Shown here in pieces: positions 1-56,528 of a stretch of 56,528 bases of DNA. Source of the DNA: a virus; IMG/VR virus record IMGVR_UViG_3300046011_010468, positions 1-56,528 of that record; one strand, written 5' to 3'. Under the pieces are notes generated by a model. The model searched no databases and was not told where the DNA came from. It saw only the letters and a list, made by a program, of their open reading frames with translations. The translations under genes and the position numbers were made by a program. How positions within the stretch are numbered: the stretch's first letter is position 1; every line of letters starts with the position of its first letter.

Positions 1-712
1 CGTTGAAGTCGGCGAGGGCTTTGGCCGCTGGACCTTGTGACGGTGACGGAGGTGTCACGCGTGACGTGACGTTATTCGTGACGTTATTCGTCACGGGTGG
101 TGTCATGGCGCTGGCGACGGTGGGAAGTTGGACAGCGGGCGGGGCTGCGGGATTGCGGGCGGTTTGGCGTGGCACCTGAGCCTGGGCGGTTTTCAGGGCG
201 GCGAGGGTTTGGGCGGCGGGTTGGCCGTCGATAGTGCCTCCTGGGCGTGGTGCGGCCGGGCGTTTGAGCGTGGGGGGCAGCACGGACGGACTGGATGGAC
301 CGGGTTGACCGGGTTGACCGGATTGACCTGGTTGACTGGTGGGGGTGTCTGGCTGCCAGATGGAGGAGCCGGGGCTGTGGCCGGGGATGAGTTTGCCGCC
401 GGGTTTGACGGCGGCGGGAGCGGGCGCGGTAATGTTGCCGGCGGCGTCCATGCTGTGGCCGGTGGCGGCTCCGGCCTGGTTGTAGGCGGCGACTTTGGCG
501 TCGAAGGTGCCGTCGGTGCGGGCGGCGAGGATGTTATCCCGGCGGTTCGGAGGGGTGACTCCGGGCATGGCTGGAGAGGTCATGCCATTGTCCATGCGGG
601 CGCGGAAATCGCCCCGCGTTTCATCGCGGCGGCGGACTCCGCCGACTGGAGTGTTGGGGCGGGCGGCCATGCGGGCGGCGTCCTGGGCGACAAGGGTCGA
701 GGTGGTTCTCAT
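1..712 (-). CDS. Proline/alanine-rich phage protein, 3' end beyond the window
   Basis: This minus-strand frame starts at ATG 712-710 and stays open to base 1, so at least 237 residues are visible and the C-terminus is missing. The start overlaps the stop of the upstream gene by 4 bp (ATGA), which supports both gene and start. The N-terminus (MRTTSTLVAQDAARMAARP) is basic and alanine-rich; the rest is Pro/Gln/Gly/Thr-rich. Two microrepeats are translated in frame, one as PGQ units near 299-341 and one as VTNNVTNNVTSRVT near 52-98. No family is recognised. It is third in a portal-led minus operon, so a virion-associated role is an inference. It might be the N-terminal part of the giant protein if the genome is circular. 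Confidence 0.7.
   Translation of the reverse strand, partial: MRTTSTLVAQDAARMAARPNTPVGGVRRRDETRGDFRARMDNGMTSPAMPGVTPPNRRDNILAARTDGTFDAKVAAYNQAGAATGHSMDAAGNITAPAPAAVKPGGKLIPGHSPGSSIWQPDTPTSQPGQSGQPGQPGPSSPSVLPPTLKRPAAPRPGGTIDGQPAAQTLAALKTAQAQVPRQTARNPAAPPAVQLPTVASAMTPPVTNNVTNNVTSRVTPPSPSQGPAAKALADFN
52..98. repeat. GTGACG/ATTC microrepeat inside a coding sequence
   Basis: GTGACG units spaced by CGC or TTATTC repeat here and are translated on the minus strand as VTNNVTNNVTSRVT. Related units occur at 26611-26640 and 27080-27121. Confidence 0.6.
299..341. repeat. TTGACCGGG-type 9-bp microrepeat
   Basis: About four and a half 9-bp units (GACCGGGTT with small changes) lie in the partial left gene and read PGQ on the minus strand. 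The same family recurs at 23970-24003, 26963-27000, 28284-28313, 30123-30150 and 34621-34645. Confidence 0.65.
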
Positions 713-993
713 GGCTTGGGTTTGAGCTTGTGGGTGGCGGTGAGCTTGTCCCGGCGGCAGGCGGTGACGATCTCGTGGAGGCCGTGGTAGGTGGCGATGT
801 CTTTGGGTGAGGGAGACTCGCCTTTGGCGTGGGCGGCGAGGATGGAGACGGCGGCGGTGTCGTAGGCTTTGAAGAGCTTGGGGGCCAGCCATTGGGTGAA
901 GCCGTGGCAGCGCTCCAGCGACTCGATGTGGGCGAGGGTGCGGGAGGCGTCGGACTGCTCGGCGGCGGTTTTGAGCTGTTGCGGCGTTGCCAT
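709..993 (-). CDS. Small phage protein downstream of portal
   Basis: This 94-residue minus-strand gene starts one base after the portal stop and its own stop overlaps the next start by 4 bp, a typical translationally coupled phage arrangement. The product is mixed-charge and probably helical (MATPQQLKTAAEQSDASR at the N-terminus), with no membrane segment and no cysteine motif beyond isolated residues. I do not recognise a family. Its place directly after the portal suggests a small head or head-completion component, but that rests on context alone. Confidence 0.7.
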   Translation of the reverse strand: MATPQQLKTAAEQSDASRTLAHIESLERCHGFTQWLAPKLFKAYDTAAVSILAAHAKGESPSPKDIATYHGLHEIVTACRRDKLTATHKLKPKP

Positions 994-3195
994 TTAGATC
1001 GCGGGCTGGGGTGGTTCGGTGGGGGCTGGAGTGGCTCCGGGGGTGGCACCGGGGCCGGTGGGTGGGATGAGGGCCATGAGAGGCGCGATGACCTGGTCGG
1101 CGTTTTTGATGCCGTTGGCCTTGAGGATCTGGCGGAAGAGCGGGGCGAGGCGGGCCTGCACCTCGACGTTCGGCTGGGCGTAGTAGTTGGTGGCGGCGTT
1201 GGCGGCCTGGCTGTTCTGTTGGAGTTCCTGCTCCCCTCGGTATTTGGTGAGCTGGAGGTCCACGTCGAGGGTGAGGTTCTTCACCTCGTTGGGCTTGATG
1301 GTGGAGAGGGAGCCGAGGTTGCCATCGAAGAAGCGGAAGGTTTTGGTGCTCTGCAAATTGGCGGCGGCGAGGAGCATGAGCGACTTCAAAATGTCGCGGA
1401 TGCCGGCGCGGAGGTCGGATACCATTTTGTCGGTGAGTTCCTGGCCAGACTTCTCCATGTTGCGGACGCCGGTGGCGAGCTTGGTGGTGTCGAGGCCGAG
1501 GGCTTGGCCGTCGTTGACGTTGCTGACACCACTCATGTTCATGGCGATTTGCATGAGGAACTCGATCATCTCACGGAGCGGCTGGCCTTTGGTGTCGTAA
1601 ATGTCCACCTGCTGCACGGTTTCGGCGAGGGTTTTGCCGGGCTTGAGGTGGAGCGTTTCGCCGCCGTTGAGTTCGAGGTCGGGGTCGGCTTCGCCCTCGG
1701 TGGTGTTCTCTGGCTGCCAGGCGATGATTTTGCCGCTGCGGGACATGGAGAACTGCCAGCGGTTGAAGAGGAGGTCGATGGCGGTCTGGAGCGGCTCGAA
1801 CAGCTCGGCGAGGCCTTGGCCGTGGGCGCGGCCGGGGATTTTGTTGATGGTGGGCAGGCGGTAGGGGCGGCGTTTGTCGGGCGTGATGTTCTCGATGTAG
1901 TCGTAGAACAGCGGCACGGTGCCGTCACGTGTCATGATGAGCAGGATGTTGCCCTGGTTGCCGGTGTTGAGGGCGTCATACCAGAGGCAGAAGCGGGACC
2001 AGTTCACCTGCGGCTCACGTTTGTCGGTGCCGAGGCTGTCGAGCGGTTCATTGAGGTCGGCTCGGCCTTTGTTCGTGGCGGCTTGTGCCTCGGGGGTGGC
2101 GACGGTGAGGAGACGGTGGGTGAGGTTGCTGACATACTCCATGACCTGGTCCGGGGCCACGTCGTCGAGGGTGAGCAGGCGGTGGACGAGGGTGATGAGC
2201 GGCTCGTCGTAGTGGTGGACGGTTGTGTCTGCGAGTTCGAGGTTTTTGCAGTTGAGCGGGTAGAGGAAATCCGAGGGCAGCAGGATTTCGGCCTGGGGTC
2301 CTTCTTCGACGATGGTCCTGCGCCAGATGATCTGCTGCTGGTAGTTCTCTGTCCCTGGGTGCGGAGTGGTGCCGTCGCGCTTGAGCACGAGCTGGCCGGT
2401 GGGCTGCATGATTGGCTGACCGGTGGCGGGGTCTGCGGCGGGCTGCTGGGTGGCTGGATCAATGACGGGGGCCTGCTGCTCGATGAATTCGTCCTCGCCC
2501 TGGATGATGTAGTCGCCATCGGTGCCGACGACGGGCTGGCCGTCCGGTCCGAGGAGGATGGCTTTTTCGGACTGGTAGTAGGAGACGCGTTTTTGATGGA
2601 ACAACGACACGGGGCATTCGCCGCAGATGACGACACGCTCAATGATGCTGGCGAGGCTGCCTTTGGTGTCGTTTTCGGAGTCGAGGACGTGGCGGAGCCA
2701 TTTATCGAGGCGGTCGGCGAGGTCGGCGTCCTCAATTCCCACGTCGTAGGCGGCGAAGTAGGGGTCTGAGCCGAGGTAGTAGTTGATCATGCGGGCGATG
2801 ACCTGCTGGAGGATGCGCCGCGTGAGGGGGATGTGGAGATTGGAGTCCGCGAAGATGCCGCCGAGCACGGCGGAGCGATATTCGAAGCGCATCTGGTAGG
2901 ACATGAGGGCCATGTGGCGGGTGTCGAGGTGCCGCCGGCGGAAGGTGCCGTCTGCGTCGAAGGCGGAGGCGTGCCAGTTCGGTGAGTCGAAGTCGCGGAG
3001 GCCGAGTTCGTCGGCGAGTTCATCGGCGCGGTTCTTCGCGTGGATGAGGAGCGCGTCCTCCTGCGCCCGGTTCATGGACTTCGACAAGGGCGAGGGGATG
3101 AGCACGCGGGGCTTGTCTGGGTCTGGCTCCAGGAGCGGGGGTAGCTTGGAGGCGAGGGCCTGGGCCTGTGGCAGAGCGGAATCCATGCGGGGCAT
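994..3195 (-). CDS. Portal protein
   Basis: This is a 733-residue protein from ATG 3195 (an alternative ATG lies at 3186). The frame stays open upstream to 3387, but that part is only the translated 12-bp repeat array, so I reject the longer start. The protein is mostly alpha-helical with portal-like features: an N-terminal helical region (ALLIHAKNRADELADELG), a central segment rich in aromatics, the stretch GLAELFEPLQTAIDLLFNRW, and a Pro-rich tail. Length and composition fit large podovirus-type portals, which form the dodecameric ring at the DNA entry vertex. It leads a minus operon and is divergent from the terminase genes, which is unusual because portal normally follows terminase. The call rests on overall resemblance and context; no single diagnostic motif was checked. 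Confidence 0.65.
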   Translation of the reverse strand: MPRMDSALPQAQALASKLPPLLEPDPDKPRVLIPSPLSKSMNRAQEDALLIHAKNRADELADELGLRDFDSPNWHASAFDADGTFRRRHLDTRHMALMSYQMRFEYRSAVLGGIFADSNLHIPLTRRILQQVIARMINYYLGSDPYFAAYDVGIEDADLADRLDKWLRHVLDSENDTKGSLASIIERVVICGECPVSLFHQKRVSYYQSEKAILLGPDGQPVVGTDGDYIIQGEDEFIEQQAPVIDPATQQPAADPATGQPIMQPTGQLVLKRDGTTPHPGTENYQQQIIWRRTIVEEGPQAEILLPSDFLYPLNCKNLELADTTVHHYDEPLITLVHRLLTLDDVAPDQVMEYVSNLTHRLLTVATPEAQAATNKGRADLNEPLDSLGTDKREPQVNWSRFCLWYDALNTGNQGNILLIMTRDGTVPLFYDYIENITPDKRRPYRLPTINKIPGRAHGQGLAELFEPLQTAIDLLFNRWQFSMSRSGKIIAWQPENTTEGEADPDLELNGGETLHLKPGKTLAETVQQVDIYDTKGQPLREMIEFLMQIAMNMSGVSNVNDGQALGLDTTKLATGVRNMEKSGQELTDKMVSDLRAGIRDILKSLMLLAAANLQSTKTFRFFDGNLGSLSTIKPNEVKNLTLDVDLQLTKYRGEQELQQNSQAANAATNYYAQPNVEVQARLAPLFRQILKANGIKNADQVIAPLMALIPPTGPGATPGATPAPTEPPQPAI

Positions 3196-3225
3196 GGTGG
3201 GTGGCAGAATGGCGGAATGGCAAGA

Positions 3226-3241
3226 GGGTTTTGTTGCGTCA
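3226..3241 (-). promoter_or_regulatory. Shared 16-bp element upstream of portal
   Basis: Read on the minus strand this is TGACGCAACAAAACCC, 30 bp upstream of the portal start. Near-identical copies lie upstream of scaffold (8231), the HTH gene (31224) and a small cysteine-rich gene (26521, minus), each in the orientation of the downstream gene. Confidence 0.45.
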
Positions 3242-3294
3242 GTGGGAGAAATGCGGTATGGTGTGGGACCATGAAACGCCCCCTTCGTGAGTTT

Positions 3295-3360
3295 GACCGG
3301 ATGCCTGACCGGATGCCTGACCGGATGCCTGACCGGATGCCTGACCGGATGCCTGACCGG
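3295..3360. repeat. 12-bp tandem repeat array, five units
   Basis: Five exact copies of ATGCCTGACCGG follow a half unit GACCGG. The array sits between the divergent portal gene and the next plus-strand gene. It reads MPDR on the plus strand and HPVR on the minus strand, so it leaves long open frames that are probably not genes. It may be an expanded regulatory or spacer repeat; there are no spacers, so it is not a CRISPR. Confidence 0.9.
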
Positions 3361-3443
3361 AGGTGTGGGGATTTGTGGAACATCCAAAGATCACGCGACC
3401 TCTGGGGCGCGTGGCCAGTGACAACTTTCAAGCACCTCAAAAT

Positions 3444-3923
3444 ATGATCAAAGAAAATCAACTTCCTGAGTCCGACAGCCGAGCCCCAGATGGTCGCATT
3501 TATCCGCTTGTTCTGGAATCGAAGCCACCAAGCGTTGAAGAACCCTGTGAAGATGGGTTGGATGAGACGGCTTATTCTCGGTTGCGCCGAACGCTATGCA
3601 ACGTCCTTCTTGCTCTAGGAAATGGTGCTGCGTGTTCGCAAGATGCGTCTATCGAGTTCATGGAGATGATCCCCGCCGAAGTGGAAGCGGTGCGCAAAAA
3701 GTGGGAACGGAACCATAGCCGGGAGTTGGCGCATGCCCGCAAAGCGGAAGCCGCCCTCGCTGATGCCGCGCAACTGCTGGCGGAAATCATGCGCGACGAG
3801 GTGAACCACCAGGACGAGGCCGAGAAGTGGCTGAGAGCTTACGCTCCGCAGCATCTTTTTCCCGAGAACGACAAGGCTGAGGCACTGAGCCTTAGCGAAG
3901 CTGATCCTCTAGCCGCTGGTTAG
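3444..3923 (+). CDS. Hypothetical helical protein
   Basis: This gene encodes 159 residues from ATG 3444; the frame is open further upstream to 3363, but that part crosses the edge of the repeat array and its AT-rich leader. The central segment (about residues 75-130) is charged and heptad-like, with KKWERNHSRELAHARKAEAA, and is probably coiled coil. The C-terminus is acidic. I recognise no family. It is the first gene of a plus-strand accessory cluster between the divergent portal and terminase operons; codon use looks coding but less GC3-biased than the late genes. Confidence 0.65.
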   Translation: MIKENQLPESDSRAPDGRIYPLVLESKPPSVEEPCEDGLDETAYSRLRRTLCNVLLALGNGAACSQDASIEFMEMIPAEVEAVRKKWERNHSRELAHARKAEAALADAAQLLAEIMRDEVNHQDEAEKWLRAYAPQHLFPENDKAEALSLSEADPLAAG

Positions 3924-3995
3924 CTGGCTGGTTTTGAGCTTTAAAAACGCGACAGCGCAAAGGTGATGAAAATAAATCAAATCTCCATTTGCTAT

Positions 3996-4009
3996 CCCAA
4001 GCGCTTGGG
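3996..4009. promoter_or_regulatory. Perfect 14-bp palindrome
   Basis: CCCAAGCGCTTGGG is a perfect palindrome followed by an AT-rich stretch (TTATTTATAC), 43 bp upstream of the start at 4053. It looks like an operator overlapping a promoter rather than a terminator, because there is no loop and no T-run. Confidence 0.5.
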
Positions 4010-4052
4010 TTATTTATACAGGGTCAGACCAAACCGCAACTCACCCAAATAT

Positions 4053-4250
4053 ATGAAAACACCACGCTACAAAGTCGAATACAACGTCTCTACCGGAGAC
4101 ATCCACGAAGTCGCTCAATTCACGAACAAGGCTAAAGCCATCGCTGAGGCCAAGTGGAGGTTCAAAACCGAAAATAACGACGCTGGCACCGAATGGCGCG
4201 TCTATGACGAAGAGGCTGGCAAACTCATCTACCGCAGCGAAAAAGCATGA
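4053..4250 (+). CDS. Small hypothetical protein
   Basis: This 65-residue protein starts at ATG 4053 (MKTPRYKVEYNVSTGDIHEV). The frame continues upstream to 3963, but that extension would translate through the 14-bp palindrome and is disfavoured. Alternating hydrophobic and polar residues (YKVEYNV, EWRVYDEEAGKLIY) suggest a small beta-sheet fold with one helix. The stop overlaps the start of the next gene by 4 bp, so the two are probably cotranslated. Family not recognised. Confidence 0.6.
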   Translation: MKTPRYKVEYNVSTGDIHEVAQFTNKAKAIAEAKWRFKTENNDAGTEWRVYDEEAGKLIYRSEKA

Positions 4251-4396
4251 ACAATGCCGCCCAACAACTCGGACGCCTCGGAGGCCGCAAAACCTCCGAG
4301 GCAAAAGCCGCCGCAGCAAAAGCAAACGGTGCAAAGGGTGGACGGCCTCGGAAGACACCGAATGCCGAGACGCCTTCTGAGCCAGCTAACGACTAA
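4247..4396 (+). CDS. Tiny basic protein with GGRPRK motif
   Basis: This 49-residue ORF begins in an ATGA overlap with the previous stop and ends at TAA 4394-4396. It carries Gly/Lys/Ala-rich segments (LGRLGGRKT, ANGAKGGRPRK). GRPRK resembles AT-hook-like minor-groove binders, so DNA binding is possible. The coupled start and GC3-rich codons support expression; function is unproven. Confidence 0.5.
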   Translation: MNNAAQQLGRLGGRKTSEAKAAAAKANGAKGGRPRKTPNAETPSEPAND

Positions 4397-4410
4397 GTGC
4401 TGGCACCACC

Positions 4411-4585
4411 ATGAGCGCAAACGACTTACTTTTCACGCTGGACTCCGCCGCTCATGGTGGTTGTCCAGCCACGTCTTGGACTGTGTTGAATTTGTATGCG
4501 GGCCTGGGCGGGAATCGGAAGCACTGGAACGCCAAGGTGACAGCCGTTGAACGCCAACCGGACATTGCGGCGGCCTATGCTGCGC
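4411..4585 (+). pseudogene. 5' fragment of a DNA methyltransferase gene
   Basis: From ATG 4411 the frame encodes VLNLYAGLGGNRKHW followed shortly by VTAVERQPDIAAAY. This is the SAM-binding motif I region typical of phage DNA methyltransferases, including the acidic residue at the end of strand 2. After about 58 codons homology is lost and the frame runs on to 4653 over a gene on the other strand. The catalytic and target-recognition regions are absent, so this is a truncated remnant. The break near 4580 coincides with the C-terminal half of the convergent small gene, suggesting a recombination junction. Family identification is confident; the exact methyltransferase type is not. Confidence 0.7.
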
Positions 4586-4723
4586 GTTCTGCTCCTTGCG
4601 GAGTCTTGCGGCCTTTCGAGCTTCTTGCAGCGCGGCTTGTTGCTCTGGCGTGATCTTGCGGCGGCTTGCTTTGCCGCCTTTGCTGCCGATCTCAGCGAGG
4701 TATTTCTTGAGGTCTTTTTTCAT
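4433..4723 (-). CDS. Small basic protein with GSKGGKASRRKITPEQ motif
   Basis: The 96-residue frame starts at ATG 4723 in an ATGA overlap with the upstream gene. Only the first 50 or so residues look authentic: a Lys/Arg-rich helix, GSKGGKASRRKITPEQ, then Ala/Arg-rich sequence. This pattern is common in short phage and plasmid proteins thought to bind nucleic acid. The remainder is antisense to the methyltransferase fragment and looks like readthrough past a junction, so the native C-terminus was probably lost. Confidence 0.5.
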   Translation of the reverse strand: MKKDLKKYLAEIGSKGGKASRRKITPEQQAALQEARKAARLRKEQNAQHRPPQCPVGVQRLSPWRSSASDSRPGPHTNSTQSKTWLDNHHERRSPA

Positions 4724-4911
4724 GCCTTCGAGAGATCGACGCCAGTTTTCCAGTTAGCCACGAATATGCGCAGCAGGATAGCCATCGGGAAGGATGCGCC
4801 TCGCTTTTCGAGGTATGCCATGAGCGACGGAACGCAGTCAGAAGGCACGCGGACTACTGATTCGAGCACTCCATTGACGGAGATTTCCGCCACCGATTCA
4901 GAGGCTTGCAT
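4720..4911 (-). CDS. Small hypothetical protein
   Basis: This 63-residue product is the second gene of a three-gene minus operon. It overlaps the upstream gene by 14 bp and the downstream gene by 4 bp. It begins MQASESVAEISVNGVLESVV and contains a short hydrophobic stretch (FPMAILLRIFVANW), too short and mixed for a confident membrane helix. No family is recognised. Tight coupling is the main evidence that it is real. Confidence 0.5.
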   Translation of the reverse strand: MQASESVAEISVNGVLESVVRVPSDCVPSLMAYLEKRGASFPMAILLRIFVANWKTGVDLSKA

Positions 4912-5104
4912 TGTAGTCTGCCTCCTGGATGAGATTGTTGATGCGTGATGCCTCCGACCAGTCAGTTGACCGAGGGCAGGCGCGAAGGATGCGGGCGGCC
5001 TGAGTGTATAGGCGGCGGGCCTGCTCAGGGGTTGAGTCGCACCGATCAGCGGTGGACATAAGGGCTTTGGCGTCGGCGATGTATTCAGCGTTCATGTGTG
5101 TCAT
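4898..5104 (-). CDS. Small helical protein, first of a minus operon
   Basis: This 68-residue protein starts at ATG 5104; a second ATG three codons later is an equally possible start. The sequence suggests two helices (AEYIADAKALMSTADRC and PEQARRLYTQAARILRA). A perfect inverted repeat lies just upstream at 5110-5124, suggesting that this gene opens a regulated three-gene operon. Family not recognised. Confidence 0.5.
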   Translation of the reverse strand: MTHMNAEYIADAKALMSTADRCDSTPEQARRLYTQAARILRACPRSTDWSEASRINNLIQEADYNASL

Positions 5105-5109
5105 GTTAT

Positions 5110-5124
5110 CATAAGCCGCTTATG
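5110..5124. promoter_or_regulatory. Perfect inverted repeat, likely operator
   Basis: CATAAGC-C-GCTTATG is a 7-bp perfect inverted repeat around one base, 5 bp upstream of the minus-strand ATG at 5104. Its position fits a repressor site; the cognate regulator is unknown. Confidence 0.5.
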
Positions 5125-5182
5125 ACGCAAGCGGTATTTTGAAGGTTCTCACCAACGGAGCAGAACAATGAGATGCAGTCCA

Positions 5183-5200
5183 ACGGGGCTAAGGCCCCGT
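5183..5200. other. GC-rich hairpin
   Basis: ACGGGGC-TAAG-GCCCCGT forms a perfect 7-bp stem with a 4-base loop. It has no T-run, so it is a weak terminator candidate. It sits at the left edge of the recombinase remnant. Confidence 0.45.
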
Positions 5201-5212
5201 GGCTGATCTCAA

Positions 5213-5235
5213 GCGACTCACATCCTGGATGCCGG
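5213..5235 (+). repeat. 23-bp direct repeat, copy 1
   Basis: The segment GCGACTCACATCCTGGATG plus four following bases recurs exactly at 5284-5306, 71 bp downstream, inside the recombinase remnant. Confidence 0.85.
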
Positions 5236-5283
5236 TGGTGGAGTTGCCGAGGATTCCTCGGCAGGTGGATGCGGCACTGCTGC

Positions 5284-5306
5284 GCGACTCACATCCTGGA
5301 TGCCGG
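5284..5306 (+). repeat. 23-bp direct repeat, copy 2
   Basis: This is the second exact copy. Here it encodes the THILDAG segment of the recombinase, so it is probably the original and the upstream copy the duplicate. Confidence 0.85.
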
Positions 5307-5501
5307 GGTAATGTGCGTGACGTGCAGAGCCTGCTGGGGCATGCGAGATTGGAGACGACGATGATTTACGTGTATGGGGACGGAGAGCGGGTGAGGAGTC
5401 CGCTGGACACGCTGGCGGACTTGCCTGTGAATGTGGTGCCGTTTCAGCAGGCGGCTTGAGAGGTGGACAACAGGGCGGAGTGATGCCTATGAGCAGGGAT
5501 T

Positions 5502-6272
5502 GTGGCGAAGAAAACGAGCCAGAAGCCCCCAGCCAACCCCCGCACCGAGCCTGTGCCTATGAGCACAGTGGCGGTGCCGTCGTCTCTCGGTAAGGGGGAA
5601 GTGAGGCTTTACGATTTGAGAAAAAGCAGCCTGCCGGAGGTGGCTGTGCCGCCTCCCGAGGCGGAACTGGCAGACTGGGCGTTTTGGCTGGTTCATTTCC
5701 CGTCCCGCCGTTGTGCGCCGGTGAAGGGAGATCGCGGCGAAGCGCTGGCGGTGATGAAAAAGCTGGGGCGCGGGCAGGATGTGGCGGGTGTTTTGCCTGT
5801 GAAACCCGCCAAAGAGTCGCGTGCGCGGGCGTGTGTGTGTGTGCAGGATGGGGAGCAGCAGGAGCCAAAGCCGCCGGCGAACCGGATGGCTTACACGCCG
5901 GTGCCGGAGGGTGCGGACTTTGACCAGGCGATGGCGCATGTGTTTCCGGTGGCGAGGCTGACGCAGCATTTTGAGCGCCTCCTCATGGCGGAGGAGGAGA
6001 TTTACGACAAGGAGGGGAACTGCACCGGCTCCAAGCCGGCGTTCACGACGCAATTCCAGACGCTCAAGGCGCTGACTGAATGGCACCAAGGGAGGCCACG
6101 GGAGAGGGAAAAGAAAAAGGAGGCGAGGCCGGTGCTGGGCATCCAGGAGCTGCGGCAGAAGCTGCTCATCTCCCCGGAATACCGGCAGGCCATGCTGGAG
6201 ATGATCCGCGACTGCGAGGCACAGGCGGCGGCGATGGCAGGCGGCGGCACCAAACCCCCGGTGGGAGGCTGA
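5502..6272 (+). CDS. Putative small terminase subunit
   Basis: The gene encodes 256 residues from GTG 5502; ATG 5559 (MSTVAVPSS) is an alternative start. It lies 4 bp upstream of the large terminase, the usual place for the small subunit that recognises the packaging site. The N-terminus is basic and Pro-rich, the middle has a short Cys/Arg run (RARACVCVQDG), and the C-terminal third is strongly helical (LGIQELRQKLLISPEYRQAM), which could support oligomerisation. I see no clear helix-turn-helix, so the call rests on position, size and helical character. It opens the plus-strand late operon. Confidence 0.5.
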   Translation: MAKKTSQKPPANPRTEPVPMSTVAVPSSLGKGEVRLYDLRKSSLPEVAVPPPEAELADWAFWLVHFPSRRCAPVKGDRGEALAVMKKLGRGQDVAGVLPVKPAKESRARACVCVQDGEQQEPKPPANRMAYTPVPEGADFDQAMAHVFPVARLTQHFERLLMAEEEIYDKEGNCTGSKPAFTTQFQTLKALTEWHQGRPREREKKKEARPVLGIQELRQKLLISPEYRQAMLEMIRDCEAQAAAMAGGGTKPPVGG

Positions 6273-6276
6273 ACCC

Positions 6277-8229
6277 ATGGCCTACTACGCACACGACAAC
6301 CTGACCAGCACGGGCACGATGAAGGCCGTGCATGCGGTGGAGATGCAGGGCATGCGGGAGGAGACGCATGAGGACATTGACCAGCTCGTGGTGCGGTCCC
6401 GGCCTGGGGCGTGGTTTGAAACGGAGGGGCACATCATCGACAAGGCCGCTGTGGAGCGTGGAGCGCGGAGCGAGGACGGTGTGGCGCTGCATGCGAACTG
6501 GCTGCAAAAGCGGCTGTTTGAGATCGCCCAGTGGTGCCTGGACAACAATGAGCCGTGCAGGCTCCTGGTTTACAAACCTCGGCAGAAAGGGTGCAGCACG
6601 GGCACGATGGCGCTGGCTTACTGGTGGAGTCGGCGTCAGCGGTCGAACTGCTTGCTCATGGGTGGGCAGTATTCGCAGGTGGAAAACCTGTGGGGCATTT
6701 TCAGCCATTACGCGAGCAAGGACCGCTTCGAGTGGGGGAACTCCATCGAGAAGCTGAACACGGATTCAGCGACTTTTTCCAACGGCAGCGAGTGGCAGTG
6801 GGAGACGGCGCGAGATCCCGAGGCGGGGCGCTCTGGGACGTATCAGGTGGCGGTGCTTACGGAAGTGGCACGCTGGGCCGAGCAGGGCGTGGCAAATGCT
6901 TCCAAGGTGCTCAACGGGGTGCAGAACTGTGTGCCAAAGATCCCGGGAACGCTGGTGATCATGGAGACGACCGTCAAAGGCGGCTTCGGCGAGTTTTACC
7001 ACAAGTGGGTGGGCGACAAGGATAAGAATGTGCCGGGTGCGGTGAGCTTCGAGGACTTCAAGCGGGGTAAGCGCGGGAACGGATGGATCAAGGTTTTTGC
7101 TCCGTGGTTCGTGTTTGAGGACAGCCGGATTGCATGCCGCGATGAGCAGGAGGCTGCGGACATCATGGCAGGCATCGGCGCGATCTCCGAAGAAGAGAAG
7201 AGCGCGGAGCAGGAGATGATCCGGCGGTTCCGTCTGGGGCCGGAGCAGATCAAATACTGGCGCGATGTGCTGATCAATGAGTGCCAGCGCGATCCTGACA
7301 ACCGGGACCGGGAGTATCCGCCGACGCCGGAGGCTGGGTTTAAGAGCACGCTGCCGGGTCGATTTAACCGGATTGGGCTGCGGAAGCTGCGCGAGGGTGC
7401 GGAGCAGCAGCGGGACGCCATGCGGCGCATCATCCTGGAGAATCCGAGCGGCGACCGGAAAAACTACGTCCCACGCATCGTGCGCGAGGACAGCGAGGCG
7501 AGCTACTACATCTGGGAGCCGCCGAAGGTGGGGTATCGCTACCTACTGGCAGCCGACTTGGCGGCCGGTGAGGAAGTCACCGAGGGCGGGGACCGGGACT
7601 GCCAGACCGTGCTGGTGATCCGGCAGGGATTCATGAGTGCGCAGCGCGGCTGCTGGATGCCGCCCAAGGTGGTGGCGACAATCAAGCCGAACTGCCGCGT
7701 GGACCAACTCGTGCTGGCGGACATGGCGTGGCGTCTTGCCCGCTACTATGGCGGCTGCTTGATCGTGCCAGAGGTGAACTATGACAAAGGATTCATCCGG
7801 GCGCTGCGGGATCGCGGAGCGCACCTTTACGAGCGCGAGAGGGCGGCGACGGACAAGGAAGACCAGAAGCCCACCAAGAAGTTTGGATTCCTCACACGCG
7901 GCACCGATGGCGAAGGCATGCGGGGCTGGTGCATTGAGCGGCTGGCGGCGGCGATTCGCGAGTGGGACGTGCAGGGCAGCGGCATCGACTGCCCGGCGGA
8001 GTTCATTCTGGCTGAACTGGAGAACTTTATCCGCACGGAATCCGGGCGCGAGGAGGCGGCCCCTGGCAAGCATGACGACTGGGTGCTGGCGCTGTGCATC
8101 GCCCTGGCGACGATTGACGGCGCGACGCTTTACCGGGCGGAGGTCACGCGGAATGCGGAGCCGGCGTATCGGGAGAAGCAGCGGCAGCGGGAGCTGGCGG
8201 CAAAGCGGGGGCAGCGGGGGATGCGGTGA
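6277..8229 (+). CDS. Terminase large subunit
   Basis: This 650-residue protein is the packaging motor: an N-terminal ATPase plus a C-terminal RNase H-fold nuclease that translocates and cuts DNA at the portal. A Walker-A-like P-loop is visible at about residues 98-108 (YKPRQKGCSTGT), and a Walker-B-like strand ending in an acidic residue at about 192-200 (VAVLTEVARW). Nuclease acidic residues appear in LLAADLAAGEE (about 423-433) and in DDWVLALC near 600. Length is at the upper end for the family. It follows the putative small subunit by 4 bp. Portal is not downstream but lies divergently at 1-3.2 kb. Confidence 0.9.
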   Translation: MAYYAHDNLTSTGTMKAVHAVEMQGMREETHEDIDQLVVRSRPGAWFETEGHIIDKAAVERGARSEDGVALHANWLQKRLFEIAQWCLDNNEPCRLLVYKPRQKGCSTGTMALAYWWSRRQRSNCLLMGGQYSQVENLWGIFSHYASKDRFEWGNSIEKLNTDSATFSNGSEWQWETARDPEAGRSGTYQVAVLTEVARWAEQGVANASKVLNGVQNCVPKIPGTLVIMETTVKGGFGEFYHKWVGDKDKNVPGAVSFEDFKRGKRGNGWIKVFAPWFVFEDSRIACRDEQEAADIMAGIGAISEEEKSAEQEMIRRFRLGPEQIKYWRDVLINECQRDPDNRDREYPPTPEAGFKSTLPGRFNRIGLRKLREGAEQQRDAMRRIILENPSGDRKNYVPRIVREDSEASYYIWEPPKVGYRYLLAADLAAGEEVTEGGDRDCQTVLVIRQGFMSAQRGCWMPPKVVATIKPNCRVDQLVLADMAWRLARYYGGCLIVPEVNYDKGFIRALRDRGAHLYERERAATDKEDQKPTKKFGFLTRGTDGEGMRGWCIERLAAAIREWDVQGSGIDCPAEFILAELENFIRTESGREEAAPGKHDDWVLALCIALATIDGATLYRAEVTRNAEPAYREKQRQRELAAKRGQRGMR

Positions 8230-8230
8230 T

Positions 8231-8246
8231 TGTCGCAACAAAACCC
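8231..8246 (+). promoter_or_regulatory. Shared 16-bp element upstream of scaffold
   Basis: TGTCGCAACAAAACCC starts just after the terminase stop, about 40 bp upstream of the scaffold ATG. It is followed by a TTGACA-like hexamer (8250-8255). It matches the elements at 31224 (16/16) and at 3226 and 26506 (15/16 each). Confidence 0.5.
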
Positions 8247-8285
8247 GTTTGACAGTTGGGGTGTCTGCTGCCTCCCATCAGCGGC

Positions 8286-9467
8286 ATGTCTGAGGTTTCA
8301 ACCCATGCAGCCCCGCCCCACACCGACACGGTCCAGCCTGTCGCAGGAGCACCCACGTCCGCGCCCGTCCCTCCGACGGGTGACAACGCCACCCCCAACC
8401 CCAACGCAAAGCAACCGGCAGCGACTTTGGAGACGCAGGCTGGAGCGGGAGGGGGCGTGGACTTCACGAAGATGGATGCAAATGCGTATGAGCGCTACAT
8501 CGAGAGCCTGCCGGATGACGGCGAGGTGATCGAGTCCGAAGACCTGGGGTCTGCTCCTGCTACCAATCCTGCTGCTGCCCCGCCCGAGGTTAAGCCCGGC
8601 GAGGAGCATGAAGAAGGGATTCTGGCTCCGGGTAAGCTGCCCAATCGGCTCAAGGTGCCCACCGATGACGAGCTATCCTTCCACACGGCCCGGTTTTTCA
8701 AAGAATCGCGGCAGGGCGGCGGGAAGATGACCTTTGGCGAGGCTGAAACGCTGGCAAAACAGATGCTCGGCATTGCTGACGCGGCCCCGGCTGCGTCAGG
8801 TGATGTTGCTGCAAATGTGCAGCCTGAGCCTGTGGTGGTTGAACCCACCGGGCGTCTGGCGGAGCTGACGCAGCAACTCGAAGCGGCCACGGCCAATTTT
8901 GAGCAGGCGGCCGAAGGTTTTGATGCCAAAGGCCAAGCAGCGGCGCTGCGCGAGGTGAACCGGCTGAACCGGGAGATTTCAAAAGCGATGGCGGACTCCC
9001 AACGCGAGGAGGCCGATGCGGTGACGCAGCAGGCTGCCGCGCAGGAGACTTTCATGCAGCAGTGGCAGGCCACGGAAGCGCAGGTGCATGGGATGTATGC
9101 CCATGCAAATGCCGCCGACCCGGCCAGCCCGCTGCACCAACGCGCCGCCGAGATCCAGGCCAGCTACCGCGACAGCCAAGACCCGGCCATGCAGGCGATC
9201 TACAACAGCCCAAACTCGGTGCTGCTGTATTTCACCCAGGCCGCCGGCGAACTCGCCATCCAACCGTCTGCGGCTCCTGCCGCGCCGGTTTCTCCATCTT
9301 CGACCAAGTCCACGCCTCCCCCCGTTTCACGACACGTCCCCGTAGGAGCTGCCCTCCTCGCCACTCAGCAGAGTGGCAACCCGGCAGCCTTTCAGGGTAG
9401 GACGAATTACCAGCCGCAATCGCTCCACGAACTCGAACAGCTCGTGGAACGCATGGCAGCAGCGTAA
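8286..9467 (+). CDS. Putative capsid scaffolding protein
   Basis: From ATG 8286 this encodes 393 residues. It has a disordered Pro/Ala/Thr-rich N-terminus, an acidic segment, a long predicted coiled coil at about residues 195-265 (LAELTQQLEAATANFEQAAE and following), and another low-complexity Pro/Ser region before the C-terminal helix HELEQLVERMAAA. Placed directly between terminase and the capsid gene, this architecture is typical of scaffolds, which guide procapsid assembly through a basic or helical C-terminus. No protease motif is seen. A shared regulatory element precedes it, suggesting a separate late promoter. Confidence 0.6.
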   Translation: MSEVSTHAAPPHTDTVQPVAGAPTSAPVPPTGDNATPNPNAKQPAATLETQAGAGGGVDFTKMDANAYERYIESLPDDGEVIESEDLGSAPATNPAAAPPEVKPGEEHEEGILAPGKLPNRLKVPTDDELSFHTARFFKESRQGGGKMTFGEAETLAKQMLGIADAAPAASGDVAANVQPEPVVVEPTGRLAELTQQLEAATANFEQAAEGFDAKGQAAALREVNRLNREISKAMADSQREEADAVTQQAAAQETFMQQWQATEAQVHGMYAHANAADPASPLHQRAAEIQASYRDSQDPAMQAIYNSPNSVLLYFTQAAGELAIQPSAAPAAPVSPSSTKSTPPPVSRHVPVGAALLATQQSGNPAAFQGRTNYQPQSLHELEQLVERMAAA

Positions 9468-9509
9468 CGGACCTCACTTTGAAGGGGTGCCATATCCCAC
9501 AACAATCAT

Positions 9510-11012
9510 ATGGCTTACTCAGAATCCGGCCCGAACACGGGCGACTCACTTTCTGCTCAAATGGACCCGAAGGTCCTTTGGGCAGCGGGCATTGACCTCG
9601 CTGAAGCGGAAGAAGATCCACTCATGCAAATGGAAGGTGGCGCAGACGCCATCATCACCACCAAAACCGAAACCAGCGCTGGCGCTGGCACCACCATCAA
9701 GTTCCAAGTCACCTCCGATTACGGTGACGAGGGTAAACAGGGAGATGAAATTTTCGAGGACGAAGACGACTTCGAAGAGGAAATCTTCAACGATTTCGAA
9801 CTGACCGTGGACTGGGTGCGTCATGCGACGCGCTTCACGAAGCGCTCCGGCGAGATCATGGGCCTGCTGGGCGAACTCAAGCGCAAGATCCCGATCAAGC
9901 TCGGGCGCTGGCTGGGCAAATACAAGTGCCACAGCATGCTTATGACCATGCTGCACAAGACCAACGCGGCCAATCACTTCTACACGGCCAGCAGCCAGGA
10001 CAGCATCAGCGCCGGCGACGGCCTGACCTATGACGAGATCGTCAAGGGTGGTGCGATTCTGAAACCCCTCGGCGGCCAGCCGGCGGTGATCGGTCGTGAA
10101 GGTAAAAATTCCATCTGGGGTGCTGTCGTTCTCGCGACGGATAACGCCACCTATGGCCTCAAGCTCGATCCGATCTACCGCCAGAACCTCCAGACGGGTT
10201 TTGTGCAAGGTCGGGATAACCTGCTCTGGAAGGGTGGCGTCGCCAATGTGGATGGCCACCTCATCAAGGAATACGTTCCTCTTCGTGGCGACATTGAAGG
10301 CGCGGTGGGTTCTCCCCTGAATCCGCAGGCGCTGCTCGGAGTCGCCGTCGCTGGTGGCACCACCGCCCTGCAAATCAAAGGCGGCGGCAACGCCACCTCG
10401 GCAGCCAAGACCAAGAAGAAGTATTTCAAATACTTCCCCAAATACGCCTTCCGCTGGCGTCCAGGTCAGGGCACCCGCACGGCAGACACACTGTCTGCCA
10501 CGTCCGAAATCTGCTGGGACCTCACGGCCCTGGGCGAGGACGGTGCAACGGCGAACGTGTTCTACGTCCGCATCACCAATCCGCCGAACGCGGCCACGGA
10601 CCCTGGCAAGTGGTGCATCTACGAAATCACGACCAACGATGGCAACATCATGACGACCTCCGCTCGTCTGGGTGCCACCGACTCCGGTCAGCGCTACCAG
10701 ACGGTCGGCGCGGTGACGTGGGATGCCAACAAGCACACCGTGACGCATGGTGAAGGCTCGCTGGTGACGCTGTGCAACGCGGCTGGGGTTTCCCTCGGTG
10801 CCACGCTCTTCCTCTACCGCCAGGCGGCGTATCGGGGCTACGGCTCGGTGCGCAACCAGCGCCAGGAAGACAGCAAGAACGGCAACTTCGTCCAGGAGCG
10901 CTACATCGAGAGCGTCTTCGGCCAGTGCCTCCGCGAGGACACTCGCGGCAACAAGCCGGCCATCGCGGTGATCAAACACGCGATCTTCTATCCGGGCATC
11001 ATTGATGCTTAA
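9510..11012 (+). CDS. Major capsid protein
   Basis: This 500-residue protein lies immediately after the scaffold and before a strong terminator, the typical place and size for the shell subunit. It has a short N-terminal arm, an acidic loop (DEIFEDEDDFEEEIFNDFEL), a helical spine segment (SGEIMGLLGELKRKIPIKLG), and many beta-prone, Gly/Ala/Thr-rich stretches towards the C-terminus. The sequence is reminiscent of the DUF4043/N4-gp56-like HK97-fold capsid proteins, but I cannot confirm that subfamily by eye. Less common codons are rare, fitting high expression. Confidence 0.7.
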   Translation: MAYSESGPNTGDSLSAQMDPKVLWAAGIDLAEAEEDPLMQMEGGADAIITTKTETSAGAGTTIKFQVTSDYGDEGKQGDEIFEDEDDFEEEIFNDFELTVDWVRHATRFTKRSGEIMGLLGELKRKIPIKLGRWLGKYKCHSMLMTMLHKTNAANHFYTASSQDSISAGDGLTYDEIVKGGAILKPLGGQPAVIGREGKNSIWGAVVLATDNATYGLKLDPIYRQNLQTGFVQGRDNLLWKGGVANVDGHLIKEYVPLRGDIEGAVGSPLNPQALLGVAVAGGTTALQIKGGGNATSAAKTKKKYFKYFPKYAFRWRPGQGTRTADTLSATSEICWDLTALGEDGATANVFYVRITNPPNAATDPGKWCIYEITTNDGNIMTTSARLGATDSGQRYQTVGAVTWDANKHTVTHGEGSLVTLCNAAGVSLGATLFLYRQAAYRGYGSVRNQRQEDSKNGNFVQERYIESVFGQCLREDTRGNKPAIAVIKHAIFYPGIIDA

Positions 11013-11018
11013 CCCCTC

Positions 11019-11064
11019 GGCAAGGTGGGGAGCCTTCGGGTTGCCCACCTTGCCTCCTTTTTTT
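11019..11064 (+). terminator. Rho-independent terminator after capsid gene
   Basis: GGCAAGGTGGG pairs perfectly with CCCACCTTGCC across a 14-base loop, followed by TCC and seven T residues. It starts 7 bp after the capsid stop and probably attenuates the late transcript so that head genes exceed tail genes. Confidence 0.9.
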
Positions 11065-11098
11065 CTTCCTCCTCCCTCTTTCCCCAGCCCCTTTTCTT

Positions 11099-11809
11099 AT
11101 GAAGCAAGTCCTTGGCCTCATTCACTTTCCCCCGTCATTGTCGCGCAGTGTGGCGCGTGTGCGGGACTTCCGGCGCTGCCCGGAGCATGACAACGTGCTG
11201 GCTTATGAAGGCCGGGCTTTGTCCGTCGATGAATTCAATCGTGTGGCTCCGAAACTGATCGGGGAAGGTAAGGGCCTGTATGGCGTGCAGCCCATCGCCA
11301 AGCTCGTCGAGGTCGAGGTGGCGGACTCTCCGCCAGTCGAAGCGCCGGCGGCAAAACCTGTGCGTGTCGCCAAACCTGCGCCGGTCATTGACCTGCCTAA
11401 AGTCACCTTGGAGCCGTCTGGCGACGGCTTTGTGCTGGTGAATTACGAAGGCGACGAGGCCCGTTACATGGGCGCGTCGCAAGCCTGGGAGTCTGATGTC
11501 TCCCTGGTCATTCCTTTTGCCTCTGAGGACGAAGCCCGTGCGGCTTGTCCTGGGGTGCTCGTTGACAAAGCTCCGGCTATCGACGAGCCAAACGAATCTC
11601 TGGCTGAGGACTCGGGGGCGAGTCCAATGTTGGTTGAGGAAAGCGCCCCGGCTCCACAGGAGCCGGTGGCGTCACCCTCCCCGCCTGCGGTCGATCCGGC
11701 GAACATCCGCAACACAGTGATGAAGGCCCAGGCTGAAAAGCGGGCTGCCAAAGCCGCCCGGAATGCCCCGGCTCCCAAAAAAGTCACGCCGCCCCCTGCG
11801 GCCAAGTAA
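11099..11809 (+). CDS. Hypothetical phage structural-region protein
   Basis: This encodes 236 residues from ATG 11099, the first gene after the capsid terminator. The N-terminus (MKQVLGLIHFPPSLSR) is followed by a small globular part with the motif DNVLAYEGRALSVDEFN. After that come Pro/Ala/Val-rich linkers on both sides of a second beta-rich segment (EPSGDGFVLVNYEGDEARYM), and then a Lys/Ala-rich basic tail ending APKKVTPPPAAK. No family is recognised. Position suggests a head-decoration or head-completion protein. Confidence 0.6.
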   Translation: MKQVLGLIHFPPSLSRSVARVRDFRRCPEHDNVLAYEGRALSVDEFNRVAPKLIGEGKGLYGVQPIAKLVEVEVADSPPVEAPAAKPVRVAKPAPVIDLPKVTLEPSGDGFVLVNYEGDEARYMGASQAWESDVSLVIPFASEDEARAACPGVLVDKAPAIDEPNESLAEDSGASPMLVEESAPAPQEPVASPSPPAVDPANIRNTVMKAQAEKRAAKAARNAPAPKKVTPPPAAK

Positions 11810-11838
11810 CCCCTGCCATGCTCCTGCTGCACGTCGTT

Positions 11839-12717
11839 ATGACCATCGCGCAACTCTTCACGCAAATGTCGCAGAACCTCTCGAAGGTTCCGTCGGCCAT
11901 GGATGCGTTGCAGCAGGCGGCCTTGGTGCGGGCGGCGAACGCTGGCTTGGCGGAGTTTGTGGATCTGCTGCCGGACCTGCGCAAGACCGAGGCCAAGACG
12001 GAGCGGCTGGGGGCTGCGGAGTCCAAGACCATCACCGCGACGGCGGCGAGTAAAGCCTTCACTCTTACCTGGGCCGAGCAGGCGAACTTCCTCGGTCGCA
12101 CGGTCGTGGTGGGGAATGACAGCAGCCGCTACAACCGGCTGCATGCCCTAAACACGCTGCTGTTTGCCCACGAGGGTGCCACGGGGAGCACGACGCTGGA
12201 AGTGCGGGCAGATGCTGTGCTCCTGGGGAGTCTGGAGGATGCCGTGGACGGCGAGGTGACGCTGGTCTGGGAGACGGGAGCCAAGGAATTGCTGCATGGC
12301 CGTCCTGAGCACCAGCGGCCCGAGGATGTGCTGGCTCTGGAAGTCGGCGAGCCGGAGCGCTGGTGGATCGAACCTTTGAACGGCATCACGGGCGGGGCCA
12401 CGCCGCTCTACCTGCTGCGCCTGTGGCCGCAGCCGGACGCGGTGTATTCCCTGCTCTACACACGGCGTCTGTGGCCGTCTGCGCTGACGACCGCCCTGCT
12501 TGCCAGCACGACTGAACTGCCCGTCCTGCCCCGCGAGGAGCAGGCGCTCGTGGCGATGTGTGAGCGTGGGATGATCGGCACGGCGCTATGGATCGGCTCG
12601 GCTGACCAGACGATTGCGCTCCAGAATTACCAGCACGGTGTCGGCCAACTGGCGACCCGCAGCACCAACCGAGGCCACAGCCAGCGGGCGAAAATTTACA
12701 CCAAACGAGGATACTGA
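11839..12717 (+). CDS. Putative head-tail adaptor protein
   Basis: I start this at ATG 11839 (MTIAQLFTQMSQ), giving 292 residues; ATG 11818 is possible but adds only a short leader. The protein begins with an N-terminal helical region (LQQAALVRAANAGLAEFVDL), then beta-rich sequence (FTLTWAEQANFLGRTVVVG) and a region rich in Trp/Leu/Arg (LYLLRLWPQPDAVYSLLYTR). This mix is common in podovirus adaptor proteins that bind below the portal, and the gene follows the capsid region as adaptors often do. It is coupled to the next gene with a 1-bp gap. Function is inferred from context and overall look. Confidence 0.5.
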   Translation: MTIAQLFTQMSQNLSKVPSAMDALQQAALVRAANAGLAEFVDLLPDLRKTEAKTERLGAAESKTITATAASKAFTLTWAEQANFLGRTVVVGNDSSRYNRLHALNTLLFAHEGATGSTTLEVRADAVLLGSLEDAVDGEVTLVWETGAKELLHGRPEHQRPEDVLALEVGEPERWWIEPLNGITGGATPLYLLRLWPQPDAVYSLLYTRRLWPSALTTALLASTTELPVLPREEQALVAMCERGMIGTALWIGSADQTIALQNYQHGVGQLATRSTNRGHSQRAKIYTKRGY

Positions 12718-12718
12718 C

Positions 12719-13015
12719 ATGCTGACCATCTCCCACGTCCCCGCCCAGAACCGCAGCGGCAGCATCGATGCCGGTGGCACGGCACAGGATGTTTACACCG
12801 CCACTGAGCAGCCCAAGTATGGGTTCGAGTTTTTCAACACTTCCGACACGGTGATGTATCTGGATTGGGACACCGCCGCGACGGCCGCCAACGGTGTGCC
12901 AGTGCCTGCGGGCGGCAGTTATTACATGCCGGGTCCTGGTGGCGTGGTGCCTCATGGAAGAATGAGCGTGCTGTGCGCCACGACCGGGAAAACCTTCACC
13001 TGCAAAACTTTCTAA
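12719..13015 (+). CDS. Small beta-rich structural protein
   Basis: This 98-residue protein starts at ATG 12719, one base after the previous stop. The sequence is nearly all beta-prone (GFEFFNTSDTVMYLDWDT) and ends in a Cys-containing strand (SVLCATTGKTFTCKTF). Small beta-sandwich proteins of this kind are common in phage heads and tail tips as decoration or stabilising proteins. No specific family is identified. It is followed 4 bp later by the glycine-rich appendage gene. Confidence 0.6.
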   Translation: MLTISHVPAQNRSGSIDAGGTAQDVYTATEQPKYGFEFFNTSDTVMYLDWDTAATAANGVPVPAGGSYYMPGPGGVVPHGRMSVLCATTGKTFTCKTF

Positions 13016-13019
13016 CGCC

Positions 13020-14000
13020 ATGCCTGCGGGATCTACACCTTCGACGTTCGGAACTCTTACCGGCGCTCCCAGCGACAACGCGGCGCTGGCAGCAGCACTG
13101 GCTGGTGCCGGAGGATTCATAGACACCGACGTTGCTTACCTGGACTCCACAGGCAACGACACCACAGGCGACGGCTCCCCTGGAAACCCTTGGTTGACCG
13201 CTCAAAAGGCGGTGGATGAGGGCTTTACCATAATTCGCGGCGGCGTCGGAAATTTTGGAAATATTTCCAGCTCCTCGGCGCTTAACATCACACTCATTGG
13301 CCTTGGCCGATACAATACTGTTTTTGGCACCATCTCCGCCCCATCTGGCAGCGTCACGGGCAACGGAATGGACATGCTGACAGTCGGGGCCATTACCTTC
13401 ACGGCCACACCAAACGGCACCACGGGGGCGACTGGAGAAGAGGGTGGTGGACCCGGTGGAGATGGACAGTCAGCAGCCAATGCAACCTCATCTCAATGCA
13501 GTCACCTTACAAGCTCTGGAGACATTACTCTGGTTGGCGCTGTTGGTGGTGCAGGTGGGACTGGTGGCGGTGGAACAATCGGCGGCGTAGGTGGCAATGG
13601 TTCGGGTGGCGGTGATGGAGCCACTTTAAGCCTAACCAACTGCCGCTATCAAAGCGCCATCAGCGCAAGCGGGAATGGCGGCGCAGGTGGGACAGGTGGC
13701 GATGGTAGCGACGGCAATGGAGGAAATGGAGGAAATGGCGGCCAAGGTGGTTCAGGGGGCGCACTGGAGATCGTTGGATGCATTGAATTAGTCGGCCATA
13801 GCACTCCCGCTGGCGATGGCGGTGGCGCTGGCACTGGCGGCGGTGGAAGTGTTGGCAATGGATCCGAAGGGGGTGCCGGTGGCGCTGGCACCAATGGAAC
13901 CACGCTGATCACTCACTTTTCCAGCGTCGTCGCTGGAACAGTCACGACTGACACAGTGGTTGCCAGCATGGTTGATGGAAACTTCGTCGCGAGTGCATAA
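13020..14000 (+). CDS. Glycine-rich appendage protein with beta-helix-like N-terminus
   Basis: This is a 326-residue protein with two visible parts. The first 120 residues contain DSTGNDTTGDGSPGNPW followed by TAQKAVDEG, the signature that opens many right-handed parallel beta-helix (DUF1565-like) domains. From about residue 130 to 300 the chain has several glycine runs (GGAGGTGGGGTIGGVGGNG, GGNGGNGGQGGSGG) separated by normal beta strands with single cysteines. Such runs recall the polyglycine-II bundles of some phage receptor-binding adhesins. It lies in the tail region, so adhesion to the host surface is the likely role. The DNA under the glycine runs is itself repetitive. Confidence 0.6.
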   Translation: MPAGSTPSTFGTLTGAPSDNAALAAALAGAGGFIDTDVAYLDSTGNDTTGDGSPGNPWLTAQKAVDEGFTIIRGGVGNFGNISSSSALNITLIGLGRYNTVFGTISAPSGSVTGNGMDMLTVGAITFTATPNGTTGATGEEGGGPGGDGQSAANATSSQCSHLTSSGDITLVGAVGGAGGTGGGGTIGGVGGNGSGGGDGATLSLTNCRYQSAISASGNGGAGGTGGDGSDGNGGNGGNGGQGGSGGALEIVGCIELVGHSTPAGDGGGAGTGGGGSVGNGSEGGAGGAGTNGTTLITHFSSVVAGTVTTDTVVASMVDGNFVASA

Positions 14001-14013
14001 AATTAACAACACT

Positions 14014-14214
14014 ATGAGCCACGAAGAATCCTCCGCCATTGAAGCCCTTCGTCAAACCATTCGCTGGTTGATCGGCGGTGTTCTCGGATTGCTCGCTGGC
14101 GCTCTACCCTGGGCGGAGTGCCATGAATACGACCGCGACACGCCGGCCAGTTTCCCGGCAGCGTGGCTGGCCCAGAACGGACTGGAACCCTACACCCCTG
14201 TCATCGCACCATGA
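14014..14214 (+). CDS. Small membrane protein (holin candidate)
   Basis: From ATG 14014 this encodes 66 residues with one likely transmembrane helix at about 17-36 (RWLIGGVLGLLAGALPWA), a charged N-terminus and a short Pro-rich C-terminus. The stop overlaps the next start (ATGA). Two adjacent small membrane proteins in a late operon suggest a lysis pair, such as holin with antiholin or spanin. Single-helix topology is compatible with a class III-type holin, but no family is confirmed. Confidence 0.5.
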   Translation: MSHEESSAIEALRQTIRWLIGGVLGLLAGALPWAECHEYDRDTPASFPAAWLAQNGLEPYTPVIAP

Positions 14215-14528
14215 GTGAATCCATTCTCCGCAACCTGAAGGCATTTGGCCTGACACCGTGGCAGCTCGTGCTAGGAGCGGCGATAGCCTACGGGTGGGTG
14301 AACTCGTTGATGCCGATGCCGGCGGCAATGCAAACGATGAACACCGAGGTGCGGGCGCTCAACAAGACGGTGCAGGAGCTGGGGACCAAGGTGGAGATTC
14401 ATTCCGTGCTCATCGCCCAAATTTCCGACCTCAAAACAGAAGTCTCCGGCATGCGGCGGGAGCTTTCGACCATCGAGGGGCGGCTGGCGCATTCCGCGAA
14501 CTACCGGACCAAGGGAAGCGAACCTTAG
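14211..14528 (+). CDS. Membrane-anchored coiled-coil protein (lysis candidate)
   Basis: The protein has 105 residues from ATG 14211, translationally coupled to the preceding membrane protein. It has a hydrophobic segment at about residues 15-35 (PWQLVLGAAIAYGWVNSLM) followed by a long heptad region (MNTEVRALNKTVQELGTKVE). A membrane anchor plus periplasmic coiled coil is the layout of i-spanins and of some holin-associated proteins. There is no lipoprotein partner next to it. Function is inferred from topology and its position beside 14014-14214. Confidence 0.5.
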   Translation: MSESILRNLKAFGLTPWQLVLGAAIAYGWVNSLMPMPAAMQTMNTEVRALNKTVQELGTKVEIHSVLIAQISDLKTEVSGMRRELSTIEGRLAHSANYRTKGSEP

Positions 14529-14539
14529 ACTGTGTGACC

Positions 14540-14992
14540 ATGTGGCCCTTCACCTCCAAGCCCAAACCAACCCGCCGCCGTCTGAACGGTGCCACGGTGC
14601 ATTCGCTGGTGGCGCGGGCGCTGGAGGGCAAGACGCTGCCGAACTTTCGTCTGTTCATGCAGAAAAGCCTGCTGGCCTGCCCACCGAAGGTGATGCTGCG
14701 CAAGGCGGCGGATCAAGCCCTCAAACCCTGGCGAGCGAACGTGTGGGAGTGCGAAGACCAAGCCCGTGCGCTGGTGCATCAATGCCAACTCATCGCCGCC
14801 AGTGAAGGCTGCTCTTGGGCCGTGGGCACGCTCCGCGCCAGTGCGCCGGAGGGCAGCACGGGCACGCTGCACGTTTTCGTGTGGGCCATTCTCGACCTAC
14901 CGGAAGGGCTGCAATTCACACTTTTCGACCCGACCGCTGACGATTGGGCCGATGTGCCGGACCTGACCGGCGTGGACTATGCCATCACCTGA
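14540..14992 (+). CDS. Possible transglutaminase-like cysteine peptidase
   Basis: From ATG 14540 the gene encodes 150 residues. The spacing of WECEDQARALVHQCQ (Cys71, Asp73), TLHVFVWAIL (His111) and FTLFDPTADDW (Asp130) matches the Cys-His-Asp order of bacterial transglutaminase-like cysteine peptidases. In that fold Cys starts a helix and His and Asp sit on adjacent strands. If correct, it could cleave or crosslink a peptide bond in the cell wall or a virion protein. It follows two small membrane proteins, so a lysis or wall-penetration role is attractive. The assignment is by motif only and no database was searched. Confidence 0.45.
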   Translation: MWPFTSKPKPTRRRLNGATVHSLVARALEGKTLPNFRLFMQKSLLACPPKVMLRKAADQALKPWRANVWECEDQARALVHQCQLIAASEGCSWAVGTLRASAPEGSTGTLHVFVWAILDLPEGLQFTLFDPTADDWADVPDLTGVDYAIT

Positions 14993-15056
14993 CAAAGCTG
15001 ATTGACACTCCCCTGCCCTCCCACCCTTTTTTTCAAAGCACCCCAACACCACCCCT

Positions 15057-15848
15057 ATGAAACTGACCTCCCTCCTCCTCGCCACGGCTCTGCTGTGGCT
15101 TTCCCATGTGCCTGCCTCCGGGCAGAGCGTCTCCAACATCACCCAGACGCGCCAGGGTATCTCCTATGCAGCCTCGTCCAAGACGGTCACGGCGGCCTAC
15201 ACGGCCACCCGTGAAGATCACACGATTCTGGCAAACGCCGCCTCGGCGGCTTTCACGGTTTCACTGCCGCCGGTGAGCACGAAGGCTTACCCTTACCTGG
15301 TGATCAAGAAGATCGACAGCACCGTCAATGCCGTCACGGTCGATGCCTACGGCAGCCAGACGGTTGATGGGCAAACGAGCCTGACGCTGGCGGTGCAGTA
15401 TGCGGGCGTTGTCCTGCATGCGGACGGCACCGAGTGGCGAGTGATCGCCACTATGCCGGTGATCGAACTCACGGAGAACACCACGGCCACCAATGCCATC
15501 ACAGCGGCGGAAAGTGGCAAAACCTTCCTGCTCAATTCAGCCACCGAATTTGTGAGCACGCTCCCGGCACCAGCGGCGGGTCTGCGCTACACTTTCATCG
15601 TGGCGGCGGCTCCTTCGGGGGCCAGCTACACTGTCGTCACCACCAGCTCGGCCAATGTCATCAAAGGCATGCAGGTGTGCGCGGCGGATGCCGCCGGCGA
15701 TACCGGCACGGCGGATGACACCATCACCTTTGCCGATGGGCAGGCGGTGGCTGGGGACATGGTCACGGTCTGGTCCGATGGCACGTCCTGGTTTGCTGTG
15801 GCGCATTCCCGTGTGGCCGCCGGCATCACCTTCACGCAGGCCAGCTAA
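15057..15848 (+). CDS. Secreted-type beta-repeat protein
   Basis: The 263-residue product begins with a convincing signal peptide (MKLTSLLLATALLWLS, then HVPASGQS), with cleavage likely after ASG. The mature part has at least two related beta units with matching phrases: TILANAASAAFTVSLPPVS and, about 90 residues later, KTFLLNSATEFVSTLPAPA. Each is followed by Tyr/Val-rich strands (YPYLVIKKIDS; YTFIVAAAPSG). This resembles short repeats of phage fibre or base-plate proteins, but a Sec signal is unusual for a virion part. It may instead be exported by the infected cell. Confidence 0.55.
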   Translation: MKLTSLLLATALLWLSHVPASGQSVSNITQTRQGISYAASSKTVTAAYTATREDHTILANAASAAFTVSLPPVSTKAYPYLVIKKIDSTVNAVTVDAYGSQTVDGQTSLTLAVQYAGVVLHADGTEWRVIATMPVIELTENTTATNAITAAESGKTFLLNSATEFVSTLPAPAAGLRYTFIVAAAPSGASYTVVTTSSANVIKGMQVCAADAAGDTGTADDTITFADGQAVAGDMVTVWSDGTSWFAVAHSRVAAGITFTQAS

Positions 15849-15861
15849 TCTTTGCCGCCCT

Positions 15862-16350
15862 ATGCGCACGATCACGGCTGACGACCAACCGGATGCTCGT
15901 CCTCTTCGGGACGCGGGCTTCCTGTGGGGCAAGCCGTGGTATCGGGTGCAGTCGGAGTGGGAGCTGGAATACAATGGTATTTTAATCCTGGCGCGGAAGA
16001 ACTACGGCTTCGACGCGGCCAGCGTGCCCCGGCTCTGCTGGGGACTCATGGGCTACACGCCGGACGGTCTCCACCGGGCGGCGGCGCTCGCCCATGACAT
16101 CGGCTGCGAGCGAGAAGGCATGCTCATCGCTGGGGAGGCCATCGGGCGGCCGGAGTATGAGGCGGTTCTGCTGGGGGATACCAGTGTGCGCATCACGCAG
16201 AGCCATTTTGCCGGTCAGATGGAGTCTGTTGAGGTGCATCAGATGTTCCGGGACATTCTCGACGCCACGGAGGGGAGCCGTCCGCGCAAAAATAAACTTT
16301 TCCATGGCGCGGTTCGCACCTTCGGGCCGCGCTGGAACACGCTGCAATGA
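15862..16350 (+). CDS. DUF1353-like phage protein
   Basis: From ATG 15862 this 162-residue protein contains NYGFDAASVPRLCWG followed by LHRAAALAHDIGC. This fits the DUF1353 pattern, in which GF-D-ASVPR precedes a conserved HD helix. DUF1353 proteins are frequent in phage late regions; their biochemical role is not established. The HD pair could bind a metal. The stop overlaps the start of the next gene by 4 bp, so it is coupled to the fibre protein. The longer open frame upstream is out of phase with the preceding gene and was not used. Confidence 0.65.
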   Translation: MRTITADDQPDARPLRDAGFLWGKPWYRVQSEWELEYNGILILARKNYGFDAASVPRLCWGLMGYTPDGLHRAAALAHDIGCEREGMLIAGEAIGRPEYEAVLLGDTSVRITQSHFAGQMESVEVHQMFRDILDATEGSRPRKNKLFHGAVRTFGPRWNTLQ

Positions 16351-18167
16351 GTAAAAACTTCGATTGGGTGGATCTGCCAAACCCGACTTTGCGCGGGTTC
16401 GCGATTGTGGCGAAAGAATCCGACCGGGATGTGGACATCCCGGACTTTCTCGCGACGCCCACGACGTTTGCGGACTGCCCGGCCTGGATCACTCATGGCT
16501 GCGGCGTCATCAGTCCGCTGGACGAGTATTTGCTCATTCAAGCCCAAAAAGCCGGGGAATTGCAGCGGCGGTTTATTTTTGCGCCGCCTCTCACCAATGA
16601 GCAGGCGCAGACTCCGTACCGAACTTATCGCGAACTGGAGCCGAGCATGTTCTGGCCGAAGGTATTGCTTCGGATTGAAACGTACAACCGCTTGTCGGAT
16701 GGTACACAAGTTGCACGGCCACGCTACAAAGAGGCGTATCAGGGGCCGACACTCATGCTGATCGAGGAGTTTTATTCGCCAACGCCGTTCACCATTCCCT
16801 CCTACGAGCCGATGATTGACCGTGGCCTCAACGATGAAATTGGGGTTAGTGTTGCAAGTGGCTTTCAGCTCTACTGGCATTCAGTCGGCAACCTGAATTT
16901 GGATGCCTGTCTTCATGGAGCGATAAATCTCGTGGTGCCTTTGGACCCGCCAATTAGTATCTATAATGGAGGCATCGAATTTGTTTACAGCTTCGCCTAC
17001 CTGTCAGACGACGCGACCAATTACACGGACTGGCCCGAAGAATTGGTCGTAGATGACCGGCAGCGCGAAGTCCTGGGCGGGTGGAGTCGTCGCCGTGTGA
17101 CGGCGCTGCGTCCGATCATCACCCGCGTGACGGCACCCACAAGTGGCTCACTGTCCTACACACTGGCAACCCTGGGGGGCACCGTGGCGACTGACACCAA
17201 TGGCAGCATCGCGGCTCGTGGCGTGGTTTTTGCGCGGACAGCGCAGGACGATAACCCAGAAGTGGGCAACACGTTGGCGTCAGTGGCCGTCGCCATAACT
17301 GTCACTGTCAACCCATTGCAGCAGTTTGCGGGAACCGTCACAGGGTTCAACTTGGTGGTAAGCAGCACCACGGGCATGTTTGCCGGGCAGACTGTCACCA
17401 GCCCTGGTTACACCGGCACTGTTTCGTCTGTCACGAACGGCACCACTGTGGTACTCACTGGTTCGCCTATCGCTGGCGTGGGCACATTCACCTTTGGCAC
17501 GACGGGCGCTGTGTTTGTCACGGGTGTCACCAACACCACTGGCTCGGCCACACTTGCCCTTGCGACTGCTCAGCCAGGGCTGTTCGTTGGACAGCCAATA
17601 GCTGAGGTGGGCATTCCCCGTGGCACCACGATCACCGCCATTTCCGCCGACGGTTTGACGGTCACAATGTCAGCCGTGTCAGAATCGGCGGTTACTGCGT
17701 TCACCGCAGGCACCACGGGCACCACAGGTATGTTTACCGTCGCGGTTACAGGCTTGAGGCCAAGCACAGCGTACAGCTTCAAGCCTTGGGCGCTGACAAG
17801 TCAAGGTGTGCGGGCCTATGGGCTATTGAGCACTTTTACGACAACCGCGTTGGTCACAGCTCCGACGAGCACTGACCTGACCAGCAGCGGAGCTACGCTT
17901 GGCGGCTTCCTAGCTTCTGGCAGCGGTCTCACAGTGACTGAACGAGGCGTGTCCTATGCACTGACCGCCAACAACGCTGACCCCGAAGTCGGTGGCTTGC
18001 ATGTCACCACGCCGTCTGCCATCACAGGCGGCACCACCGGTGCGTTTAGCCAGGCGGTCACAGGCCTGACATCTATCAGTGCTTACAGCTTCAAGCCGTG
18101 GGCGCTCACCACCGAGCATGGGCGGATTTACGGTCCGGTTGGAACCTTCACCACCGCTGCCCCATGA
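16347..18167 (+). CDS. Putative tail fibre protein with Fn3-like repeats
   Basis: This 606-residue protein has an N-terminal globular part (about 1-250) with aromatic-rich sequence and no recognised motif. The C-terminal half is made of Thr/Gly/Val-rich beta domains. The repeated phrases GLRPSTAYSFKPWALTSQG and GLTSISAYSFKPWALTTEHG, each preceded by RGVVFARTA or RGVSYALTA, show at least two fibronectin-III-like modules. Between them is a divergent insert with GTVTGFNLVVSSTTGMFAGQ. The layout suits a host-binding tail fibre. It overlaps the preceding gene by 4 bp and the following gene by 4 bp. Confidence 0.6.
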   Translation: MSKNFDWVDLPNPTLRGFAIVAKESDRDVDIPDFLATPTTFADCPAWITHGCGVISPLDEYLLIQAQKAGELQRRFIFAPPLTNEQAQTPYRTYRELEPSMFWPKVLLRIETYNRLSDGTQVARPRYKEAYQGPTLMLIEEFYSPTPFTIPSYEPMIDRGLNDEIGVSVASGFQLYWHSVGNLNLDACLHGAINLVVPLDPPISIYNGGIEFVYSFAYLSDDATNYTDWPEELVVDDRQREVLGGWSRRRVTALRPIITRVTAPTSGSLSYTLATLGGTVATDTNGSIAARGVVFARTAQDDNPEVGNTLASVAVAITVTVNPLQQFAGTVTGFNLVVSSTTGMFAGQTVTSPGYTGTVSSVTNGTTVVLTGSPIAGVGTFTFGTTGAVFVTGVTNTTGSATLALATAQPGLFVGQPIAEVGIPRGTTITAISADGLTVTMSAVSESAVTAFTAGTTGTTGMFTVAVTGLRPSTAYSFKPWALTSQGVRAYGLLSTFTTTALVTAPTSTDLTSSGATLGGFLASGSGLTVTERGVSYALTANNADPEVGGLHVTTPSAITGGTTGAFSQAVTGLTSISAYSFKPWALTTEHGRIYGPVGTFTTAAP

Positions 18168-19162
18168 TGCCGGAACTACGAGCGCTTTTCAATGCGCCTC
18201 GCCGCTTGTGGGCTGGGGTAGGAACCAAAATCCGAGGCTACGCCGACAAGAAGACAATCTCTGGAGCGCAGACAACCGGAGCGCCAGCTATGTTCACGCT
18301 GAGGCGTTCAGACTCATCCGCGCCTATGCCGGACCAAGGCACGGAAGAAAACCCGGTGGAACTGCGCGCAGGGCAGGGCATGCGGCTCCATGGCTACGGC
18401 GGCATTCACACGCTGGAGCGGCTGCCAGTTCCTGTTGAAGACGAAATAGCCCTTGGTGGCCCTGCCCGGCTCGAATGGGATATTGAAACCTTTGAGGGTT
18501 ACGCGTCAGTATGCTCTCTGGGGGAGAGTTATGTGTCTCCCGGCTCATGGGTGCTGTCGTCGGAACTCGTGGTTGTCACCACGCTCGCTGGAGGTTGGAC
18601 AGATACCTTTAGTGCCAGCGGAGTGATCACCGGCTATGGTCCGGGCGAGTCACCAGACGCCTGCGCAGACCCCATCTTTGCCACCACCAAAGATGATGGT
18701 GTGGATTATGGAGATGGTGTATCTTCTTCATACTCTGAAGACACCTTGCTATTTACCGACTTGATTCCTGTGGCAATTGGAGCCGTAGCCCCATGGGCAT
18801 CAAGTAACTCTGCGCACGAGTGGACGCCTGAATTCTGGCGTGCAGTCAGCGAGGGGGTGCCACCTTGGCCGTTCAGCGTTCTCTTGGGATTTGTTGATGG
18901 GGGGGTGGACTCTTCTGGTGCCATCGCTCGCAACGTGCGTTTTCGCCTCCGCAACCGTGGCAGCGTCTCTTTGCGCGTGGACTGCGGCTTCTACGGTTCT
19001 GGCCTTTCAGGAGGGGCGGCTGACATCCCCGCCGTGCTCGACCTTGCCCCTGGGGCCAACAGCGCGTGGCAGGAGGTGCCATCCATTGACCCTGACCCCG
19101 ATAAATCCCGCTACGCGGCGATCAGCCGGGTGAGGATTGGGCGATGGAGGATGATACCTTAG
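18164..19162 (+). CDS. Hypothetical tail-region protein
   Basis: Translation probably starts at ATG 18164, which overlaps the previous stop; a second ATG follows at once. The product has 332 residues and is last in the late operon. The sequence is beta-rich with acidic clusters (YGDGVSSSYSEDTLLFTDL) and ends with a strand-rich segment (RLRNRGSVSLRVDCGFYGSG). No family is recognised; fibre accessory or tip protein is plausible. Its TAG overlaps the TAA of the convergent integrase by four bases in total, so the two genes meet with no gap. Confidence 0.6.
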   Translation: MMPELRALFNAPRRLWAGVGTKIRGYADKKTISGAQTTGAPAMFTLRRSDSSAPMPDQGTEENPVELRAGQGMRLHGYGGIHTLERLPVPVEDEIALGGPARLEWDIETFEGYASVCSLGESYVSPGSWVLSSELVVVTTLAGGWTDTFSASGVITGYGPGESPDACADPIFATTKDDGVDYGDGVSSSYSEDTLLFTDLIPVAIGAVAPWASSNSAHEWTPEFWRAVSEGVPPWPFSVLLGFVDGGVDSSGAIARNVRFRLRNRGSVSLRVDCGFYGSGLSGGAADIPAVLDLAPGANSAWQEVPSIDPDPDKSRYAAISRVRIGRWRMIP

Positions 19163-20358
19163 GCGACGGTGTCCGATATGGCGCGTTTTAGCACGGCTGC
19201 CAGCTTGGAGGCGCTGCGGTGCGTGTAACGTTCGTTCTGCCGGGCGCTGGAGTGCCCGGTGATGTCTTTGCGCACCTCATAAGGCACGTCGGCTTCATCG
19301 AGCAGGGTGTTGGTCGTGTGGCGGAAGCTGTGGAAGGTTTTATTCGTGAATCCGCGCCCTTTGGAGTTGGGGTCTTTTTCCCGGCGCTCCCGTGCGACGC
19401 CAGCGTCGCCGAGAATGTCGCTGAATTGCTCGCTGAGGCCGCCGTTTCCTCCGGTGGGTGTTCCGGCCAGGCTGGGAGCCAAAGGCACGCCAGGGCGAAG
19501 CTGGAGCGTGAGCAGGTGGCTTTCCAACGGCTCCACGATGGGGACGTGGACGAGTTTCCCGGTTTTACCCTGCGTGTTGTGCCACACGCGGGGTTCTTTT
19601 TTGGTCGGTGGGGTGAAATCCTCCGGCTTGGCATCGGCGCAGTCCTGGAAGCGCTGGCCGGTGCAGATGCCGAGGAGGCACACAGTCAGCCAGTCGGTCT
19701 GCTGCGTTTTCCGCAGGTGCGCGAGGATCTTGGCGAGATCGTCGGCATTGAACGGCTCCCGGATGTCGGCCGTGCCATACTGGCGTAGCACCAGCTCAGC
19801 CGGATTGCGTGGGCAGAATCCCTCGGCGCGAGCGCGGTCAAAGATGGCTTGGAGCGTCTTCACGGCGTTGTTGGCAGTGGCCGGCTTCCGGCCTTCGTCG
19901 ATCATGTCGAAATACCATTCCTGGAGCGTGTCGCCGTCCATGAGGTTCAGCGGACGGGTTTTGTCGTCCCCCAGCCAGCGGGTGAGCAGCCGCACATGGC
20001 CGGCGTAGGATTCCAGTGAGCGGGGCGCGATGCGCGACTTTTGCAACGCCAGCCATTCCTGGGAGTATTCATCCCAATTCCGGGTTTCCAGCACGGGCCG
20101 GTGTCCGGCGATTTTGAGGATGTCGTTCACTACCTCCAACACGTCTTCCCGCGTGAGGCGCACGGTGCTGCGGTCTGGCGCGACTCGAAACGCCGCGTTC
20201 TGGAATTCATCGGCGACCTTCTGCGCCGTTTTCGCCTCGCTGCACTTCGTTGATTTCATGACCCTGCGCCAGCGGCCTTGGCTGGCGTCGTAAACCCAGA
20301 ATTGAGCCTGCCAGAACTGGCTGTTGGGGTGGTGGCGAATGGAGGCGGTGTAGCTCAT
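19159..20358 (-). CDS. int: Tyrosine integrase
   Basis: This 399-residue site-specific recombinase has a complete catalytic set. Arg236 is in ICTGQRFQD, His343 and Arg346 in FHSFRHTTN, His369 in DITGHSS, and the nucleophile Tyr378 in NERYTH. Residues 90-190 form a SAM-like core-binding domain (EEWLALQKSRIAPRSLESYA-like helices). The N-terminal 60 residues are basic and could be the arm-binding domain, consistent with the 18-bp arm-type repeats found just upstream. It is transcribed away from the putative attP and converges on the late operon. It is intact, unlike the recombinase remnant at 5.2-5.46 kb. Confidence 0.92.
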   Translation of the reverse strand: MSYTASIRHHPNSQFWQAQFWVYDASQGRWRRVMKSTKCSEAKTAQKVADEFQNAAFRVAPDRSTVRLTREDVLEVVNDILKIAGHRPVLETRNWDEYSQEWLALQKSRIAPRSLESYAGHVRLLTRWLGDDKTRPLNLMDGDTLQEWYFDMIDEGRKPATANNAVKTLQAIFDRARAEGFCPRNPAELVLRQYGTADIREPFNADDLAKILAHLRKTQQTDWLTVCLLGICTGQRFQDCADAKPEDFTPPTKKEPRVWHNTQGKTGKLVHVPIVEPLESHLLTLQLRPGVPLAPSLAGTPTGGNGGLSEQFSDILGDAGVARERREKDPNSKGRGFTNKTFHSFRHTTNTLLDEADVPYEVRKDITGHSSARQNERYTHRSASKLAAVLKRAISDTVA

Positions 20359-20382
20359 CGGGCGGGGGCGGGATGGACGATG

Positions 20383-20400
20383 TTCAACGCAAACTTCAAC
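20383..20400 (+). repeat. 18-bp repeat, left copy (possible integrase arm site)
   Basis: TTCAACGCAAACTTCAAC is internally repeated (TTCAAC twice) and recurs at 20628-20645 with one change. The two copies flank the tRNA-like core in the integrase upstream region. Confidence 0.6.
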
Positions 20401-20514
20401 GGTGGTTCCGCTGTTTCTTCAACAGAAAGCAAACAAGCGAATCGCGCAACTTAAAAAGCAAAACGGGCACTTTCCCTGCGTAGAGAGTGTTTTGTGGAGG
20501 TGTTGGTGATGGTC

Positions 20515-20561
20515 TTTAAAGAGGTTCTATCGTGTCGGCGGTTCGATCCCGTCCCGGGCCA
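20515..20561 (+). other. attP: tRNA 3' fragment, putative attP core
   Basis: The sequence folds as the end of a tRNA. GGCGG (20537-20541) pairs with CCGTC (20549-20553) around the canonical T-loop TTCGATC, followed by a 7-base acceptor strand CCGGGCC and discriminator A at 20561. The expected 5' acceptor GGCCCGG is absent upstream, so this is not a complete gene. If TTTAAAG at 20515-20521 is read as an anticodon loop the anticodon would be UAA (Leu), but the isotype is uncertain. Phages that integrate in tRNA genes carry such a 3' copy to restore the gene after integration. Confidence 0.7.
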
Positions 20562-20564
20562 CCT

Positions 20565-20586
20565 CAAGGCTGGAAGCCTTGATTTT
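20565..20586 (+). terminator. Hairpin after the tRNA fragment
   Basis: CAAGGCT-GGA-AGCCTTG forms a 7-bp stem followed by ATTTTCC. It may be the original tRNA terminator carried within the attachment segment. Confidence 0.5.
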
Positions 20587-20594
20587 CCTTGAAT

Positions 20595-20617
20595 GCAGCG
20601 CCCTCGCTGCTTTTTTT
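20595..20617 (+). terminator. Rho-independent terminator
   Basis: GCAGCG-CCCT-CGCTGC forms a 6-bp stem with a 4-base loop followed directly by seven T residues. It insulates the attachment region from the next plus-strand gene. Confidence 0.75.
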
Positions 20618-20627
20618 GTGGGTGGCA

Positions 20628-20645
20628 TTCAACGCAAAGTTCAAC
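20628..20645 (+). repeat. 18-bp repeat, right copy (possible integrase arm site)
   Basis: TTCAACGCAAAGTTCAAC differs from the left copy at one base. Together the copies bracket the tRNA 3' fragment and both hairpins. Confidence 0.6.
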
Positions 20646-20693
20646 AGTTTAAGCTCATGTTGCGCGTTTCGCTCAAATGGCTAATTTGCTCCC

Positions 20694-20951
20694 GTGCCAA
20701 TTGCTGACCCAGATGCCCGACGAGATTACATGCGCGAGTACCATGCTGAGTATCGGCTGGGCCTGCGGCGGACGGAGGCTCTGGCGGTCGTCGATGCGCG
20801 GATGGATGAGCGGCGGGCGGAGCGTGAGGCTTATCTGCGGGACTGGGCTGCGGTGAATCGAGCACGGCGGGCGGCGGCGCGGCGAGAGCAGCGGCGGGCG
20901 GCACGGCACGCGGCCTTGGCTGGGGCGCTGGGCAAAGTGAACTTTTCATGA
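20694..20951 (+). CDS. Small Arg-rich helical protein
   Basis: The 85-residue frame starts at GTG 20694; ATG 20730 is an in-frame alternative. It begins MPIADPDARRDYMREYHAEY, a pattern often seen in short phage or plasmid proteins with YMREY-type motifs. It continues as a long Arg/Ala-rich helix (NRARRAAARREQRRAARHAA). Nucleic-acid binding is likely from charge, but no specific role is known. The stop overlaps the start of the next gene by 4 bp, so the two form a short plus-strand operon right of attP. Confidence 0.55.
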   Translation: MPIADPDARRDYMREYHAEYRLGLRRTEALAVVDARMDERRAEREAYLRDWAAVNRARRAAARREQRRAARHAALAGALGKVNFS

Positions 20952-21604
20952 CTATGAGCACGACACAAATCACGACATTGGAGGTGGAGATCGAAGGAAT
21001 CTCGAAGGCAGAGCGGGAGATGCTGGCCGACATTTTGAACGACGCGAGGCTGTCGGCTGAGCGGTTGGCGAAGGCGGCGGCGAAGTGGGTGTCGCTGGCG
21101 GTGGAGTCTCGCGAGAAGATCGCGGCCCAAAGTAACCCTTCGCTGCGGGATTTTTGGGCGCGGTTGACGAAGGTGGGCGAGGGCCTGCTGCATCCGCAGC
21201 TTGTGATGATCGGAGGCCGGGCGGCGACGTGTTTGGGAAAACTGCCGCTGGAAGATCAGGAACGGTATCTGCGGGAGAGGCTGCCGGTGGTGGTGCGGCG
21301 TGGTCGCGGCTTTGATGTGCGGCTCGTGGACGTGGCGGAGATGACCGAGGACCAGCGGCGGCAGGTGTTCAAGGTGGCGGACTCGGGCGCGGTGACGGTG
21401 CGCGATGATGAGGCGCAGAAGGCCTACTTTGCGAACCGGGCGGCGCAGATGCTGGTGGAGCAGGAGCGCCAGGACGGCATGAAGAAGGTGGAGCGCGTGG
21501 GATGGCGCGTGGAGGGCGGCAAGGTGTGGGTCAAGGAGGACAAGGTGGAGAGTGGGATCACGCGGCGAGATCTGCTGACGATGCTGCGGGATCTAGGTGA
21601 GTAG
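20948..21604 (+). CDS. Hypothetical protein, helical with C-terminal basic domain
   Basis: This encodes 218 residues; ATG 20954 is a second start option. An N-terminal coiled-coil-like region (GISKAEREMLADILNDARL) leads into LVMIGGRAATCLGKLPLEDQ and then LPVVVRRGRGFDVRLVDVAE. The C-terminus has a Trp/Lys-rich stretch (RVGWRVEGGKVWVKEDKVES) before a final helix. I do not recognise the family. Its 3' end overlaps, on the other strand, the remnant of a methyltransferase gene by about 45 bp. Confidence 0.65.
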   Translation: MTMSTTQITTLEVEIEGISKAEREMLADILNDARLSAERLAKAAAKWVSLAVESREKIAAQSNPSLRDFWARLTKVGEGLLHPQLVMIGGRAATCLGKLPLEDQERYLRERLPVVVRRGRGFDVRLVDVAEMTEDQRRQVFKVADSGAVTVRDDEAQKAYFANRAAQMLVEQERQDGMKKVERVGWRVEGGKVWVKEDKVESGITRRDLLTMLRDLGE

Positions 21605-21727
21605 GTTCCTGGGCGTCGAGGTAGGCTTGGATGAAGACGGCAGCGTCTTGCGGGACGATGGCGTTGCCCGCGCCTCGAAGGAGCGCAGGGCGGATACTCC
21701 GGCGTCGTGCTCATTGTAGTAGTTCAT
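21558..21727 (-). pseudogene. Internally deleted DNA cytosine methyltransferase remnant
   Basis: At ATG 21727, in ATGA overlap with the upstream gene, the frame starts MNYYNEHD, the usual beginning of phage Dcm-like methyltransferases. A different frame then reads RPALLRGAGNAIVPQDAA followed by VFIQAYLDAQ, the conserved C-terminal motif X region (GNAIVPQ). It stops at TGA 21560-21558. All catalytic motifs between are gone and the two pieces are out of frame, so this is a deletion remnant. It was probably once the last gene of the early minus operon. It is a different enzyme type from the fragment at 4.4 kb. Confidence 0.7.
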
Positions 21728-22083
21728 GGTTTGGGGCGTTTGAGAAGAGGCAAAGAAGCGACGAGTTTGGGAGATAGGCGTGGGCGTTTGATGACTTGAA
21801 TGCCTTGGATGAAGCCGCCTTCGGCTTCCCAGGTGGACCATTTGAGAATACCAAATGTTTTCATGGCTTCAGGGTCGTGCATAAACCTGGAAAGACTGCC
21901 GGACATGAGGCGGTCATGTTGGAATTGCCGCCCAAAAACCATGCGGCACATGGCGTCAAATTTGGGGCTGCTCCCGAATTGTAGATCTTTGGGATACCAT
22001 TCAAAGACGTGCGTCTTGGGCCGCAGGTCGGGAGGGGTGAGGTGCGGGCCTCGGCAGCGGAAACGGCGGGGGTAGCGGATCAT
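21724..22083 (-). CDS. Hypothetical protein
   Basis: This 119-residue protein starts at ATG 22083, overlapping the stop of the upstream gene by 4 bp. It is basic and rich in aromatics (THVFEWYPKDLQFGSSPKFD, then MCRMVFGRQFQHDRLM), and ends Lys/Pro-rich (LLKRPKP). No family is recognised. Coupling on both sides places it near the end of the long minus-strand early operon. Confidence 0.6.
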   Translation of the reverse strand: MIRYPRRFRCRGPHLTPPDLRPKTHVFEWYPKDLQFGSSPKFDAMCRMVFGRQFQHDRLMSGSLSRFMHDPEAMKTFGILKWSTWEAEGGFIQGIQVIKRPRLSPKLVASLPLLKRPKP

Positions 22084-22718
22084 AGAGGGAGTTTGGCGGG
22101 TGGGGTGTCGCGGAATTGTTTCCAGAGTCGGGTGTGGTCGCGCATTTGGGTGTCGGGGATCGCGATGGCTCCGCACTGGAGGGCGAGTTCGTGCTTGCGG
22201 CGGGTGAGGTCGTAGTGCGGCACGAGCTTGTTTTGATACCAGCGTGGATCGAGGGCGAGGGCACCGAGGGCGAAGGTGTGGAGGTAGTCCTCCCAGCCGG
22301 GCAGGCAGTGGAGGTGGCTGGAGCCGTCTTTAAAGCATTTGCGCTCGGTGGGCCAGATTTGCAGGCGGTCGGTGTAGATGAGGCTCGTTGCTGGATGCTG
22401 GATGCTGGATGCTGGATCGGAGTCAGAAGCGTCGATGAGAAAGCGGGAGATGTAGTCGGCGATGGGTTGCCATTGGACCCAGTGCTTGGCCCAGGGCTGG
22501 GCGTTGACCCAGAGGAGGTAGTCATGCGGGATGGCGCGGAGGTGTTTGCCGGCGTGGGGACCGACGGGGATGAAGTCGTCCGGCATGAGGACGCGGCTGC
22601 TGTTGCGGCGGGCGTAGTGGGGGATGCCGGCCTTGGCGGCGCGGCGGGTGGGATCGATCTGGCGGCCGTTGAAAAGGCGGTGACGGCGTTGGTCGTCGTG
22701 GTTGAAGATGACGCTCAT
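22080..22718 (-). CDS. QSregVF-like plus DUF4031-like fusion
   Basis: The 212-residue protein appears to join two small domains. Residues about 45-95 (DDFIPVGPHAGKHLRAIPHD, then YLLWVNAQPW) resemble the DUF3820/QSregVF pattern of a Gly-Lys turn followed by an IP-x-x-YL-x-W helix. Residues about 115-200 (SSHLHCLPGWEDYLHTFALG, then HYDLTRRKHELALQCGA) resemble DUF4031, with its HL, LH-FA and HYDLT-KR-AL-GA landmarks. Between them lies an in-frame heptad microrepeat read as PASSIQHPATS, acting as a linker. Both families are of unknown function in phages. The call is by pattern only. Confidence 0.5.
   Translation of the reverse strand: MSVIFNHDDQRRHRLFNGRQIDPTRRAAKAGIPHYARRNSSRVLMPDDFIPVGPHAGKHLRAIPHDYLLWVNAQPWAKHWVQWQPIADYISRFLIDASDSDPASSIQHPATSLIYTDRLQIWPTERKCFKDGSSHLHCLPGWEDYLHTFALGALALDPRWYQNKLVPHYDLTRRKHELALQCGAIAIPDTQMRDHTRLWKQFRDTPPAKLPL
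22385..22420 (-). repeat. GGATGCT heptad repeat as protein linker
   Basis: Heptads GGTTGCT/GGATGCT are repeated four times and are translated on the minus strand as SSIQHPATS between two domains. Confidence 0.8.
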
Positions 22719-22751
22719 GAGCGTTCGGTGGGGGCGGTGGGTGTCATAGCG

Positions 22752-23012
22752 TTAAAACGGGGCGAGTTCGAGGCGTAGGGAGGCGGTGAGGCGGGAGACG
22801 GCGGCGTGGCCGGCGTCGGTGATTTCGTAGAGGGGGGAGTGCTGCCGGTTGTCGGCATAGGCGGGATTGGCGCTTTTGGTGAGCCAACCTTTGGTCACCA
22901 TGGGTTCAAGGTGTTCGGCGCGAAGTCCGTTGATGTGGATGGCGGCGAGGGACTTGCGTTTTTCGAGGCGGGAGAAGCGGACGAGGGCTTCGATGGAGAG
23001 ATCGCAAATCAT
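22752..23012 (-). CDS. Small winged-helix-like protein
   Basis: From ATG 23012 (ATGA overlap with the upstream gene) this encodes 86 residues. IEALVRFSRLEKRKSLAAIH, then NGLRAEHLEPMVTKGWL and PLYEITDAGHAAVSRL follow the order helix, recognition helix, beta wing of winged helix-turn-helix proteins. Small DNA-binding proteins of this kind are common in phage early operons. The specific target is unknown. Confidence 0.5.
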   Translation of the reverse strand: MICDLSIEALVRFSRLEKRKSLAAIHINGLRAEHLEPMVTKGWLTKSANPAYADNRQHSPLYEITDAGHAAVSRLTASLRLELAPF

Positions 23013-23326
23013 TTGAGGCGGAGGAGTTGGGGGGCTTTGGGTGTGGCGCGTATGACGAGGGGGAAACGCTTGCTGACGGGGTTGCGTGGGCCTTTGAGGT
23101 CGTGCCATTCATCCACGAGGCCTGCGCGAATCCAGCGGTTGACGCGCCGGCGGACGTGGCCGGAGTTGCGCTGGTTGCGCAGGGTTTCCAGTGGCAAACC
23201 TTTATCGCCAGCGGCGACGACGCGGAGGAGGTCGATCCATTCCGTGGTGCGCGGGGTGCCAGAGGTGCTGCCGAAGACTTCTTTGACAGAATCCCAGCAG
23301 TTGAGGATTTCTTGAGCGGCGGGCAT
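23009..23326 (-). CDS. Hypothetical HTH-like protein
   Basis: This 105-residue protein starts at ATG 23326 and is coupled to the next gene by a 4-bp overlap. The sequence GLPLETLRNQRNSGHVRRRV followed by NRWIRAGLVDEWHD is compatible with a winged-helix DNA-binding fold. The C-terminus is Lys/Arg-rich. Together with 22752-23012 it may form a pair of small regulators; evidence is limited to predicted secondary structure. Confidence 0.5.
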   Translation of the reverse strand: MPAAQEILNCWDSVKEVFGSTSGTPRTTEWIDLLRVVAAGDKGLPLETLRNQRNSGHVRRRVNRWIRAGLVDEWHDLKGPRNPVSKRFPLVIRATPKAPQLLRLK

Positions 23327-23399
23327 GGGCGGTGGAAAAGAATTGGAGATGAGGAGTGGAGGAGACTGGGAGATGGCAGACGGGGCAGGAATTTACCGG

Positions 23400-24392
23400 T
23401 TACACAAAGGGAATGGGGTGGAGGCTGGAGAAGCCAGCGGCGTTGGGGTGGCCTCCGCCACCGGGGGCCATGCTAGCGGCGATTTCGGCGACGTTGACGG
23501 CGCTGTTGCGACGGCTGCGCAGGGAGTAGGTGGCCTTGCCGGACTTGGGGTCGATGAACCAGGAGGCGGCAAAGGGCGTGGTGGGGTAGGCTTTGAGCAG
23601 CTCGGTGCAGGCGTCGGAGATGAGGCCAGCGTCGAGGCCGTTGACGGCGGGGATTTCGTCGCCGTGGAAGTTGAGCCAGTGAGGATTGGCGACGGCGGAG
23701 AGGATGATGGAGCGGTCGATGGCGCGGATGCGGGAGCCAGTTTGGATGGCGTGTTGGAGGTTTGCGGTGGTTTGCAGTTGTTGGCTGTCGTTTGCGGTGG
23801 ATTCAGAGAAAAGCAGCGGGGTCCAGGCTTCGAAGGTGCGGGGGAGGCAGCGGAAGAGGTAGGCGTGGAGGTTGAGGGCGTCGTTGGTTCGGGGATCGTC
23901 CTGGTGGAGTGGATCGAAGGCGTAGCCGAGGTCGCGCCATTCGATGAGTTCGATGGCGCGGGGGATGGGATTGGATTGACCGGCTTGACCGGATTGACTT
24001 TGCTGGTGGAAGACGGTCCAAGCGAGTGAAGCTCCGCTGAGTTTGAGGTTGAACCAGGAGTTAAAGCGGGGGGCGGGAAGGTTTGCGCTGGGGAGTCCAG
24101 TGACTTTGTCGCGGCCGTGGCGCTCGGCAGCGGTCGAATGGTGGTCGATGATGGTGAGGGCGGCGTTGAGGAAGAGCAGTTGCTCGATGTCTTCTTGGCT
24201 GGGTGTGTAGTCGAGGTAGGTGACGTCATCGCCCAGAGCGAAGGATGCGGGGATTTGCTGTGGCCAGCCGTAGTTGACAGCTTGGATGGTGAGGTCGGTT
24301 TCGGGGATGTCTTGGGACAGCAGGGCGTGGCGGGCGATGCAGGCGGCAGCGAAGCCGTCGGCGCAGTTGGCGTGGTGGAGGAGGTGGTGCAT
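23400..24392 (-). CDS. DHH-family phosphoesterase
   Basis: I start at ATG 24392 because the upstream extension is low-complexity repeat sequence; the protein then has 330 residues. DHH-superfamily landmarks are visible: HHANCADGF (Asp12), VTYLDYTPS (Asp61), IDHHSTAAE (DHH at 83-85), and the DHHA1 glycine motif GGGGHPNAAGF near the C-terminus. Such enzymes cleave short oligonucleotides, cyclic dinucleotides or single-stranded DNA. A TTGACCGGG-type microrepeat (QSQSGQAGQSNP) and a TANDSQQLQTT repeat are inserted in loops. Neighbouring SSB suggests a DNA-replication or repair role, though destroying host cyclic-nucleotide signals is also possible. Confidence 0.8.
   Translation of the reverse strand: MHHLLHHANCADGFAAACIARHALLSQDIPETDLTIQAVNYGWPQQIPASFALGDDVTYLDYTPSQEDIEQLLFLNAALTIIDHHSTAAERHGRDKVTGLPSANLPAPRFNSWFNLKLSGASLAWTVFHQQSQSGQAGQSNPIPRAIELIEWRDLGYAFDPLHQDDPRTNDALNLHAYLFRCLPRTFEAWTPLLFSESTANDSQQLQTTANLQHAIQTGSRIRAIDRSIILSAVANPHWLNFHGDEIPAVNGLDAGLISDACTELLKAYPTTPFAASWFIDPKSGKATYSLRSRRNSAVNVAEIAASMAPGGGGHPNAAGFSSLHPIPFV
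23761..23800 (-). repeat. GGTTGGCGGT-type microrepeat in DHH gene
   Basis: Degenerate decamer units are translated as TANDSQQLQTTANLQ in a loop between the two DHH-protein domains. Confidence 0.6.
23970..24003 (-). repeat. TTGACCGGG-type microrepeat in DHH gene
   Basis: Three 9-bp units are read on the minus strand as QSQSGQAGQSNP, a likely surface loop. Confidence 0.65.
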
Positions 24393-24441
24393 GTTGAAAA
24401 TGATGAATGTAGAATGATGAATGATGAAAGTAGCGGAGCGA

Positions 24442-24774
24442 CTAGAGGACGATGTGGCGGAGGGTTTCGAGGGTGGCTGCGCGGAGTTTGGTTTTGGTTT
24501 CGGTTTTGCCGTCCTCCTTGGGGACGGTTTCGTTGCGGAGTTTGCCGGTGACGAGGATGCGATCTCCTTTGGTGAGGCGCATGGCGCGATCACGCACGGG
24601 GCCGTAGCAGACGATGCCGATGAAGTCGGTGCGCTCCTGGATCTGCTGGTTTTTGTCTCGCCACTGGTCGGTGACGGCGAGGGAGAATTCGCAACCGTCG
24701 CCGGTTTCGGTGGTGAAGGGCCGGGGGGCGGTGGTGAGGTGGCCGCTGAGGCGGGTGTCGTTGTGGTCGCGCAT
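24442..24774 (-). CDS. ssb: Single-stranded DNA-binding protein
   Basis: This 110-residue protein has the SSB-type OB-fold layout: NDTRLSGHLTTAPRPFTTET (strand 1 with its GHL turn), CEFSLAVTDQWRDKNQQIQE (strands 2-3), DFIGIVCYGPVRDRAM (the W/Y-G-x-A helix equivalent) and KGDRILVTGKLRNETV (the K-G-x-x-V-x-V-x-G-x-L signature). It lacks the long acidic tail of host SSBs, as some phage SSBs do. It would protect ssDNA during phage replication. It lies upstream of the DHH phosphoesterase in the same operon. Confidence 0.85.
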   Translation of the reverse strand: MRDHNDTRLSGHLTTAPRPFTTETGDGCEFSLAVTDQWRDKNQQIQERTDFIGIVCYGPVRDRAMRLTKGDRILVTGKLRNETVPKEDGKTETKTKLRAATLETLRHIVL

Positions 24775-24784
24775 GGCTGGAGGC

Positions 24785-24820
24785 TCGTTGCTGGATTCTT
24801 GATGCTGGATGCTGGATCAG
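24785..24820 (-). repeat. GGATGCT heptad repeat between genes
   Basis: Heptad units fill the short gap upstream of the SSB gene and touch the stop of the preceding gene. Confidence 0.75.
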
Positions 24821-25569
24821 TTGTTGGCGGATTCGAGGGCGTCGAGGCGCTCTTTGTGCTCGTGGATGGAGTTGCGCAGGTTGCTGAGGACTTCGGCGAT
24901 GTTGACGCCGGCGATGGGGGCGAGCTGGAGGTCGTGGGCTTCGACCTTGGCGTGGAGGGCGACGAGGTCGATGTCGTGGGGTGGAGATGGGGGCGCGGGT
25001 TTGACGGGCTTGACCTTCTCGATGCCGAGGAGCTTGCGCATGCTGGCGATGTTGCCGGCGGTGATGATCAGGCCAGGGAATGCCGGCTCACATTCGTGTT
25101 CAGCGCCCGCCATGGCTTTGACCATGAGTGCGAAGTCTTGGGTGGCCTGACGGGCGGCGTCGGCGTCTGACTCGTTGGCGACAAAGGCGCGATTCTCATC
25201 CTGGCTCATCCATTGCTGGAGTGCGGTGCGTTCGCGGAAGGCGAGGGTGTTGGCGATGCGCTTGAGGGAGGTTTGCGGTGGTTGGCTGTGGTTGGCGGTG
25301 GTTGGCGGTGGATTGGAGGGGATGTGGAGTGTGAGGGAGACGCTGGCGGGTTTATCCCAGTGAGTCGAGAGGGCGCGGTTGAGGTATTCGTGCTGGGCTG
25401 GGCTGGTGAGGATGTCGTAGCTGTGCTGGGTGGTGACTTCTGCGATGATGACGTCGTCGCCGATTTCGGTGACGAGGATGTCGAGCAGGGCGGCGGAGAT
25501 CAGGGGGCGCTCGGCGTCAATTTGAGCGGCGAGTCTGGGGAGGGCGGTGGTGAGGGGGGTGGGTTGCAT
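24817..25569 (-). CDS. Hypothetical early protein
   Basis: This 250-residue protein has an N-terminal alpha/beta segment (LISAALLDILVTEIGDDVII), a central microrepeat loop (PPPTTANHSQPPQTS) and a helical region (MSQDENRAFVANESDADAAR). The C-terminus is probably coiled coil (LSNLRNSIHEHKERLDALES). No family is recognised. Position beside SSB suggests a replication or recombination accessory protein. Confidence 0.6.
   Translation of the reverse strand: MQPTPLTTALPRLAAQIDAERPLISAALLDILVTEIGDDVIIAEVTTQHSYDILTSPAQHEYLNRALSTHWDKPASVSLTLHIPSNPPPTTANHSQPPQTSLKRIANTLAFRERTALQQWMSQDENRAFVANESDADAARQATQDFALMVKAMAGAEHECEPAFPGLIITAGNIASMRKLLGIEKVKPVKPAPPSPPHDIDLVALHAKVEAHDLQLAPIAGVNIAEVLSNLRNSIHEHKERLDALESANN
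25277..25311 (-). repeat. GGTTGGCGGT decamer repeat in coding sequence
   Basis: Three decamer units are read as TTANHSQPPQT on the minus strand. A related tract lies between genes at 25585-25614. Confidence 0.7.
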
Positions 25570-25584
25570 AGGAGGGGAATAAGT

Positions 25585-25614
25585 TTGCGGTGGTTGGCTG
25601 TGGTTGGCGGTGGT
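25585..25614 (-). repeat. GGTTGGCGGT decamer repeat between genes
   Basis: Decamer units occupy the 45-bp gap between two minus-strand genes, with the same sequence as the coding copy at 25277-25311. Confidence 0.65.
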
Positions 25615-26154
25615 TTAAGAGGCGGGTTGACTGGGTTGGGGGCGTTTGGGGAAGAATTTGTGGAGTCGGCGGATTTGGCGGATGATTTCTTGCTGCTCCT
25701 CGGCGGCGGCCCCTTCCCCGGCTTTTTGGGCGGCGGGTTGCATGACGGCCTCGATCTCGGCGAAGCTGGCTTCGCGGACGATGGCCTGGGGGCCGTTGAG
25801 GGTCTGGAGGAAAAAGGTGATTTTCTCTGGGGAGAAGAGGTGCAAGCAGCGGGTGGCGGGGACTTCGCGATGGAGGCGGATGATGCGGGCGCTGGGGTCG
25901 CTGGGGGTGGCTTTGACGACGTAGAGGGCGTAGCAGAGGGGTCGCGCAAAGGTGGGATCGGCGCGGATCTGGGCGCGGTGATCGACCTCGGCCTGCTCGT
26001 GGGCGCATTCGAGGTGCATGGGTCCGCCTTCGGTGGTCTGGCGGAGGACTTCGACGGGGTCGGTGAGGAGATAGACGTGGAAGCGTCCGAGGGGTTGGCC
26101 GCAGCGCGGGCAGGTGAAGGCGGCGAGGTGGGTGAGTGTGTGGGGGGAGAGCAT
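25615..26154 (-). CDS. Protein with N-terminal CxxC zinc-ribbon-like start
   Basis: The 179-residue product opens LAAFTCPRCGQPLGRFHVYL, a CPxCG knuckle, with further Cys/His at MHLECAHEQ about 30 residues later that could complete a zinc site. The middle is beta-rich (ARPLCYALYVVKATP). The C-terminus is helical and basic (EEQQEIIRQIRRLHKFFPKR). No known family is assigned. A zinc-bound DNA- or RNA-binding protein of the early operon is a fair guess. Confidence 0.55.
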   Translation of the reverse strand: MLSPHTLTHLAAFTCPRCGQPLGRFHVYLLTDPVEVLRQTTEGGPMHLECAHEQAEVDHRAQIRADPTFARPLCYALYVVKATPSDPSARIIRLHREVPATRCLHLFSPEKITFFLQTLNGPQAIVREASFAEIEAVMQPAAQKAGEGAAAEEQQEIIRQIRRLHKFFPKRPQPSQPAS

Positions 26155-26209
26155 GATGAGGAGAGAAGTTAGAAGAGGCGGTAGGATGAATTAGTGATGA
26201 CTGAGGCGG

Positions 26210-26497
26210 TTATTGGCACATGGGGAGATCGGCGAAGGGCATGCCGAGTTCGGCGCAGTGGGTGCTGGCCTGGGGATGGCTGGAGGGCCGGCGGTGGTGG
26301 TGGAGTCCGTGGTTGGCGGAGAGTAGGCTGCGGGGTAGCTCCCAAAGTCCGGTTTCTGGCATGAGGGTGCCATCGTCGTCACGGGGTGCGAGGTCGGACA
26401 GGATGCAGGGGGCGATGTCGCGGAGGAAGCAGCCGCTTGGGAGGGCGGCGCAGAGGTGGCAGTCGCCGTCGTGGTCGGCGTCGTTGGGGCAGGTCAT
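26210..26497 (-). CDS. Small cysteine-rich protein
   Basis: This encodes 95 residues from ATG 26497, in ATGA overlap with the replisome-organiser-like gene. The N-terminus MTCPNDADHDGDCHLCAALP with SGCFLRDIAPC has five cysteines plus histidines spaced as in small zinc knuckles. The C-terminus is His-rich (ANHGLHHHRRPSSH). Zinc or other metal binding is plausible. Unlike most neighbours it has the shared 16-bp element within 10 bp of its start. Confidence 0.55.
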   Translation of the reverse strand: MTCPNDADHDGDCHLCAALPSGCFLRDIAPCILSDLAPRDDDGTLMPETGLWELPRSLLSANHGLHHHRRPSSHPQASTHCAELGMPFADLPMCQ

Positions 26498-27648
26498 GCG
26501 GCGTGGGGTTTTGTTGTGACAGTGGGGTGGCGGTGGACGCCGGTGGCGGCGAGGAGGCCGGCGAAGGCAGCGGCGTTTTCGGCGGGGGGAAGTTCGGGGG
26601 CGGGGGGTGGTGTGACGCGTGACGTGACGCGGGGCGTGACGGCGTCGCCGAGGCGTGGTGCTCCGGCTTGCTTCCAGGCGGTGGTGGCGCGGTCGAGCAG
26701 GGCGGCGAGGTCGTGGCAGAGGTGTGCGCGACGGGCGGAGACTTTGACGGGGTCTTTCTGGCCGGTGTTCTGGGCGCTGTTGGCCCATTTGAAAAACCAG
26801 GCGAGGAGGTGCCAGTCCTGGTCGTCGAGTACTGCGAGGTTGTGGCGGGCTTCGTAGAGCGCGGATTCCTCTTCGGCGCTCCAATGCGGGGTCTTGGTCC
26901 AGCTCGGGCGGAGGGCGTTGATGCGGCGTTTCAGGGTGCCGAGGGGGTCGGGGTCTGGTGGAGTTGACGGTGGTTGACGGTGGTTGACCTGGTTGACGGG
27001 GTGTTCTGAATCAGAGTCAGAGATCTTAGATTCAGAGATAGATAAAGAAGAAGATAAAGAGGGCGTTACGTTATTCTCTTCGTGACGTTGCGTGACGCGT
27101 GACGTGACGCGTGACGTGACGGGGTTGGATGCTTGATCCTGGATGCTGGATGCTTGCTGCTCCTGATTTTCGGCGTCGGTAAGTTGTTCCACGGCGGCCT
27201 TGGCGGCTTTTTTCTTGTCGCGAGAGCGTTGAGCACGCCTCGCGGCGGCGGTCTTACTGCGCTCTCCGTTTTTGTCGGGCGCGTTGTGTTCCACAAAGCG
27301 GGGGAGGGTGACGGTGTGGGCCTCGGGGTCGTGGATGGCGTAGCCGACGGACTGCATGGCCTCGCCGAATCCGGGGATGTGGGCAAGGGCGTCAAGGTAG
27401 GAAAGGTCGGCGTGACGGAAGACGCCGTCGGTGGTGTGGTCGTTGGCGGCGAACCAGACGCGTGACAGGCCCATCACCGTCACGTCACGCAGGGCGTTAC
27501 GCGTCACGGTATCCGTCACGCTTCCAAACAAGTCTTTGGCCTGGCTGGTGAGGATGTAGCCGGGGGCGGATTTGGCGATGTGGGCGGCCATGCGGTGGAC
27601 GCGTGGGTCGCTTTCGAGGTCGGCGCGGATTTTGATCCAGGAGGGCAT
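26494..27648 (-). CDS. Replisome-organiser-like protein
   Basis: This 384-residue protein begins MPSWIKIRADLESDPRVHRM, closely resembling the N-terminal winged-helix start of phage replisome organisers and DnaD-like initiators, which bind the origin and recruit helicase. The first 120 residues hold the putative DNA-binding domain (SYLDALAHIPGFGEAM, TVTLPRFVEHNAPDKNG). The middle is low complexity, with in-frame microrepeats read as SSIQDQASN, TSRVTSRVTQ and VNQVNHRQ. The C-terminal domain (LRPSWTKTPHWSAEEESALY) looks helical. Family membership is inferred from the N-terminus. Confidence 0.55.
   Translation of the reverse strand: MPSWIKIRADLESDPRVHRMAAHIAKSAPGYILTSQAKDLFGSVTDTVTRNALRDVTVMGLSRVWFAANDHTTDGVFRHADLSYLDALAHIPGFGEAMQSVGYAIHDPEAHTVTLPRFVEHNAPDKNGERSKTAAARRAQRSRDKKKAAKAAVEQLTDAENQEQQASSIQDQASNPVTSRVTSRVTQRHEENNVTPSLSSSLSISESKISDSDSEHPVNQVNHRQPPSTPPDPDPLGTLKRRINALRPSWTKTPHWSAEEESALYEARHNLAVLDDQDWHLLAWFFKWANSAQNTGQKDPVKVSARRAHLCHDLAALLDRATTAWKQAGAPRLGDAVTPRVTSRVTPPPAPELPPAENAAAFAGLLAATGVHRHPTVTTKPHAA
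26506..26521 (-). promoter_or_regulatory. Shared 16-bp element variant
   Basis: On the minus strand it reads TGTCACAACAAAACCC, one base from the scaffold copy, and ends 8 bp before ATG 26497. Here it lies inside the end of the upstream coding sequence, so coincidence with a VTTKP codon run is possible. Confidence 0.3.
26611..26640 (-). repeat. GTGACGC-type microrepeat in coding sequence
   Basis: GTGACG/CGTGAC units are translated as VTPRVTSRVTPPP in the C-terminal part of the replisome-organiser-like gene. Confidence 0.6.
26963..27000 (-). repeat. TTGACCTGG-type microrepeat in coding sequence
   Basis: Four 9-10 bp units are read as NQVNHRQPPS on the minus strand. Confidence 0.6.
27080..27121 (-). 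repeat. GTGACGC-type microrepeat in coding sequence
   Basis: A 12-bp unit (GTGACGCGTGAC) is repeated and is read as TSRVTSRVTQ. It lies immediately beside a GGATGCT heptad tract, so two repeat families are stacked. Confidence 0.65.
27125..27161 (-). repeat. GGATGCT heptad repeat in coding sequence
   Basis: Heptad units, including the variant TTGATCC, are translated as ASSIQDQASN. Confidence 0.75.
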
Positions 27649-27690
27649 GGGGGCGTGGGGCGTGATGGGGAGACTAGGAGACGGGGAGGA

Positions 27691-27921
27691 TTACTGGCGT
27701 CGGGATAGGCGTTTGGTGATGTGCCAATACAGGCGTTTGGAGTCGGTCTCGGAGAGTTTTTTTTCGTGGGCGATGGCGTCGCGGATTCGGACGGCGGGCC
27801 AGTCCTGGGCGGCGAGGTAGTCGATGGTGGGATCGACGCTGGCGTAGCCGTGCTTGGAGCGAGACGGGGTGCTGGGCTTGGTCCAGGTACGGGCTTTGGC
27901 GAGGAGGGCGTCGGCGGTCAT
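27691..27921 (-). CDS. Small basic helical protein
   Basis: The 76-residue product starts MTADALLAKARTWTKPSTPS and ends in a basic helix pair (LSETDSKRLYWHITKRLSRR). IDYLAAQDWPAVRIRDAIAH could be a helix-turn-helix. It lies just upstream of the replisome-organiser-like gene, and a GGATGCT repeat fills the sequence before its start. Family not recognised; DNA binding is plausible. Confidence 0.5.
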   Translation of the reverse strand: MTADALLAKARTWTKPSTPSRSKHGYASVDPTIDYLAAQDWPAVRIRDAIAHEKKLSETDSKRLYWHITKRLSRRQ

Positions 27922-27925
27922 GGGC

Positions 27926-27957
27926 GGCTGGATGCTGGATTCTCGATGCTGGATGGG
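27926..27957 (-). repeat. GGATGCT heptad repeat between genes
   Basis: Heptad units (one as TTCTCGATGCT) lie 5 bp upstream of the ATG at 27921, so they form most of that gene's leader. Confidence 0.7.
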
Positions 27958-28013
27958 GTGCCTGCTGCGCTGCGCCTAGAGGGGATGTTTGCGCAGCAGG
28001 CCGAGGGGTGGGT

Positions 28014-28274
28014 TTACTTGCCGACGGGGGCCGTCGGTTCGGGGCTGACGAGAACGGTTTCGCCGGCGGCTGGGGTGATGAGGATCTGGCCGGTTTGGCG
28101 CGCGATGTCTGCGGCGGCCGGGGTGATGATCTTTTTGGAGACGAGGAGGTTGAGGCCGAGTTCGCCGATGGCGACGGCTTTCTGGGTGTTGGCGGGGTTT
28201 TGGCAGCTTGTGAGGGCGGCGAGGATGCCGATGAGAAGGATGCGGAGCATGCTGGTGGTGGTGTTGGTTTTCAT
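28014..28274 (-). CDS. Small lipoprotein
   Basis: Starting at ATG 28274 the 86-residue protein begins MKTNTTTSMLRILLIGILAA followed by LTSCQNP, a classical signal peptide with lipobox Cys22. The mature chain is short and amphipathic (KAVAIGELGLNLLVSKKIIT), ending in a Pro/Val tail. It is probably anchored to a membrane after export. In a phage early region this could be a moron-type surface lipoprotein, for example for superinfection exclusion, or an o-spanin-like part; neither is proven. Confidence 0.65.
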   Translation of the reverse strand: MKTNTTTSMLRILLIGILAALTSCQNPANTQKAVAIGELGLNLLVSKKIITPAAADIARQTGQILITPAAGETVLVSPEPTAPVGK

Positions 28275-28283
28275 GATGGGGAC

Positions 28284-28313
28284 TGGGTTGACTTTGTTGA
28301 CTTCGTTGACGGG
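28284..28313 (-). repeat. TTGACTTNG-type microrepeat
   Basis: Three to four 9-bp units lie in the leader of the lipoprotein gene. Confidence 0.55.
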
Positions 28314-28332
28314 GGTTTGTTTGGGTGGGGGA

Positions 28333-28551
28333 TTAGGGGGCGTAGAGGAGGGGGTCGAGGGTGCTATGGATGAAGGTGTCGCGTACGAAGCTGGCGCTGG
28401 CGAAGCTGGAGAAGTGGTAAGAGGTGCCGTCTTCGAGGTCGATTTGCCCGCAGTGGATGGGGATGACCATGGAGTCTCCGCAGAGCGGGCCGCCCACGAG
28501 GTGGGCTGTGCTGGTGGCGGCAAAGGGCGGGTGGCTGTGAAGGTCGTTCAT
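28333..28551 (-). CDS. Small hypothetical protein
   Basis: This 72-residue protein contains AHLVGGPLCGDSMVIPIHCG and QIDLEDGTSYHFSSFASASF, which read as a compact beta-rich fold. The phrase LVGGPLCGD is seen in short proteins of actinobacterial and other phages, where function is unknown. It lies 4 bp downstream of the preceding membrane protein gene. Confidence comes mainly from compact spacing and coding-like codons. Confidence 0.5.
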   Translation of the reverse strand: MNDLHSHPPFAATSTAHLVGGPLCGDSMVIPIHCGQIDLEDGTSYHFSSFASASFVRDTFIHSTLDPLLYAP

Positions 28552-28555
28552 GGGA

Positions 28556-28783
28556 TCAGAGCCAGCCGAGGAGGTGGGCGGTGTAGGTGAGGAGGGTGAA
28601 GGCGAGGAAGGCGAGGCCGGCGTAGCGGACGACGCGGGCGGTGTCTTCGGCGTCCTGGCGTGCTTCGATCCGCCAGCGGGGTTCAGGGTTGCAGCCGGGG
28701 GTGAGGGAGCCGTGGGGGAGGGTGAGACTGCGGCGCAGGTCGATGTGGTTGAAGACGGGGCAGGTGTCGGGTGGGAGTTTCAT
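28556..28783 (-). CDS. Small C-tail membrane protein
   Basis: The 75-residue protein has a soluble N-terminus (MKLPPDTCPVFNHIDLRRSL) and a C-terminal hydrophobic helix (YAGLAFLAFTLLTYTAHLLG), so it is probably tail-anchored in the cytoplasmic membrane. The N-terminus has two cysteines and several His/Arg residues. It belongs to a run of small genes between the lipoprotein and the antirepressor. Family not recognised. Confidence 0.5.
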   Translation of the reverse strand: MKLPPDTCPVFNHIDLRRSLTLPHGSLTPGCNPEPRWRIEARQDAEDTARVVRYAGLAFLAFTLLTYTAHLLGWL

Positions 28784-28816
28784 GGGTAATGTTCTATGTT
28801 TCAGGTTTAAAGTTGG

Positions 28817-29080
28817 TCAGCGCGTTGAAAGCAGGAGGGTGAGACGGTTGCTGGCCTGGACGGCGTCGAGGGCGCGGATGATGAAGCGGCGGCCTTCGTG
28901 GGTCAGGAGGTGGAGTCTCTGCTTGGGCTGCTCGGCGATGGCCTTGGCCTTGCGCGGCTTGATGACCTTCCAGGCGCTGTGGCTCCAGCCGCCGTTTTCG
29001 CGGACGTGGGCTTTGATGGGATCAAGGTCCGGGTTTGGGGTGCCGGCGAACTTATGCTCTTTGTGGGGGCGGTGCTTCAT
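28817..29080 (-). CDS. Hypothetical basic protein
   Basis: From ATG 29080 (ATGA overlap with the antirepressor stop) the gene encodes 87 residues. It starts MKHRPHKEHKFAGTPNPDLD and is strongly basic through KVIKPRKAKAIAEQPKQRLH. A compact C-terminal helix follows (RRFIIRALDAVQASNRLTLL). Charge suggests nucleic-acid binding. It is translationally coupled to the BRO/ANT gene and may act with it. Confidence 0.55.
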   Translation of the reverse strand: MKHRPHKEHKFAGTPNPDLDPIKAHVRENGGWSHSAWKVIKPRKAKAIAEQPKQRLHLLTHEGRRFIIRALDAVQASNRLTLLLSTR

Positions 29081-29835
29081 GCGGTGAGTTGGAGGATATT
29101 GGAGTGTGTGGGGGGAGTGGGGAGGTTGAGGCGTCGGCGGACCCATTCGATGCCTCTCGGGGTGAAGCGGGTCTGGGTGAAGGCGTGGTCGTTCGCTTCG
29201 CCGGTGCGGAGGGCGAAGTAGCCGTCGGCCAGATGCTCGGCGTAGGGTTGGAGTTGGCCGCGCTCCCGAAAGAGGATGCGCTTGTCTTGCAGGCGGCGGG
29301 TGAAGTCCTGCGGGCCGATGCCAAGGAGCTTGGCGGTTTCGCGGATGCCGAAGGTGCCGCTGGCCTGGACGTAGTGCTCAACGAACTCGACGCTGGGCTT
29401 TTGCGCTTCGACGGTGAGTTTCAACGCCTCGGCCACGTCGTGGGTGTCTGCGAGCAGGCGGAGGGCCTCGGAGAAGGTCTTGGGGAGGTCGAACGGCGCG
29501 GGGAGGACGCTGTAGGTGCCGGTGCGGCGGAGGGTGGGGAGGACTTCGGCGGTGACCCACTTTTTGAAAGTCTTGGCCTCGGGGCGGCGGGATCGCAGGA
29601 CGAGCGAGTAGAGGCCGGACTCAGTGATGACCACCATCGTCTGCTTGCCTCCAAGGGTGTCAGCAATCCCGACACCCTTTTCATCGTCGTCGAGTCCGGC
29701 GACGGCCTCACGGTTGTTGGTGAGGCCAAGAGCGTTACATACATCCACCGCCACGAATTTGATGCCATCCTCTTCGAGGACGGTGCGGACGCGCTGGGTG
29801 CCGAAGGTGAAGGTTTGGAGGGCGGGAGTGCTCAT
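29077..29835 (-). CDS. BRO-N/ANT phage antirepressor
   Basis: This 252-residue protein has a Bro-N domain at about residues 15-105, shown by IKFVAVDVCNALGLTNNREA, DDDEKGVGIADTLGGKQTMV, ITESGLYSLVLRSR and AKTFKKWVTAEVLPTLRRTG. These are the classical Bro-N signature blocks. The C-terminal half (FGIRETAKLLGIGPQDFTRR, then LYF-like RILFRERGQLQPYAEH and RFTPRGIEWVRRRL) matches the ANT/KilAC DNA-binding domain. Such proteins relieve repression or control early gene expression. It is on the minus strand in the early operon, about 0.7 kb from the XRE repressor. Confidence 0.92.
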   Translation of the reverse strand: MSTPALQTFTFGTQRVRTVLEEDGIKFVAVDVCNALGLTNNREAVAGLDDDEKGVGIADTLGGKQTMVVITESGLYSLVLRSRRPEAKTFKKWVTAEVLPTLRRTGTYSVLPAPFDLPKTFSEALRLLADTHDVAEALKLTVEAQKPSVEFVEHYVQASGTFGIRETAKLLGIGPQDFTRRLQDKRILFRERGQLQPYAEHLADGYFALRTGEANDHAFTQTRFTPRGIEWVRRRLNLPTPPTHSNILQLTA

Positions 29836-29864
29836 GGGTGGGAGAGGCCAGAGGGTGGGGAGGG

Positions 29865-30107
29865 TTAGACGGTCAGGCCGAAGTGTTTGCGGGTGATGTA
29901 GAGGTGGTCGCCGAGGCGGGAGTCGGGGGTAACTTCGCTGGCGTCGGGGCTGGAGGTCCAGAGTTCGGACTCGGGGGCGCGGAGTTCGATGATGTGGATG
30001 AGGGTGAGGGCGACGCTGGCCTCGTCGCGGCTGGTGGAGCCGTGGTAGCTGCGGAGGGTGCGCAGGAGGTCTTTGGCGAAGGCGAGTTGGTTGGCGTCGA
30101 GTGGCAT
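29865..30107 (-). CDS. Small hypothetical protein
   Basis: Starting at ATG 30107, this gene encodes 80 residues beginning MPLDANQLAFAKDLLRTLRS and continuing as helix (EASVALTLIHIIELRAPESE), then a short C-terminal part. The longer upstream frame is low complexity and not used. A TTGACTGG-type microrepeat (30123-30150) fills the leader. No family is recognised. Confidence 0.55.
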   Translation of the reverse strand: MPLDANQLAFAKDLLRTLRSYHGSTSRDEASVALTLIHIIELRAPESELWTSSPDASEVTPDSRLGDHLYITRKHFGLTV

Positions 30108-30122
30108 GGGGGCGGGTGATGA

Positions 30123-30150
30123 GGTTGACTTGGTTGACTGGATTGACGGG
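30123..30150 (-). repeat. TTGACTGG-type microrepeat
   Basis: Three 9-bp units lie in the leader between the small gene at 29865-30107 and the frameshifted ORF. Confidence 0.55.
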
Positions 30151-30165
30151 GCAGGAATGCCCCGG

Positions 30166-30269
30166 TTACGCGGCGGCGACTTGGGGGGCGAATTTGGGGC
30201 CGAGGGTGCGCTGGACGATGTCGGCGGTGATGTCGGCGGTGCGGAGGTGGACTTCGCGCTTGGGTCCAT
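30166..30269 (-). pseudogene. Possible frameshifted small gene
   Basis: ATG 30269 leads into the frame for only two codons, then the neighbouring frame continues with strong third-position GC bias to TAA 30166-30168 (KREVHLRTADITADIVQRTL, then GPKFAPQVAAA). One extra C in the ACCCA run near 30263 would fuse both into a 34-residue protein. It could be a real frameshift mutation, a sequencing error or a programmed -1 slip. As written it is not a clean gene. Confidence 0.35.
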
Positions 30270-30272
30270 CGT

Positions 30273-30470
30273 TTAGGCGGCTTCGAGTTTGATTCCGGCG
30301 GGTTCGAGCTTGCGGTTGATGAGGCGGGCGATGAGGCCGGTGGGGGTGGTGCGCTGGAGGTGCGCGTTGGCCTCCAGGTCGCGGCGCAGCTCGGGCGGGA
30401 GCTGGCTGAGGTTGAGCTTGAGGAGGACTTCGCCGGCGTCAGTGTCGTGGGGGAGTGGGTCGTCGGGCAT
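30273..30470 (-). CDS. Ribbon-helix-helix-like small protein
   Basis: I choose ATG 30470 (MPDDPLPHDTDAGEVLLKLN); ATG 30503 would lengthen it into the operator region. The 65-residue product ends LPPELRRDLEANAHLQRTTP, then TGLIARLINRKLEP. A beta strand (EVLLKLNLS) followed by two helices fits an Arc/MetJ-type RHH DNA-binding fold. It is divergent from the XRE gene and is the first gene of the leftward early operon, so it may be the counter-regulator of that switch. Confidence 0.55.
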   Translation of the reverse strand: MPDDPLPHDTDAGEVLLKLNLSQLPPELRRDLEANAHLQRTTPTGLIARLINRKLEPAGIKLEAA

Positions 30471-30570
30471 GGGTTTGTGTGCAGTTCGTGCTACTCTGTG
30501 CATATTGCTCTTTCTGGGGTGGCGTGCAACTTCAATTTGCAAATAATGCAAGCGGGTGCATTCTGCACAT
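30471..30570. promoter_or_regulatory. Divergent switch region
   Basis: These 100 bp separate the RHH-like gene (minus) and the XRE gene (plus). TGTGCA/TGCACA half-sites occur at about 30488-30492 and 30563-30568, and TGCA-TTC-TGCA at 30557-30567. The region is AT-richer than its flanks and should contain both early promoters. Confidence 0.55.
30537..30551. promoter_or_regulatory. Inverted repeat operator candidate
   Basis: TTGCA-AATAA-TGCAA is a perfect 5-bp inverted repeat with a 5-bp centre, 20 bp upstream of the XRE start. This spacing suits a dimeric XRE repressor. Confidence 0.55.
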
Positions 30571-31182
30571 ATGACTATTACTGGTGAGGCACTTAAAGCG
30601 TGGCGCGAAGGGCGTCGGCTGTCGCAGGTCGACGTCGGGGGCATGCTGTGCGTGTCTCACTCAGCGGTGAACCGATGGGAGTCCGGCCAAGACATTCCGG
30701 GTCCGGCGCAGTTGCTGCTGGGGATGCTCATTCACGGCGAGATGCCGTTTGGGAAGCCGGAGGACACGAGCGCCGAGGAGGAGAAGCACTTCTGGCAGTT
30801 GAAGCTGTCCCTGGCCGACTGGCACAAGCTGGAAGGTCTGGCGGCGGCGGCGGGATTCGCGACGGTGCGGGATTACCTGCTGTCGCTCATTCAGGAGCAT
30901 TTGGCTTCGGAGGGTTTTGCTGGACAGTCTTATAATTATGGAAATAATAACCCTGTATGCCAGACTCCCTACTCAAATGTCGCGACTGTCATTTCCTCCG
31001 AAACCGGCCCCAAAGCGCCATCACTCCCAACCTCGGGTGCTCCTATTGTCCCGCTACCGACAGCACACTGGTCCGGGGCCGGAAAGGCCGCCGCAAAGGC
31101 GGCCGAGATCGAGGCCCAGACGCCAGTGAGCGCCGAGCGGCAGGCGGTGGGGCATGAGGTGCCGAAACGCCGGAAGAAGTGA
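30571..31182 (+). CDS. XRE-family repressor
   Basis: From ATG 30571 the first 60 residues form a clear XRE helix-turn-helix: ITGEALKAWREGRRLSQVDV, GGMLCVSHSAVNRWESGQDI and PGPAQLLLGMLI. The middle region (FWQLKLSLADWHKLEGLAAA) is helical and could dimerise. After about residue 120 the frame overlaps a zinc-ribbon ORF in another frame, and codon bias falls for about 35 codons, so the true C-terminus is uncertain. Divergent orientation and nearby inverted repeats suggest that it is the lysogeny or early-gene repressor. The BRO/ANT antirepressor is its likely antagonist. Confidence 0.8.
   Translation: MTITGEALKAWREGRRLSQVDVGGMLCVSHSAVNRWESGQDIPGPAQLLLGMLIHGEMPFGKPEDTSAEEEKHFWQLKLSLADWHKLEGLAAAAGFATVRDYLLSLIQEHLASEGFAGQSYNYGNNNPVCQTPYSNVATVISSETGPKAPSLPTSGAPIVPLPTAHWSGAGKAAAKAAEIEAQTPVSAERQAVGHEVPKRRKK
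30957..31157 (+). CDS. Zinc-ribbon ORF overlapping the XRE gene
   Basis: In a different plus frame, ATG 30957 starts MPDSLLKCRDCHFL, with CSYCPATDSTLVRGRKGRR further on. Two CxxC pairs about 20 residues apart form a zinc-ribbon pattern followed by a basic tail; total length is 66 residues. Third-position GC bias supports this frame from 30957 to about 31060, after which it favours the XRE frame. An AT-rich TATAAT-like box precedes the ATG. It may be an independent gene, or a sign that the two genes were fused or shifted. Confidence 0.5.
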   Translation: MPDSLLKCRDCHFLRNRPQSAITPNLGCSYCPATDSTLVRGRKGRRKGGRDRGPDASERRAAGGGA

Positions 31183-31210
31183 ACCACCGAAGGCACGGAA
31201 CACACGGAAT
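31181..31210. repeat. Dispersed ACCACCGAAGGCACGG-type element
   Basis: The phrase ACCACCGAAGGCACGGAAC and the bases after it follow the XRE stop. I know similar phrases as dispersed intergenic sequence in Planctomycetes and Verrucomicrobia; this is from memory and unverified. Confidence 0.35.
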
Positions 31211-31223
31211 CTTTGCTTATGGC

Positions 31224-31239
31224 TGTCGCAACAAAACCC
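31224..31239 (+). promoter_or_regulatory. Shared 16-bp element upstream of HTH gene
   Basis: TGTCGCAACAAAACCC is identical to the copy upstream of scaffold and ends 23 bp before ATG 31263. The surrounding sequence is unrelated, so the match stands out as a site rather than a larger duplication. Confidence 0.5.
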
Positions 31240-31262
31240 AACCTTAATGACGATCTTGAAGC

Positions 31263-31679
31263 ATGAAGCCGCTCCCCCCTGCCCTGCGAAATGGCCTGCT
31301 GCGGATGCGGCGGGAGAATGCGACGTTTTCGACGATCTCGAAGGCGTTTGGGGTGCCGGTGGGGACGGTGAAGAGTGTGTGTAGTAAGGAGGGTGTGAAG
31401 CCGCGCATGGAACCCCTAGTTGCGAAGGGGAAGGCCCAGAAGATGGAACCCCGGAAGAAAGAGGGGAGAGGGGAGAGGATAGAGGCGGTGCATCGGGGGC
31501 TGCGGCTGGAGGATATGCCGGGGCGGACGAGGTGGGAGCGGCGGAGCACGTTTGCGCTGTTCAAGCGGGGCGAGTGGCCCCCCCTGCACTGGCATATTCC
31601 GACGAAGCTGGAGGGCGCGGAGTTGCGCGAGATGCTGATGGAGCGGGCGGTGATGTATAAACCCAAAGCGAAGCCATGA
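31263..31679 (+). CDS. HTH protein, sigma-region-4-like N-terminus
   Basis: The 138-residue protein begins with a helix-turn-helix: LRNGLLRMRRENATFSTISK followed by AFGVPVGTVKSVCSKEGV. This is the order seen in sigma-region-4-like and Hin-like HTHs (AFGVPVGTVKS as recognition helix). The rest is Lys/Arg-rich with Trp motifs (WPPLHWHIPTKLEGAEL). It is in the plus cassette, coupled by a 4-bp overlap to the RusA-like gene, and has the shared 16-bp element upstream. It could be a late-gene activator, which is an inference. Confidence 0.6.
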   Translation: MKPLPPALRNGLLRMRRENATFSTISKAFGVPVGTVKSVCSKEGVKPRMEPLVAKGKAQKMEPRKKEGRGERIEAVHRGLRLEDMPGRTRWERRSTFALFKRGEWPPLHWHIPTKLEGAELREMLMERAVMYKPKAKP

Positions 31680-32230
31680 AGAGTTCCAAGTTTGAAGTTC
31701 AAAGTTCCAAGGGTGGCGCGGAGTCTCCCCTTCCCCCAGTCTTCGAGTCTCCTCGTCTTCGCCTTTGGTTGCCGGGGTATCATACGCCGTCGTTGAACCT
31801 TACGGCGGGGAAGCATTGGTCGAAGGTGCGGCGGCTGCGGCTGGAGACGGCGGCGGCGCTGTATGAGGCCATGCGGGAGTTTCAAGTTTCAAGTTCCAGG
31901 TTTCAAGTTGAAGAGGCCAAGAGGGTGTTGTCGAAGATTCTGCTCAAGGTGCCGCTGGAGACGCGGCGGGGGAAAAAGCCGGCGAAACCCGAACGTCCGG
32001 CGTGGCTGCGGATCGAGCGGGTGGCGTGCGTGCCGCTGGATGAAGAGAACTTCAAAGGGGGGACCAAGGGCCTCACGGATCTGCTGCGCTACGCGTTTCC
32101 GACCGTGCTGCTGGATGATGCGCCGGGGTATGTGGTGATGGAGCATGTGCAGACGTGGTGCCCGAAGCGGTGCGAGGAAGGGACGTGGGTCGAGCTGAGA
32201 CTCGATGCAGGAATGACGAAACCCAACTGA
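31676..32230 (+). CDS. RusA-like Holliday junction resolvase
   Basis: The 184-residue product shows RusA features. An N-terminal strand with NLTAGKHWSKVRRLR precedes the core, which contains PLDEENFKGGTKGLTDLL (Asp122, Asn125, Lys127, Asp135) and then LLDDAPGYVVMEHVQTW (Asp147/148). Spacing of acidic and Lys residues fits the RusA metal site. Such enzymes cut four-way junctions before packaging. Two TTCAAGT-type heptad repeats are translated in the N-terminal third (KFEVQSSK and REFQVSSSRFQVEEAK). It is coupled to the HTH gene and ends before a strong hairpin. Confidence 0.75.
   Translation: MKSSKFEVQSSKGGAESPLPPVFESPRLRLWLPGYHTPSLNLTAGKHWSKVRRLRLETAAALYEAMREFQVSSSRFQVEEAKRVLSKILLKVPLETRRGKKPAKPERPAWLRIERVACVPLDEENFKGGTKGLTDLLRYAFPTVLLDDAPGYVVMEHVQTWCPKRCEEGTWVELRLDAGMTKPN
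31681..31711 (+). repeat. TTCAAGT-type heptad repeat in RusA-like gene
   Basis: Degenerate heptads at the start of the gene are read as SSKFEVQSSK, so the authentic N-terminus may lie further downstream. Confidence 0.6.
31879..31913 (+). repeat. TTCAAGT heptad repeat inside RusA-like gene
   Basis: Four to five heptads (TTCAAGT, TTCCAGG) are read as FQVSSSRFQVEE, in a loop before the catalytic core. Confidence 0.7.
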
Positions 32231-32254
32231 CGAATGATGAACGCTGACCGCTGA

Positions 32255-33252
<998 letters not shown>

Positions 33253-33257
33253 GGTGT

Positions 33258-33452
33258 TCAGTGTTGGAGGTTGCGGCCGAGGAGGATGAGTTTGGATTTG
33301 GCGGCGGCGTAGAGTTCTTGGTCGATCAGGCGATAGATGGTCCGCAGCTCGATGATGGTGTCGGCTCGGGAGATGACGGCGGGCCTGGGGCCGGGGGCGC
33401 TGGGGAGGCGTGGGCGGGTGTCGCGTGGTGGGGGCGTGTAGGGGCGGGGCAT
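33258..33452 (-). CDS. Small hypothetical protein
   Basis: This 64-residue product has a Pro/Arg-rich N-terminus (MPRPYTPPPRDTRPRLPSAP) and a helical C-terminal half (RADTIIELRTIYRLIDQELY, then AAAKSKLILLGRN). It starts 40 bp after the upstream gene and ends 5 bp before the next start. Nothing about function is visible beyond possible protein-protein interaction by the helix. Confidence 0.45.
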   Translation of the reverse strand: MPRPYTPPPRDTRPRLPSAPGPRPAVISRADTIIELRTIYRLIDQELYAAAKSKLILLGRNLQH

Positions 33453-33492
33453 GGTAAGCGAAAAATGAAGGTGGAATGATGAAGGATGAATT

Positions 33493-33846
33493 TTAAGCGG
33501 TGGGGCGTGGTTGGGAGAGGTAGTCGGGGCGGTTTTGGTTGGCGCGGATGGCGCGGCTGAGGCGCTGCAAGAGGGGTTTGTCGTTGGTGCAGATGTTGAA
33601 GACGTGGGAGACGTTGAGGAAGTTCCCCCAGACGTGGACGAGCTTGTCGCGGCGGGCGGCGTCGCGCAGAATGGGACTAAAGAAGCCGTGGCGCTGGCTG
33701 CCGGCGGCGTAGAGGAAGTTGCCGAACTCCTCGAACTTGCGGTCGAGGGGCTCGGTGGCGAGGAGATCGAAGAGGTGGTCGAGCGATTCCTTGGGGTGAT
33801 ACGACGGTGGGCCGTTGGAGTTGATGAGGAGGATGGGGGTGCTCAT
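33493..33846 (-). CDS. Hypothetical protein
   Basis: The 117-residue protein begins MSTPILLINSNGPPSYHPKE and is mostly helical (LDHLFDLLATEPLDRKFEEF; RRDKLVHVWGNFLNVSHVFN). Aromatic-rich segments (FGNFLYAAGSQRHGFF) give a hydrophobic core. No family is recognised. It lies in the small-gene part of the early operon, 13 bp downstream of the preceding coding sequence. Confidence 0.55.
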   Translation of the reverse strand: MSTPILLINSNGPPSYHPKESLDHLFDLLATEPLDRKFEEFGNFLYAAGSQRHGFFSPILRDAARRDKLVHVWGNFLNVSHVFNICTNDKPLLQRLSRAIRANQNRPDYLSQPRPTA

Positions 33847-33859
33847 GGCGGTGTGTGGG

Positions 33860-34198
33860 TTAAAGTTTAATGCCGTGCTGTTTGAGCGTGTGTTTGGTGG
33901 CGGCGACGAGCATCTGGCGTTGGTAGCGGTCTTCGGGTGTCATGTGTTGGCCTTGGTGGATGAGCACGGTGTCGAGGGCGGCGGTGACGTTGGCGAGGTC
34001 GTCGAGGAGGCTGCCGGGCTCGGTGGGGAGCGCGGGAGACTCGATGCCGCGCTTGAGGATGTCCTGGCAGCAGTGGAGGACGTAGCTGGGGCCGGATTGT
34101 TCGTTGGCGGGGTAGTTGTCGAGTTCCGCGACGAAGTTTTGCAGGTTGTTGAGGACTTGCTGGGGCGTGTAGGGTTGGGGGGCGGTGGGGGTGCTCAT
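33860..34198 (-). CDS. Hypothetical helical protein
   Basis: From ATG 34198 this encodes 112 residues with a Pro/Thr-rich start (MSTPTAPQPYTPQQVLNNLQ) and long helices (LVLHCCQ-like segment YVLHCCQDILKRGIESPALP; SLLDDLANVTAALDTVLIHQ). A terminal basic helix follows (RQMLVAATKHTLKQHGIKL). The upstream extension of the frame is low complexity and rejected. Family unknown. Confidence 0.5.
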   Translation of the reverse strand: MSTPTAPQPYTPQQVLNNLQNFVAELDNYPANEQSGPSYVLHCCQDILKRGIESPALPTEPGSLLDDLANVTAALDTVLIHQGQHMTPEDRYQRQMLVAATKHTLKQHGIKL

Positions 34199-34211
34199 GG
34201 CGGTGGGTGGG

Positions 34212-34547
34212 TTAGAGGGGGAGGAAGGCGACGGGGTCGGAGAAGGATTCACCGTTGACGCGGACGGTGTAGTCGCGGCCTTCGATCTGGACGGGTTGGC
34301 CGTGTTCAAGTTCGACAGCCGCAGCGATCTCGGCGCGTTTGGCGTCCAGTTCGGCAGCTTTCCCGGGATAGTCTGCGGTGAGGACGCTGGTGTCGCGGTG
34401 CGTCCAGGCGAGTTCGCCATGCTGGTTGGTCGGCTTGTCGCCGTATTGCGCGCTGATGCCCTCCTGGGTGCGGACGCGGATGCGTGCGGAGGTGCTACGG
34501 AAGCCTTTGACGCGGATGACTTGATCGTGGGTGAGGGGCGTGTTCAT
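34212..34547 (-). CDS. Hypothetical protein, first of the early minus block
   Basis: The 111-residue product starts MNTPLTHDQVIRVKGFRSTS and is beta-rich (ARIRVRTQEGISAQYGDKPT), with a helical middle (KAAELDAKRAEIAAAVELEH) and beta C-terminus (QIEGRDYTVRVNGESFSDPV). It is preceded by about 100 bp of non-coding DNA after the giant gene, where an early promoter may lie. No family is recognised. Confidence 0.55.
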   Translation of the reverse strand: MNTPLTHDQVIRVKGFRSTSARIRVRTQEGISAQYGDKPTNQHGELAWTHRDTSVLTADYPGKAAELDAKRAEIAAAVELEHGQPVQIEGRDYTVRVNGESFSDPVAFLPL

Positions 34548-34620
34548 GACAGCCCGACATTACGCTACCATCTTGGTTTCGTCAACGATGAAAGCGAGAT
34601 TTAAGGGCGTAGCGGGACTT

Positions 34621-34645
34621 TATTGACCGGGGTGACCGGATTGTC
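34621..34645 (-). repeat. TTGACCGGG-type microrepeat at end of giant gene
   Basis: Two to three degenerate 9-bp units follow the giant gene's stop. The 34548-34649 gap also holds a TTTCGTCAACGATGAAAGCG inverted-looking stretch but no clear terminator. Confidence 0.45.
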
Positions 34646-34649
34646 GGAT

Positions 34650-37600
34650 TTACAGGCTGGCGGCCTGGCGCACGAGGAGGGGGGCGCGTTGTTTGATGCG
34701 CTGGTATTCGCTGAGGGCGGTTTCGTAGAGTTGGCGGCTTTCGGGCGGGAGGGACTGGCGGAAGCGCTGGCGGGCGGTTTCGGCGGTGATGCCTGCTTTT
34801 TTGCTGCCGCCGATGAGAGCGGCGGGGTCGATGATGCTGAGGGTCTTGTTGACATCGCCTTCGGTTTCCATCGGGACGCCGAGTTCCTTGAGCTTGCGGA
34901 CGAGGTTCTTGATGGCGGTCGGGTTTGGCTCGTCCTGGGCGAGCTGGGCGACGAGGAGGCGTTTGGCGCGGCTGGTGACGGTGGTGCCGTAGTCGAAGCC
35001 GGGCTGGGCGTCGTAGCCGTTGGCGGCGCGGAAGTCGTCGGCCTGGCGGTAGAGGTTCGGGGCGGCGGATTTGACGTTCATGCCGAACACCGAGCGGATG
35101 ATGGTCTGCACGGGGTCGTAGGTGGCGAGGGTCTTGTTGACCTGCCGGGTGCCGGCGCGGGTGAGCGCTCCGCCTTCGCCAATGCCCACAGCGGCGGCGG
35201 CATCGGGTAGGAGCGGTGGCAGCAGGACGCCGGCGGCGTGCTGGGTGTAGGCTCCGAGCAGTTCGCGGGTGCTCATGTCGGCCTCGGTGAGGTGTCGGCC
35301 GGAGAAGGTGTCGCGATTGGTGATCCACGAGACGGCGAGATTGCCCACGGGGCCGGCGGCGGCGGTCTGACGCCAGAAGGTCTGCCAGGCGTTTTCCTTC
35401 TCCTCGAGTGGCACGATCTTCTGGCCGAGGAGATCGGCAAAGGGCATGATGGCGGAGATGTCGAACTGCTGGACCTGACCCTGGCCACTGCGCACGGGCA
35501 GGAGCATGGAGAACATGTGCAGGCCGCCGAGACCGAGGATGCCTTTGCCGCGACCGAAGAGGTCTTTTTTGATCTCGTCGCGGTCGTCGTCGTCCAAGCC
35601 CAGCAGCATGGCGCTGAGGGCGCTGATGGCAGCGGGGAAGGCCAAGGCGGCGCTCAGGGCGATGGGGCGCTCCTTGGCGGCGAGGCCGAGGATGCGGGTG
35701 GACTCGCGGAAGAAGGAGAAGAACGGGTTCACAAAGCGACCTGCAGCACGGGTGGTGGCGCTGCCGCCAAGGCGGTCGTAATACGGGAACCACTTTCTGA
35801 CATGGCCTGCGGCCATGGATGCTTGATCCTGGATGCTGGATGCTGGATTTTCAGAGGCGAAAGTGGCTTTTGCTTTGAGGTAGGCGGCGATCTTGTAGAA
35901 GTCGTCGGGGACGCGGCGGTATTCGGCGAGCTGCTCGTGGGTGGCGTGGAATTTGGCACCAAAGTCGAAGAACAGGCGCTGGATCAGGCCGGGGTTGAAG
36001 TTCTCGACGGTGGCGGCATCGGGCAGGAGGCCTTTGAGGCGTTCGCGCACGAGGCTGCTGTAGGCATCCCCACCGAGGACGCCGTGTTCGATGAGCTCGG
36101 CATACTGCGGGCCGCCCTTGCGCATGATTTCGAGGGCCTGGCGGTAGTAGGGCCAGTTGCCGGGGTTCATGATGTTGCTGCCGCCGAGGTAGGCGAAGAC
36201 GGTGTTGCCGACGGCATCGCGGATGTGGGAGCCGGGGTTCCAGACGAGCTTGCCGGACTTCCACTTGCGCAGGATGGCGTCGTAGAAGCGCAGGGCGGCA
36301 TTCGGCACGTCCATCTTGTCGAGGATCTGCGCGGCGATGTCTTTCTGCACGAATTTCCCAGCGAGCGGGCCGAAGCGGTCGTTGTCGGGAATCTCGGTGT
36401 ATCCCTGGAGCGACACGTCGCTGACCCATTCCTTGTTCTTGGCCGTCTCGTTGAGGAGTTCCATCGTCGCGGCGTTGTGCGTCTGGGCGAGCACGTAGCG
36501 GGCGATGGAGTAAACGGGGTCTTTGATCAGCTTCGGCGGGTCGAAGGGGTTTTCCTTCCGGTAGGTGGCTTTTTGGTGCTCGATGGCGGCCTTCACCATA
36601 CCGGCGAGGGCCGGGGAGAGCTTCTGCGGCGTGTCGAGGTCGGCACGGGTGAGCATGCCGATCTGACGGCGCACTTCGCGGCGCTGGGCGTGGTCGAGCG
36701 GGGCGAACATGGCCTGCATCGCCTTGTCGTTGCCGTGGCGCTCCTGGAGCATGTCGAGGGCCTGCCGGCGGATGAAGTCGGAGTAGAACGCATCGCGGGT
36801 GGCTGCATCGCGGAAGCGCCAAGCGTTGCGTCCGCCTTCCTGGCGGTTCACGGTGGGGTGCTGGCCGTCCTTCCCCTTGCGGGAGGTGTCCACGATGTGG
36901 AAGGCGGTGGTGCGCTGCTGCATCAGGTCTTTCACGCCGAGCTTGAAGGCGGCGAGCACGCTGCCGCCGGATTCCATGGCCTCGTCGAGCATGTAGCGGG
37001 GCATCCAGCCGTTGGCCTGGAGTTCCTCGAAGGTGTCCGGGTGCATGATGCCCTGGCGCACGAGTTCGGTGCCGGTGTCACGCAGCATCTGGCGCAGGCG
37101 GTTGCCGAGGGCCTGCATGGCGGGTGGCAGGCTGCTCATGGGGATCTTGTTCTCCATGGCGTCGAAGAGCTGCTCGCGGTAGGCGGGGTTCTCGGCGAAT
37201 TCCTTCGGGTAGGCGAGATCGGACAGGCGCGGGTTGCCGCTGAGGGCGCGGATGAGGTCGTTCGACTTCTCAGCTCCCCAGGCGGCCTTGCGTTGCATCT
37301 CGTGGCTGAGGGCCAGCCATTCACGCGGCATCATGGCCGTGGGCAGGAGTTGATCGACCACGACGTTTTTGGCCCAGGCACCGAGGCCGGCGGGCTGGTT
37401 CAGCCATGCGGCGACGGCATCGGGGGCTTTGCGGATGTCCTTGCCGGAGACGCGCAGGAAGCCCTGGGCGATGGCGTTGCCGGCCTTCGCGGCGGCAGCG
37501 GCGTCGAGTTCGCCGAGCTGGGTGCCGAGTTTCGCGAGGGCTTGGTTGCCGGGGAGGTAGCGGCCGGTGTTGGTCACAGCGGCGATGGTCTGGCCGACGG

Positions 37601-40600
37601 CTTTGGGGATGAGGTTCGCGGCTTGGCCGAGGCCGGTGACGGTGCGATCGAGGGCGCGGGCAGCGGTTTCGACGCGGGGGGAGGCGAAGAGGGTTTGCCA
37701 GTTTTGAGCCTCATCGCTTTGGTCCCATTCGGCAGGATCGTTGCCGTAGTTTGGCGGAAGGATTTCGGTGGGGGTGAGTTCTTTGAGGACGCGGTAATCG
37801 CTGCCAAGCACGGGTTCATTGTCTTCGCCTTCATCGACCACGGTGCCGGTGACGAGGTAGATGTGCCGGTCGTGACGTCCGATTAAGGCGTCGAGTGACG
37901 GCTCAGTTCCGTACGATGTGGCAAACTGCCAACGCCCATTTTCCCAGGTGATGGGGAAGGTGCTGATGCCTTTTTCGTAACGTGGGCGGTCTGGGGTGGA
38001 CGTGATGAAGTTCTGCGAACGTCCGCTGGCGGGTGGAATGCCGAAGCGAATGTAAAGTCCTTGGATAGCACGAGGGAAGCGGTCGGCCTTTTTCTTGGCC
38101 TCCCATTCTGCGTCGGAAAGCTGCATGGCTTCGGCGCGTCGGGCGTCTATTTCTTCGGGTGGGGCTTTGAAAAAGGCCTCGTCTGCGATCTCGCGTTTTT
38201 TGCGCAGGTCGATGGCTTCCAGCGCGGCAGCATCGGCTTTGGCAACAGCGTCTTGCCATTCGGCGACACGGGCACGGACGAAGGCGGCATCTGTGGGTTT
38301 GGTGATGCCAGTATCAGGTTGGCGCTTTGAGGATGGCAGCGGCATTGTGTCACCGAGCTCCTTGGCGATCTTGGCAACCTGCTCCTTGGTGACGGGCTGG
38401 GTGGTGTCGTGGTGGGTGAGCCACTGCTTGAGGACGGCGGTGGTGGTGGGGACGGCTTTGCCGAGGCCGGTGACGGTTTTGTCGAGGGCGCGAGCGGCGA
38501 GTTCGGCGCGGGGGGAGGCGGGGAGGCTGGATGCTTGATCCTGGATGCTGGATGCTGGGGAGGTGGTGGCTTTCGCCAGCGTGCCACCGTCACGCATGGC
38601 GTCGGTGACGATGAAGGGGATAGTATCGACCGACAAAACTGCGCCCGTTTCGGTGTCTTGAATCCAGTTGGAGGGTTTGGTGTCGGCAAGGCCGATGAGG
38701 AGGTCTTCTTTGGGGTGAGGCTTGGTCCAGTAGCCTTTCTCCTGTTTCCAGCCTGCGGGGGTGAGGTCTGGCGCTGCGGCGGGGTGTGTCCCTTCAATGT
38801 AGGGCTGTGAGATGACGATGGAAGGACCAGCGGCGTTTTCGAGAATGCCCTCGAAGCGAGTGTCGTCGTCGAGCATTTCGTTGTGAAGTGCCCAGCGGTC
38901 GAAGTATTCGGAGGGCAGGGCGTCGTCTTCCATGACGCGGGTGGTGCCGTCACGAAGCAGCAAGGCGCGGCGGGTAAGGCCGCTCAAGCCTGGGTAGGTG
39001 ACTTTGAAAATCCGGCGCACGTCTTCGGCGGCGGGTTCATAGACACGGTGTTCTCCACGAGAGTCTTTTTCAGGTCCAAGCCGTGACGGATCAAAAATCA
39101 ATTCTTGTTCTTTAGCCCAGCGGGTGAGGCGTTGGTATTCCTCGGCAATGGCTGCTCGGTTTCCGTGGAGAGTCGCGCTTGGCGGTTGCGAGCGATACCC
39201 GCGCCGATTTGTGCCGAGGATAATCCGCGAGATGAATTCAGGCGAATTTGCAGAGCTTGCTCGCGTGTCAGAGGTTGTCCGTTGGCGTCGATCATCGGGA
39301 GAAATGTTACCATCGTTTAACGAAGATTCAACACGCTTCGTCGCCATGAACAAGCGGTCGGAGCGGTCGCCGAGGGATTTGGCGCGGGCGGCGGTGTCCA
39401 GACGAGGAGACGCGGAGAGTGGGAGACTGGGAGACTGGGAGATTTCAGACTGCAGATACTCCATTTGTGCGGTGGCCCAGGCTGGACGCGTGGAGGCATC
39501 CGGGAAGTCGGCGAGCAGGTTATCGAGATCGGTCTGGAGTTCAGCGAGCGGCACGCTTGATGCGGTGGCGTCGTTGTGGATCTGCTGGAGTTGCTGCGGG
39601 GTGTGTTGCTGGCGAATGCGCTGCCATGCTGCCTCCTCCTGCGGGATCAGCACGCGCAGTTGCTCGGCGTCCTGCTTGGCTTTTTGCCGGACGGATGGCG
39701 AGACAGCGCGGTTGTTGACCAGGGTGTTGGCGTTGGCGAGCGAGACTTTGAGCCCGTCGATGTAATTGGTGGCGATGCCTTGTTTGGCGCTGGGGGCCAG
39801 CATGAGCGCCCAGGCGTTCTGCGCGGTGATCTGGGGTTGGCGGTTGCTGGCGGCGAGGGCGCGGGAGCCTGCGGCCAGAGGGTAGTGCGCGAGCATGAGG
39901 TCGAGTGGGACGACCTTGTTGTTGGGGGTGAGGTTGAAGTTGGCGGGGCGGGCGTCTGCGGCGATGATCTGCTCCTGGGGGTGCCAGTAGGTGGTGCCTT
40001 CCATGCGGTCGTCACGGAAGGTGGTGCCGGTCATTTCTTCGAGCGGCTCGAAGCCGATGGAGGCCATATAGGCGTCGATCTGCTTTTGGGTGACGGGGAT
40101 TTTTTTGCCGTCGGCGTCGCGTTTGGATTCGACGAAGGGCTGAGTGGTGATGATGACGGGGTAGGCGGCTTCGTCGGTGGTTTCGACGCCGTGGGCCTGC
40201 CAGTCGATGCCGGTGAGGCGGGAGAAGAGGGCGAGGCGGTAGAGGTATTCCGCCGGCGTGGCCTCGCGCATTTTAAGGCGGCGGAATTCGCCGGTGATGC
40301 CGGGGGCGACGTCCTCCGTGGGGACGTAGCCGTAGAGTCCGGGCAGGGTGATCTTCGTGACTTGCTTGTCGTCGTCGGAGATATAGACGGCGTGCTCTCC
40401 GCCGGAGTCTAGGTGGAGGCCGAATTGATTCTGGCGTTGCGGCTCCTGAGCCACTTCGCGAAGCGCTTCTTGTTGTGCGCTTTGATCTTCGGCGATTCGT
40501 CGCTGGTCAAAGCGTCGATTCGGGCGAGACGCTGTCTCTCCTCCGAACTGGTCGGCCAGGGATTGCCTTTGGCGAAAGTCTTCAGAGCTTCGGCGGGGCT

Positions 40601-43600
40601 CATTGGTGTGGGTCCATCGGGAGGGGTCGTTGGCATGGGGGAAGATAGCACGGAGTGCGGTGATTTGCGAGGGGTTTGAGCGGGAGGAAGACGCAAGTCC
40701 AGGGCGGACAGCGTCACTGGCGTTTTCGGCGAAGCGTTGACCAGCGCGGATGACGGCGTTGGTGAGAGTGAGGTTGGACTGATTGGGGTCAAGGTTGATG
40801 ATTTGAGCGTAACGGCGTAGGCGCTCTGGATCGCGAAGCAGTTCTTTGCGTGCTTTGGCGAGGCTGGTTTCATCCAGCCATCCCAGAGCACGAACGGCTT
40901 TGAGGTCTTCGTAGCGGTCTTCCTGAGTCAAACGGTCCGAAGACGCCAGCGGGACCATCATGTCGGTGGACATGATGCCGGAGGCGTTGCGGAGTTTGAA
41001 GGGGCCGGCGGCTTCGACGGTGGTGGCGGACTCGGGCGGGGAGAGGAGGACGGTGCCGGCGTCGTCGGCGGCCTTCACGCTGCGCATGAAGGCGGCGGGG
41101 GTGATGACCGGGTTCTGGGCGTTGAAAGCGTCCCAGACGCGTCGGATGGGGAGCCATTGGCTGCTCTGGCCGCGTTGGGCTGCGGTGAAGGCGCGTTGGA
41201 GCAGGGTGAAGGCAGCAGCGGGGGAGTCGATGAGGGCGGAGATGCCCTGGCCGGGGCGGCTGGTGGCTGGCGGCTGGTTGCTGGATGCTGGGCGGAAGAA
41301 CGCGGCGCTGGCTCCGAGGGTGGTGGGCGCGAGGGCGCGTTCGAGGGGGAGGCGCTGGCGGTTGGAGGCGTAAACGGCATCATTTTCCACTTCCGCCAGA
41401 GCGGTGGAGAGAGGTTCAGGAAGCGTTCCTGGGGTCTTTTCTGCAACGTATTCCGCCATGAGCTGGCTGTTGGCGGAGCGGTGGATTTGCTTGAGAGTGT
41501 GGGCAGAAAGAGAGGGGTGTCGCGCTTGAAGGGCCGGTAGCGAGGCACCATGCAGATTGATTAAGTGGTTCCAGACGGTGTTAGCGGCTGCCGCCGGTTT
41601 GGACTGGAGGGCTTTTGCCAACTCTTGAATCAAGGGGTGGTCGCCGTTGTCCGTCTCCTCTTCACCTGCTCCAAAGGGGATAAAATCATCGTCATTCTGG
41701 CGTGGGAGCATGTCGCGCAGTTTGTATGCACGGGCGACGGGCTGTCCCACAGCAGCGGTGATGCGCTCTTGCAATGGCTCCCAAATGGAGGATTTCCAGT
41801 TTTGGAGAGGTTTTTGCAGCAGGGATTCTTGCAATTTCCCGACGGCAACCGCCGGTAGGACGGCCTGGTTGACGAGCTGTTCGAGTCCGAGAATTTTCTG
41901 CCGCCAGTCGGGGGTGGTTTTGGGGTCGAAGTCGGACGGGTGTCCGACCAATGAGTCGTAGCCTAAAAAGGCCGGAGGAAGGACACCGAAAAGCCCACGG
42001 AGATCAAAACTGACGATGCCTGTGACTTGTGTGAGGGCTGGGATTTGGTCGAGACGTGTGATCGTGATATTGCCACGCACGGTTTCGAGGGCTGGCAGCG
42101 TCATGTCGTCTTGAAGTTCAACGTTGCCCTGAATGAGCTTGATGTTGGGTCCAACAATGGAGGATGAGTAAGCAAGGTCGATGTAACGGCGGTCGTTGGT
42201 TTTCACTGCTTGCCCTTCCTCAAATCCATCGTTGTCGTAGGGCGACCAGTCGTATGGTTGCAGGGCGGCCGCATCGGCGGCATAAGTGCCGTCGGCAAGC
42301 TTGATAAATCCTTTGGCATCCCAGGTGGCACCTGGAGCGGGTGCGACGGGGATGGACGCGAGGAAGCGGGCGCGGTCATCGGCGATTTTTTGCAACTCCT
42401 CGGCTGCGCGGCGGCTGTTCTCGATGGTGTATTCGAGGGTGCGACGAGTGCGGGGACTGTCGGACTGGACGGCGTAGTTTTCGACCTCGGGGAGGTATTC
42501 GAGGGGGATGCTGCCGTTGTTGCTGGCGGACTGGACTTCGACCACGTCGTCGCCAACGAAGCGGAGGGCGAGGAGAGAGGTACCGTTTTTGCGATAGACG
42601 GCCATTTTCCCCTGCTGGGCGTAGGTGCGGGCCAGGCCTCGGCTGGTGCACCAGTTGGGGTGGCTGAGGGCTTCCCAGGTGGCGAAGATGGCATCCTGCT
42701 CGGTCTGGGTGGCTCCGGCGGGGATCTGCGGGAGGGTCATCCATTCCCCGCCTTCGAGTCCTTCGACGGTCTGGGCGGCGTGGCGGGTGCGCAGGGCGAT
42801 CTCGGCGGCGGCTTTGGCGTGCTGCTGGTAGTGCTCCAGCATGGCGGGCAGGCTGTGCAGCTTGCCTTCGTTCCAGGCGGTGCGTGTTTCAGCGACGGCG
42901 ACGGGGTAGAGCGTGACGGGGAATGCCACGGTGCTCTTGGTGAGGTCGGCCATCGTGGCCCGGAGCATGGCGGACTGGAAGAAGGGATCGTCGGCGTGGG
43001 CACCGGCGAGGTAGTCGGCATTGGCGGCGGTGACGGCGCGGTGCTGCTCCTGGAGCTTTGGCAGCAGGAGTTCGGCGAGTTTTTGCGGGTCGTTGCCGTG
43101 CTGGCGGCGCAGCTCACGCAGGGCGGGATTGCCCTGGTTGTTGGGGTCGGCGAGGGTGCTGCTGACGTAGGGCAGCGCATCGGTGAGCGGGGTGCCGAGG
43201 GTGTTGGTGAGCTCAAAGTCGGACATCGCGGCGTTTTTCAGCGCGTCGAGCGTGGGGTAGCGGTTCCAGTCGATCCAGCGCCCGAGGTCGGCCATGATGA
43301 TCCAGTTGGCGTCTCCGCCGGCGGCCTTGTAACGCTCCACCTTGCGGTTGGCGGCGGCGAGGCGGGTGTGGTAGGATTCGGTGGTGGGCTGGAGGGCGCG
43401 GCTGAGGGGGAGACGCTCGGAGGCGAAGAGGGCCATCTGTCCGGTTGCCTCGTCTTCCATTTCCTTCTGCTTGCTGCGGATGATGGAGGTGAGGCGGTTG
43501 CGGTCTTGGCTTGAAAGTAGGCCGAGGGCGGTTTCGAGGCTGACGGTGTGGATGCCGTCCGGTTTGCGCACTTTGAAGAGGTGGACGATGGCACGGCCAG

Positions 43601-46600
43601 TCTGTCCGTTGGTAATGGCGTTGTTCCAGTCGCTGACACGCTGCGACTGCATGCCACCAATGGGTTTGGATGCCCAAGAGTAGGAGAGGATGTCGCCAAA
43701 CGGTGCCTTGAACGGTGGGTCAAAGTTCATCGACTCACGGGCACGGCGCGGTGCGGAGGCTAAAGCGCCGGGTTCCTCCATTAAGCCGTACTCTGAAAAG
43801 CTGAAATGGCGCTCCTGGCTGTGAGTCATGGCGTCTGCAAAGACTAATCCTATGGATTGGGACTGCTCGCGCAATCGACGGACGATTTGACGTTGCTGGG
43901 GAGTCGGCGCGGCGGCATTGCTTTGATCTTCCTGCACGACGTTGGTCGTTTCTAAAGTGGCGGGGAAACCCAGGGTGAAGGCATAGCCTCCTTCGCGGGC
44001 GGAGCCGAGAACGATGCGCTGGAATAACTGGGGCAGCGTGACGCTGGTGGGGATGCGCTCCACGGCGCGGAGTGCGAGGCGCGTGTCGAGGTAGAGGACG
44101 TGGTAGTGGTCAGGGTCCGCAGTGCGCAGGGTTTGCAGGTAGGGCAGTGTCTTGTCTGGGGCGTTAAGGAAAATGGAAGTTTTTAGACTGCCTGAGGGCA
44201 GGGCTTCGTAGTCGGCGACGTTGTCTTGGAACGGCGCGGTCGGCGTGGGCAGCACAGGCAGTTTGGGCTTACTGCTGCGTGTGGGTCGTTGGTCGATGCT
44301 GTCGTCGATGCTGCTAAAGATCATGCCTGACTCGCGGAAGCTGAAATAGCGTTCCCCGTTGGTCACCACATGGTCAATCAATGGCAGGCCGATGTTTTCA
44401 CCCATGGCAAGCAAGCGGCGTGTGACGCGGCGGTCGGCATCGCTGGGGCTTGGATCGCCGGAGGGATGGTTGTGGGCAATGATCCAGCCGGTCAGTTTGG
44501 ACTTGGGGTTGAGCATCCGGGCGGTGGCGATGATGCCGGCGATGACTTTGGGATCGGCGATGGCTTCATTGAGTCCGCCGACATGCACGATCTGGCTGTG
44601 AACCACCTGATTGGCGGCGTCCAGGATGGCAATTTTGAGGCTTTCAAAGTAGGGCGTGCGGACGGCCAGATTGAACGCGGCGAAATCTGCGGCGTTTTCG
44701 ATGATGGCACCACGGATGTCGAACCTGGGGATGCCACGCGAGATGAAATCATGGAGCAGGCTGGAGAAGGAATCAGACTCACGGAACGCCTCTTTGAGGG
44801 CGTCCACGTCTTGATCCATCAGCCCTCGCCATGTCCGTTGAGCGCGTTCTCGCAGGGCATCGAGTTTCCCGGCATTACCCACACTTCCACCGCTGGCGGG
44901 TAGCTCGTAGGGCTCGGTGCTGGCGGCGGCGGCACGAATGGCACGCTTGGCGGTGGGTTGCTTGCTGGCAGGGACGTTGACATTGGGGAGGTCGAGATAG
45001 CCTTGGATGGCAGACTCGGCGAGGCGCGAGGCGGAGGAGAGAGAGAGCTGCTCATAGCTGGGTGCTAGAGTGTCTTGATTCCCTTGGCCTTGCACTCGGC
45101 CTTCATTTGCTGCTTCATTATTTCGTTGAGTCGCTCGCGCTCGCGCATGTGCTCTGGCAGCGTCGAGTAGTCGAACGGCTTGGCGTGCGTCGCCGGTGGC
45201 AATGCGCTCGGCTTTGTTGAACCATTGCTTGTAGCTGTCATGGAAAAGACCATACACCAATTCGGTCGTTTCATCAAGTGGGGTGTCGGTGAGCGTGGCG
45301 ATTTTTTCGCTCAGGCGCTCGATGTCACGCGGGCTGGTGACACGCAGTTCGGTGGCGGTCAAAGTGGCGACTCCGGCGACTGGGATGCCGTTATCCTCCA
45401 GTAGGCGGCGCATCGCCATCCAGCTTTCGCCGGTGTTATGCACGTCTTCGACGAGGTAGATCGGGCCGATGGCTTGGCGTAGGGCGTCAAAATCTGGGCC
45501 GGGGATGTAACCGACCGGGTCTTCCATTTTGGCCCAAAAGCTGGTTTTTTTCTTGGCCTCCGTGCGGGCAGTGGCACTGGCGACGCGTCCCGTCTGGACG
45601 GTGGCACCTTGTTGCTCGGCGATGCGCTGGGCCAGCACGTCGGGCAGGATGTTGCGGCCACTGGTGCTGGGCATGGGTAGCAGCACGGCGTTGGCGGGGA
45701 TGTCGGCAAAGGCGGCGGGCTTGTAGAAACGGTCCACGATGTCATCCGCCATGGCGCGAGGGAAGCCGGCGGCGGTCCATGCGTCCTTGGCCGTGCGGAG
45801 TGTGGTCACGTCACGCGAGGAGGTCAGGATCGGCGTGCGACCGGAGGCGAAGAGGGTGCCGAGGATGGTGGCCGGGGTGCTGCGCACGGGCATCTTGGCG
45901 CGGATGGCCTCGGCCAGCGCGGAGTAGAAGCCGGGTTCGACGTGCTCGACGGTGCGGTTGCTGGCTTTGAGCGCACCGAGGGGTTTCTGGCCGGGGCGGG
46001 TTTCGCGGAGGAGGACGACCCAGTCGTCGGGGGCACCTTTGACATACACGCTGTCGTAGCCGGACTCCATGAGGAGCTTGGTGAGGATGTCGCCGGCGAG
46101 TTGGGCGTCCCACTTCCCTTTGCCGAGGTTGTGAGCGTGCTGGGCGGCGTATTTGCTGGCCTGGAGCCATGGGGAGTCCTTGGCGGCGTCGATGGGCTGG
46201 TCGAGGTCTTCGGACTCCTGGAGGAGGTAGAGGTCGTCGTTGATGACGAGGAACGGCGTGGCGGGTTCAGGGAATGAGATGCGCTGGACCTTGCCAAACA
46301 CAGCGGCTTCCTGCTGCTTGCGCATGAGGTAGATGCCGTTGCCTTCGGTGTTGCCGAATCCGTTGTCCTTGCCGGGGGTGATCACGCCACGGTAGCCGAT
46401 GAGGTCGTTGTTGCTCAGGCTGGCCGACCATTCGCCGAAGAGTTCAGGGAGCGGCGTGGGTGCGGGAAGCGTGGGCTTTTTGAGGCCGGGGTAGGTGGGG
46501 CCGGTGGGCTTGCGATTCGCGGCAGCGAGGGGCTGGCCGGTGGCCGGGTGAACGCGGCGGGATGCTTGGAGGGCCTCGGGCAGGGTGTTGCCGTCTTCGT

Positions 46601-49600
46601 CGAAGCTGTCGCTGAGGTCGCGGTAGAACTGGCGCTGGCGGTCCCTTTCGGCGGCTTCGAGTTCATCGAGGGTCATCGCCTCTTCGCTGTCGTCGATGCC
46701 GGCCTCGGCCATCATTTCGCGGTCGCGCTCATTGGCGGCCTCGCGGTCGGCTTCGAGTTCAGCGGCGAGTTCAGCCCGCTCTACTGGGTCAGGGAGCGGC
46801 TCGCTGAGGAGCTTGTCGTAGGCTGGAGCGAAGGTGTCGGTTTTTTTGTCTAGCGCAGGCGTGCGAGGCGCGGATCGTTGGTCCGCTCCCACAGGGCGAG
46901 GACTTCCTCCGGCGGCGTTTCCTCGTGGTAGTTGAGCGGCGTTCTGGCGCTGCTGTAGTGCCATGCGAGCAGCCTCGGGTTGAGCTTCTGCCGCAGATCG
47001 GGCGGCCAGTTTGAGGCGGGGGTCGAGGTTGCCTGAATGACTTGTTCCTGGGTAAGCACCACGCTGTAGAGCGCTGAAAGCCCGTCCTGGAGTGACAGTT
47101 GAGATTCTGTGAGGGCGGAGTTCACCGGTGTTGGGGTTGAAGTTGTAGGCGACGAGTTCAGGGGTGTCGCCTTTGCGTCCCTGGCGGGCGATCTTGACGA
47201 CGGTGGCTCCGCGAAGGCGGAGGGCGACGGCGGCGGAATCATCCCATTCATTGGTGAGCACGAACTTAGCACCAGACTGCCACGCAGGCAAGACGAAGGA
47301 ATCGAACAAGCGCAGCAGATCGTCCGGGGTGCGGATGTCGGTGGTGGAGTCGTAGTTGCTGGTGCCTTTGCGTACGGGCTGGCCGGTGGCGGTGTCGATG
47401 AGGACGCGGCCGTTTTCCGTCTCGGGCACGCCGAAGTAGGGCGGATCGATGACGAAGCCAATGCCGGGGTTCTCACGGGCGAGGCGCGGTAGGAGCGTCC
47501 AGGAGTTGGCGCTGTGGACGGTTTTGCCAACGAACACTTGATGGTAGTCGCGGATCAGTTTCTCGATGTTCTTGGCGCGGTCGGAGGTGTGCCAGTCCCA
47601 GTCGTCGAACAAACCGGTAAAGGGTTCGTTGAGGTTGCCAGCGGCGTCGAGGTCGAGCGAGATGCTATTGTCTGACAGCATCTCGGCGGCGACGTAGAGA
47701 CCGGTGGTGGCGGGGTCGTCACGGGCAGGGATGGGGCCGGGGTGCTCGGCCTTGGGCGGCGCAAACATGGAGGTCTGGCCGGAGCGGGTTTCGAGCAGGT
47801 GCTTGTCCCATGCCTGGGCGGCGCTGACCTTCTGCGCGTAGGCGGCGAGGTCGAAGCCTGCGGGCAGGGCTTGATACATGCCGATCATGACGCGGGCCTT
47901 GAGGCCATGAACCCGGGCAAAGTGGCGGGCCTTGGCGGCGAATTCTTCGGCGGTGTAGTCCTTGTCCTTGAGGCTGGTCTGGTAGCCGGAGAGGGCGCGT
48001 TTGCGGATGGTGCTCCATGCGGCGTCGCTGATGGCGCTGTGGTCGAGGCCGTTGATGAAGCCGGCGAAGGCTTTCATGGCGGCGGGGAAGTCGGTGGAGC
48101 CGGTGACGGCATCGCGGGCGGCTTCCTGGACGCGTTTCAGATCCTCGATGCCAGCGCGGGCACCACGGGCGAGGGTTTCGACCTGGGCGGGGTCGGTGAC
48201 CTGCCGCAGGAAGGAGGCACGCCACGGGGAATACTCGGAGGCATGGCCGCCGGGTTTACCGAGTCCGGCTTTGTGGATGTATTGCGTGACCGTGCCGGTG
48301 CCGAAGAACATGTCGCCAATGGCGGCGGCATGGCGGGCGAGGGCGGCGATGGCGCGGTTGTAGATGCCACGGGCGAGCAGGGAGGACTTGCCGCCCTGGA
48401 TGTTGACGGGCTTGGCGGCGTCGAGGTCGCCTTTGGCGATGAGGGGTGCGGCGGGAAGTTGCTCGTCCTCGGGATGGGCGTTCCAGCCTGCATCCATGCG
48501 CTCCTCGGGCGTGTCCGGCATGGCGGGCGCGTCGGGGGCTGGGGGCACGGCGAAGATGGAGGGGGCGTCTGCAGTCGCGTCGTTTTCTCCCAAGGCGGCG
48601 AGATCGGCTGCTGCAGATGCGGCGTTGTCGGTCTGATTGGGTGGCGGTGCGGTGATGCCGACGATCTGGTCGAGCAGGGCTGGATCGATGGCGGCGTCGC
48701 GGGCGGCGAGGTCCGGTGGCATTTCGCCGTAGCGGCGCTCGATCTTGGGGTCGTAGGTGCGGTTGGCGTCGGCTTCCTCGGCGTGGGTGGCCTCGGGCAG
48801 GCCTCGCTCGTTCATCACCGTGTTGTAGGCATTGCGCAGGTGGATGCGGCGGAGCTTGCGGAAGGTTTCGGGGCTGAGGTCGGTGGAGGCGAAGCGCAGG
48901 AGATCGGTCAGGGTGCGCAGCTTGTTCTCGTCGAGAGCGTCCTCGACGTAGGACGAGGCGGCGTCGCGGGTGCGGTTGGAGGCGGCGAGGCCTTCGCCTT
49001 CGGGGATGAACCGGGCGGTGTTGATGAACTGGTATTCCAGACCGCGCTCGATGGCGGTGTCGCGCACGGCTTGTCGTTGCGCGAGGGTCATGGAGCGGGT
49101 GTGGTCGGCGTAAATGAAGCCGTCGTCACGATCTACCTCGATGCGGACAATGCCTGCCTCTTGAAGGTGCCAGCCTTGGAGTGGTTCGCCGTCAGGATCA
49201 TAGGAGACAAGTTCAGAGTGTTCATCCACAGGCGCGAACTGGCCATCGGGGAACAACCATGCTTTTTCGCCTTTGAATTCGCGAGTGAGGGGCGCATCGA
49301 CCTGCTTGAGGGTCATCGCTCGGACCTGACTGGCGGTGAGGCGGGGGGATGCTTCGAGGCTGAGGATGTCACTGGAGTCGAGGTTGCGGTGGCGGGCGCT
49401 GTAGGATTCTGGGGGGAGTTTGAGTCCGCGCTGCTCGACGTGGTCGAGGGCTTCTTCGCGGGAGAGGAACTTCCCCTCGTCGGTGGTGACGTAGCCGAAG
49501 TCGTCGAAACCACTGCCACGGCTGTCCATCCATTCTTCGAGGGCGTATTTCCCGGCTTTGACCTGATAGGGGTCGTTGCGGCGCTGCTGGGGTGTGTAGA

Positions 49601-52600
49601 TGTTCTTCCAGACGTAGTGCGCCAGGATCTCCGGGTGCCACATGCCTTTGATGCCGGTGTAAACCTTGCCGTTCACGCTGATGGCAGGCTGGATGCCGGC
49701 ACGGTCGATGGCTTCGAGATAGACGCGGTCGGAGGCGGAGAGCGAGGTATCCTCCGCCACAGCGGCTTCGAGTTCGGCGCGGGAGGCGGCGAGGCGGTTG
49801 CTGGATGCTGGTTGCTGGATGCTGGATGCTGGTTGCCGCCCGATGCGGAGGTGGTTGGGGCCGCTGGCGAGGTTGAGGGTCTGGGTGCCGGAGACGGTGA
49901 CGCTACCGAAGCGTCCCGAGTCGAGGGTGAGGGTGCCGGTGGTTTTGTCGGCGTCTTGGACGGTGAGGGTGACATTGCCGATCTGTATCTCGTCCTCGAT
50001 TTCGAGTTCCTTGGCGAGCTGGTCGGCGGTGAAGGGCTGGCCCTGGCTGCCGGCGGCGTAGGTGGCGAAGTCCTGGGCGCTGCCGAGGTCTTCGGCGGCG
50101 CGGCGGGATTCGATGTCCTGGACACTGTCCGTGCTCTTGGCGGCGATGCGGGCATCGATGGCCTCCAAAATGGCCTGGCCGAGCGCTTCGCCGGAGTCCA
50201 CCGGCCATTGTTGCAGGGCGGCGGTGTCTTTTTCTTCGGTTTTGCCATCGCCACGGAGCGCCTGGGCGGCTTCGTCGATGTTGGAGGCGGTGCCGGGTTT
50301 AACGATGCCGTTGTCTAGCAGCCATGCAATCTTGGTGGCGGCGTCGGTGACATCGCCGGTTTTGATGCGCTGCTGGGCTTCGTAACCGCTGACGCGCTTC
50401 TTCTGCACCTTTTTGCCGGTCTTGGTGGTGACGGTGATGGTGTCGTTGTCTGCCTCTCGGTTGAGGGCATGCCACCAGTCCCAGGTGCCGGGGGTGTTGG
50501 TGGGGCCGCCGAGGCTGCCCACGCGGTCTTTGAGGTCGGAGATGATGTCTCCGCCGACGGGCGGTGGGAGGACTTTGGCGGATTCGCTGGTTTTGACGGC
50601 GAGGGAGAATTTCTTCGGGGTGAATGTGCCGTCGGGGGCGTTGGCAAACTCTTGAGCGGCTTTTTGGACTTCGGCGCGGTAAGCGCGGAGTTCTTTCCGA
50701 ATGGTGGCACCGTCTTGGAAGGTATCATCCATGATGCGCGTGACGAGCGCGTCGATGCGCTGTTGAGCGCGTTTCCCCGAAGAGTCATCGAGGAGGGCAG
50801 CGTCAAAGTCGGGACGGATGGCGAAGGCGGCGGCGGAGAGGTCGTCCTGGAACGTGATGTCCATGGGGACGGTGTTGCCGTCACTCTTGACTTTGATTTT
50901 TACCTTGCGGGGCGGCTGATTCTTGGGTGCGTTTTGCACCACGGGCGGTGCGCCTATCGCAGGGCCTTCGCTAGTGCTTCCGCGTTGTGATTGCTCGGAG
51001 GGAGGCAGTAAGCCACCCTCCATGCTTGGGCTTTGTCCGCTCCCAGTTTGACCAGGTGTTTCACCCTGTTCTTGGGAGACATTTGGCGCAGTGCCTTGTG
51101 GGTTGCGGGTTGCGTTGTTTTCATTGGGGCGGGATGACTGGGTGATGGGACGCGGGGTTTGGTCGGTGGCAAGGCCGAAGCCTTCACGGGCGTCGCTCTC
51201 GGAGCGGAGTAGGTTGGCGGTGAGGGGGAAGGTGTAATGGAGGTCGTTGAGTGCGGCCTGTTTGATGAGGATATGGTCGGTGCCTTGGGTGCTGAGGCTG
51301 CGGGTCCAGTTCTCACGCGAGTTTTCGACGTAGGCGGCGGTGGTGTCGTCCAGTTCTGTTTGGAAGTCGGCATCTTGCTCCTTCATCCAGTCGAGTTCTT
51401 CCTGGGCGGTCTGGCGCTCAGGGCTGCCTTCGAGACTGAATTCGACGCGGGCCTCGGCCATGCCCCTGCGGCTGAGGGTGTATGGGTAGCCTCCCTGGTC
51501 GCCAGAGCTGCTCTGGTCAACACCGATTCCGAGGAGGGTAAGCTGGCGGCGCTCGGTGAAGCTGATGGTGCGCCAGCCTGCGCCGGTGCGCCGACGACCA
51601 ATGCGGCCAATGGCGAGATTGAGCATGGCCTCGGCTTTATCGACGCCATAGGTTCCAGCCTGGCGGGCGGCGTTGAGTTCCTGGGTGGCGCGTTCACGCA
51701 GGAGTTCGGCGGCGTATTGCTGGGCGCGGAGACGGCGTTTCAGGGCATCGCGGGCCTGGGGGGAGCGGTTTTGCTCGGCGAGGCGGTCGCGGTTTTCGAG
51801 CGCGGCGGCCATGTCCGATGCGCGGTCGGGTTGTTCTTCGTCGGTGGTGTTTTCCTGATCGGAGAGGTCTTGGGTGGTGGGCAGGAGTCCGGACTCGCGT
51901 TGGCGGCGGGCGGCGATCTCGGCCTGCATGAGGCGTTTGCGCAGTTCGGCAGCGGCTTCGGGTGTGGCGTTGGGGGACAGCGCCAGATCGGCATTGGCCT
52001 CGCCAGCGGTGTAGGCGATGCGGCGGAGTTCGGCGAGCACGGGGCCAGGGATGGCTCCTTGGAACAGCGGTTTGCCCTCGGCCTGGGCGCGAAGCTCCGC
52101 CTGACGCAGGGCGGCGATCATGTCTGCGTGGCGCTCAGGCGGGGCGGCGGTGAAGACGTCCTGCACGGGTCCTGGCATGGACTGCACGAAGCGGGCACCG
52201 GCGAGGTCGGCCCCGGCACGGATCAGGCGGGCGTGCAGGCTGGCGAGGGTCTGGCGGGCTTTCTGTGGCTGCTGCTTGAGCAGGGCGAGGAGATCGGCAG
52301 GCGGGGACTCGGTGCGTTGGGTGAGACGGGTGACGAAGCGGGAGAGAAGCGGGGCAGATTTGGAGACTTGGAGACTTGGAGACTGGGAGAGGAGAGCACT
52401 CTGCACTTTCTGGGACACGCTGGCGTCTCCGGCCATGGCGGTGAGGAGGTGGCGGAGGAGAGCGGACTTGGGTTCCTTATTCTTGGTTCCTGGTTCCTTG
52501 TTGTTGCTGGCGCGATAGGCGCGGTAGGCGATGGACTGTAGCTCGGGGGTGAGGAGGTCGAAGGCGCGGGCCATGGCCTCGGGGGTGAGGCTGGGGTCGG

Positions 52601-55600
52601 TCTTGGCGAGGTGGTCGAACAGGACACCGCTCTGCATGGCCTGGAGGGCGATGCCAGCGGGGTCGCGCAGGTAGTCGAGGGTAGCGAGGCGGTCCTCGGT
52701 GCCTTGGCTCTTGCCTTCGTAGATGCGGAGCTGGGCGGCGATTTGATCGACCATGCCTTGCAGCTCGGCACGGAGCGGGGCATCGACCTGGCCCATGAGA
52801 TCGCGCAGGGTCTTGGAGAGATCGCGCAGCAAGTCTCGGACCCACTGGAGCAGCGAGGTGGGGGTATCGACCGTCTCGGTGATGGCCTGGGCGAAGGCCT
52901 GGTCCTGCACCAGCATGCGCAGGAACTCGTTCTGCATGTGGTATTCCTGCTGGGCGGTGAGCTTTGCGGGAAGGCTGCTCCGTCCGTAGTCGTAGGCCTG
53001 CCAGACTTTCTCACGCAGGGCCTGGGGCAGACTGCGCCACTGCTTGCGGATGGCCTCGGGGCCGTATTTCTGCGGCTGGGTGCGGGCGAGGCGCAGGACG
53101 GTGGCGTGGATGTCCTCCTCGATGCCGGTGGCGCGGATGGCATCCGCTGGATTGGCGAGGTAGTCGAAATTCGCGACGATGGCGTCGAGATCGATCATGC
53201 GGGTGATGCGTCCGTCGATCTCGGACACGGCGGTCATGGCACCATTCAAGCGACGGATGGCAGCAGGGCCGATGGCGATGGCGTCATACAGCGTGTGGTG
53301 GCGCTGGAGGCTGTCTTCCAAAGCAGCGAAGGCCTGGCGTGCCCAGGCTTTCTTTGATGGGTCTTTGATGCGTGCCAAGGCGAGGAGCTTGGCGCGGGAG
53401 TAGGCGCTGTTTTTCCGCAGCGGCGACTTACTCTTGATGCTGAGGTCCGGCCCCATGCGGGCAGCGCTGGGATCGGGGCTGGATGCTGGGGGCTGGTTGC
53501 TCGATGCTGGAGGGACGCGGTTGGAGGTGTCGGTGCGGTCACCGCTGGCGAGCGGGATGTCGGATTTTGATTTGTCGCCGAAGTGGTTGGCGGCGGCGGC
53601 ATTGGCGCGTTCGGTGGTTTTCCAGCCGAGTTTCAATTCGAGGGCCTGACGCAGTTCGGTGTGGGTCTTGGAGCCGGTGAGGTCGGCGACAATCGCGGCG
53701 GCCTGGGCATCGGTGATCTCCTTGTTGGTGAGGGCGGTGTTGATGGCGTCGAACACTGCCTTCGTGGGCTGGCCGGGGATGGCGTCGTCGAGCGCCTTCT
53801 GGAGGGCGGGCGGCAGTGTGGGATCGAGCGGACGGCCGAGTGACTCGGCTTTCTGCTTGGCGGCTGCGGCTTTGGCCTCAGCTTCCTTGCGGGCCTGCTC
53901 GATCTTGTCGGAGGCGGGTTTAGCCGGACTTTGGCTAGACGCGGGTTGGCTAGGTGTTGCTCCAGAGAACCGGAGGGGGTCGGTTTTGGACTTGGTGAGG
54001 GCTTTGCTGCCGGTGATGCCGAGTTCGGCGAAGAGGGCGTCGCGCTGGGGGCCGGCGAGTTTGTTGAAGTCGTCGAAGGTCTTGCCGGTGACCTGCGGGT
54101 GCGCGGCGAGGGCTTTGGCGGCGGCAGCGGCTTCCTGGTCGGGCATGTAACGGTCCACGAGCCAGTCGGCGAGGGACTTTTCCAGCGTGGGGACGGCGGT
54201 GGGGTCGGGGCTGGAGGCTGGTTGCTGGATGCTGGATGCTGGATCGGCTACCGGAGCGCCAGACTGTGCAGGAGGCTGCCCGCTTGATGTCGGCTGAGTC
54301 CCATTGACAGCAGGTGCTTGAACTGGGCTTGGGTTGGCATTTCCGCCAGTTCCAGCCGGAGTTGCTGGCGCTGGGCCGGGTTGAGATTGCTGAGGTCCGG
54401 GAGCGGAGGTTGCTGGTTGCTGGTTGCTGGATGCTGATTGTTGGGCATAACGGTTGCGGGTCTGAGTCTCGGTGCCTGGAATGGCATCGGCGACGGCGTC
54501 GAGCTTGTGTTTACGGAGTAGGGCGACGTAAGCGTCTTTGATGATGGGTCGTCCGCCTTTGTCGATGTCGAGGATGGCGATAGGGTTTCCTGCTTCATCA
54601 ACGGGGCCTTTGAAGTCTTTGAGCGGCTTGAAGGTGTCGCCATCACGGGTCCAGCCGACAGCGTTCAGATCGGATTCTTCGACATCGAACAGTTCTCCGC
54701 CTTGGGCGAGGCTGAGAACCACGCCGGCGCGGCGCTTCATTTGTTCGAGGGTGGCGACGTCCACGCCGTCGAATTGCATGTTCTCGATGGCGAATTCGGC
54801 CATCGCGGTGGTTTCGGGGAGGTTGGCGCGGTTGGTGGGGGCGTATTTGTCCACGCGGCTGCCCTGGAAGGCGCTGATGCCCTCCCCTGCCCCGCCGAGG
54901 GCCATGGTGGCGACGGCGAACTCTGGCAAGGTCTTGAGGAATTCAGCGAGCGCCTTGCGTCCGGCGGTGGGGTCATCGGGATGGCTGGCAGCGCCGGACT
55001 GCCAGGTGGAGAAAATTTCGTCAGGCAGTTCTTCAAGCGCAAATTCACGCAGGCCGCCTTCAAAGAACTTCTGGCCGACAAATCCGAGGCGCTTCATCTG
55101 CGTCTCGAACTGTTTGGCGAACAGTGCCTTGGCCGAGGCGGGATTGACGAGTAGGCGCTCCACACCAGAGGCTCCGCCCAAGGCGGTGAGGGCGGCTGTG
55201 ACGCCGGCGGAAAGGATGGCTGGCATCTGTGCCATGCGCAGCGCGTCCGGGTGTTCGATGCCCTGGCGGCGTAAGTTGCCGTAGATGTCGGAGATTTGCG
55301 CACCGTAGGTTTGAGAACCGCCAGCGAGCGATGCACCGGCGAGGCCTGCGCGGGTAAGGGTCTGGGTAGCCTTCACTGCCTGGGCGGCGGTGTTGCTGCC
55401 TTCGAGCACGGCGGCGAGCGCGGGGAAAAGTCGAGATCCAGCACCGGTGGCAGCGAGGCCACGGATTCCCCATTGGGCGAGTTTCGCACCACCAGCCGCT
55501 GGAAGGATGGAGGTGGCGACCTCTGGGGTCATTTCGAGCAAACCGGCGCGGAGGAAGTTCTCGGAGGCGGACCCGTAGAGTTCCTTGCTTGTCTGCATGG

Positions 55601-56528
55601 CCTGCGCCTTGCGGCCTGCCCATTGCGCGTCCTGCATCAGGGTTTCTGAACCGGTAATGCCGCCGGTGAGGCCGGAGACCTGCTGACGGAGTTGATTCCC
55701 GCCTTTGTAAAAGCTCCAGCCAATTTCCTGCGCGACACGGCGCAGGGCGCTGTCGTTCTTGCGGTCCTCAGTGAAGCGCATGGCCCATTCCTCGGGGGTC
55801 ACGTCCTGGGGGCGTTTGGCGTCGTAGTCGAGCCAGTCCTGAATCCACGCCTTTCCATAGACGCCTTCAAGCTCCTGAAAGGACTCGCGGACTCGGGCAC
55901 CGGCATTCTGGCGGATGTCGGGGAAGCGGTCGATGGCTTCGGCCTTGGCCTCTGGGGAAGCGCCGGAGGCATTGACGGCGGCGGTGTAGTCCTTCTCGGC
56001 GGTGATGGTTGGGTTGACGACGACGGCTCCATTGGAGAGCAAGCGGGTCTGGCGAGGATCGCTAGGTTTGTCGTTCCAAATGTCGCCGGCAGTCTGGGCG
56101 ATGGCGGAGACGAATCCGCCGACGGTGGCGGAGTCACGGATGGCTTTGGCCTTGGCGGCGAATTCCTCCGGGGTCTTTTCCTTCACGTCCTGCGCGTTGG
56201 AGGCGTCCCAGTTAAGGGTTTCCATGTCGGACAGGAGTCGCTCGGCTTCTTGGGGATCGACCTGGAGCGCTTCGGCGAGGTTGGCGATAACAGTGGGTCG
56301 GACTTCAATGTCGGTTTTGCTGTTGCCATTCTTGTCTGGCTTGAGGGCGGCTTGGAGTCCTTGGTAGGCAGCAGCGGCGGCCTGCTGGCGCTGCTGGCCG
56401 GCGGCGAGAATGGCCTGCTGGCGCTGCTGGATGTCATTTTGGAGGGCTTTCTGGGCCTCCTCGGGGACGCCATCCGGGTGCATGTCCGCGAGATCCTGGG
56501 CGCGGAGATCGGCCTCGGATTGCCCCCT
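34650..56528 (-). CDS. Giant polyvalent virion-type protein, 5' end beyond window
   Basis: One frame is open for more than 7,290 codons, from beyond the right edge to TAA 34650; the first internal Met is at 56483 (used for numbering). Segments in order: Gln/Ala-rich start and Ala/Gly-rich hydrophobic region (about 1-450); adenine methyltransferase-like (GGKSSLL at 2697, DPPYFGVP at 3013); ADP-ribosyltransferase-like (LIGYRG near 3362 to about 3490); phosphoribosyltransferase-like (IYLVEDVHNTGES from 3675); RadC/JAB (HNHPSGDPSPSDADRR at 4004); degenerate second JAB (about 4085-4235); WCTSRGLARTY segment at 4611; two kinase-like modules (about 5350-5540 and 5800-5965); ejection-protein-like C-terminus (GSHIRDAVGN near 6750). 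The protein is probably injected with DNA and acts on host targets; this is family-based inference. Confidence 0.85.
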   Translation of the reverse strand, partial: RGQSEADLRAQDLADMHPDGVPEEAQKALQNDIQQRQQAILAAGQQRQQAAAAAYQGLQAALKPDKNGNSKTDIEVRPTVIANLAEALQVDPQEAERLLSDMETLNWDASNAQDVKEKTPEEFAAKAKAIRDSATVGGFVSAIAQTAGDIWNDKPSDPRQTRLLSNGAVVVNPTITAEKDYTAAVNASGASPEAKAEAIDRFPDIRQNAGARVRESFQELEGVYGKAWIQDWLDYDAKRPQDVTPEEWAMRFTEDRKNDSALRRVAQEIGWSFYKGGNQLRQQVSGLTGGITGSETLMQDAQWAGRKAQAMQTSKELYGSASENFLRAGLLEMTPEVATSILPAAGGAKLAQWGIRGLAATGAGSRLFPALAAVLEGSNTAAQAVKATQTLTRAGLAGASLAGGSQTYGAQISDIYGNLRRQGIEHPDALRMAQMPAILSAGVTAALTALGGASGVERLLVNPASAKALFAKQFETQMKRLGFVGQKFFEGGLREFALEELPDEIFSTWQSGAASHPDDPTAGRKALAEFLKTLPEFAVATMALGGAGEGISAFQGSRVDKYAPTNRANLPETTAMAEFAIENMQFDGVDVATLEQMKRRAGVVLSLAQGGELFDVEESDLNAVGWTRDGDTFKPLKDFKGPVDEAGNPIAILDIDKGGRPIIKDAYVALLRKHKLDAVADAIPGTETQTRNRYAQQSASSNQQPATSAPGPQQSQPGPAPATPAGTGGNANPSPVQAPAVNGTQPTSSGQPPAQSGAPVADPASSIQQPASSPDPTAVPTLEKSLADWLVDRYMPDQEAAAAAKALAAHPQVTGKTFDDFNKLAGPQRDALFAELGITGSKALTKSKTDPLRFSGATPSQPASSQSPAKPASDKIEQARKEAEAKAAAAKQKAESLGRPLDPTLPPALQKALDDAIPGQPTKAVFDAINTALTNKEITDAQAAAIVADLTGSKTHTELRQALELKLGWKTTERANAAAANHFGDKSKSDIPLASGDRTDTSNRVPPASSNQPPASSPDPSAARMGPDLSIKSKSPLRKNSAYSRAKLLALARIKDPSKKAWARQAFAALEDSLQRHHTLYDAIAIGPAAIRRLNGAMTAVSEIDGRITRMIDLDAIVANFDYLANPADAIRATGIEEDIHATVLRLARTQPQKYGPEAIRKQWRSLPQALREKVWQAYDYGRSSLPAKLTAQQEYHMQNEFLRMLVQDQAFAQAITETVDTPTSLLQWVRDLLRDLSKTLRDLMGQVDAPLRAELQGMVDQIAAQLRIYEGKSQGTEDRLATLDYLRDPAGIALQAMQSGVLFDHLAKTDPSLTPEAMARAFDLLTPELQSIAYRAYRASNNKEPGTKNKEPKSALLRHLLTAMAGDASVSQKVQSALLSQSPSLQVSKSAPLLSRFVTRLTQRTESPPADLLALLKQQPQKARQTLASLHARLIRAGADLAGARFVQSMPGPVQDVFTAAPPERHADMIAALRQAELRAQAEGKPLFQGAIPGPVLAELRRIAYTAGEANADLALSPNATPEAAAELRKRLMQAEIAARRQRESGLLPTTQDLSDQENTTDEEQPDRASDMAAALENRDRLAEQNRSPQARDALKRRLRAQQYAAELLRERATQELNAARQAGTYGVDKAEAMLNLAIGRIGRRRTGAGWRTISFTERRQLTLLGIGVDQSSSGDQGGYPYTLSRRGMAEARVEFSLEGSPERQTAQEELDWMKEQDADFQTELDDTTAAYVENSRENWTRSLSTQGTDHILIKQAALNDLHYTFPLTANLLRSESDAREGFGLATDQTPRPITQSSRPNENNATRNPQGTAPNVSQEQGETPGQTGSGQSPSMEGGLLPPSEQSQRGSTSEGPAIGAPPVVQNAPKNQPPRKVKIKVKSDGNTVPMDITFQDDLSAAAFAIRPDFDAALLDDSSGKRAQQRIDALVTRIMDDTFQDGATIRKELRAYRAEVQKAAQEFANAPDGTFTPKKFSLAVKTSESAKVLPPPVGGDIISDLKDRVGSLGGPTNTPGTWDWWHALNREADNDTITVTTKTGKKVQKKRVSGYEAQQRIKTGDVTDAATKIAWLLDNGIVKPGTASNIDEAAQALRGDGKTEEKDTAALQQWPVDSGEALGQAILEAIDARIAAKSTDSVQDIESRRAAEDLGSAQDFATYAAGSQGQPFTADQLAKELEIEDEIQIGNVTLTVQDADKTTGTLTLDSGRFGSVTVSGTQTLNLASGPNHLRIGRQPASSIQQPASSNRLAASRAELEAAVAEDTSLSASDRVYLEAIDRAGIQPAISVNGKVYTGIKGMWHPEILAHYVWKNIYTPQQRRNDPYQVKAGKYALEEWMDSRGSGFDDFGYVTTDEGKFLSREEALDHVEQRGLKLPPESYSARHRNLDSSDILSLEASPRLTASQVRAMTLKQVDAPLTREFKGEKAWLFPDGQFAPVDEHSELVSYDPDGEPLQGWHLQEAGIVRIEVDRDDGFIYADHTRSMTLAQRQAVRDTAIERGLEYQFINTARFIPEGEGLAASNRTRDAASSYVEDALDENKLRTLTDLLRFASTDLSPETFRKLRRIHLRNAYNTVMNERGLPEATHAEEADANRTYDPKIERRYGEMPPDLAARDAAIDPALLDQIVGITAPPPNQTDNAASAAADLAALGENDATADAPSIFAVPPAPDAPAMPDTPEERMDAGWNAHPEDEQLPAAPLIAKGDLDAAKPVNIQGGKSSLLARGIYNRAIAALARHAAAIGDMFFGTGTVTQYIHKAGLGKPGGHASEYSPWRASFLRQVTDPAQVETLARGARAGIEDLKRVQEAARDAVTGSTDFPAAMKAFAGFINGLDHSAISDAAWSTIRKRALSGYQTSLKDKDYTAEEFAAKARHFARVHGLKARVMIGMYQALPAGFDLAAYAQKVSAAQAWDKHLLETRSGQTSMFAPPKAEHPGPIPARDDPATTGLYVAAEMLSDNSISLDLDAAGNLNEPFTGLFDDWDWHTSDRAKNIEKLIRDYHQVFVGKTVHSANSWTLLPRLARENPGIGFVIDPPYFGVPETENGRVLIDTATGQPVRKGTSNYDSTTDIRTPDDLLRLFDSFVLPAWQSGAKFVLTNEWDDSAAVALRLRGATVVKIARQGRKGDTPELVAYNFNPNTGELRPHRISTVTPGRAFSALQRGAYPGTSHSGNLDPRLKLAARSAAEAQPEAARMALQQRQNAAQLPRGNAAGGSPRPVGADQRSAPRTPALDKKTDTFAPAYDKLLSEPLPDPVERAELAAELEADREAANERDREMMAEAGIDDSEEAMTLDELEAAERDRQRQFYRDLSDSFDEDGNTLPEALQASRRVHPATGQPLAAANRKPTGPTYPGLKKPTLPAPTPLPELFGEWSASLSNNDLIGYRGVITPGKDNGFGNTEGNGIYLMRKQQEAAVFGKVQRISFPEPATPFLVINDDLYLLQESEDLDQPIDAAKDSPWLQASKYAAQHAHNLGKGKWDAQLAGDILTKLLMESGYDSVYVKGAPDDWVVLLRETRPGQKPLGALKASNRTVEHVEPGFYSALAEAIRAKMPVRSTPATILGTLFASGRTPILTSSRDVTTLRTAKDAWTAAGFPRAMADDIVDRFYKPAAFADIPANAVLLPMPSTSGRNILPDVLAQRIAEQQGATVQTGRVASATARTEAKKKTSFWAKMEDPVGYIPGPDFDALRQAIGPIYLVEDVHNTGESWMAMRRLLEDNGIPVAGVATLTATELRVTSPRDIERLSEKIATLTDTPLDETTELVYGLFHDSYKQWFNKAERIATGDARQAVRLLDAARAHARARATQRNNEAANEGRVQGQGNQDTLAPSYEQLSLSSASRLAESAIQGYLDLPNVNVPASKQPTAKRAIRAAAASTEPYELPASGGSVGNAGKLDALRERAQRTWRGLMDQDVDALKEAFRESDSFSSLLHDFISRGIPRFDIRGAIIENAADFAAFNLAVRTPYFESLKIAILDAANQVVHSQIVHVGGLNEAIADPKVIAGIIATARMLNPKSKLTGWIIAHNHPSGDPSPSDADRRVTRRLLAMGENIGLPLIDHVVTNGERYFSFRESGMIFSSIDDSIDQRPTRSSKPKLPVLPTPTAPFQDNVADYEALPSGSLKTSIFLNAPDKTLPYLQTLRTADPDHYHVLYLDTRLALRAVERIPTSVTLPQLFQRIVLGSAREGGYAFTLGFPATLETTNVVQEDQSNAAAPTPQQRQIVRRLREQSQSIGLVFADAMTHSQERHFSFSEYGLMEEPGALASAPRRARESMNFDPPFKAPFGDILSYSWASKPIGGMQSQRVSDWNNAITNGQTGRAIVHLFKVRKPDGIHTVSLETALGLLSSQDRNRLTSIIRSKQKEMEDEATGQMALFASERLPLSRALQPTTESYHTRLAAANRKVERYKAAGGDANWIIMADLGRWIDWNRYPTLDALKNAAMSDFELTNTLGTPLTDALPYVSSTLADPNNQGNPALRELRRQHGNDPQKLAELLLPKLQEQHRAVTAANADYLAGAHADDPFFQSAMLRATMADLTKSTVAFPVTLYPVAVAETRTAWNEGKLHSLPAMLEHYQQHAKAAAEIALRTRHAAQTVEGLEGGEWMTLPQIPAGATQTEQDAIFATWEALSHPNWCTSRGLARTYAQQGKMAVYRKNGTSLLALRFVGDDVVEVQSASNNGSIPLEYLPEVENYAVQSDSPRTRRTLEYTIENSRRAAEELQKIADDRARFLASIPVAPAPGATWDAKGFIKLADGTYAADAAALQPYDWSPYDNDGFEEGQAVKTNDRRYIDLAYSSSIVGPNIKLIQGNVELQDDMTLPALETVRGNITITRLDQIPALTQVTGIVSFDLRGLFGVLPPAFLGYDSLVGHPSDFDPKTTPDWRQKILGLEQLVNQAVLPAVAVGKLQESLLQKPLQNWKSSIWEPLQERITAAVGQPVARAYKLRDMLPRQNDDDFIPFGAGEEETDNGDHPLIQELAKALQSKPAAAANTVWNHLINLHGASLPALQARHPSLSAHTLKQIHRSANSQLMAEYVAEKTPGTLPEPLSTALAEVENDAVYASNRQRLPLERALAPTTLGASAAFFRPASSNQPPATSRPGQGISALIDSPAAAFTLLQRAFTAAQRGQSSQWLPIRRVWDAFNAQNPVITPAAFMRSVKAADDAGTVLLSPPESATTVEAAGPFKLRNASGIMSTDMMVPLASSDRLTQEDRYEDLKAVRALGWLDETSLAKARKELLRDPERLRRYAQIINLDPNQSNLTLTNAVIRAGQRFAENASDAVRPGLASSSRSNPSQITALRAIFPHANDPSRWTHTNEPRRSSEDFRQRQSLADQFGGETASRPNRRFDQRRIAEDQSAQQEALREVAQEPQRQNQFGLHLDSGGEHAVYISDDDKQVTKITLPGLYGYVPTEDVAPGITGEFRRLKMREATPAEYLYRLALFSRLTGIDWQAHGVETTDEAAYPVIITTQPFVESKRDADGKKIPVTQKQIDAYMASIGFEPLEEMTGTTFRDDRMEGTTYWHPQEQIIAADARPANFNLTPNNKVVPLDLMLAHYPLAAGSRALAASNRQPQITAQNAWALMLAPSAKQGIATNYIDGLKVSLANANTLVNNRAVSPSVRQKAKQDAEQLRVLIPQEEAAWQRIRQQHTPQQLQQIHNDATASSVPLAELQTDLDNLLADFPDASTRPAWATAQMEYLQSEISQSPSLPLSASPRLDTAARAKSLGDRSDRLFMATKRVESSLNDGNISPDDRRQRTTSDTRASSANSPEFISRIILGTNRRGYRSQPPSATLHGNRAAIAEEYQRLTRWAKEQELIFDPSRLGPEKDSRGEHRVYEPAAEDVRRIFKVTYPGLSGLTRRALLLRDGTTRVMEDDALPSEYFDRWALHNEMLDDDTRFEGILENAAGPSIVISQPYIEGTHPAAAPDLTPAGWKQEKGYWTKPHPKEDLLIGLADTKPSNWIQDTETGAVLSVDTIPFIVTDAMRDGGTLAKATTSPASSIQDQASSLPASPRAELAARALDKTVTGLGKAVPTTTAVLKQWLTHHDTTQPVTKEQVAKIAKELGDTMPLPSSKRQPDTGITKPTDAAFVRARVAEWQDAVAKADAAALEAIDLRKKREIADEAFFKAPPEEIDARRAEAMQLSDAEWEAKKKADRFPRAIQGLYIRFGIPPASGRSQNFITSTPDRPRYEKGISTFPITWENGRWQFATSYGTEPSLDALIGRHDRHIYLVTGTVVDEGEDNEPVLGSDYRVLKELTPTEILPPNYGNDPAEWDQSDEAQNWQTLFASPRVETAARALDRTVTGLGQAANLIPKAVGQTIAAVTNTGRYLPGNQALAKLGTQLGELDAAAAAKAGNAIAQGFLRVSGKDIRKAPDAVAAWLNQPAGLGAWAKNVVVDQLLPTAMMPREWLALSHEMQRKAAWGAEKSNDLIRALSGNPRLSDLAYPKEFAENPAYREQLFDAMENKIPMSSLPPAMQALGNRLRQMLRDTGTELVRQGIMHPDTFEELQANGWMPRYMLDEAMESGGSVLAAFKLGVKDLMQQRTTAFHIVDTSRKGKDGQHPTVNRQEGGRNAWRFRDAATRDAFYSDFIRRQALDMLQERHGNDKAMQAMFAPLDHAQRREVRRQIGMLTRADLDTPQKLSPALAGMVKAAIEHQKATYRKENPFDPPKLIKDPVYSIARYVLAQTHNAATMELLNETAKNKEWVSDVSLQGYTEIPDNDRFGPLAGKFVQKDIAAQILDKMDVPNAALRFYDAILRKWKSGKLVWNPGSHIRDAVGNTVFAYLGGSNIMNPGNWPYYRQALEIMRKGGPQYAELIEHGVLGGDAYSSLVRERLKGLLPDAATVENFNPGLIQRLFFDFGAKFHATHEQLAEYRRVPDDFYKIAAYLKAKATFASENPASSIQDQASMAAGHVRKWFPYYDRLGGSATTRAAGRFVNPFFSFFRESTRILGLAAKERPIALSAALAFPAAISALSAMLLGLDDDDRDEIKKDLFGRGKGILGLGGLHMFSMLLPVRSGQGQVQQFDISAIMPFADLLGQKIVPLEEKENAWQTFWRQTAAAGPVGNLAVSWITNRDTFSGRHLTEADMSTRELLGAYTQHAAGVLLPPLLPDAAAAVGIGEGGALTRAGTRQVNKTLATYDPVQTIIRSVFGMNVKSAAPNLYRQADDFRAANGYDAQPGFDYGTTVTSRAKRLLVAQLAQDEPNPTAIKNLVRKLKELGVPMETEGDVNKTLSIIDPAALIGGSKKAGITAETARQRFRQSLPPESRQLYETALSEYQRIKQRAPLLVRQAASL
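35816..35850 (-). repeat. GGATGCT heptads in giant gene
   Basis: Read as NPASSIQDQAS in the C-terminal region; replaces or splits a helical segment. Confidence 0.75.
38524..38559 (-). repeat. GGATGCT heptads in giant gene
   Basis: Read as PASSIQDQASSLPAS, a linker just after the second kinase-like module. Confidence 0.75.
39421..39445 (-). repeat. GGGAGACT octamer repeat in giant gene
   Basis: Three octamers are read as SQSPSLPLSASP between the two kinase-like modules. Confidence 0.65.
41259..41291 (-). repeat. GGTTGCT/GGATGCT heptads in giant gene
   Basis: Read as RPASSNQPPATSRPG in a linker region. Confidence 0.7.
49796..49836 (-). repeat. GGATGCT/GGTTGCT heptads in giant gene
   Basis: Read as QPASSIQQPASSNR; the longest tract of this family in the gene. 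Confidence 0.8.
52360..52390 (-). repeat. GGAGACTT octamer repeat in giant gene
   Basis: Read as SQSPSLQVSKSAPLL. A TTCCTTGGTTCCTGG-type tract lies nearby at 52470-52505 (NKEPGTKNKEP). Confidence 0.65.
53478..53511 (-). repeat. GGATGCT-type heptads in giant gene
   Basis: Read as PPASSNQPPASSPDP. Confidence 0.7.
54210..54245 (-). repeat. GGATGCT heptads in giant gene
   Basis: Read as DPASSIQQPASSPDP, about 55 codons from the next tract. Confidence 0.75.
54409..54440 (-). repeat. GGTTGCT/GGATGCT heptads in giant gene
   Basis: Read as [15 protein letters not shown] within a long Pro/Gln-rich linker. Confidence 0.7.

Follow-up and report, generated by a model that had tools for sequence, protein, structure and literature searches.

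A dispersed 16-mer oriented towards gene starts as a candidate recognition site for a phage-encoded regulator in a temperate phage lineage of probable Verrucomicrobiota hosts

A 16-nucleotide word was found to recur before four genes of the window, the whole 56,528-nucleotide stretch of viral DNA analysed here, and to be conserved in related phage contigs. The word is proposed to be an asymmetric recognition site for a phage-encoded transcription regulator, which would activate the capsid operons and repress at early and regulatory genes, a reading that is given an even chance of being correct. What is new here is the placement of the 16-mer at the capsid operons, where it ends 0–2 nt before a putative -35 box, probably the position of an activator.

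The window is a contig of a temperate tailed phage and encodes an SU10-like portal protein, a terminase, a scaffold protein, a capsid protein, an integrase, a replication initiation protein (Rep), an antirepressor, a CI-like repressor and a 7277-aa polyvalent protein. The last of these is a single ORF (34650–56483, minus strand) containing RadC and polyvalent-protein kinase domains, and is conserved in the relatives. The capsid and portal proteins had no match among the records of the phage collection searched. One distant relative was located in a Verrucomicrobiales MAG, which makes Verrucomicrobiota the probable host phylum.

Exact copies of the word, TGTCGCAACAAAACCC, lie on the plus strand at 8231–8246 (site 2) and 31224–31239 (site 4), and copies matching at 15 of 16 positions lie on the minus strand at 3226–3241 (site 1, TGACGCAACAAAACCC) and 26506–26521 (site 3, TGTCACAACAAAACCC). 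Site 1 is located 5' of the portal operon, 30 or 39 nt from a portal ATG; the probable start of this gene (994–3186, minus strand) is the second ATG (MDSALPQ), which is the sole ATG start kept in the relative G009. Site 2 is directly 3' of the terminase stop codon and 39 nt before the ATG of the scaffold gene (8286–9467, plus strand), itself upstream of the major capsid gene (9510–11012). Site 3 falls within the final codons of the Rep gene (26494–27648, minus strand), 8 nt before a small Cys-rich gene (26210–26497, minus strand) that overlaps the Rep stop by ATGA. Site 4 lies between the gene of the CI-like repressor (30556–31182, plus strand; HTH_31/HTH_3) and a gene for a 138-aa HTH protein (31263–31679, plus strand), 23 nt before the start of the latter, and is also inside a 15-codon ORF (31219–31266) that overlaps this start. 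A recount reproduced exactly the positions, strands and match grades given in a preliminary description of this DNA, and the downstream starts that it had placed 8–40 bp away, before the portal, scaffold, HTH and Cys-rich genes, were confirmed at 8–39 nt. The description of the surroundings as otherwise unrelated DNA held upstream of the sites but not downstream, where the portal and scaffold leaders share a TTG(A/C)CA box in the same place.

No further copies of the 16-mer were present in the window at up to 3 mismatches. A first-order Markov model of the window gave an expectation of approximately 0.0017 matches with at most one mismatch, while shuffling gave 0.55 matches with at most three, and one shuffle in 100 reached four. 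To control for multiple testing, a scan over every 16-mer of the window looked for families with at least four well-separated members at no more than one mismatch. The word formed the sole dispersed family of four, heptamer arrays and a few GC-rich runs aside, and five simulated windows contained zero families of this size. The heptamer (TGCTGGA)n occurs as short arrays at 22382, 24798, 27132, 27927, 32921, 35822, 38534, 41272, 49796, 54209 and 54408, several of them inside the giant gene; the arrays are present in the close relative G003 and in no other relative, apparently reflecting a recent spread of the repeat.

The motif search in related phages that had been suggested as a check was run on five longer contigs and revealed that the motif is conserved, with 3–6 sites in each contig compared to 0–2 for a reversed-pattern control; a few weaker matches inside coding sequence, mostly with 3 mismatches, were disregarded. 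The sites were nearly always co-oriented with the following gene, 2–39 nt upstream of its start, and recurred before the portal gene, the scaffold gene, the gene after Rep, the HTH gene and the first gene after the giant gene. Site 1 is conserved in L152, L153, L117, G004, G008 and G009. The profile of 28 sites was sharp, with an extended consensus of AnYGTCGCAACAAAACCC, barely conserved flanks and information limited to A at -2 followed by Y-GTCGCAACAAAACCC, although the sites were picked by similarity, so that the core is biased upwards and only the edges are unbiased. The portal leaders of L117 and L152 are near-identical from the motif onward and unrelated upstream of it. Between the window and G003 the flanks differ at both the Cys-rich and the HTH gene while the motif is kept, and the bases 3' of the motif at the HTH gene differ by an indel. 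In G003 (L190, about 9290–9323) a palindromic repeat, CCCTCCGTAGCTCGCCCGAGCGAAGGAGGG, is inserted in the coding end of Rep directly before the motif.

Just one exact 15-mer was found in 388 Verrucomicrobiota genomes, and in the MAG holding a relative the motif was no more frequent than the reversed pattern; a host promoter or regulatory motif of Verrucomicrobiota was ruled out by this near-absence and lack of enrichment. Most of the 116 matches to a degenerate 16-mer in viral contigs were set aside as chance or coding repeats in unrelated phages. Conservation in a group of approximately 45% capsid identity, with GTCACAACAAAAACC before the capsid gene, was likewise not counted, as the matches were variable and C/A-rich and reversed controls were nearly as frequent. 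A literature search on the core word returned unrelated papers alone.

The sites fall into two placements. At the portal and scaffold genes of the window's clade and of a more distant fragment, G020, the motif ends 0–2 nt upstream of a TTG(A/C)C(A/T) box (class A), and the distance from the start of the box to the ATG is 34–38 nt, for the portal throughout the clade as well. In the window the putative -35 boxes are TTGCCA (3218–3223, minus strand), which follows site 1 by 2 nt and precedes the portal ATG at 3186 by 37 nt, and TTGACA (8249–8254, plus strand), 37 nt before the scaffold ATG. A TTGACA-like box 36–38 nt before the scaffold ATG was found in most relatives, down to approximately 40% capsid identity, the distant cases sharing ancestry and not being independent counts; L171, L172, L181, L202, L203 and L206 are among the genomes with a scaffold box at this fixed distance. 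In the distant box-bearing relatives the motif is missing and the DNA upstream of the box is often A/T-rich, and only in the window's clade and G020 is the motif adjacent to the scaffold box. Because the same box stands at the same distance in distant relatives without the motif, its conservation suggests that it is probably the -35 element of an old sigma-70-type promoter. The simplest reading is that this ancestral promoter would have gained, in the window's branch, a site spanning about -39 to -54. In the motif-less genome G039 a fitting -10 box (CATAAA, CATAAT) follows 17 nt after the box at both genes. The -10 boxes of the window's capsid promoters are poor, with three of six positions matching. 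The fixed spacing of the box across this deeply diverged group suggests that the capsid transcripts are perhaps leaderless, starting at or near the ATG. A perfect 12-bp tandem repeat, TGACCGGATGCC, is present in 5.7 copies at 3294–3361, just 5' of the portal promoter, and may serve as an iteron-like element in regulation or as an origin.

The best evidence for a putative trans-acting reader is a concerted change in G020, a single 7.7-kb fragment whose capsid protein is 63% identical to that of the window. Its portal and scaffold genes both carry TGACGCGACACYACCC-GC-TTGAC, with flanks that are otherwise different. The same altered word at both promoters is what would be predicted of a trans-acting factor reading the site.

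The second placement (class B) comprises the HTH gene, the gene after Rep and the first gene after the giant gene, with the motif mostly 2–24 nt before the start. Recognisable promoters either lie 5' of these remaining sites or bear no relation to them. At G008:50764 and G009:28364 the motif begins 4 nt after TTGAAA-N16-TATATA/TATTAT and would thus cover the first transcribed bases, so that these two sites, right after a -35/-10 pair, would occupy an operator or leader position. No promoter was visible at the Rep/Cys-rich junction. In the window itself the motif is missing from the first gene after the giant gene, where TTGACG stands 38 nt upstream of the ATG.

These placements bear on an explanation at the level of RNA, in which the word would be a C/A-rich 5' leader element, akin to the start-associated sequences described below, and would control translation of the following gene by attracting ribosomes or an RNA-binding protein. 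Every site in the window is sense-oriented and 8–39 nt before a start codon, the motif of G008 and G009 begins at the expected transcript start, the Rep/Cys-rich junction leaves no room for a promoter outside the Rep coding sequence, and several distant capsid-protein leaders are likewise C/A-rich. At the capsid genes, however, the motif is upstream of the -35-like box and would therefore be untranscribed, and the 2–39 nt range of distances to the start does not suit a leader of this kind. The structure predicted for the capsid leaders was no better than that of shuffles, there was no Rfam match, and the motif is not seen in the host phylum. A role in translation is considered possible but unlikely.

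If the site is bound by a protein of the phage, as preferred here, the HTH protein (31263–31679) is a possible binder. The N-terminal part of this protein resembles sigma-70 region 4, weakly and below threshold, in three homologs. All four motif-bearing genomes that span the locus contain its gene, a count that excludes G008 and G004, which seem to end within the HTH region, and no homolog was detected in the motif-less G039. The motif stands at the HTH gene in the window, in G003 and, farther from the start, in G009, and G002 has a diverged copy. In G009 and G002 the protein departs somewhat from the window in its recognition region, which is thus not strictly conserved, and a fold search gave weak generic HTH matches alone, none with E <= 0.001. 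A 218-aa protein encoded beside the integrase (20948–21604, plus strand) is 78–94% identical in the other motif-bearing genomes covering that locus, a conservation approximately equal to that of the capsid protein, and has no family match. It was rejected as the reader: it is present in all motif-bearing genomes covering the locus, but has no domain and gave a low-confidence model.

The CI-like repressor is a less likely reader, since its DNA-reading helix changes between the window (SHSAVNRWESG) and G003 (SSPSTVKSWEDG), two genomes that share an identical motif. The same change weighs against the proposal that the words are stoperator-like, that is, asymmetric sites at which this immunity repressor (30556–31182) would silence lytic operons in the lysogen. 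The phage is temperate, with integrase, repressor and antirepressor, and the sites are asymmetric, follow transcription and lie near start/stop overlaps, as in mycobacteriophage L5 (PMC9283540). Yet G002 combines the same motif with a repressor of only 36% identity, the genomes have 3–6 sites each rather than more than twenty, and the adjacency to a -35 box is specific to capsid genes. This proposal appears improbable.

It is very unlikely that the word acts like an UP element, with its A-rich core upstream of the -35 contacting the alpha subunit of the host RNA polymerase and no phage factor involved. Many distant relatives are simply A/T-rich at this place, for example CTTAAAAAAAATAC-TTGACA, but a fixed word of 15–16 bases containing GTCGC and CCC is atypical of UP elements, and no class B site has a -35 box downstream of it. 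A coding coincidence or a mosaic junction can be given hardly any credence: the word does read in frame as VATKP at the Rep end and in short ORFs before the HTH and scaffold genes, and the flanks of L117 and L152 do switch exactly at the motif, but Ala and Thr are GCA and ACA at nearly every site (ACA ACA in the window's Rep), although GCA accounts for 10% of Ala codons and ACA for 6.5% of Thr codons, the frame at the portal varies among genomes relative to the gene, and recombination joints are not expected to orient toward starts. The fixation of third codon positions as A despite the rarity of GCA and ACA indicates selection on nucleotides. A leader peptide VATKP was dropped as a candidate, the wobble bases being fixed and the frames differing.

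The preferred reading is a single DNA-binding regulator, activating at class A sites and blocking at class B sites, which would account for the orientation, the spacing and the set of genes. Bound directly 5' of the -35 box at class A sites, the regulator would help RNA polymerase in the manner of a class II activator, and the two divergent capsid operons would be transcribed from sigma-70-type promoters that start at or beside the ATG. At class B sites the same protein would sit between the start codon and the preceding promoter or gene, acting as a repressor or roadblock. One protein would in this way raise the capsid genes and damp the early genes, perhaps including its own. Both the binding of a protein and the sign of its effect are inferred here. 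A good -35 box beside an activator site is unusual for the class II pattern, and it is an assumption that one factor works at two distances from the start. The word had been put forward either as the site at which a phage regulator binds to coordinate the capsid genes with the HTH gene or as a core promoter. The former is favoured by the conservation, direction and phage specificity of the word, by the turnover of its flanks and by its concerted change, while the latter is disfavoured, as the TTGACA box just downstream seems to be the core element. A more specific form of the model is doubtful: one sigma-4-like phage protein and one asymmetric site in two placements, activating at leaderless capsid promoters and repressing at the transcript starts of early genes including its own, would constitute a one-protein switch from early to late expression in a lineage without a cultured member.

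The finding gives a first regulatory handle on a lineage of temperate phages that probably infect Verrucomicrobiota and for which the phage collection searched gave no match. It supplies a marker for the regulon, a predicted capsid promoter in which the distance from -35 to ATG is fixed, and a named candidate regulator, and the model predicts that the capsid mRNAs are leaderless and activator-dependent.

When the element was compared with known systems, the closest described were the start-associated sequences (SAS) of cluster K mycobacteriophages and the stoperators of cluster A. SAS have the consensus GGGATAGGAGCCC and a function that is unproven, and in about half of cases they are preceded by 17-bp imperfect inverted repeats (ESAS) (PMC3203893). 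Like SAS, which are conserved between subclusters, the word described here is short, asymmetric and phage-specific, stands in one orientation immediately before the starts of unrelated genes (all four sites in the window and the gene-proximal sites in relatives, at 2–39 nt) and can run into the stop codon of the preceding gene. Unlike SAS, the sites at capsid genes adjoin a -35-like box, and the spacing between site and start is more variable. The consensus AnYGTCGCAACAAAACCC does not agree with that of SAS when up to two deviations are allowed, and the profile of 28 sites contained no conserved upstream partner of the ESAS type. The stoperators and operators of cluster A are asymmetric sites of a 13-mer class, oriented with transcription and located in promoters and short intergenic gaps, and L5-like phages have more than twenty asymmetric stoperators per genome, bound by the immunity repressor (PMC9283540). 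The orientation of the present sites also follows transcription, but there are only four in the window and 3–6 in relatives, and the local repressor alters its DNA-reading helix while the motif is unchanged. The proposed mode of action would resemble that of phi29 p4 (PMC3100819) and Mu C (PMC4461284), in which one phage protein binding near the -35 activates late promoters; p4 also represses early promoters (PMC3100819). The adjacency of the site to the putative -35 at portal and scaffold, in the clade and in G020, is consistent with this class II-like pattern. In contrast to these systems no homolog of p4 or C was identified here, and p4 uses several sites in one region where the present sites are single and spread over the genome. 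Since the SAS sequence definition does not apply and the copy number is not that of stoperators, the element is placed in neither family and is most likely a phage regulon site of a known kind with a new sequence, whose concerted change at two loci provides an added case for the question of what start-associated phage sequences do.
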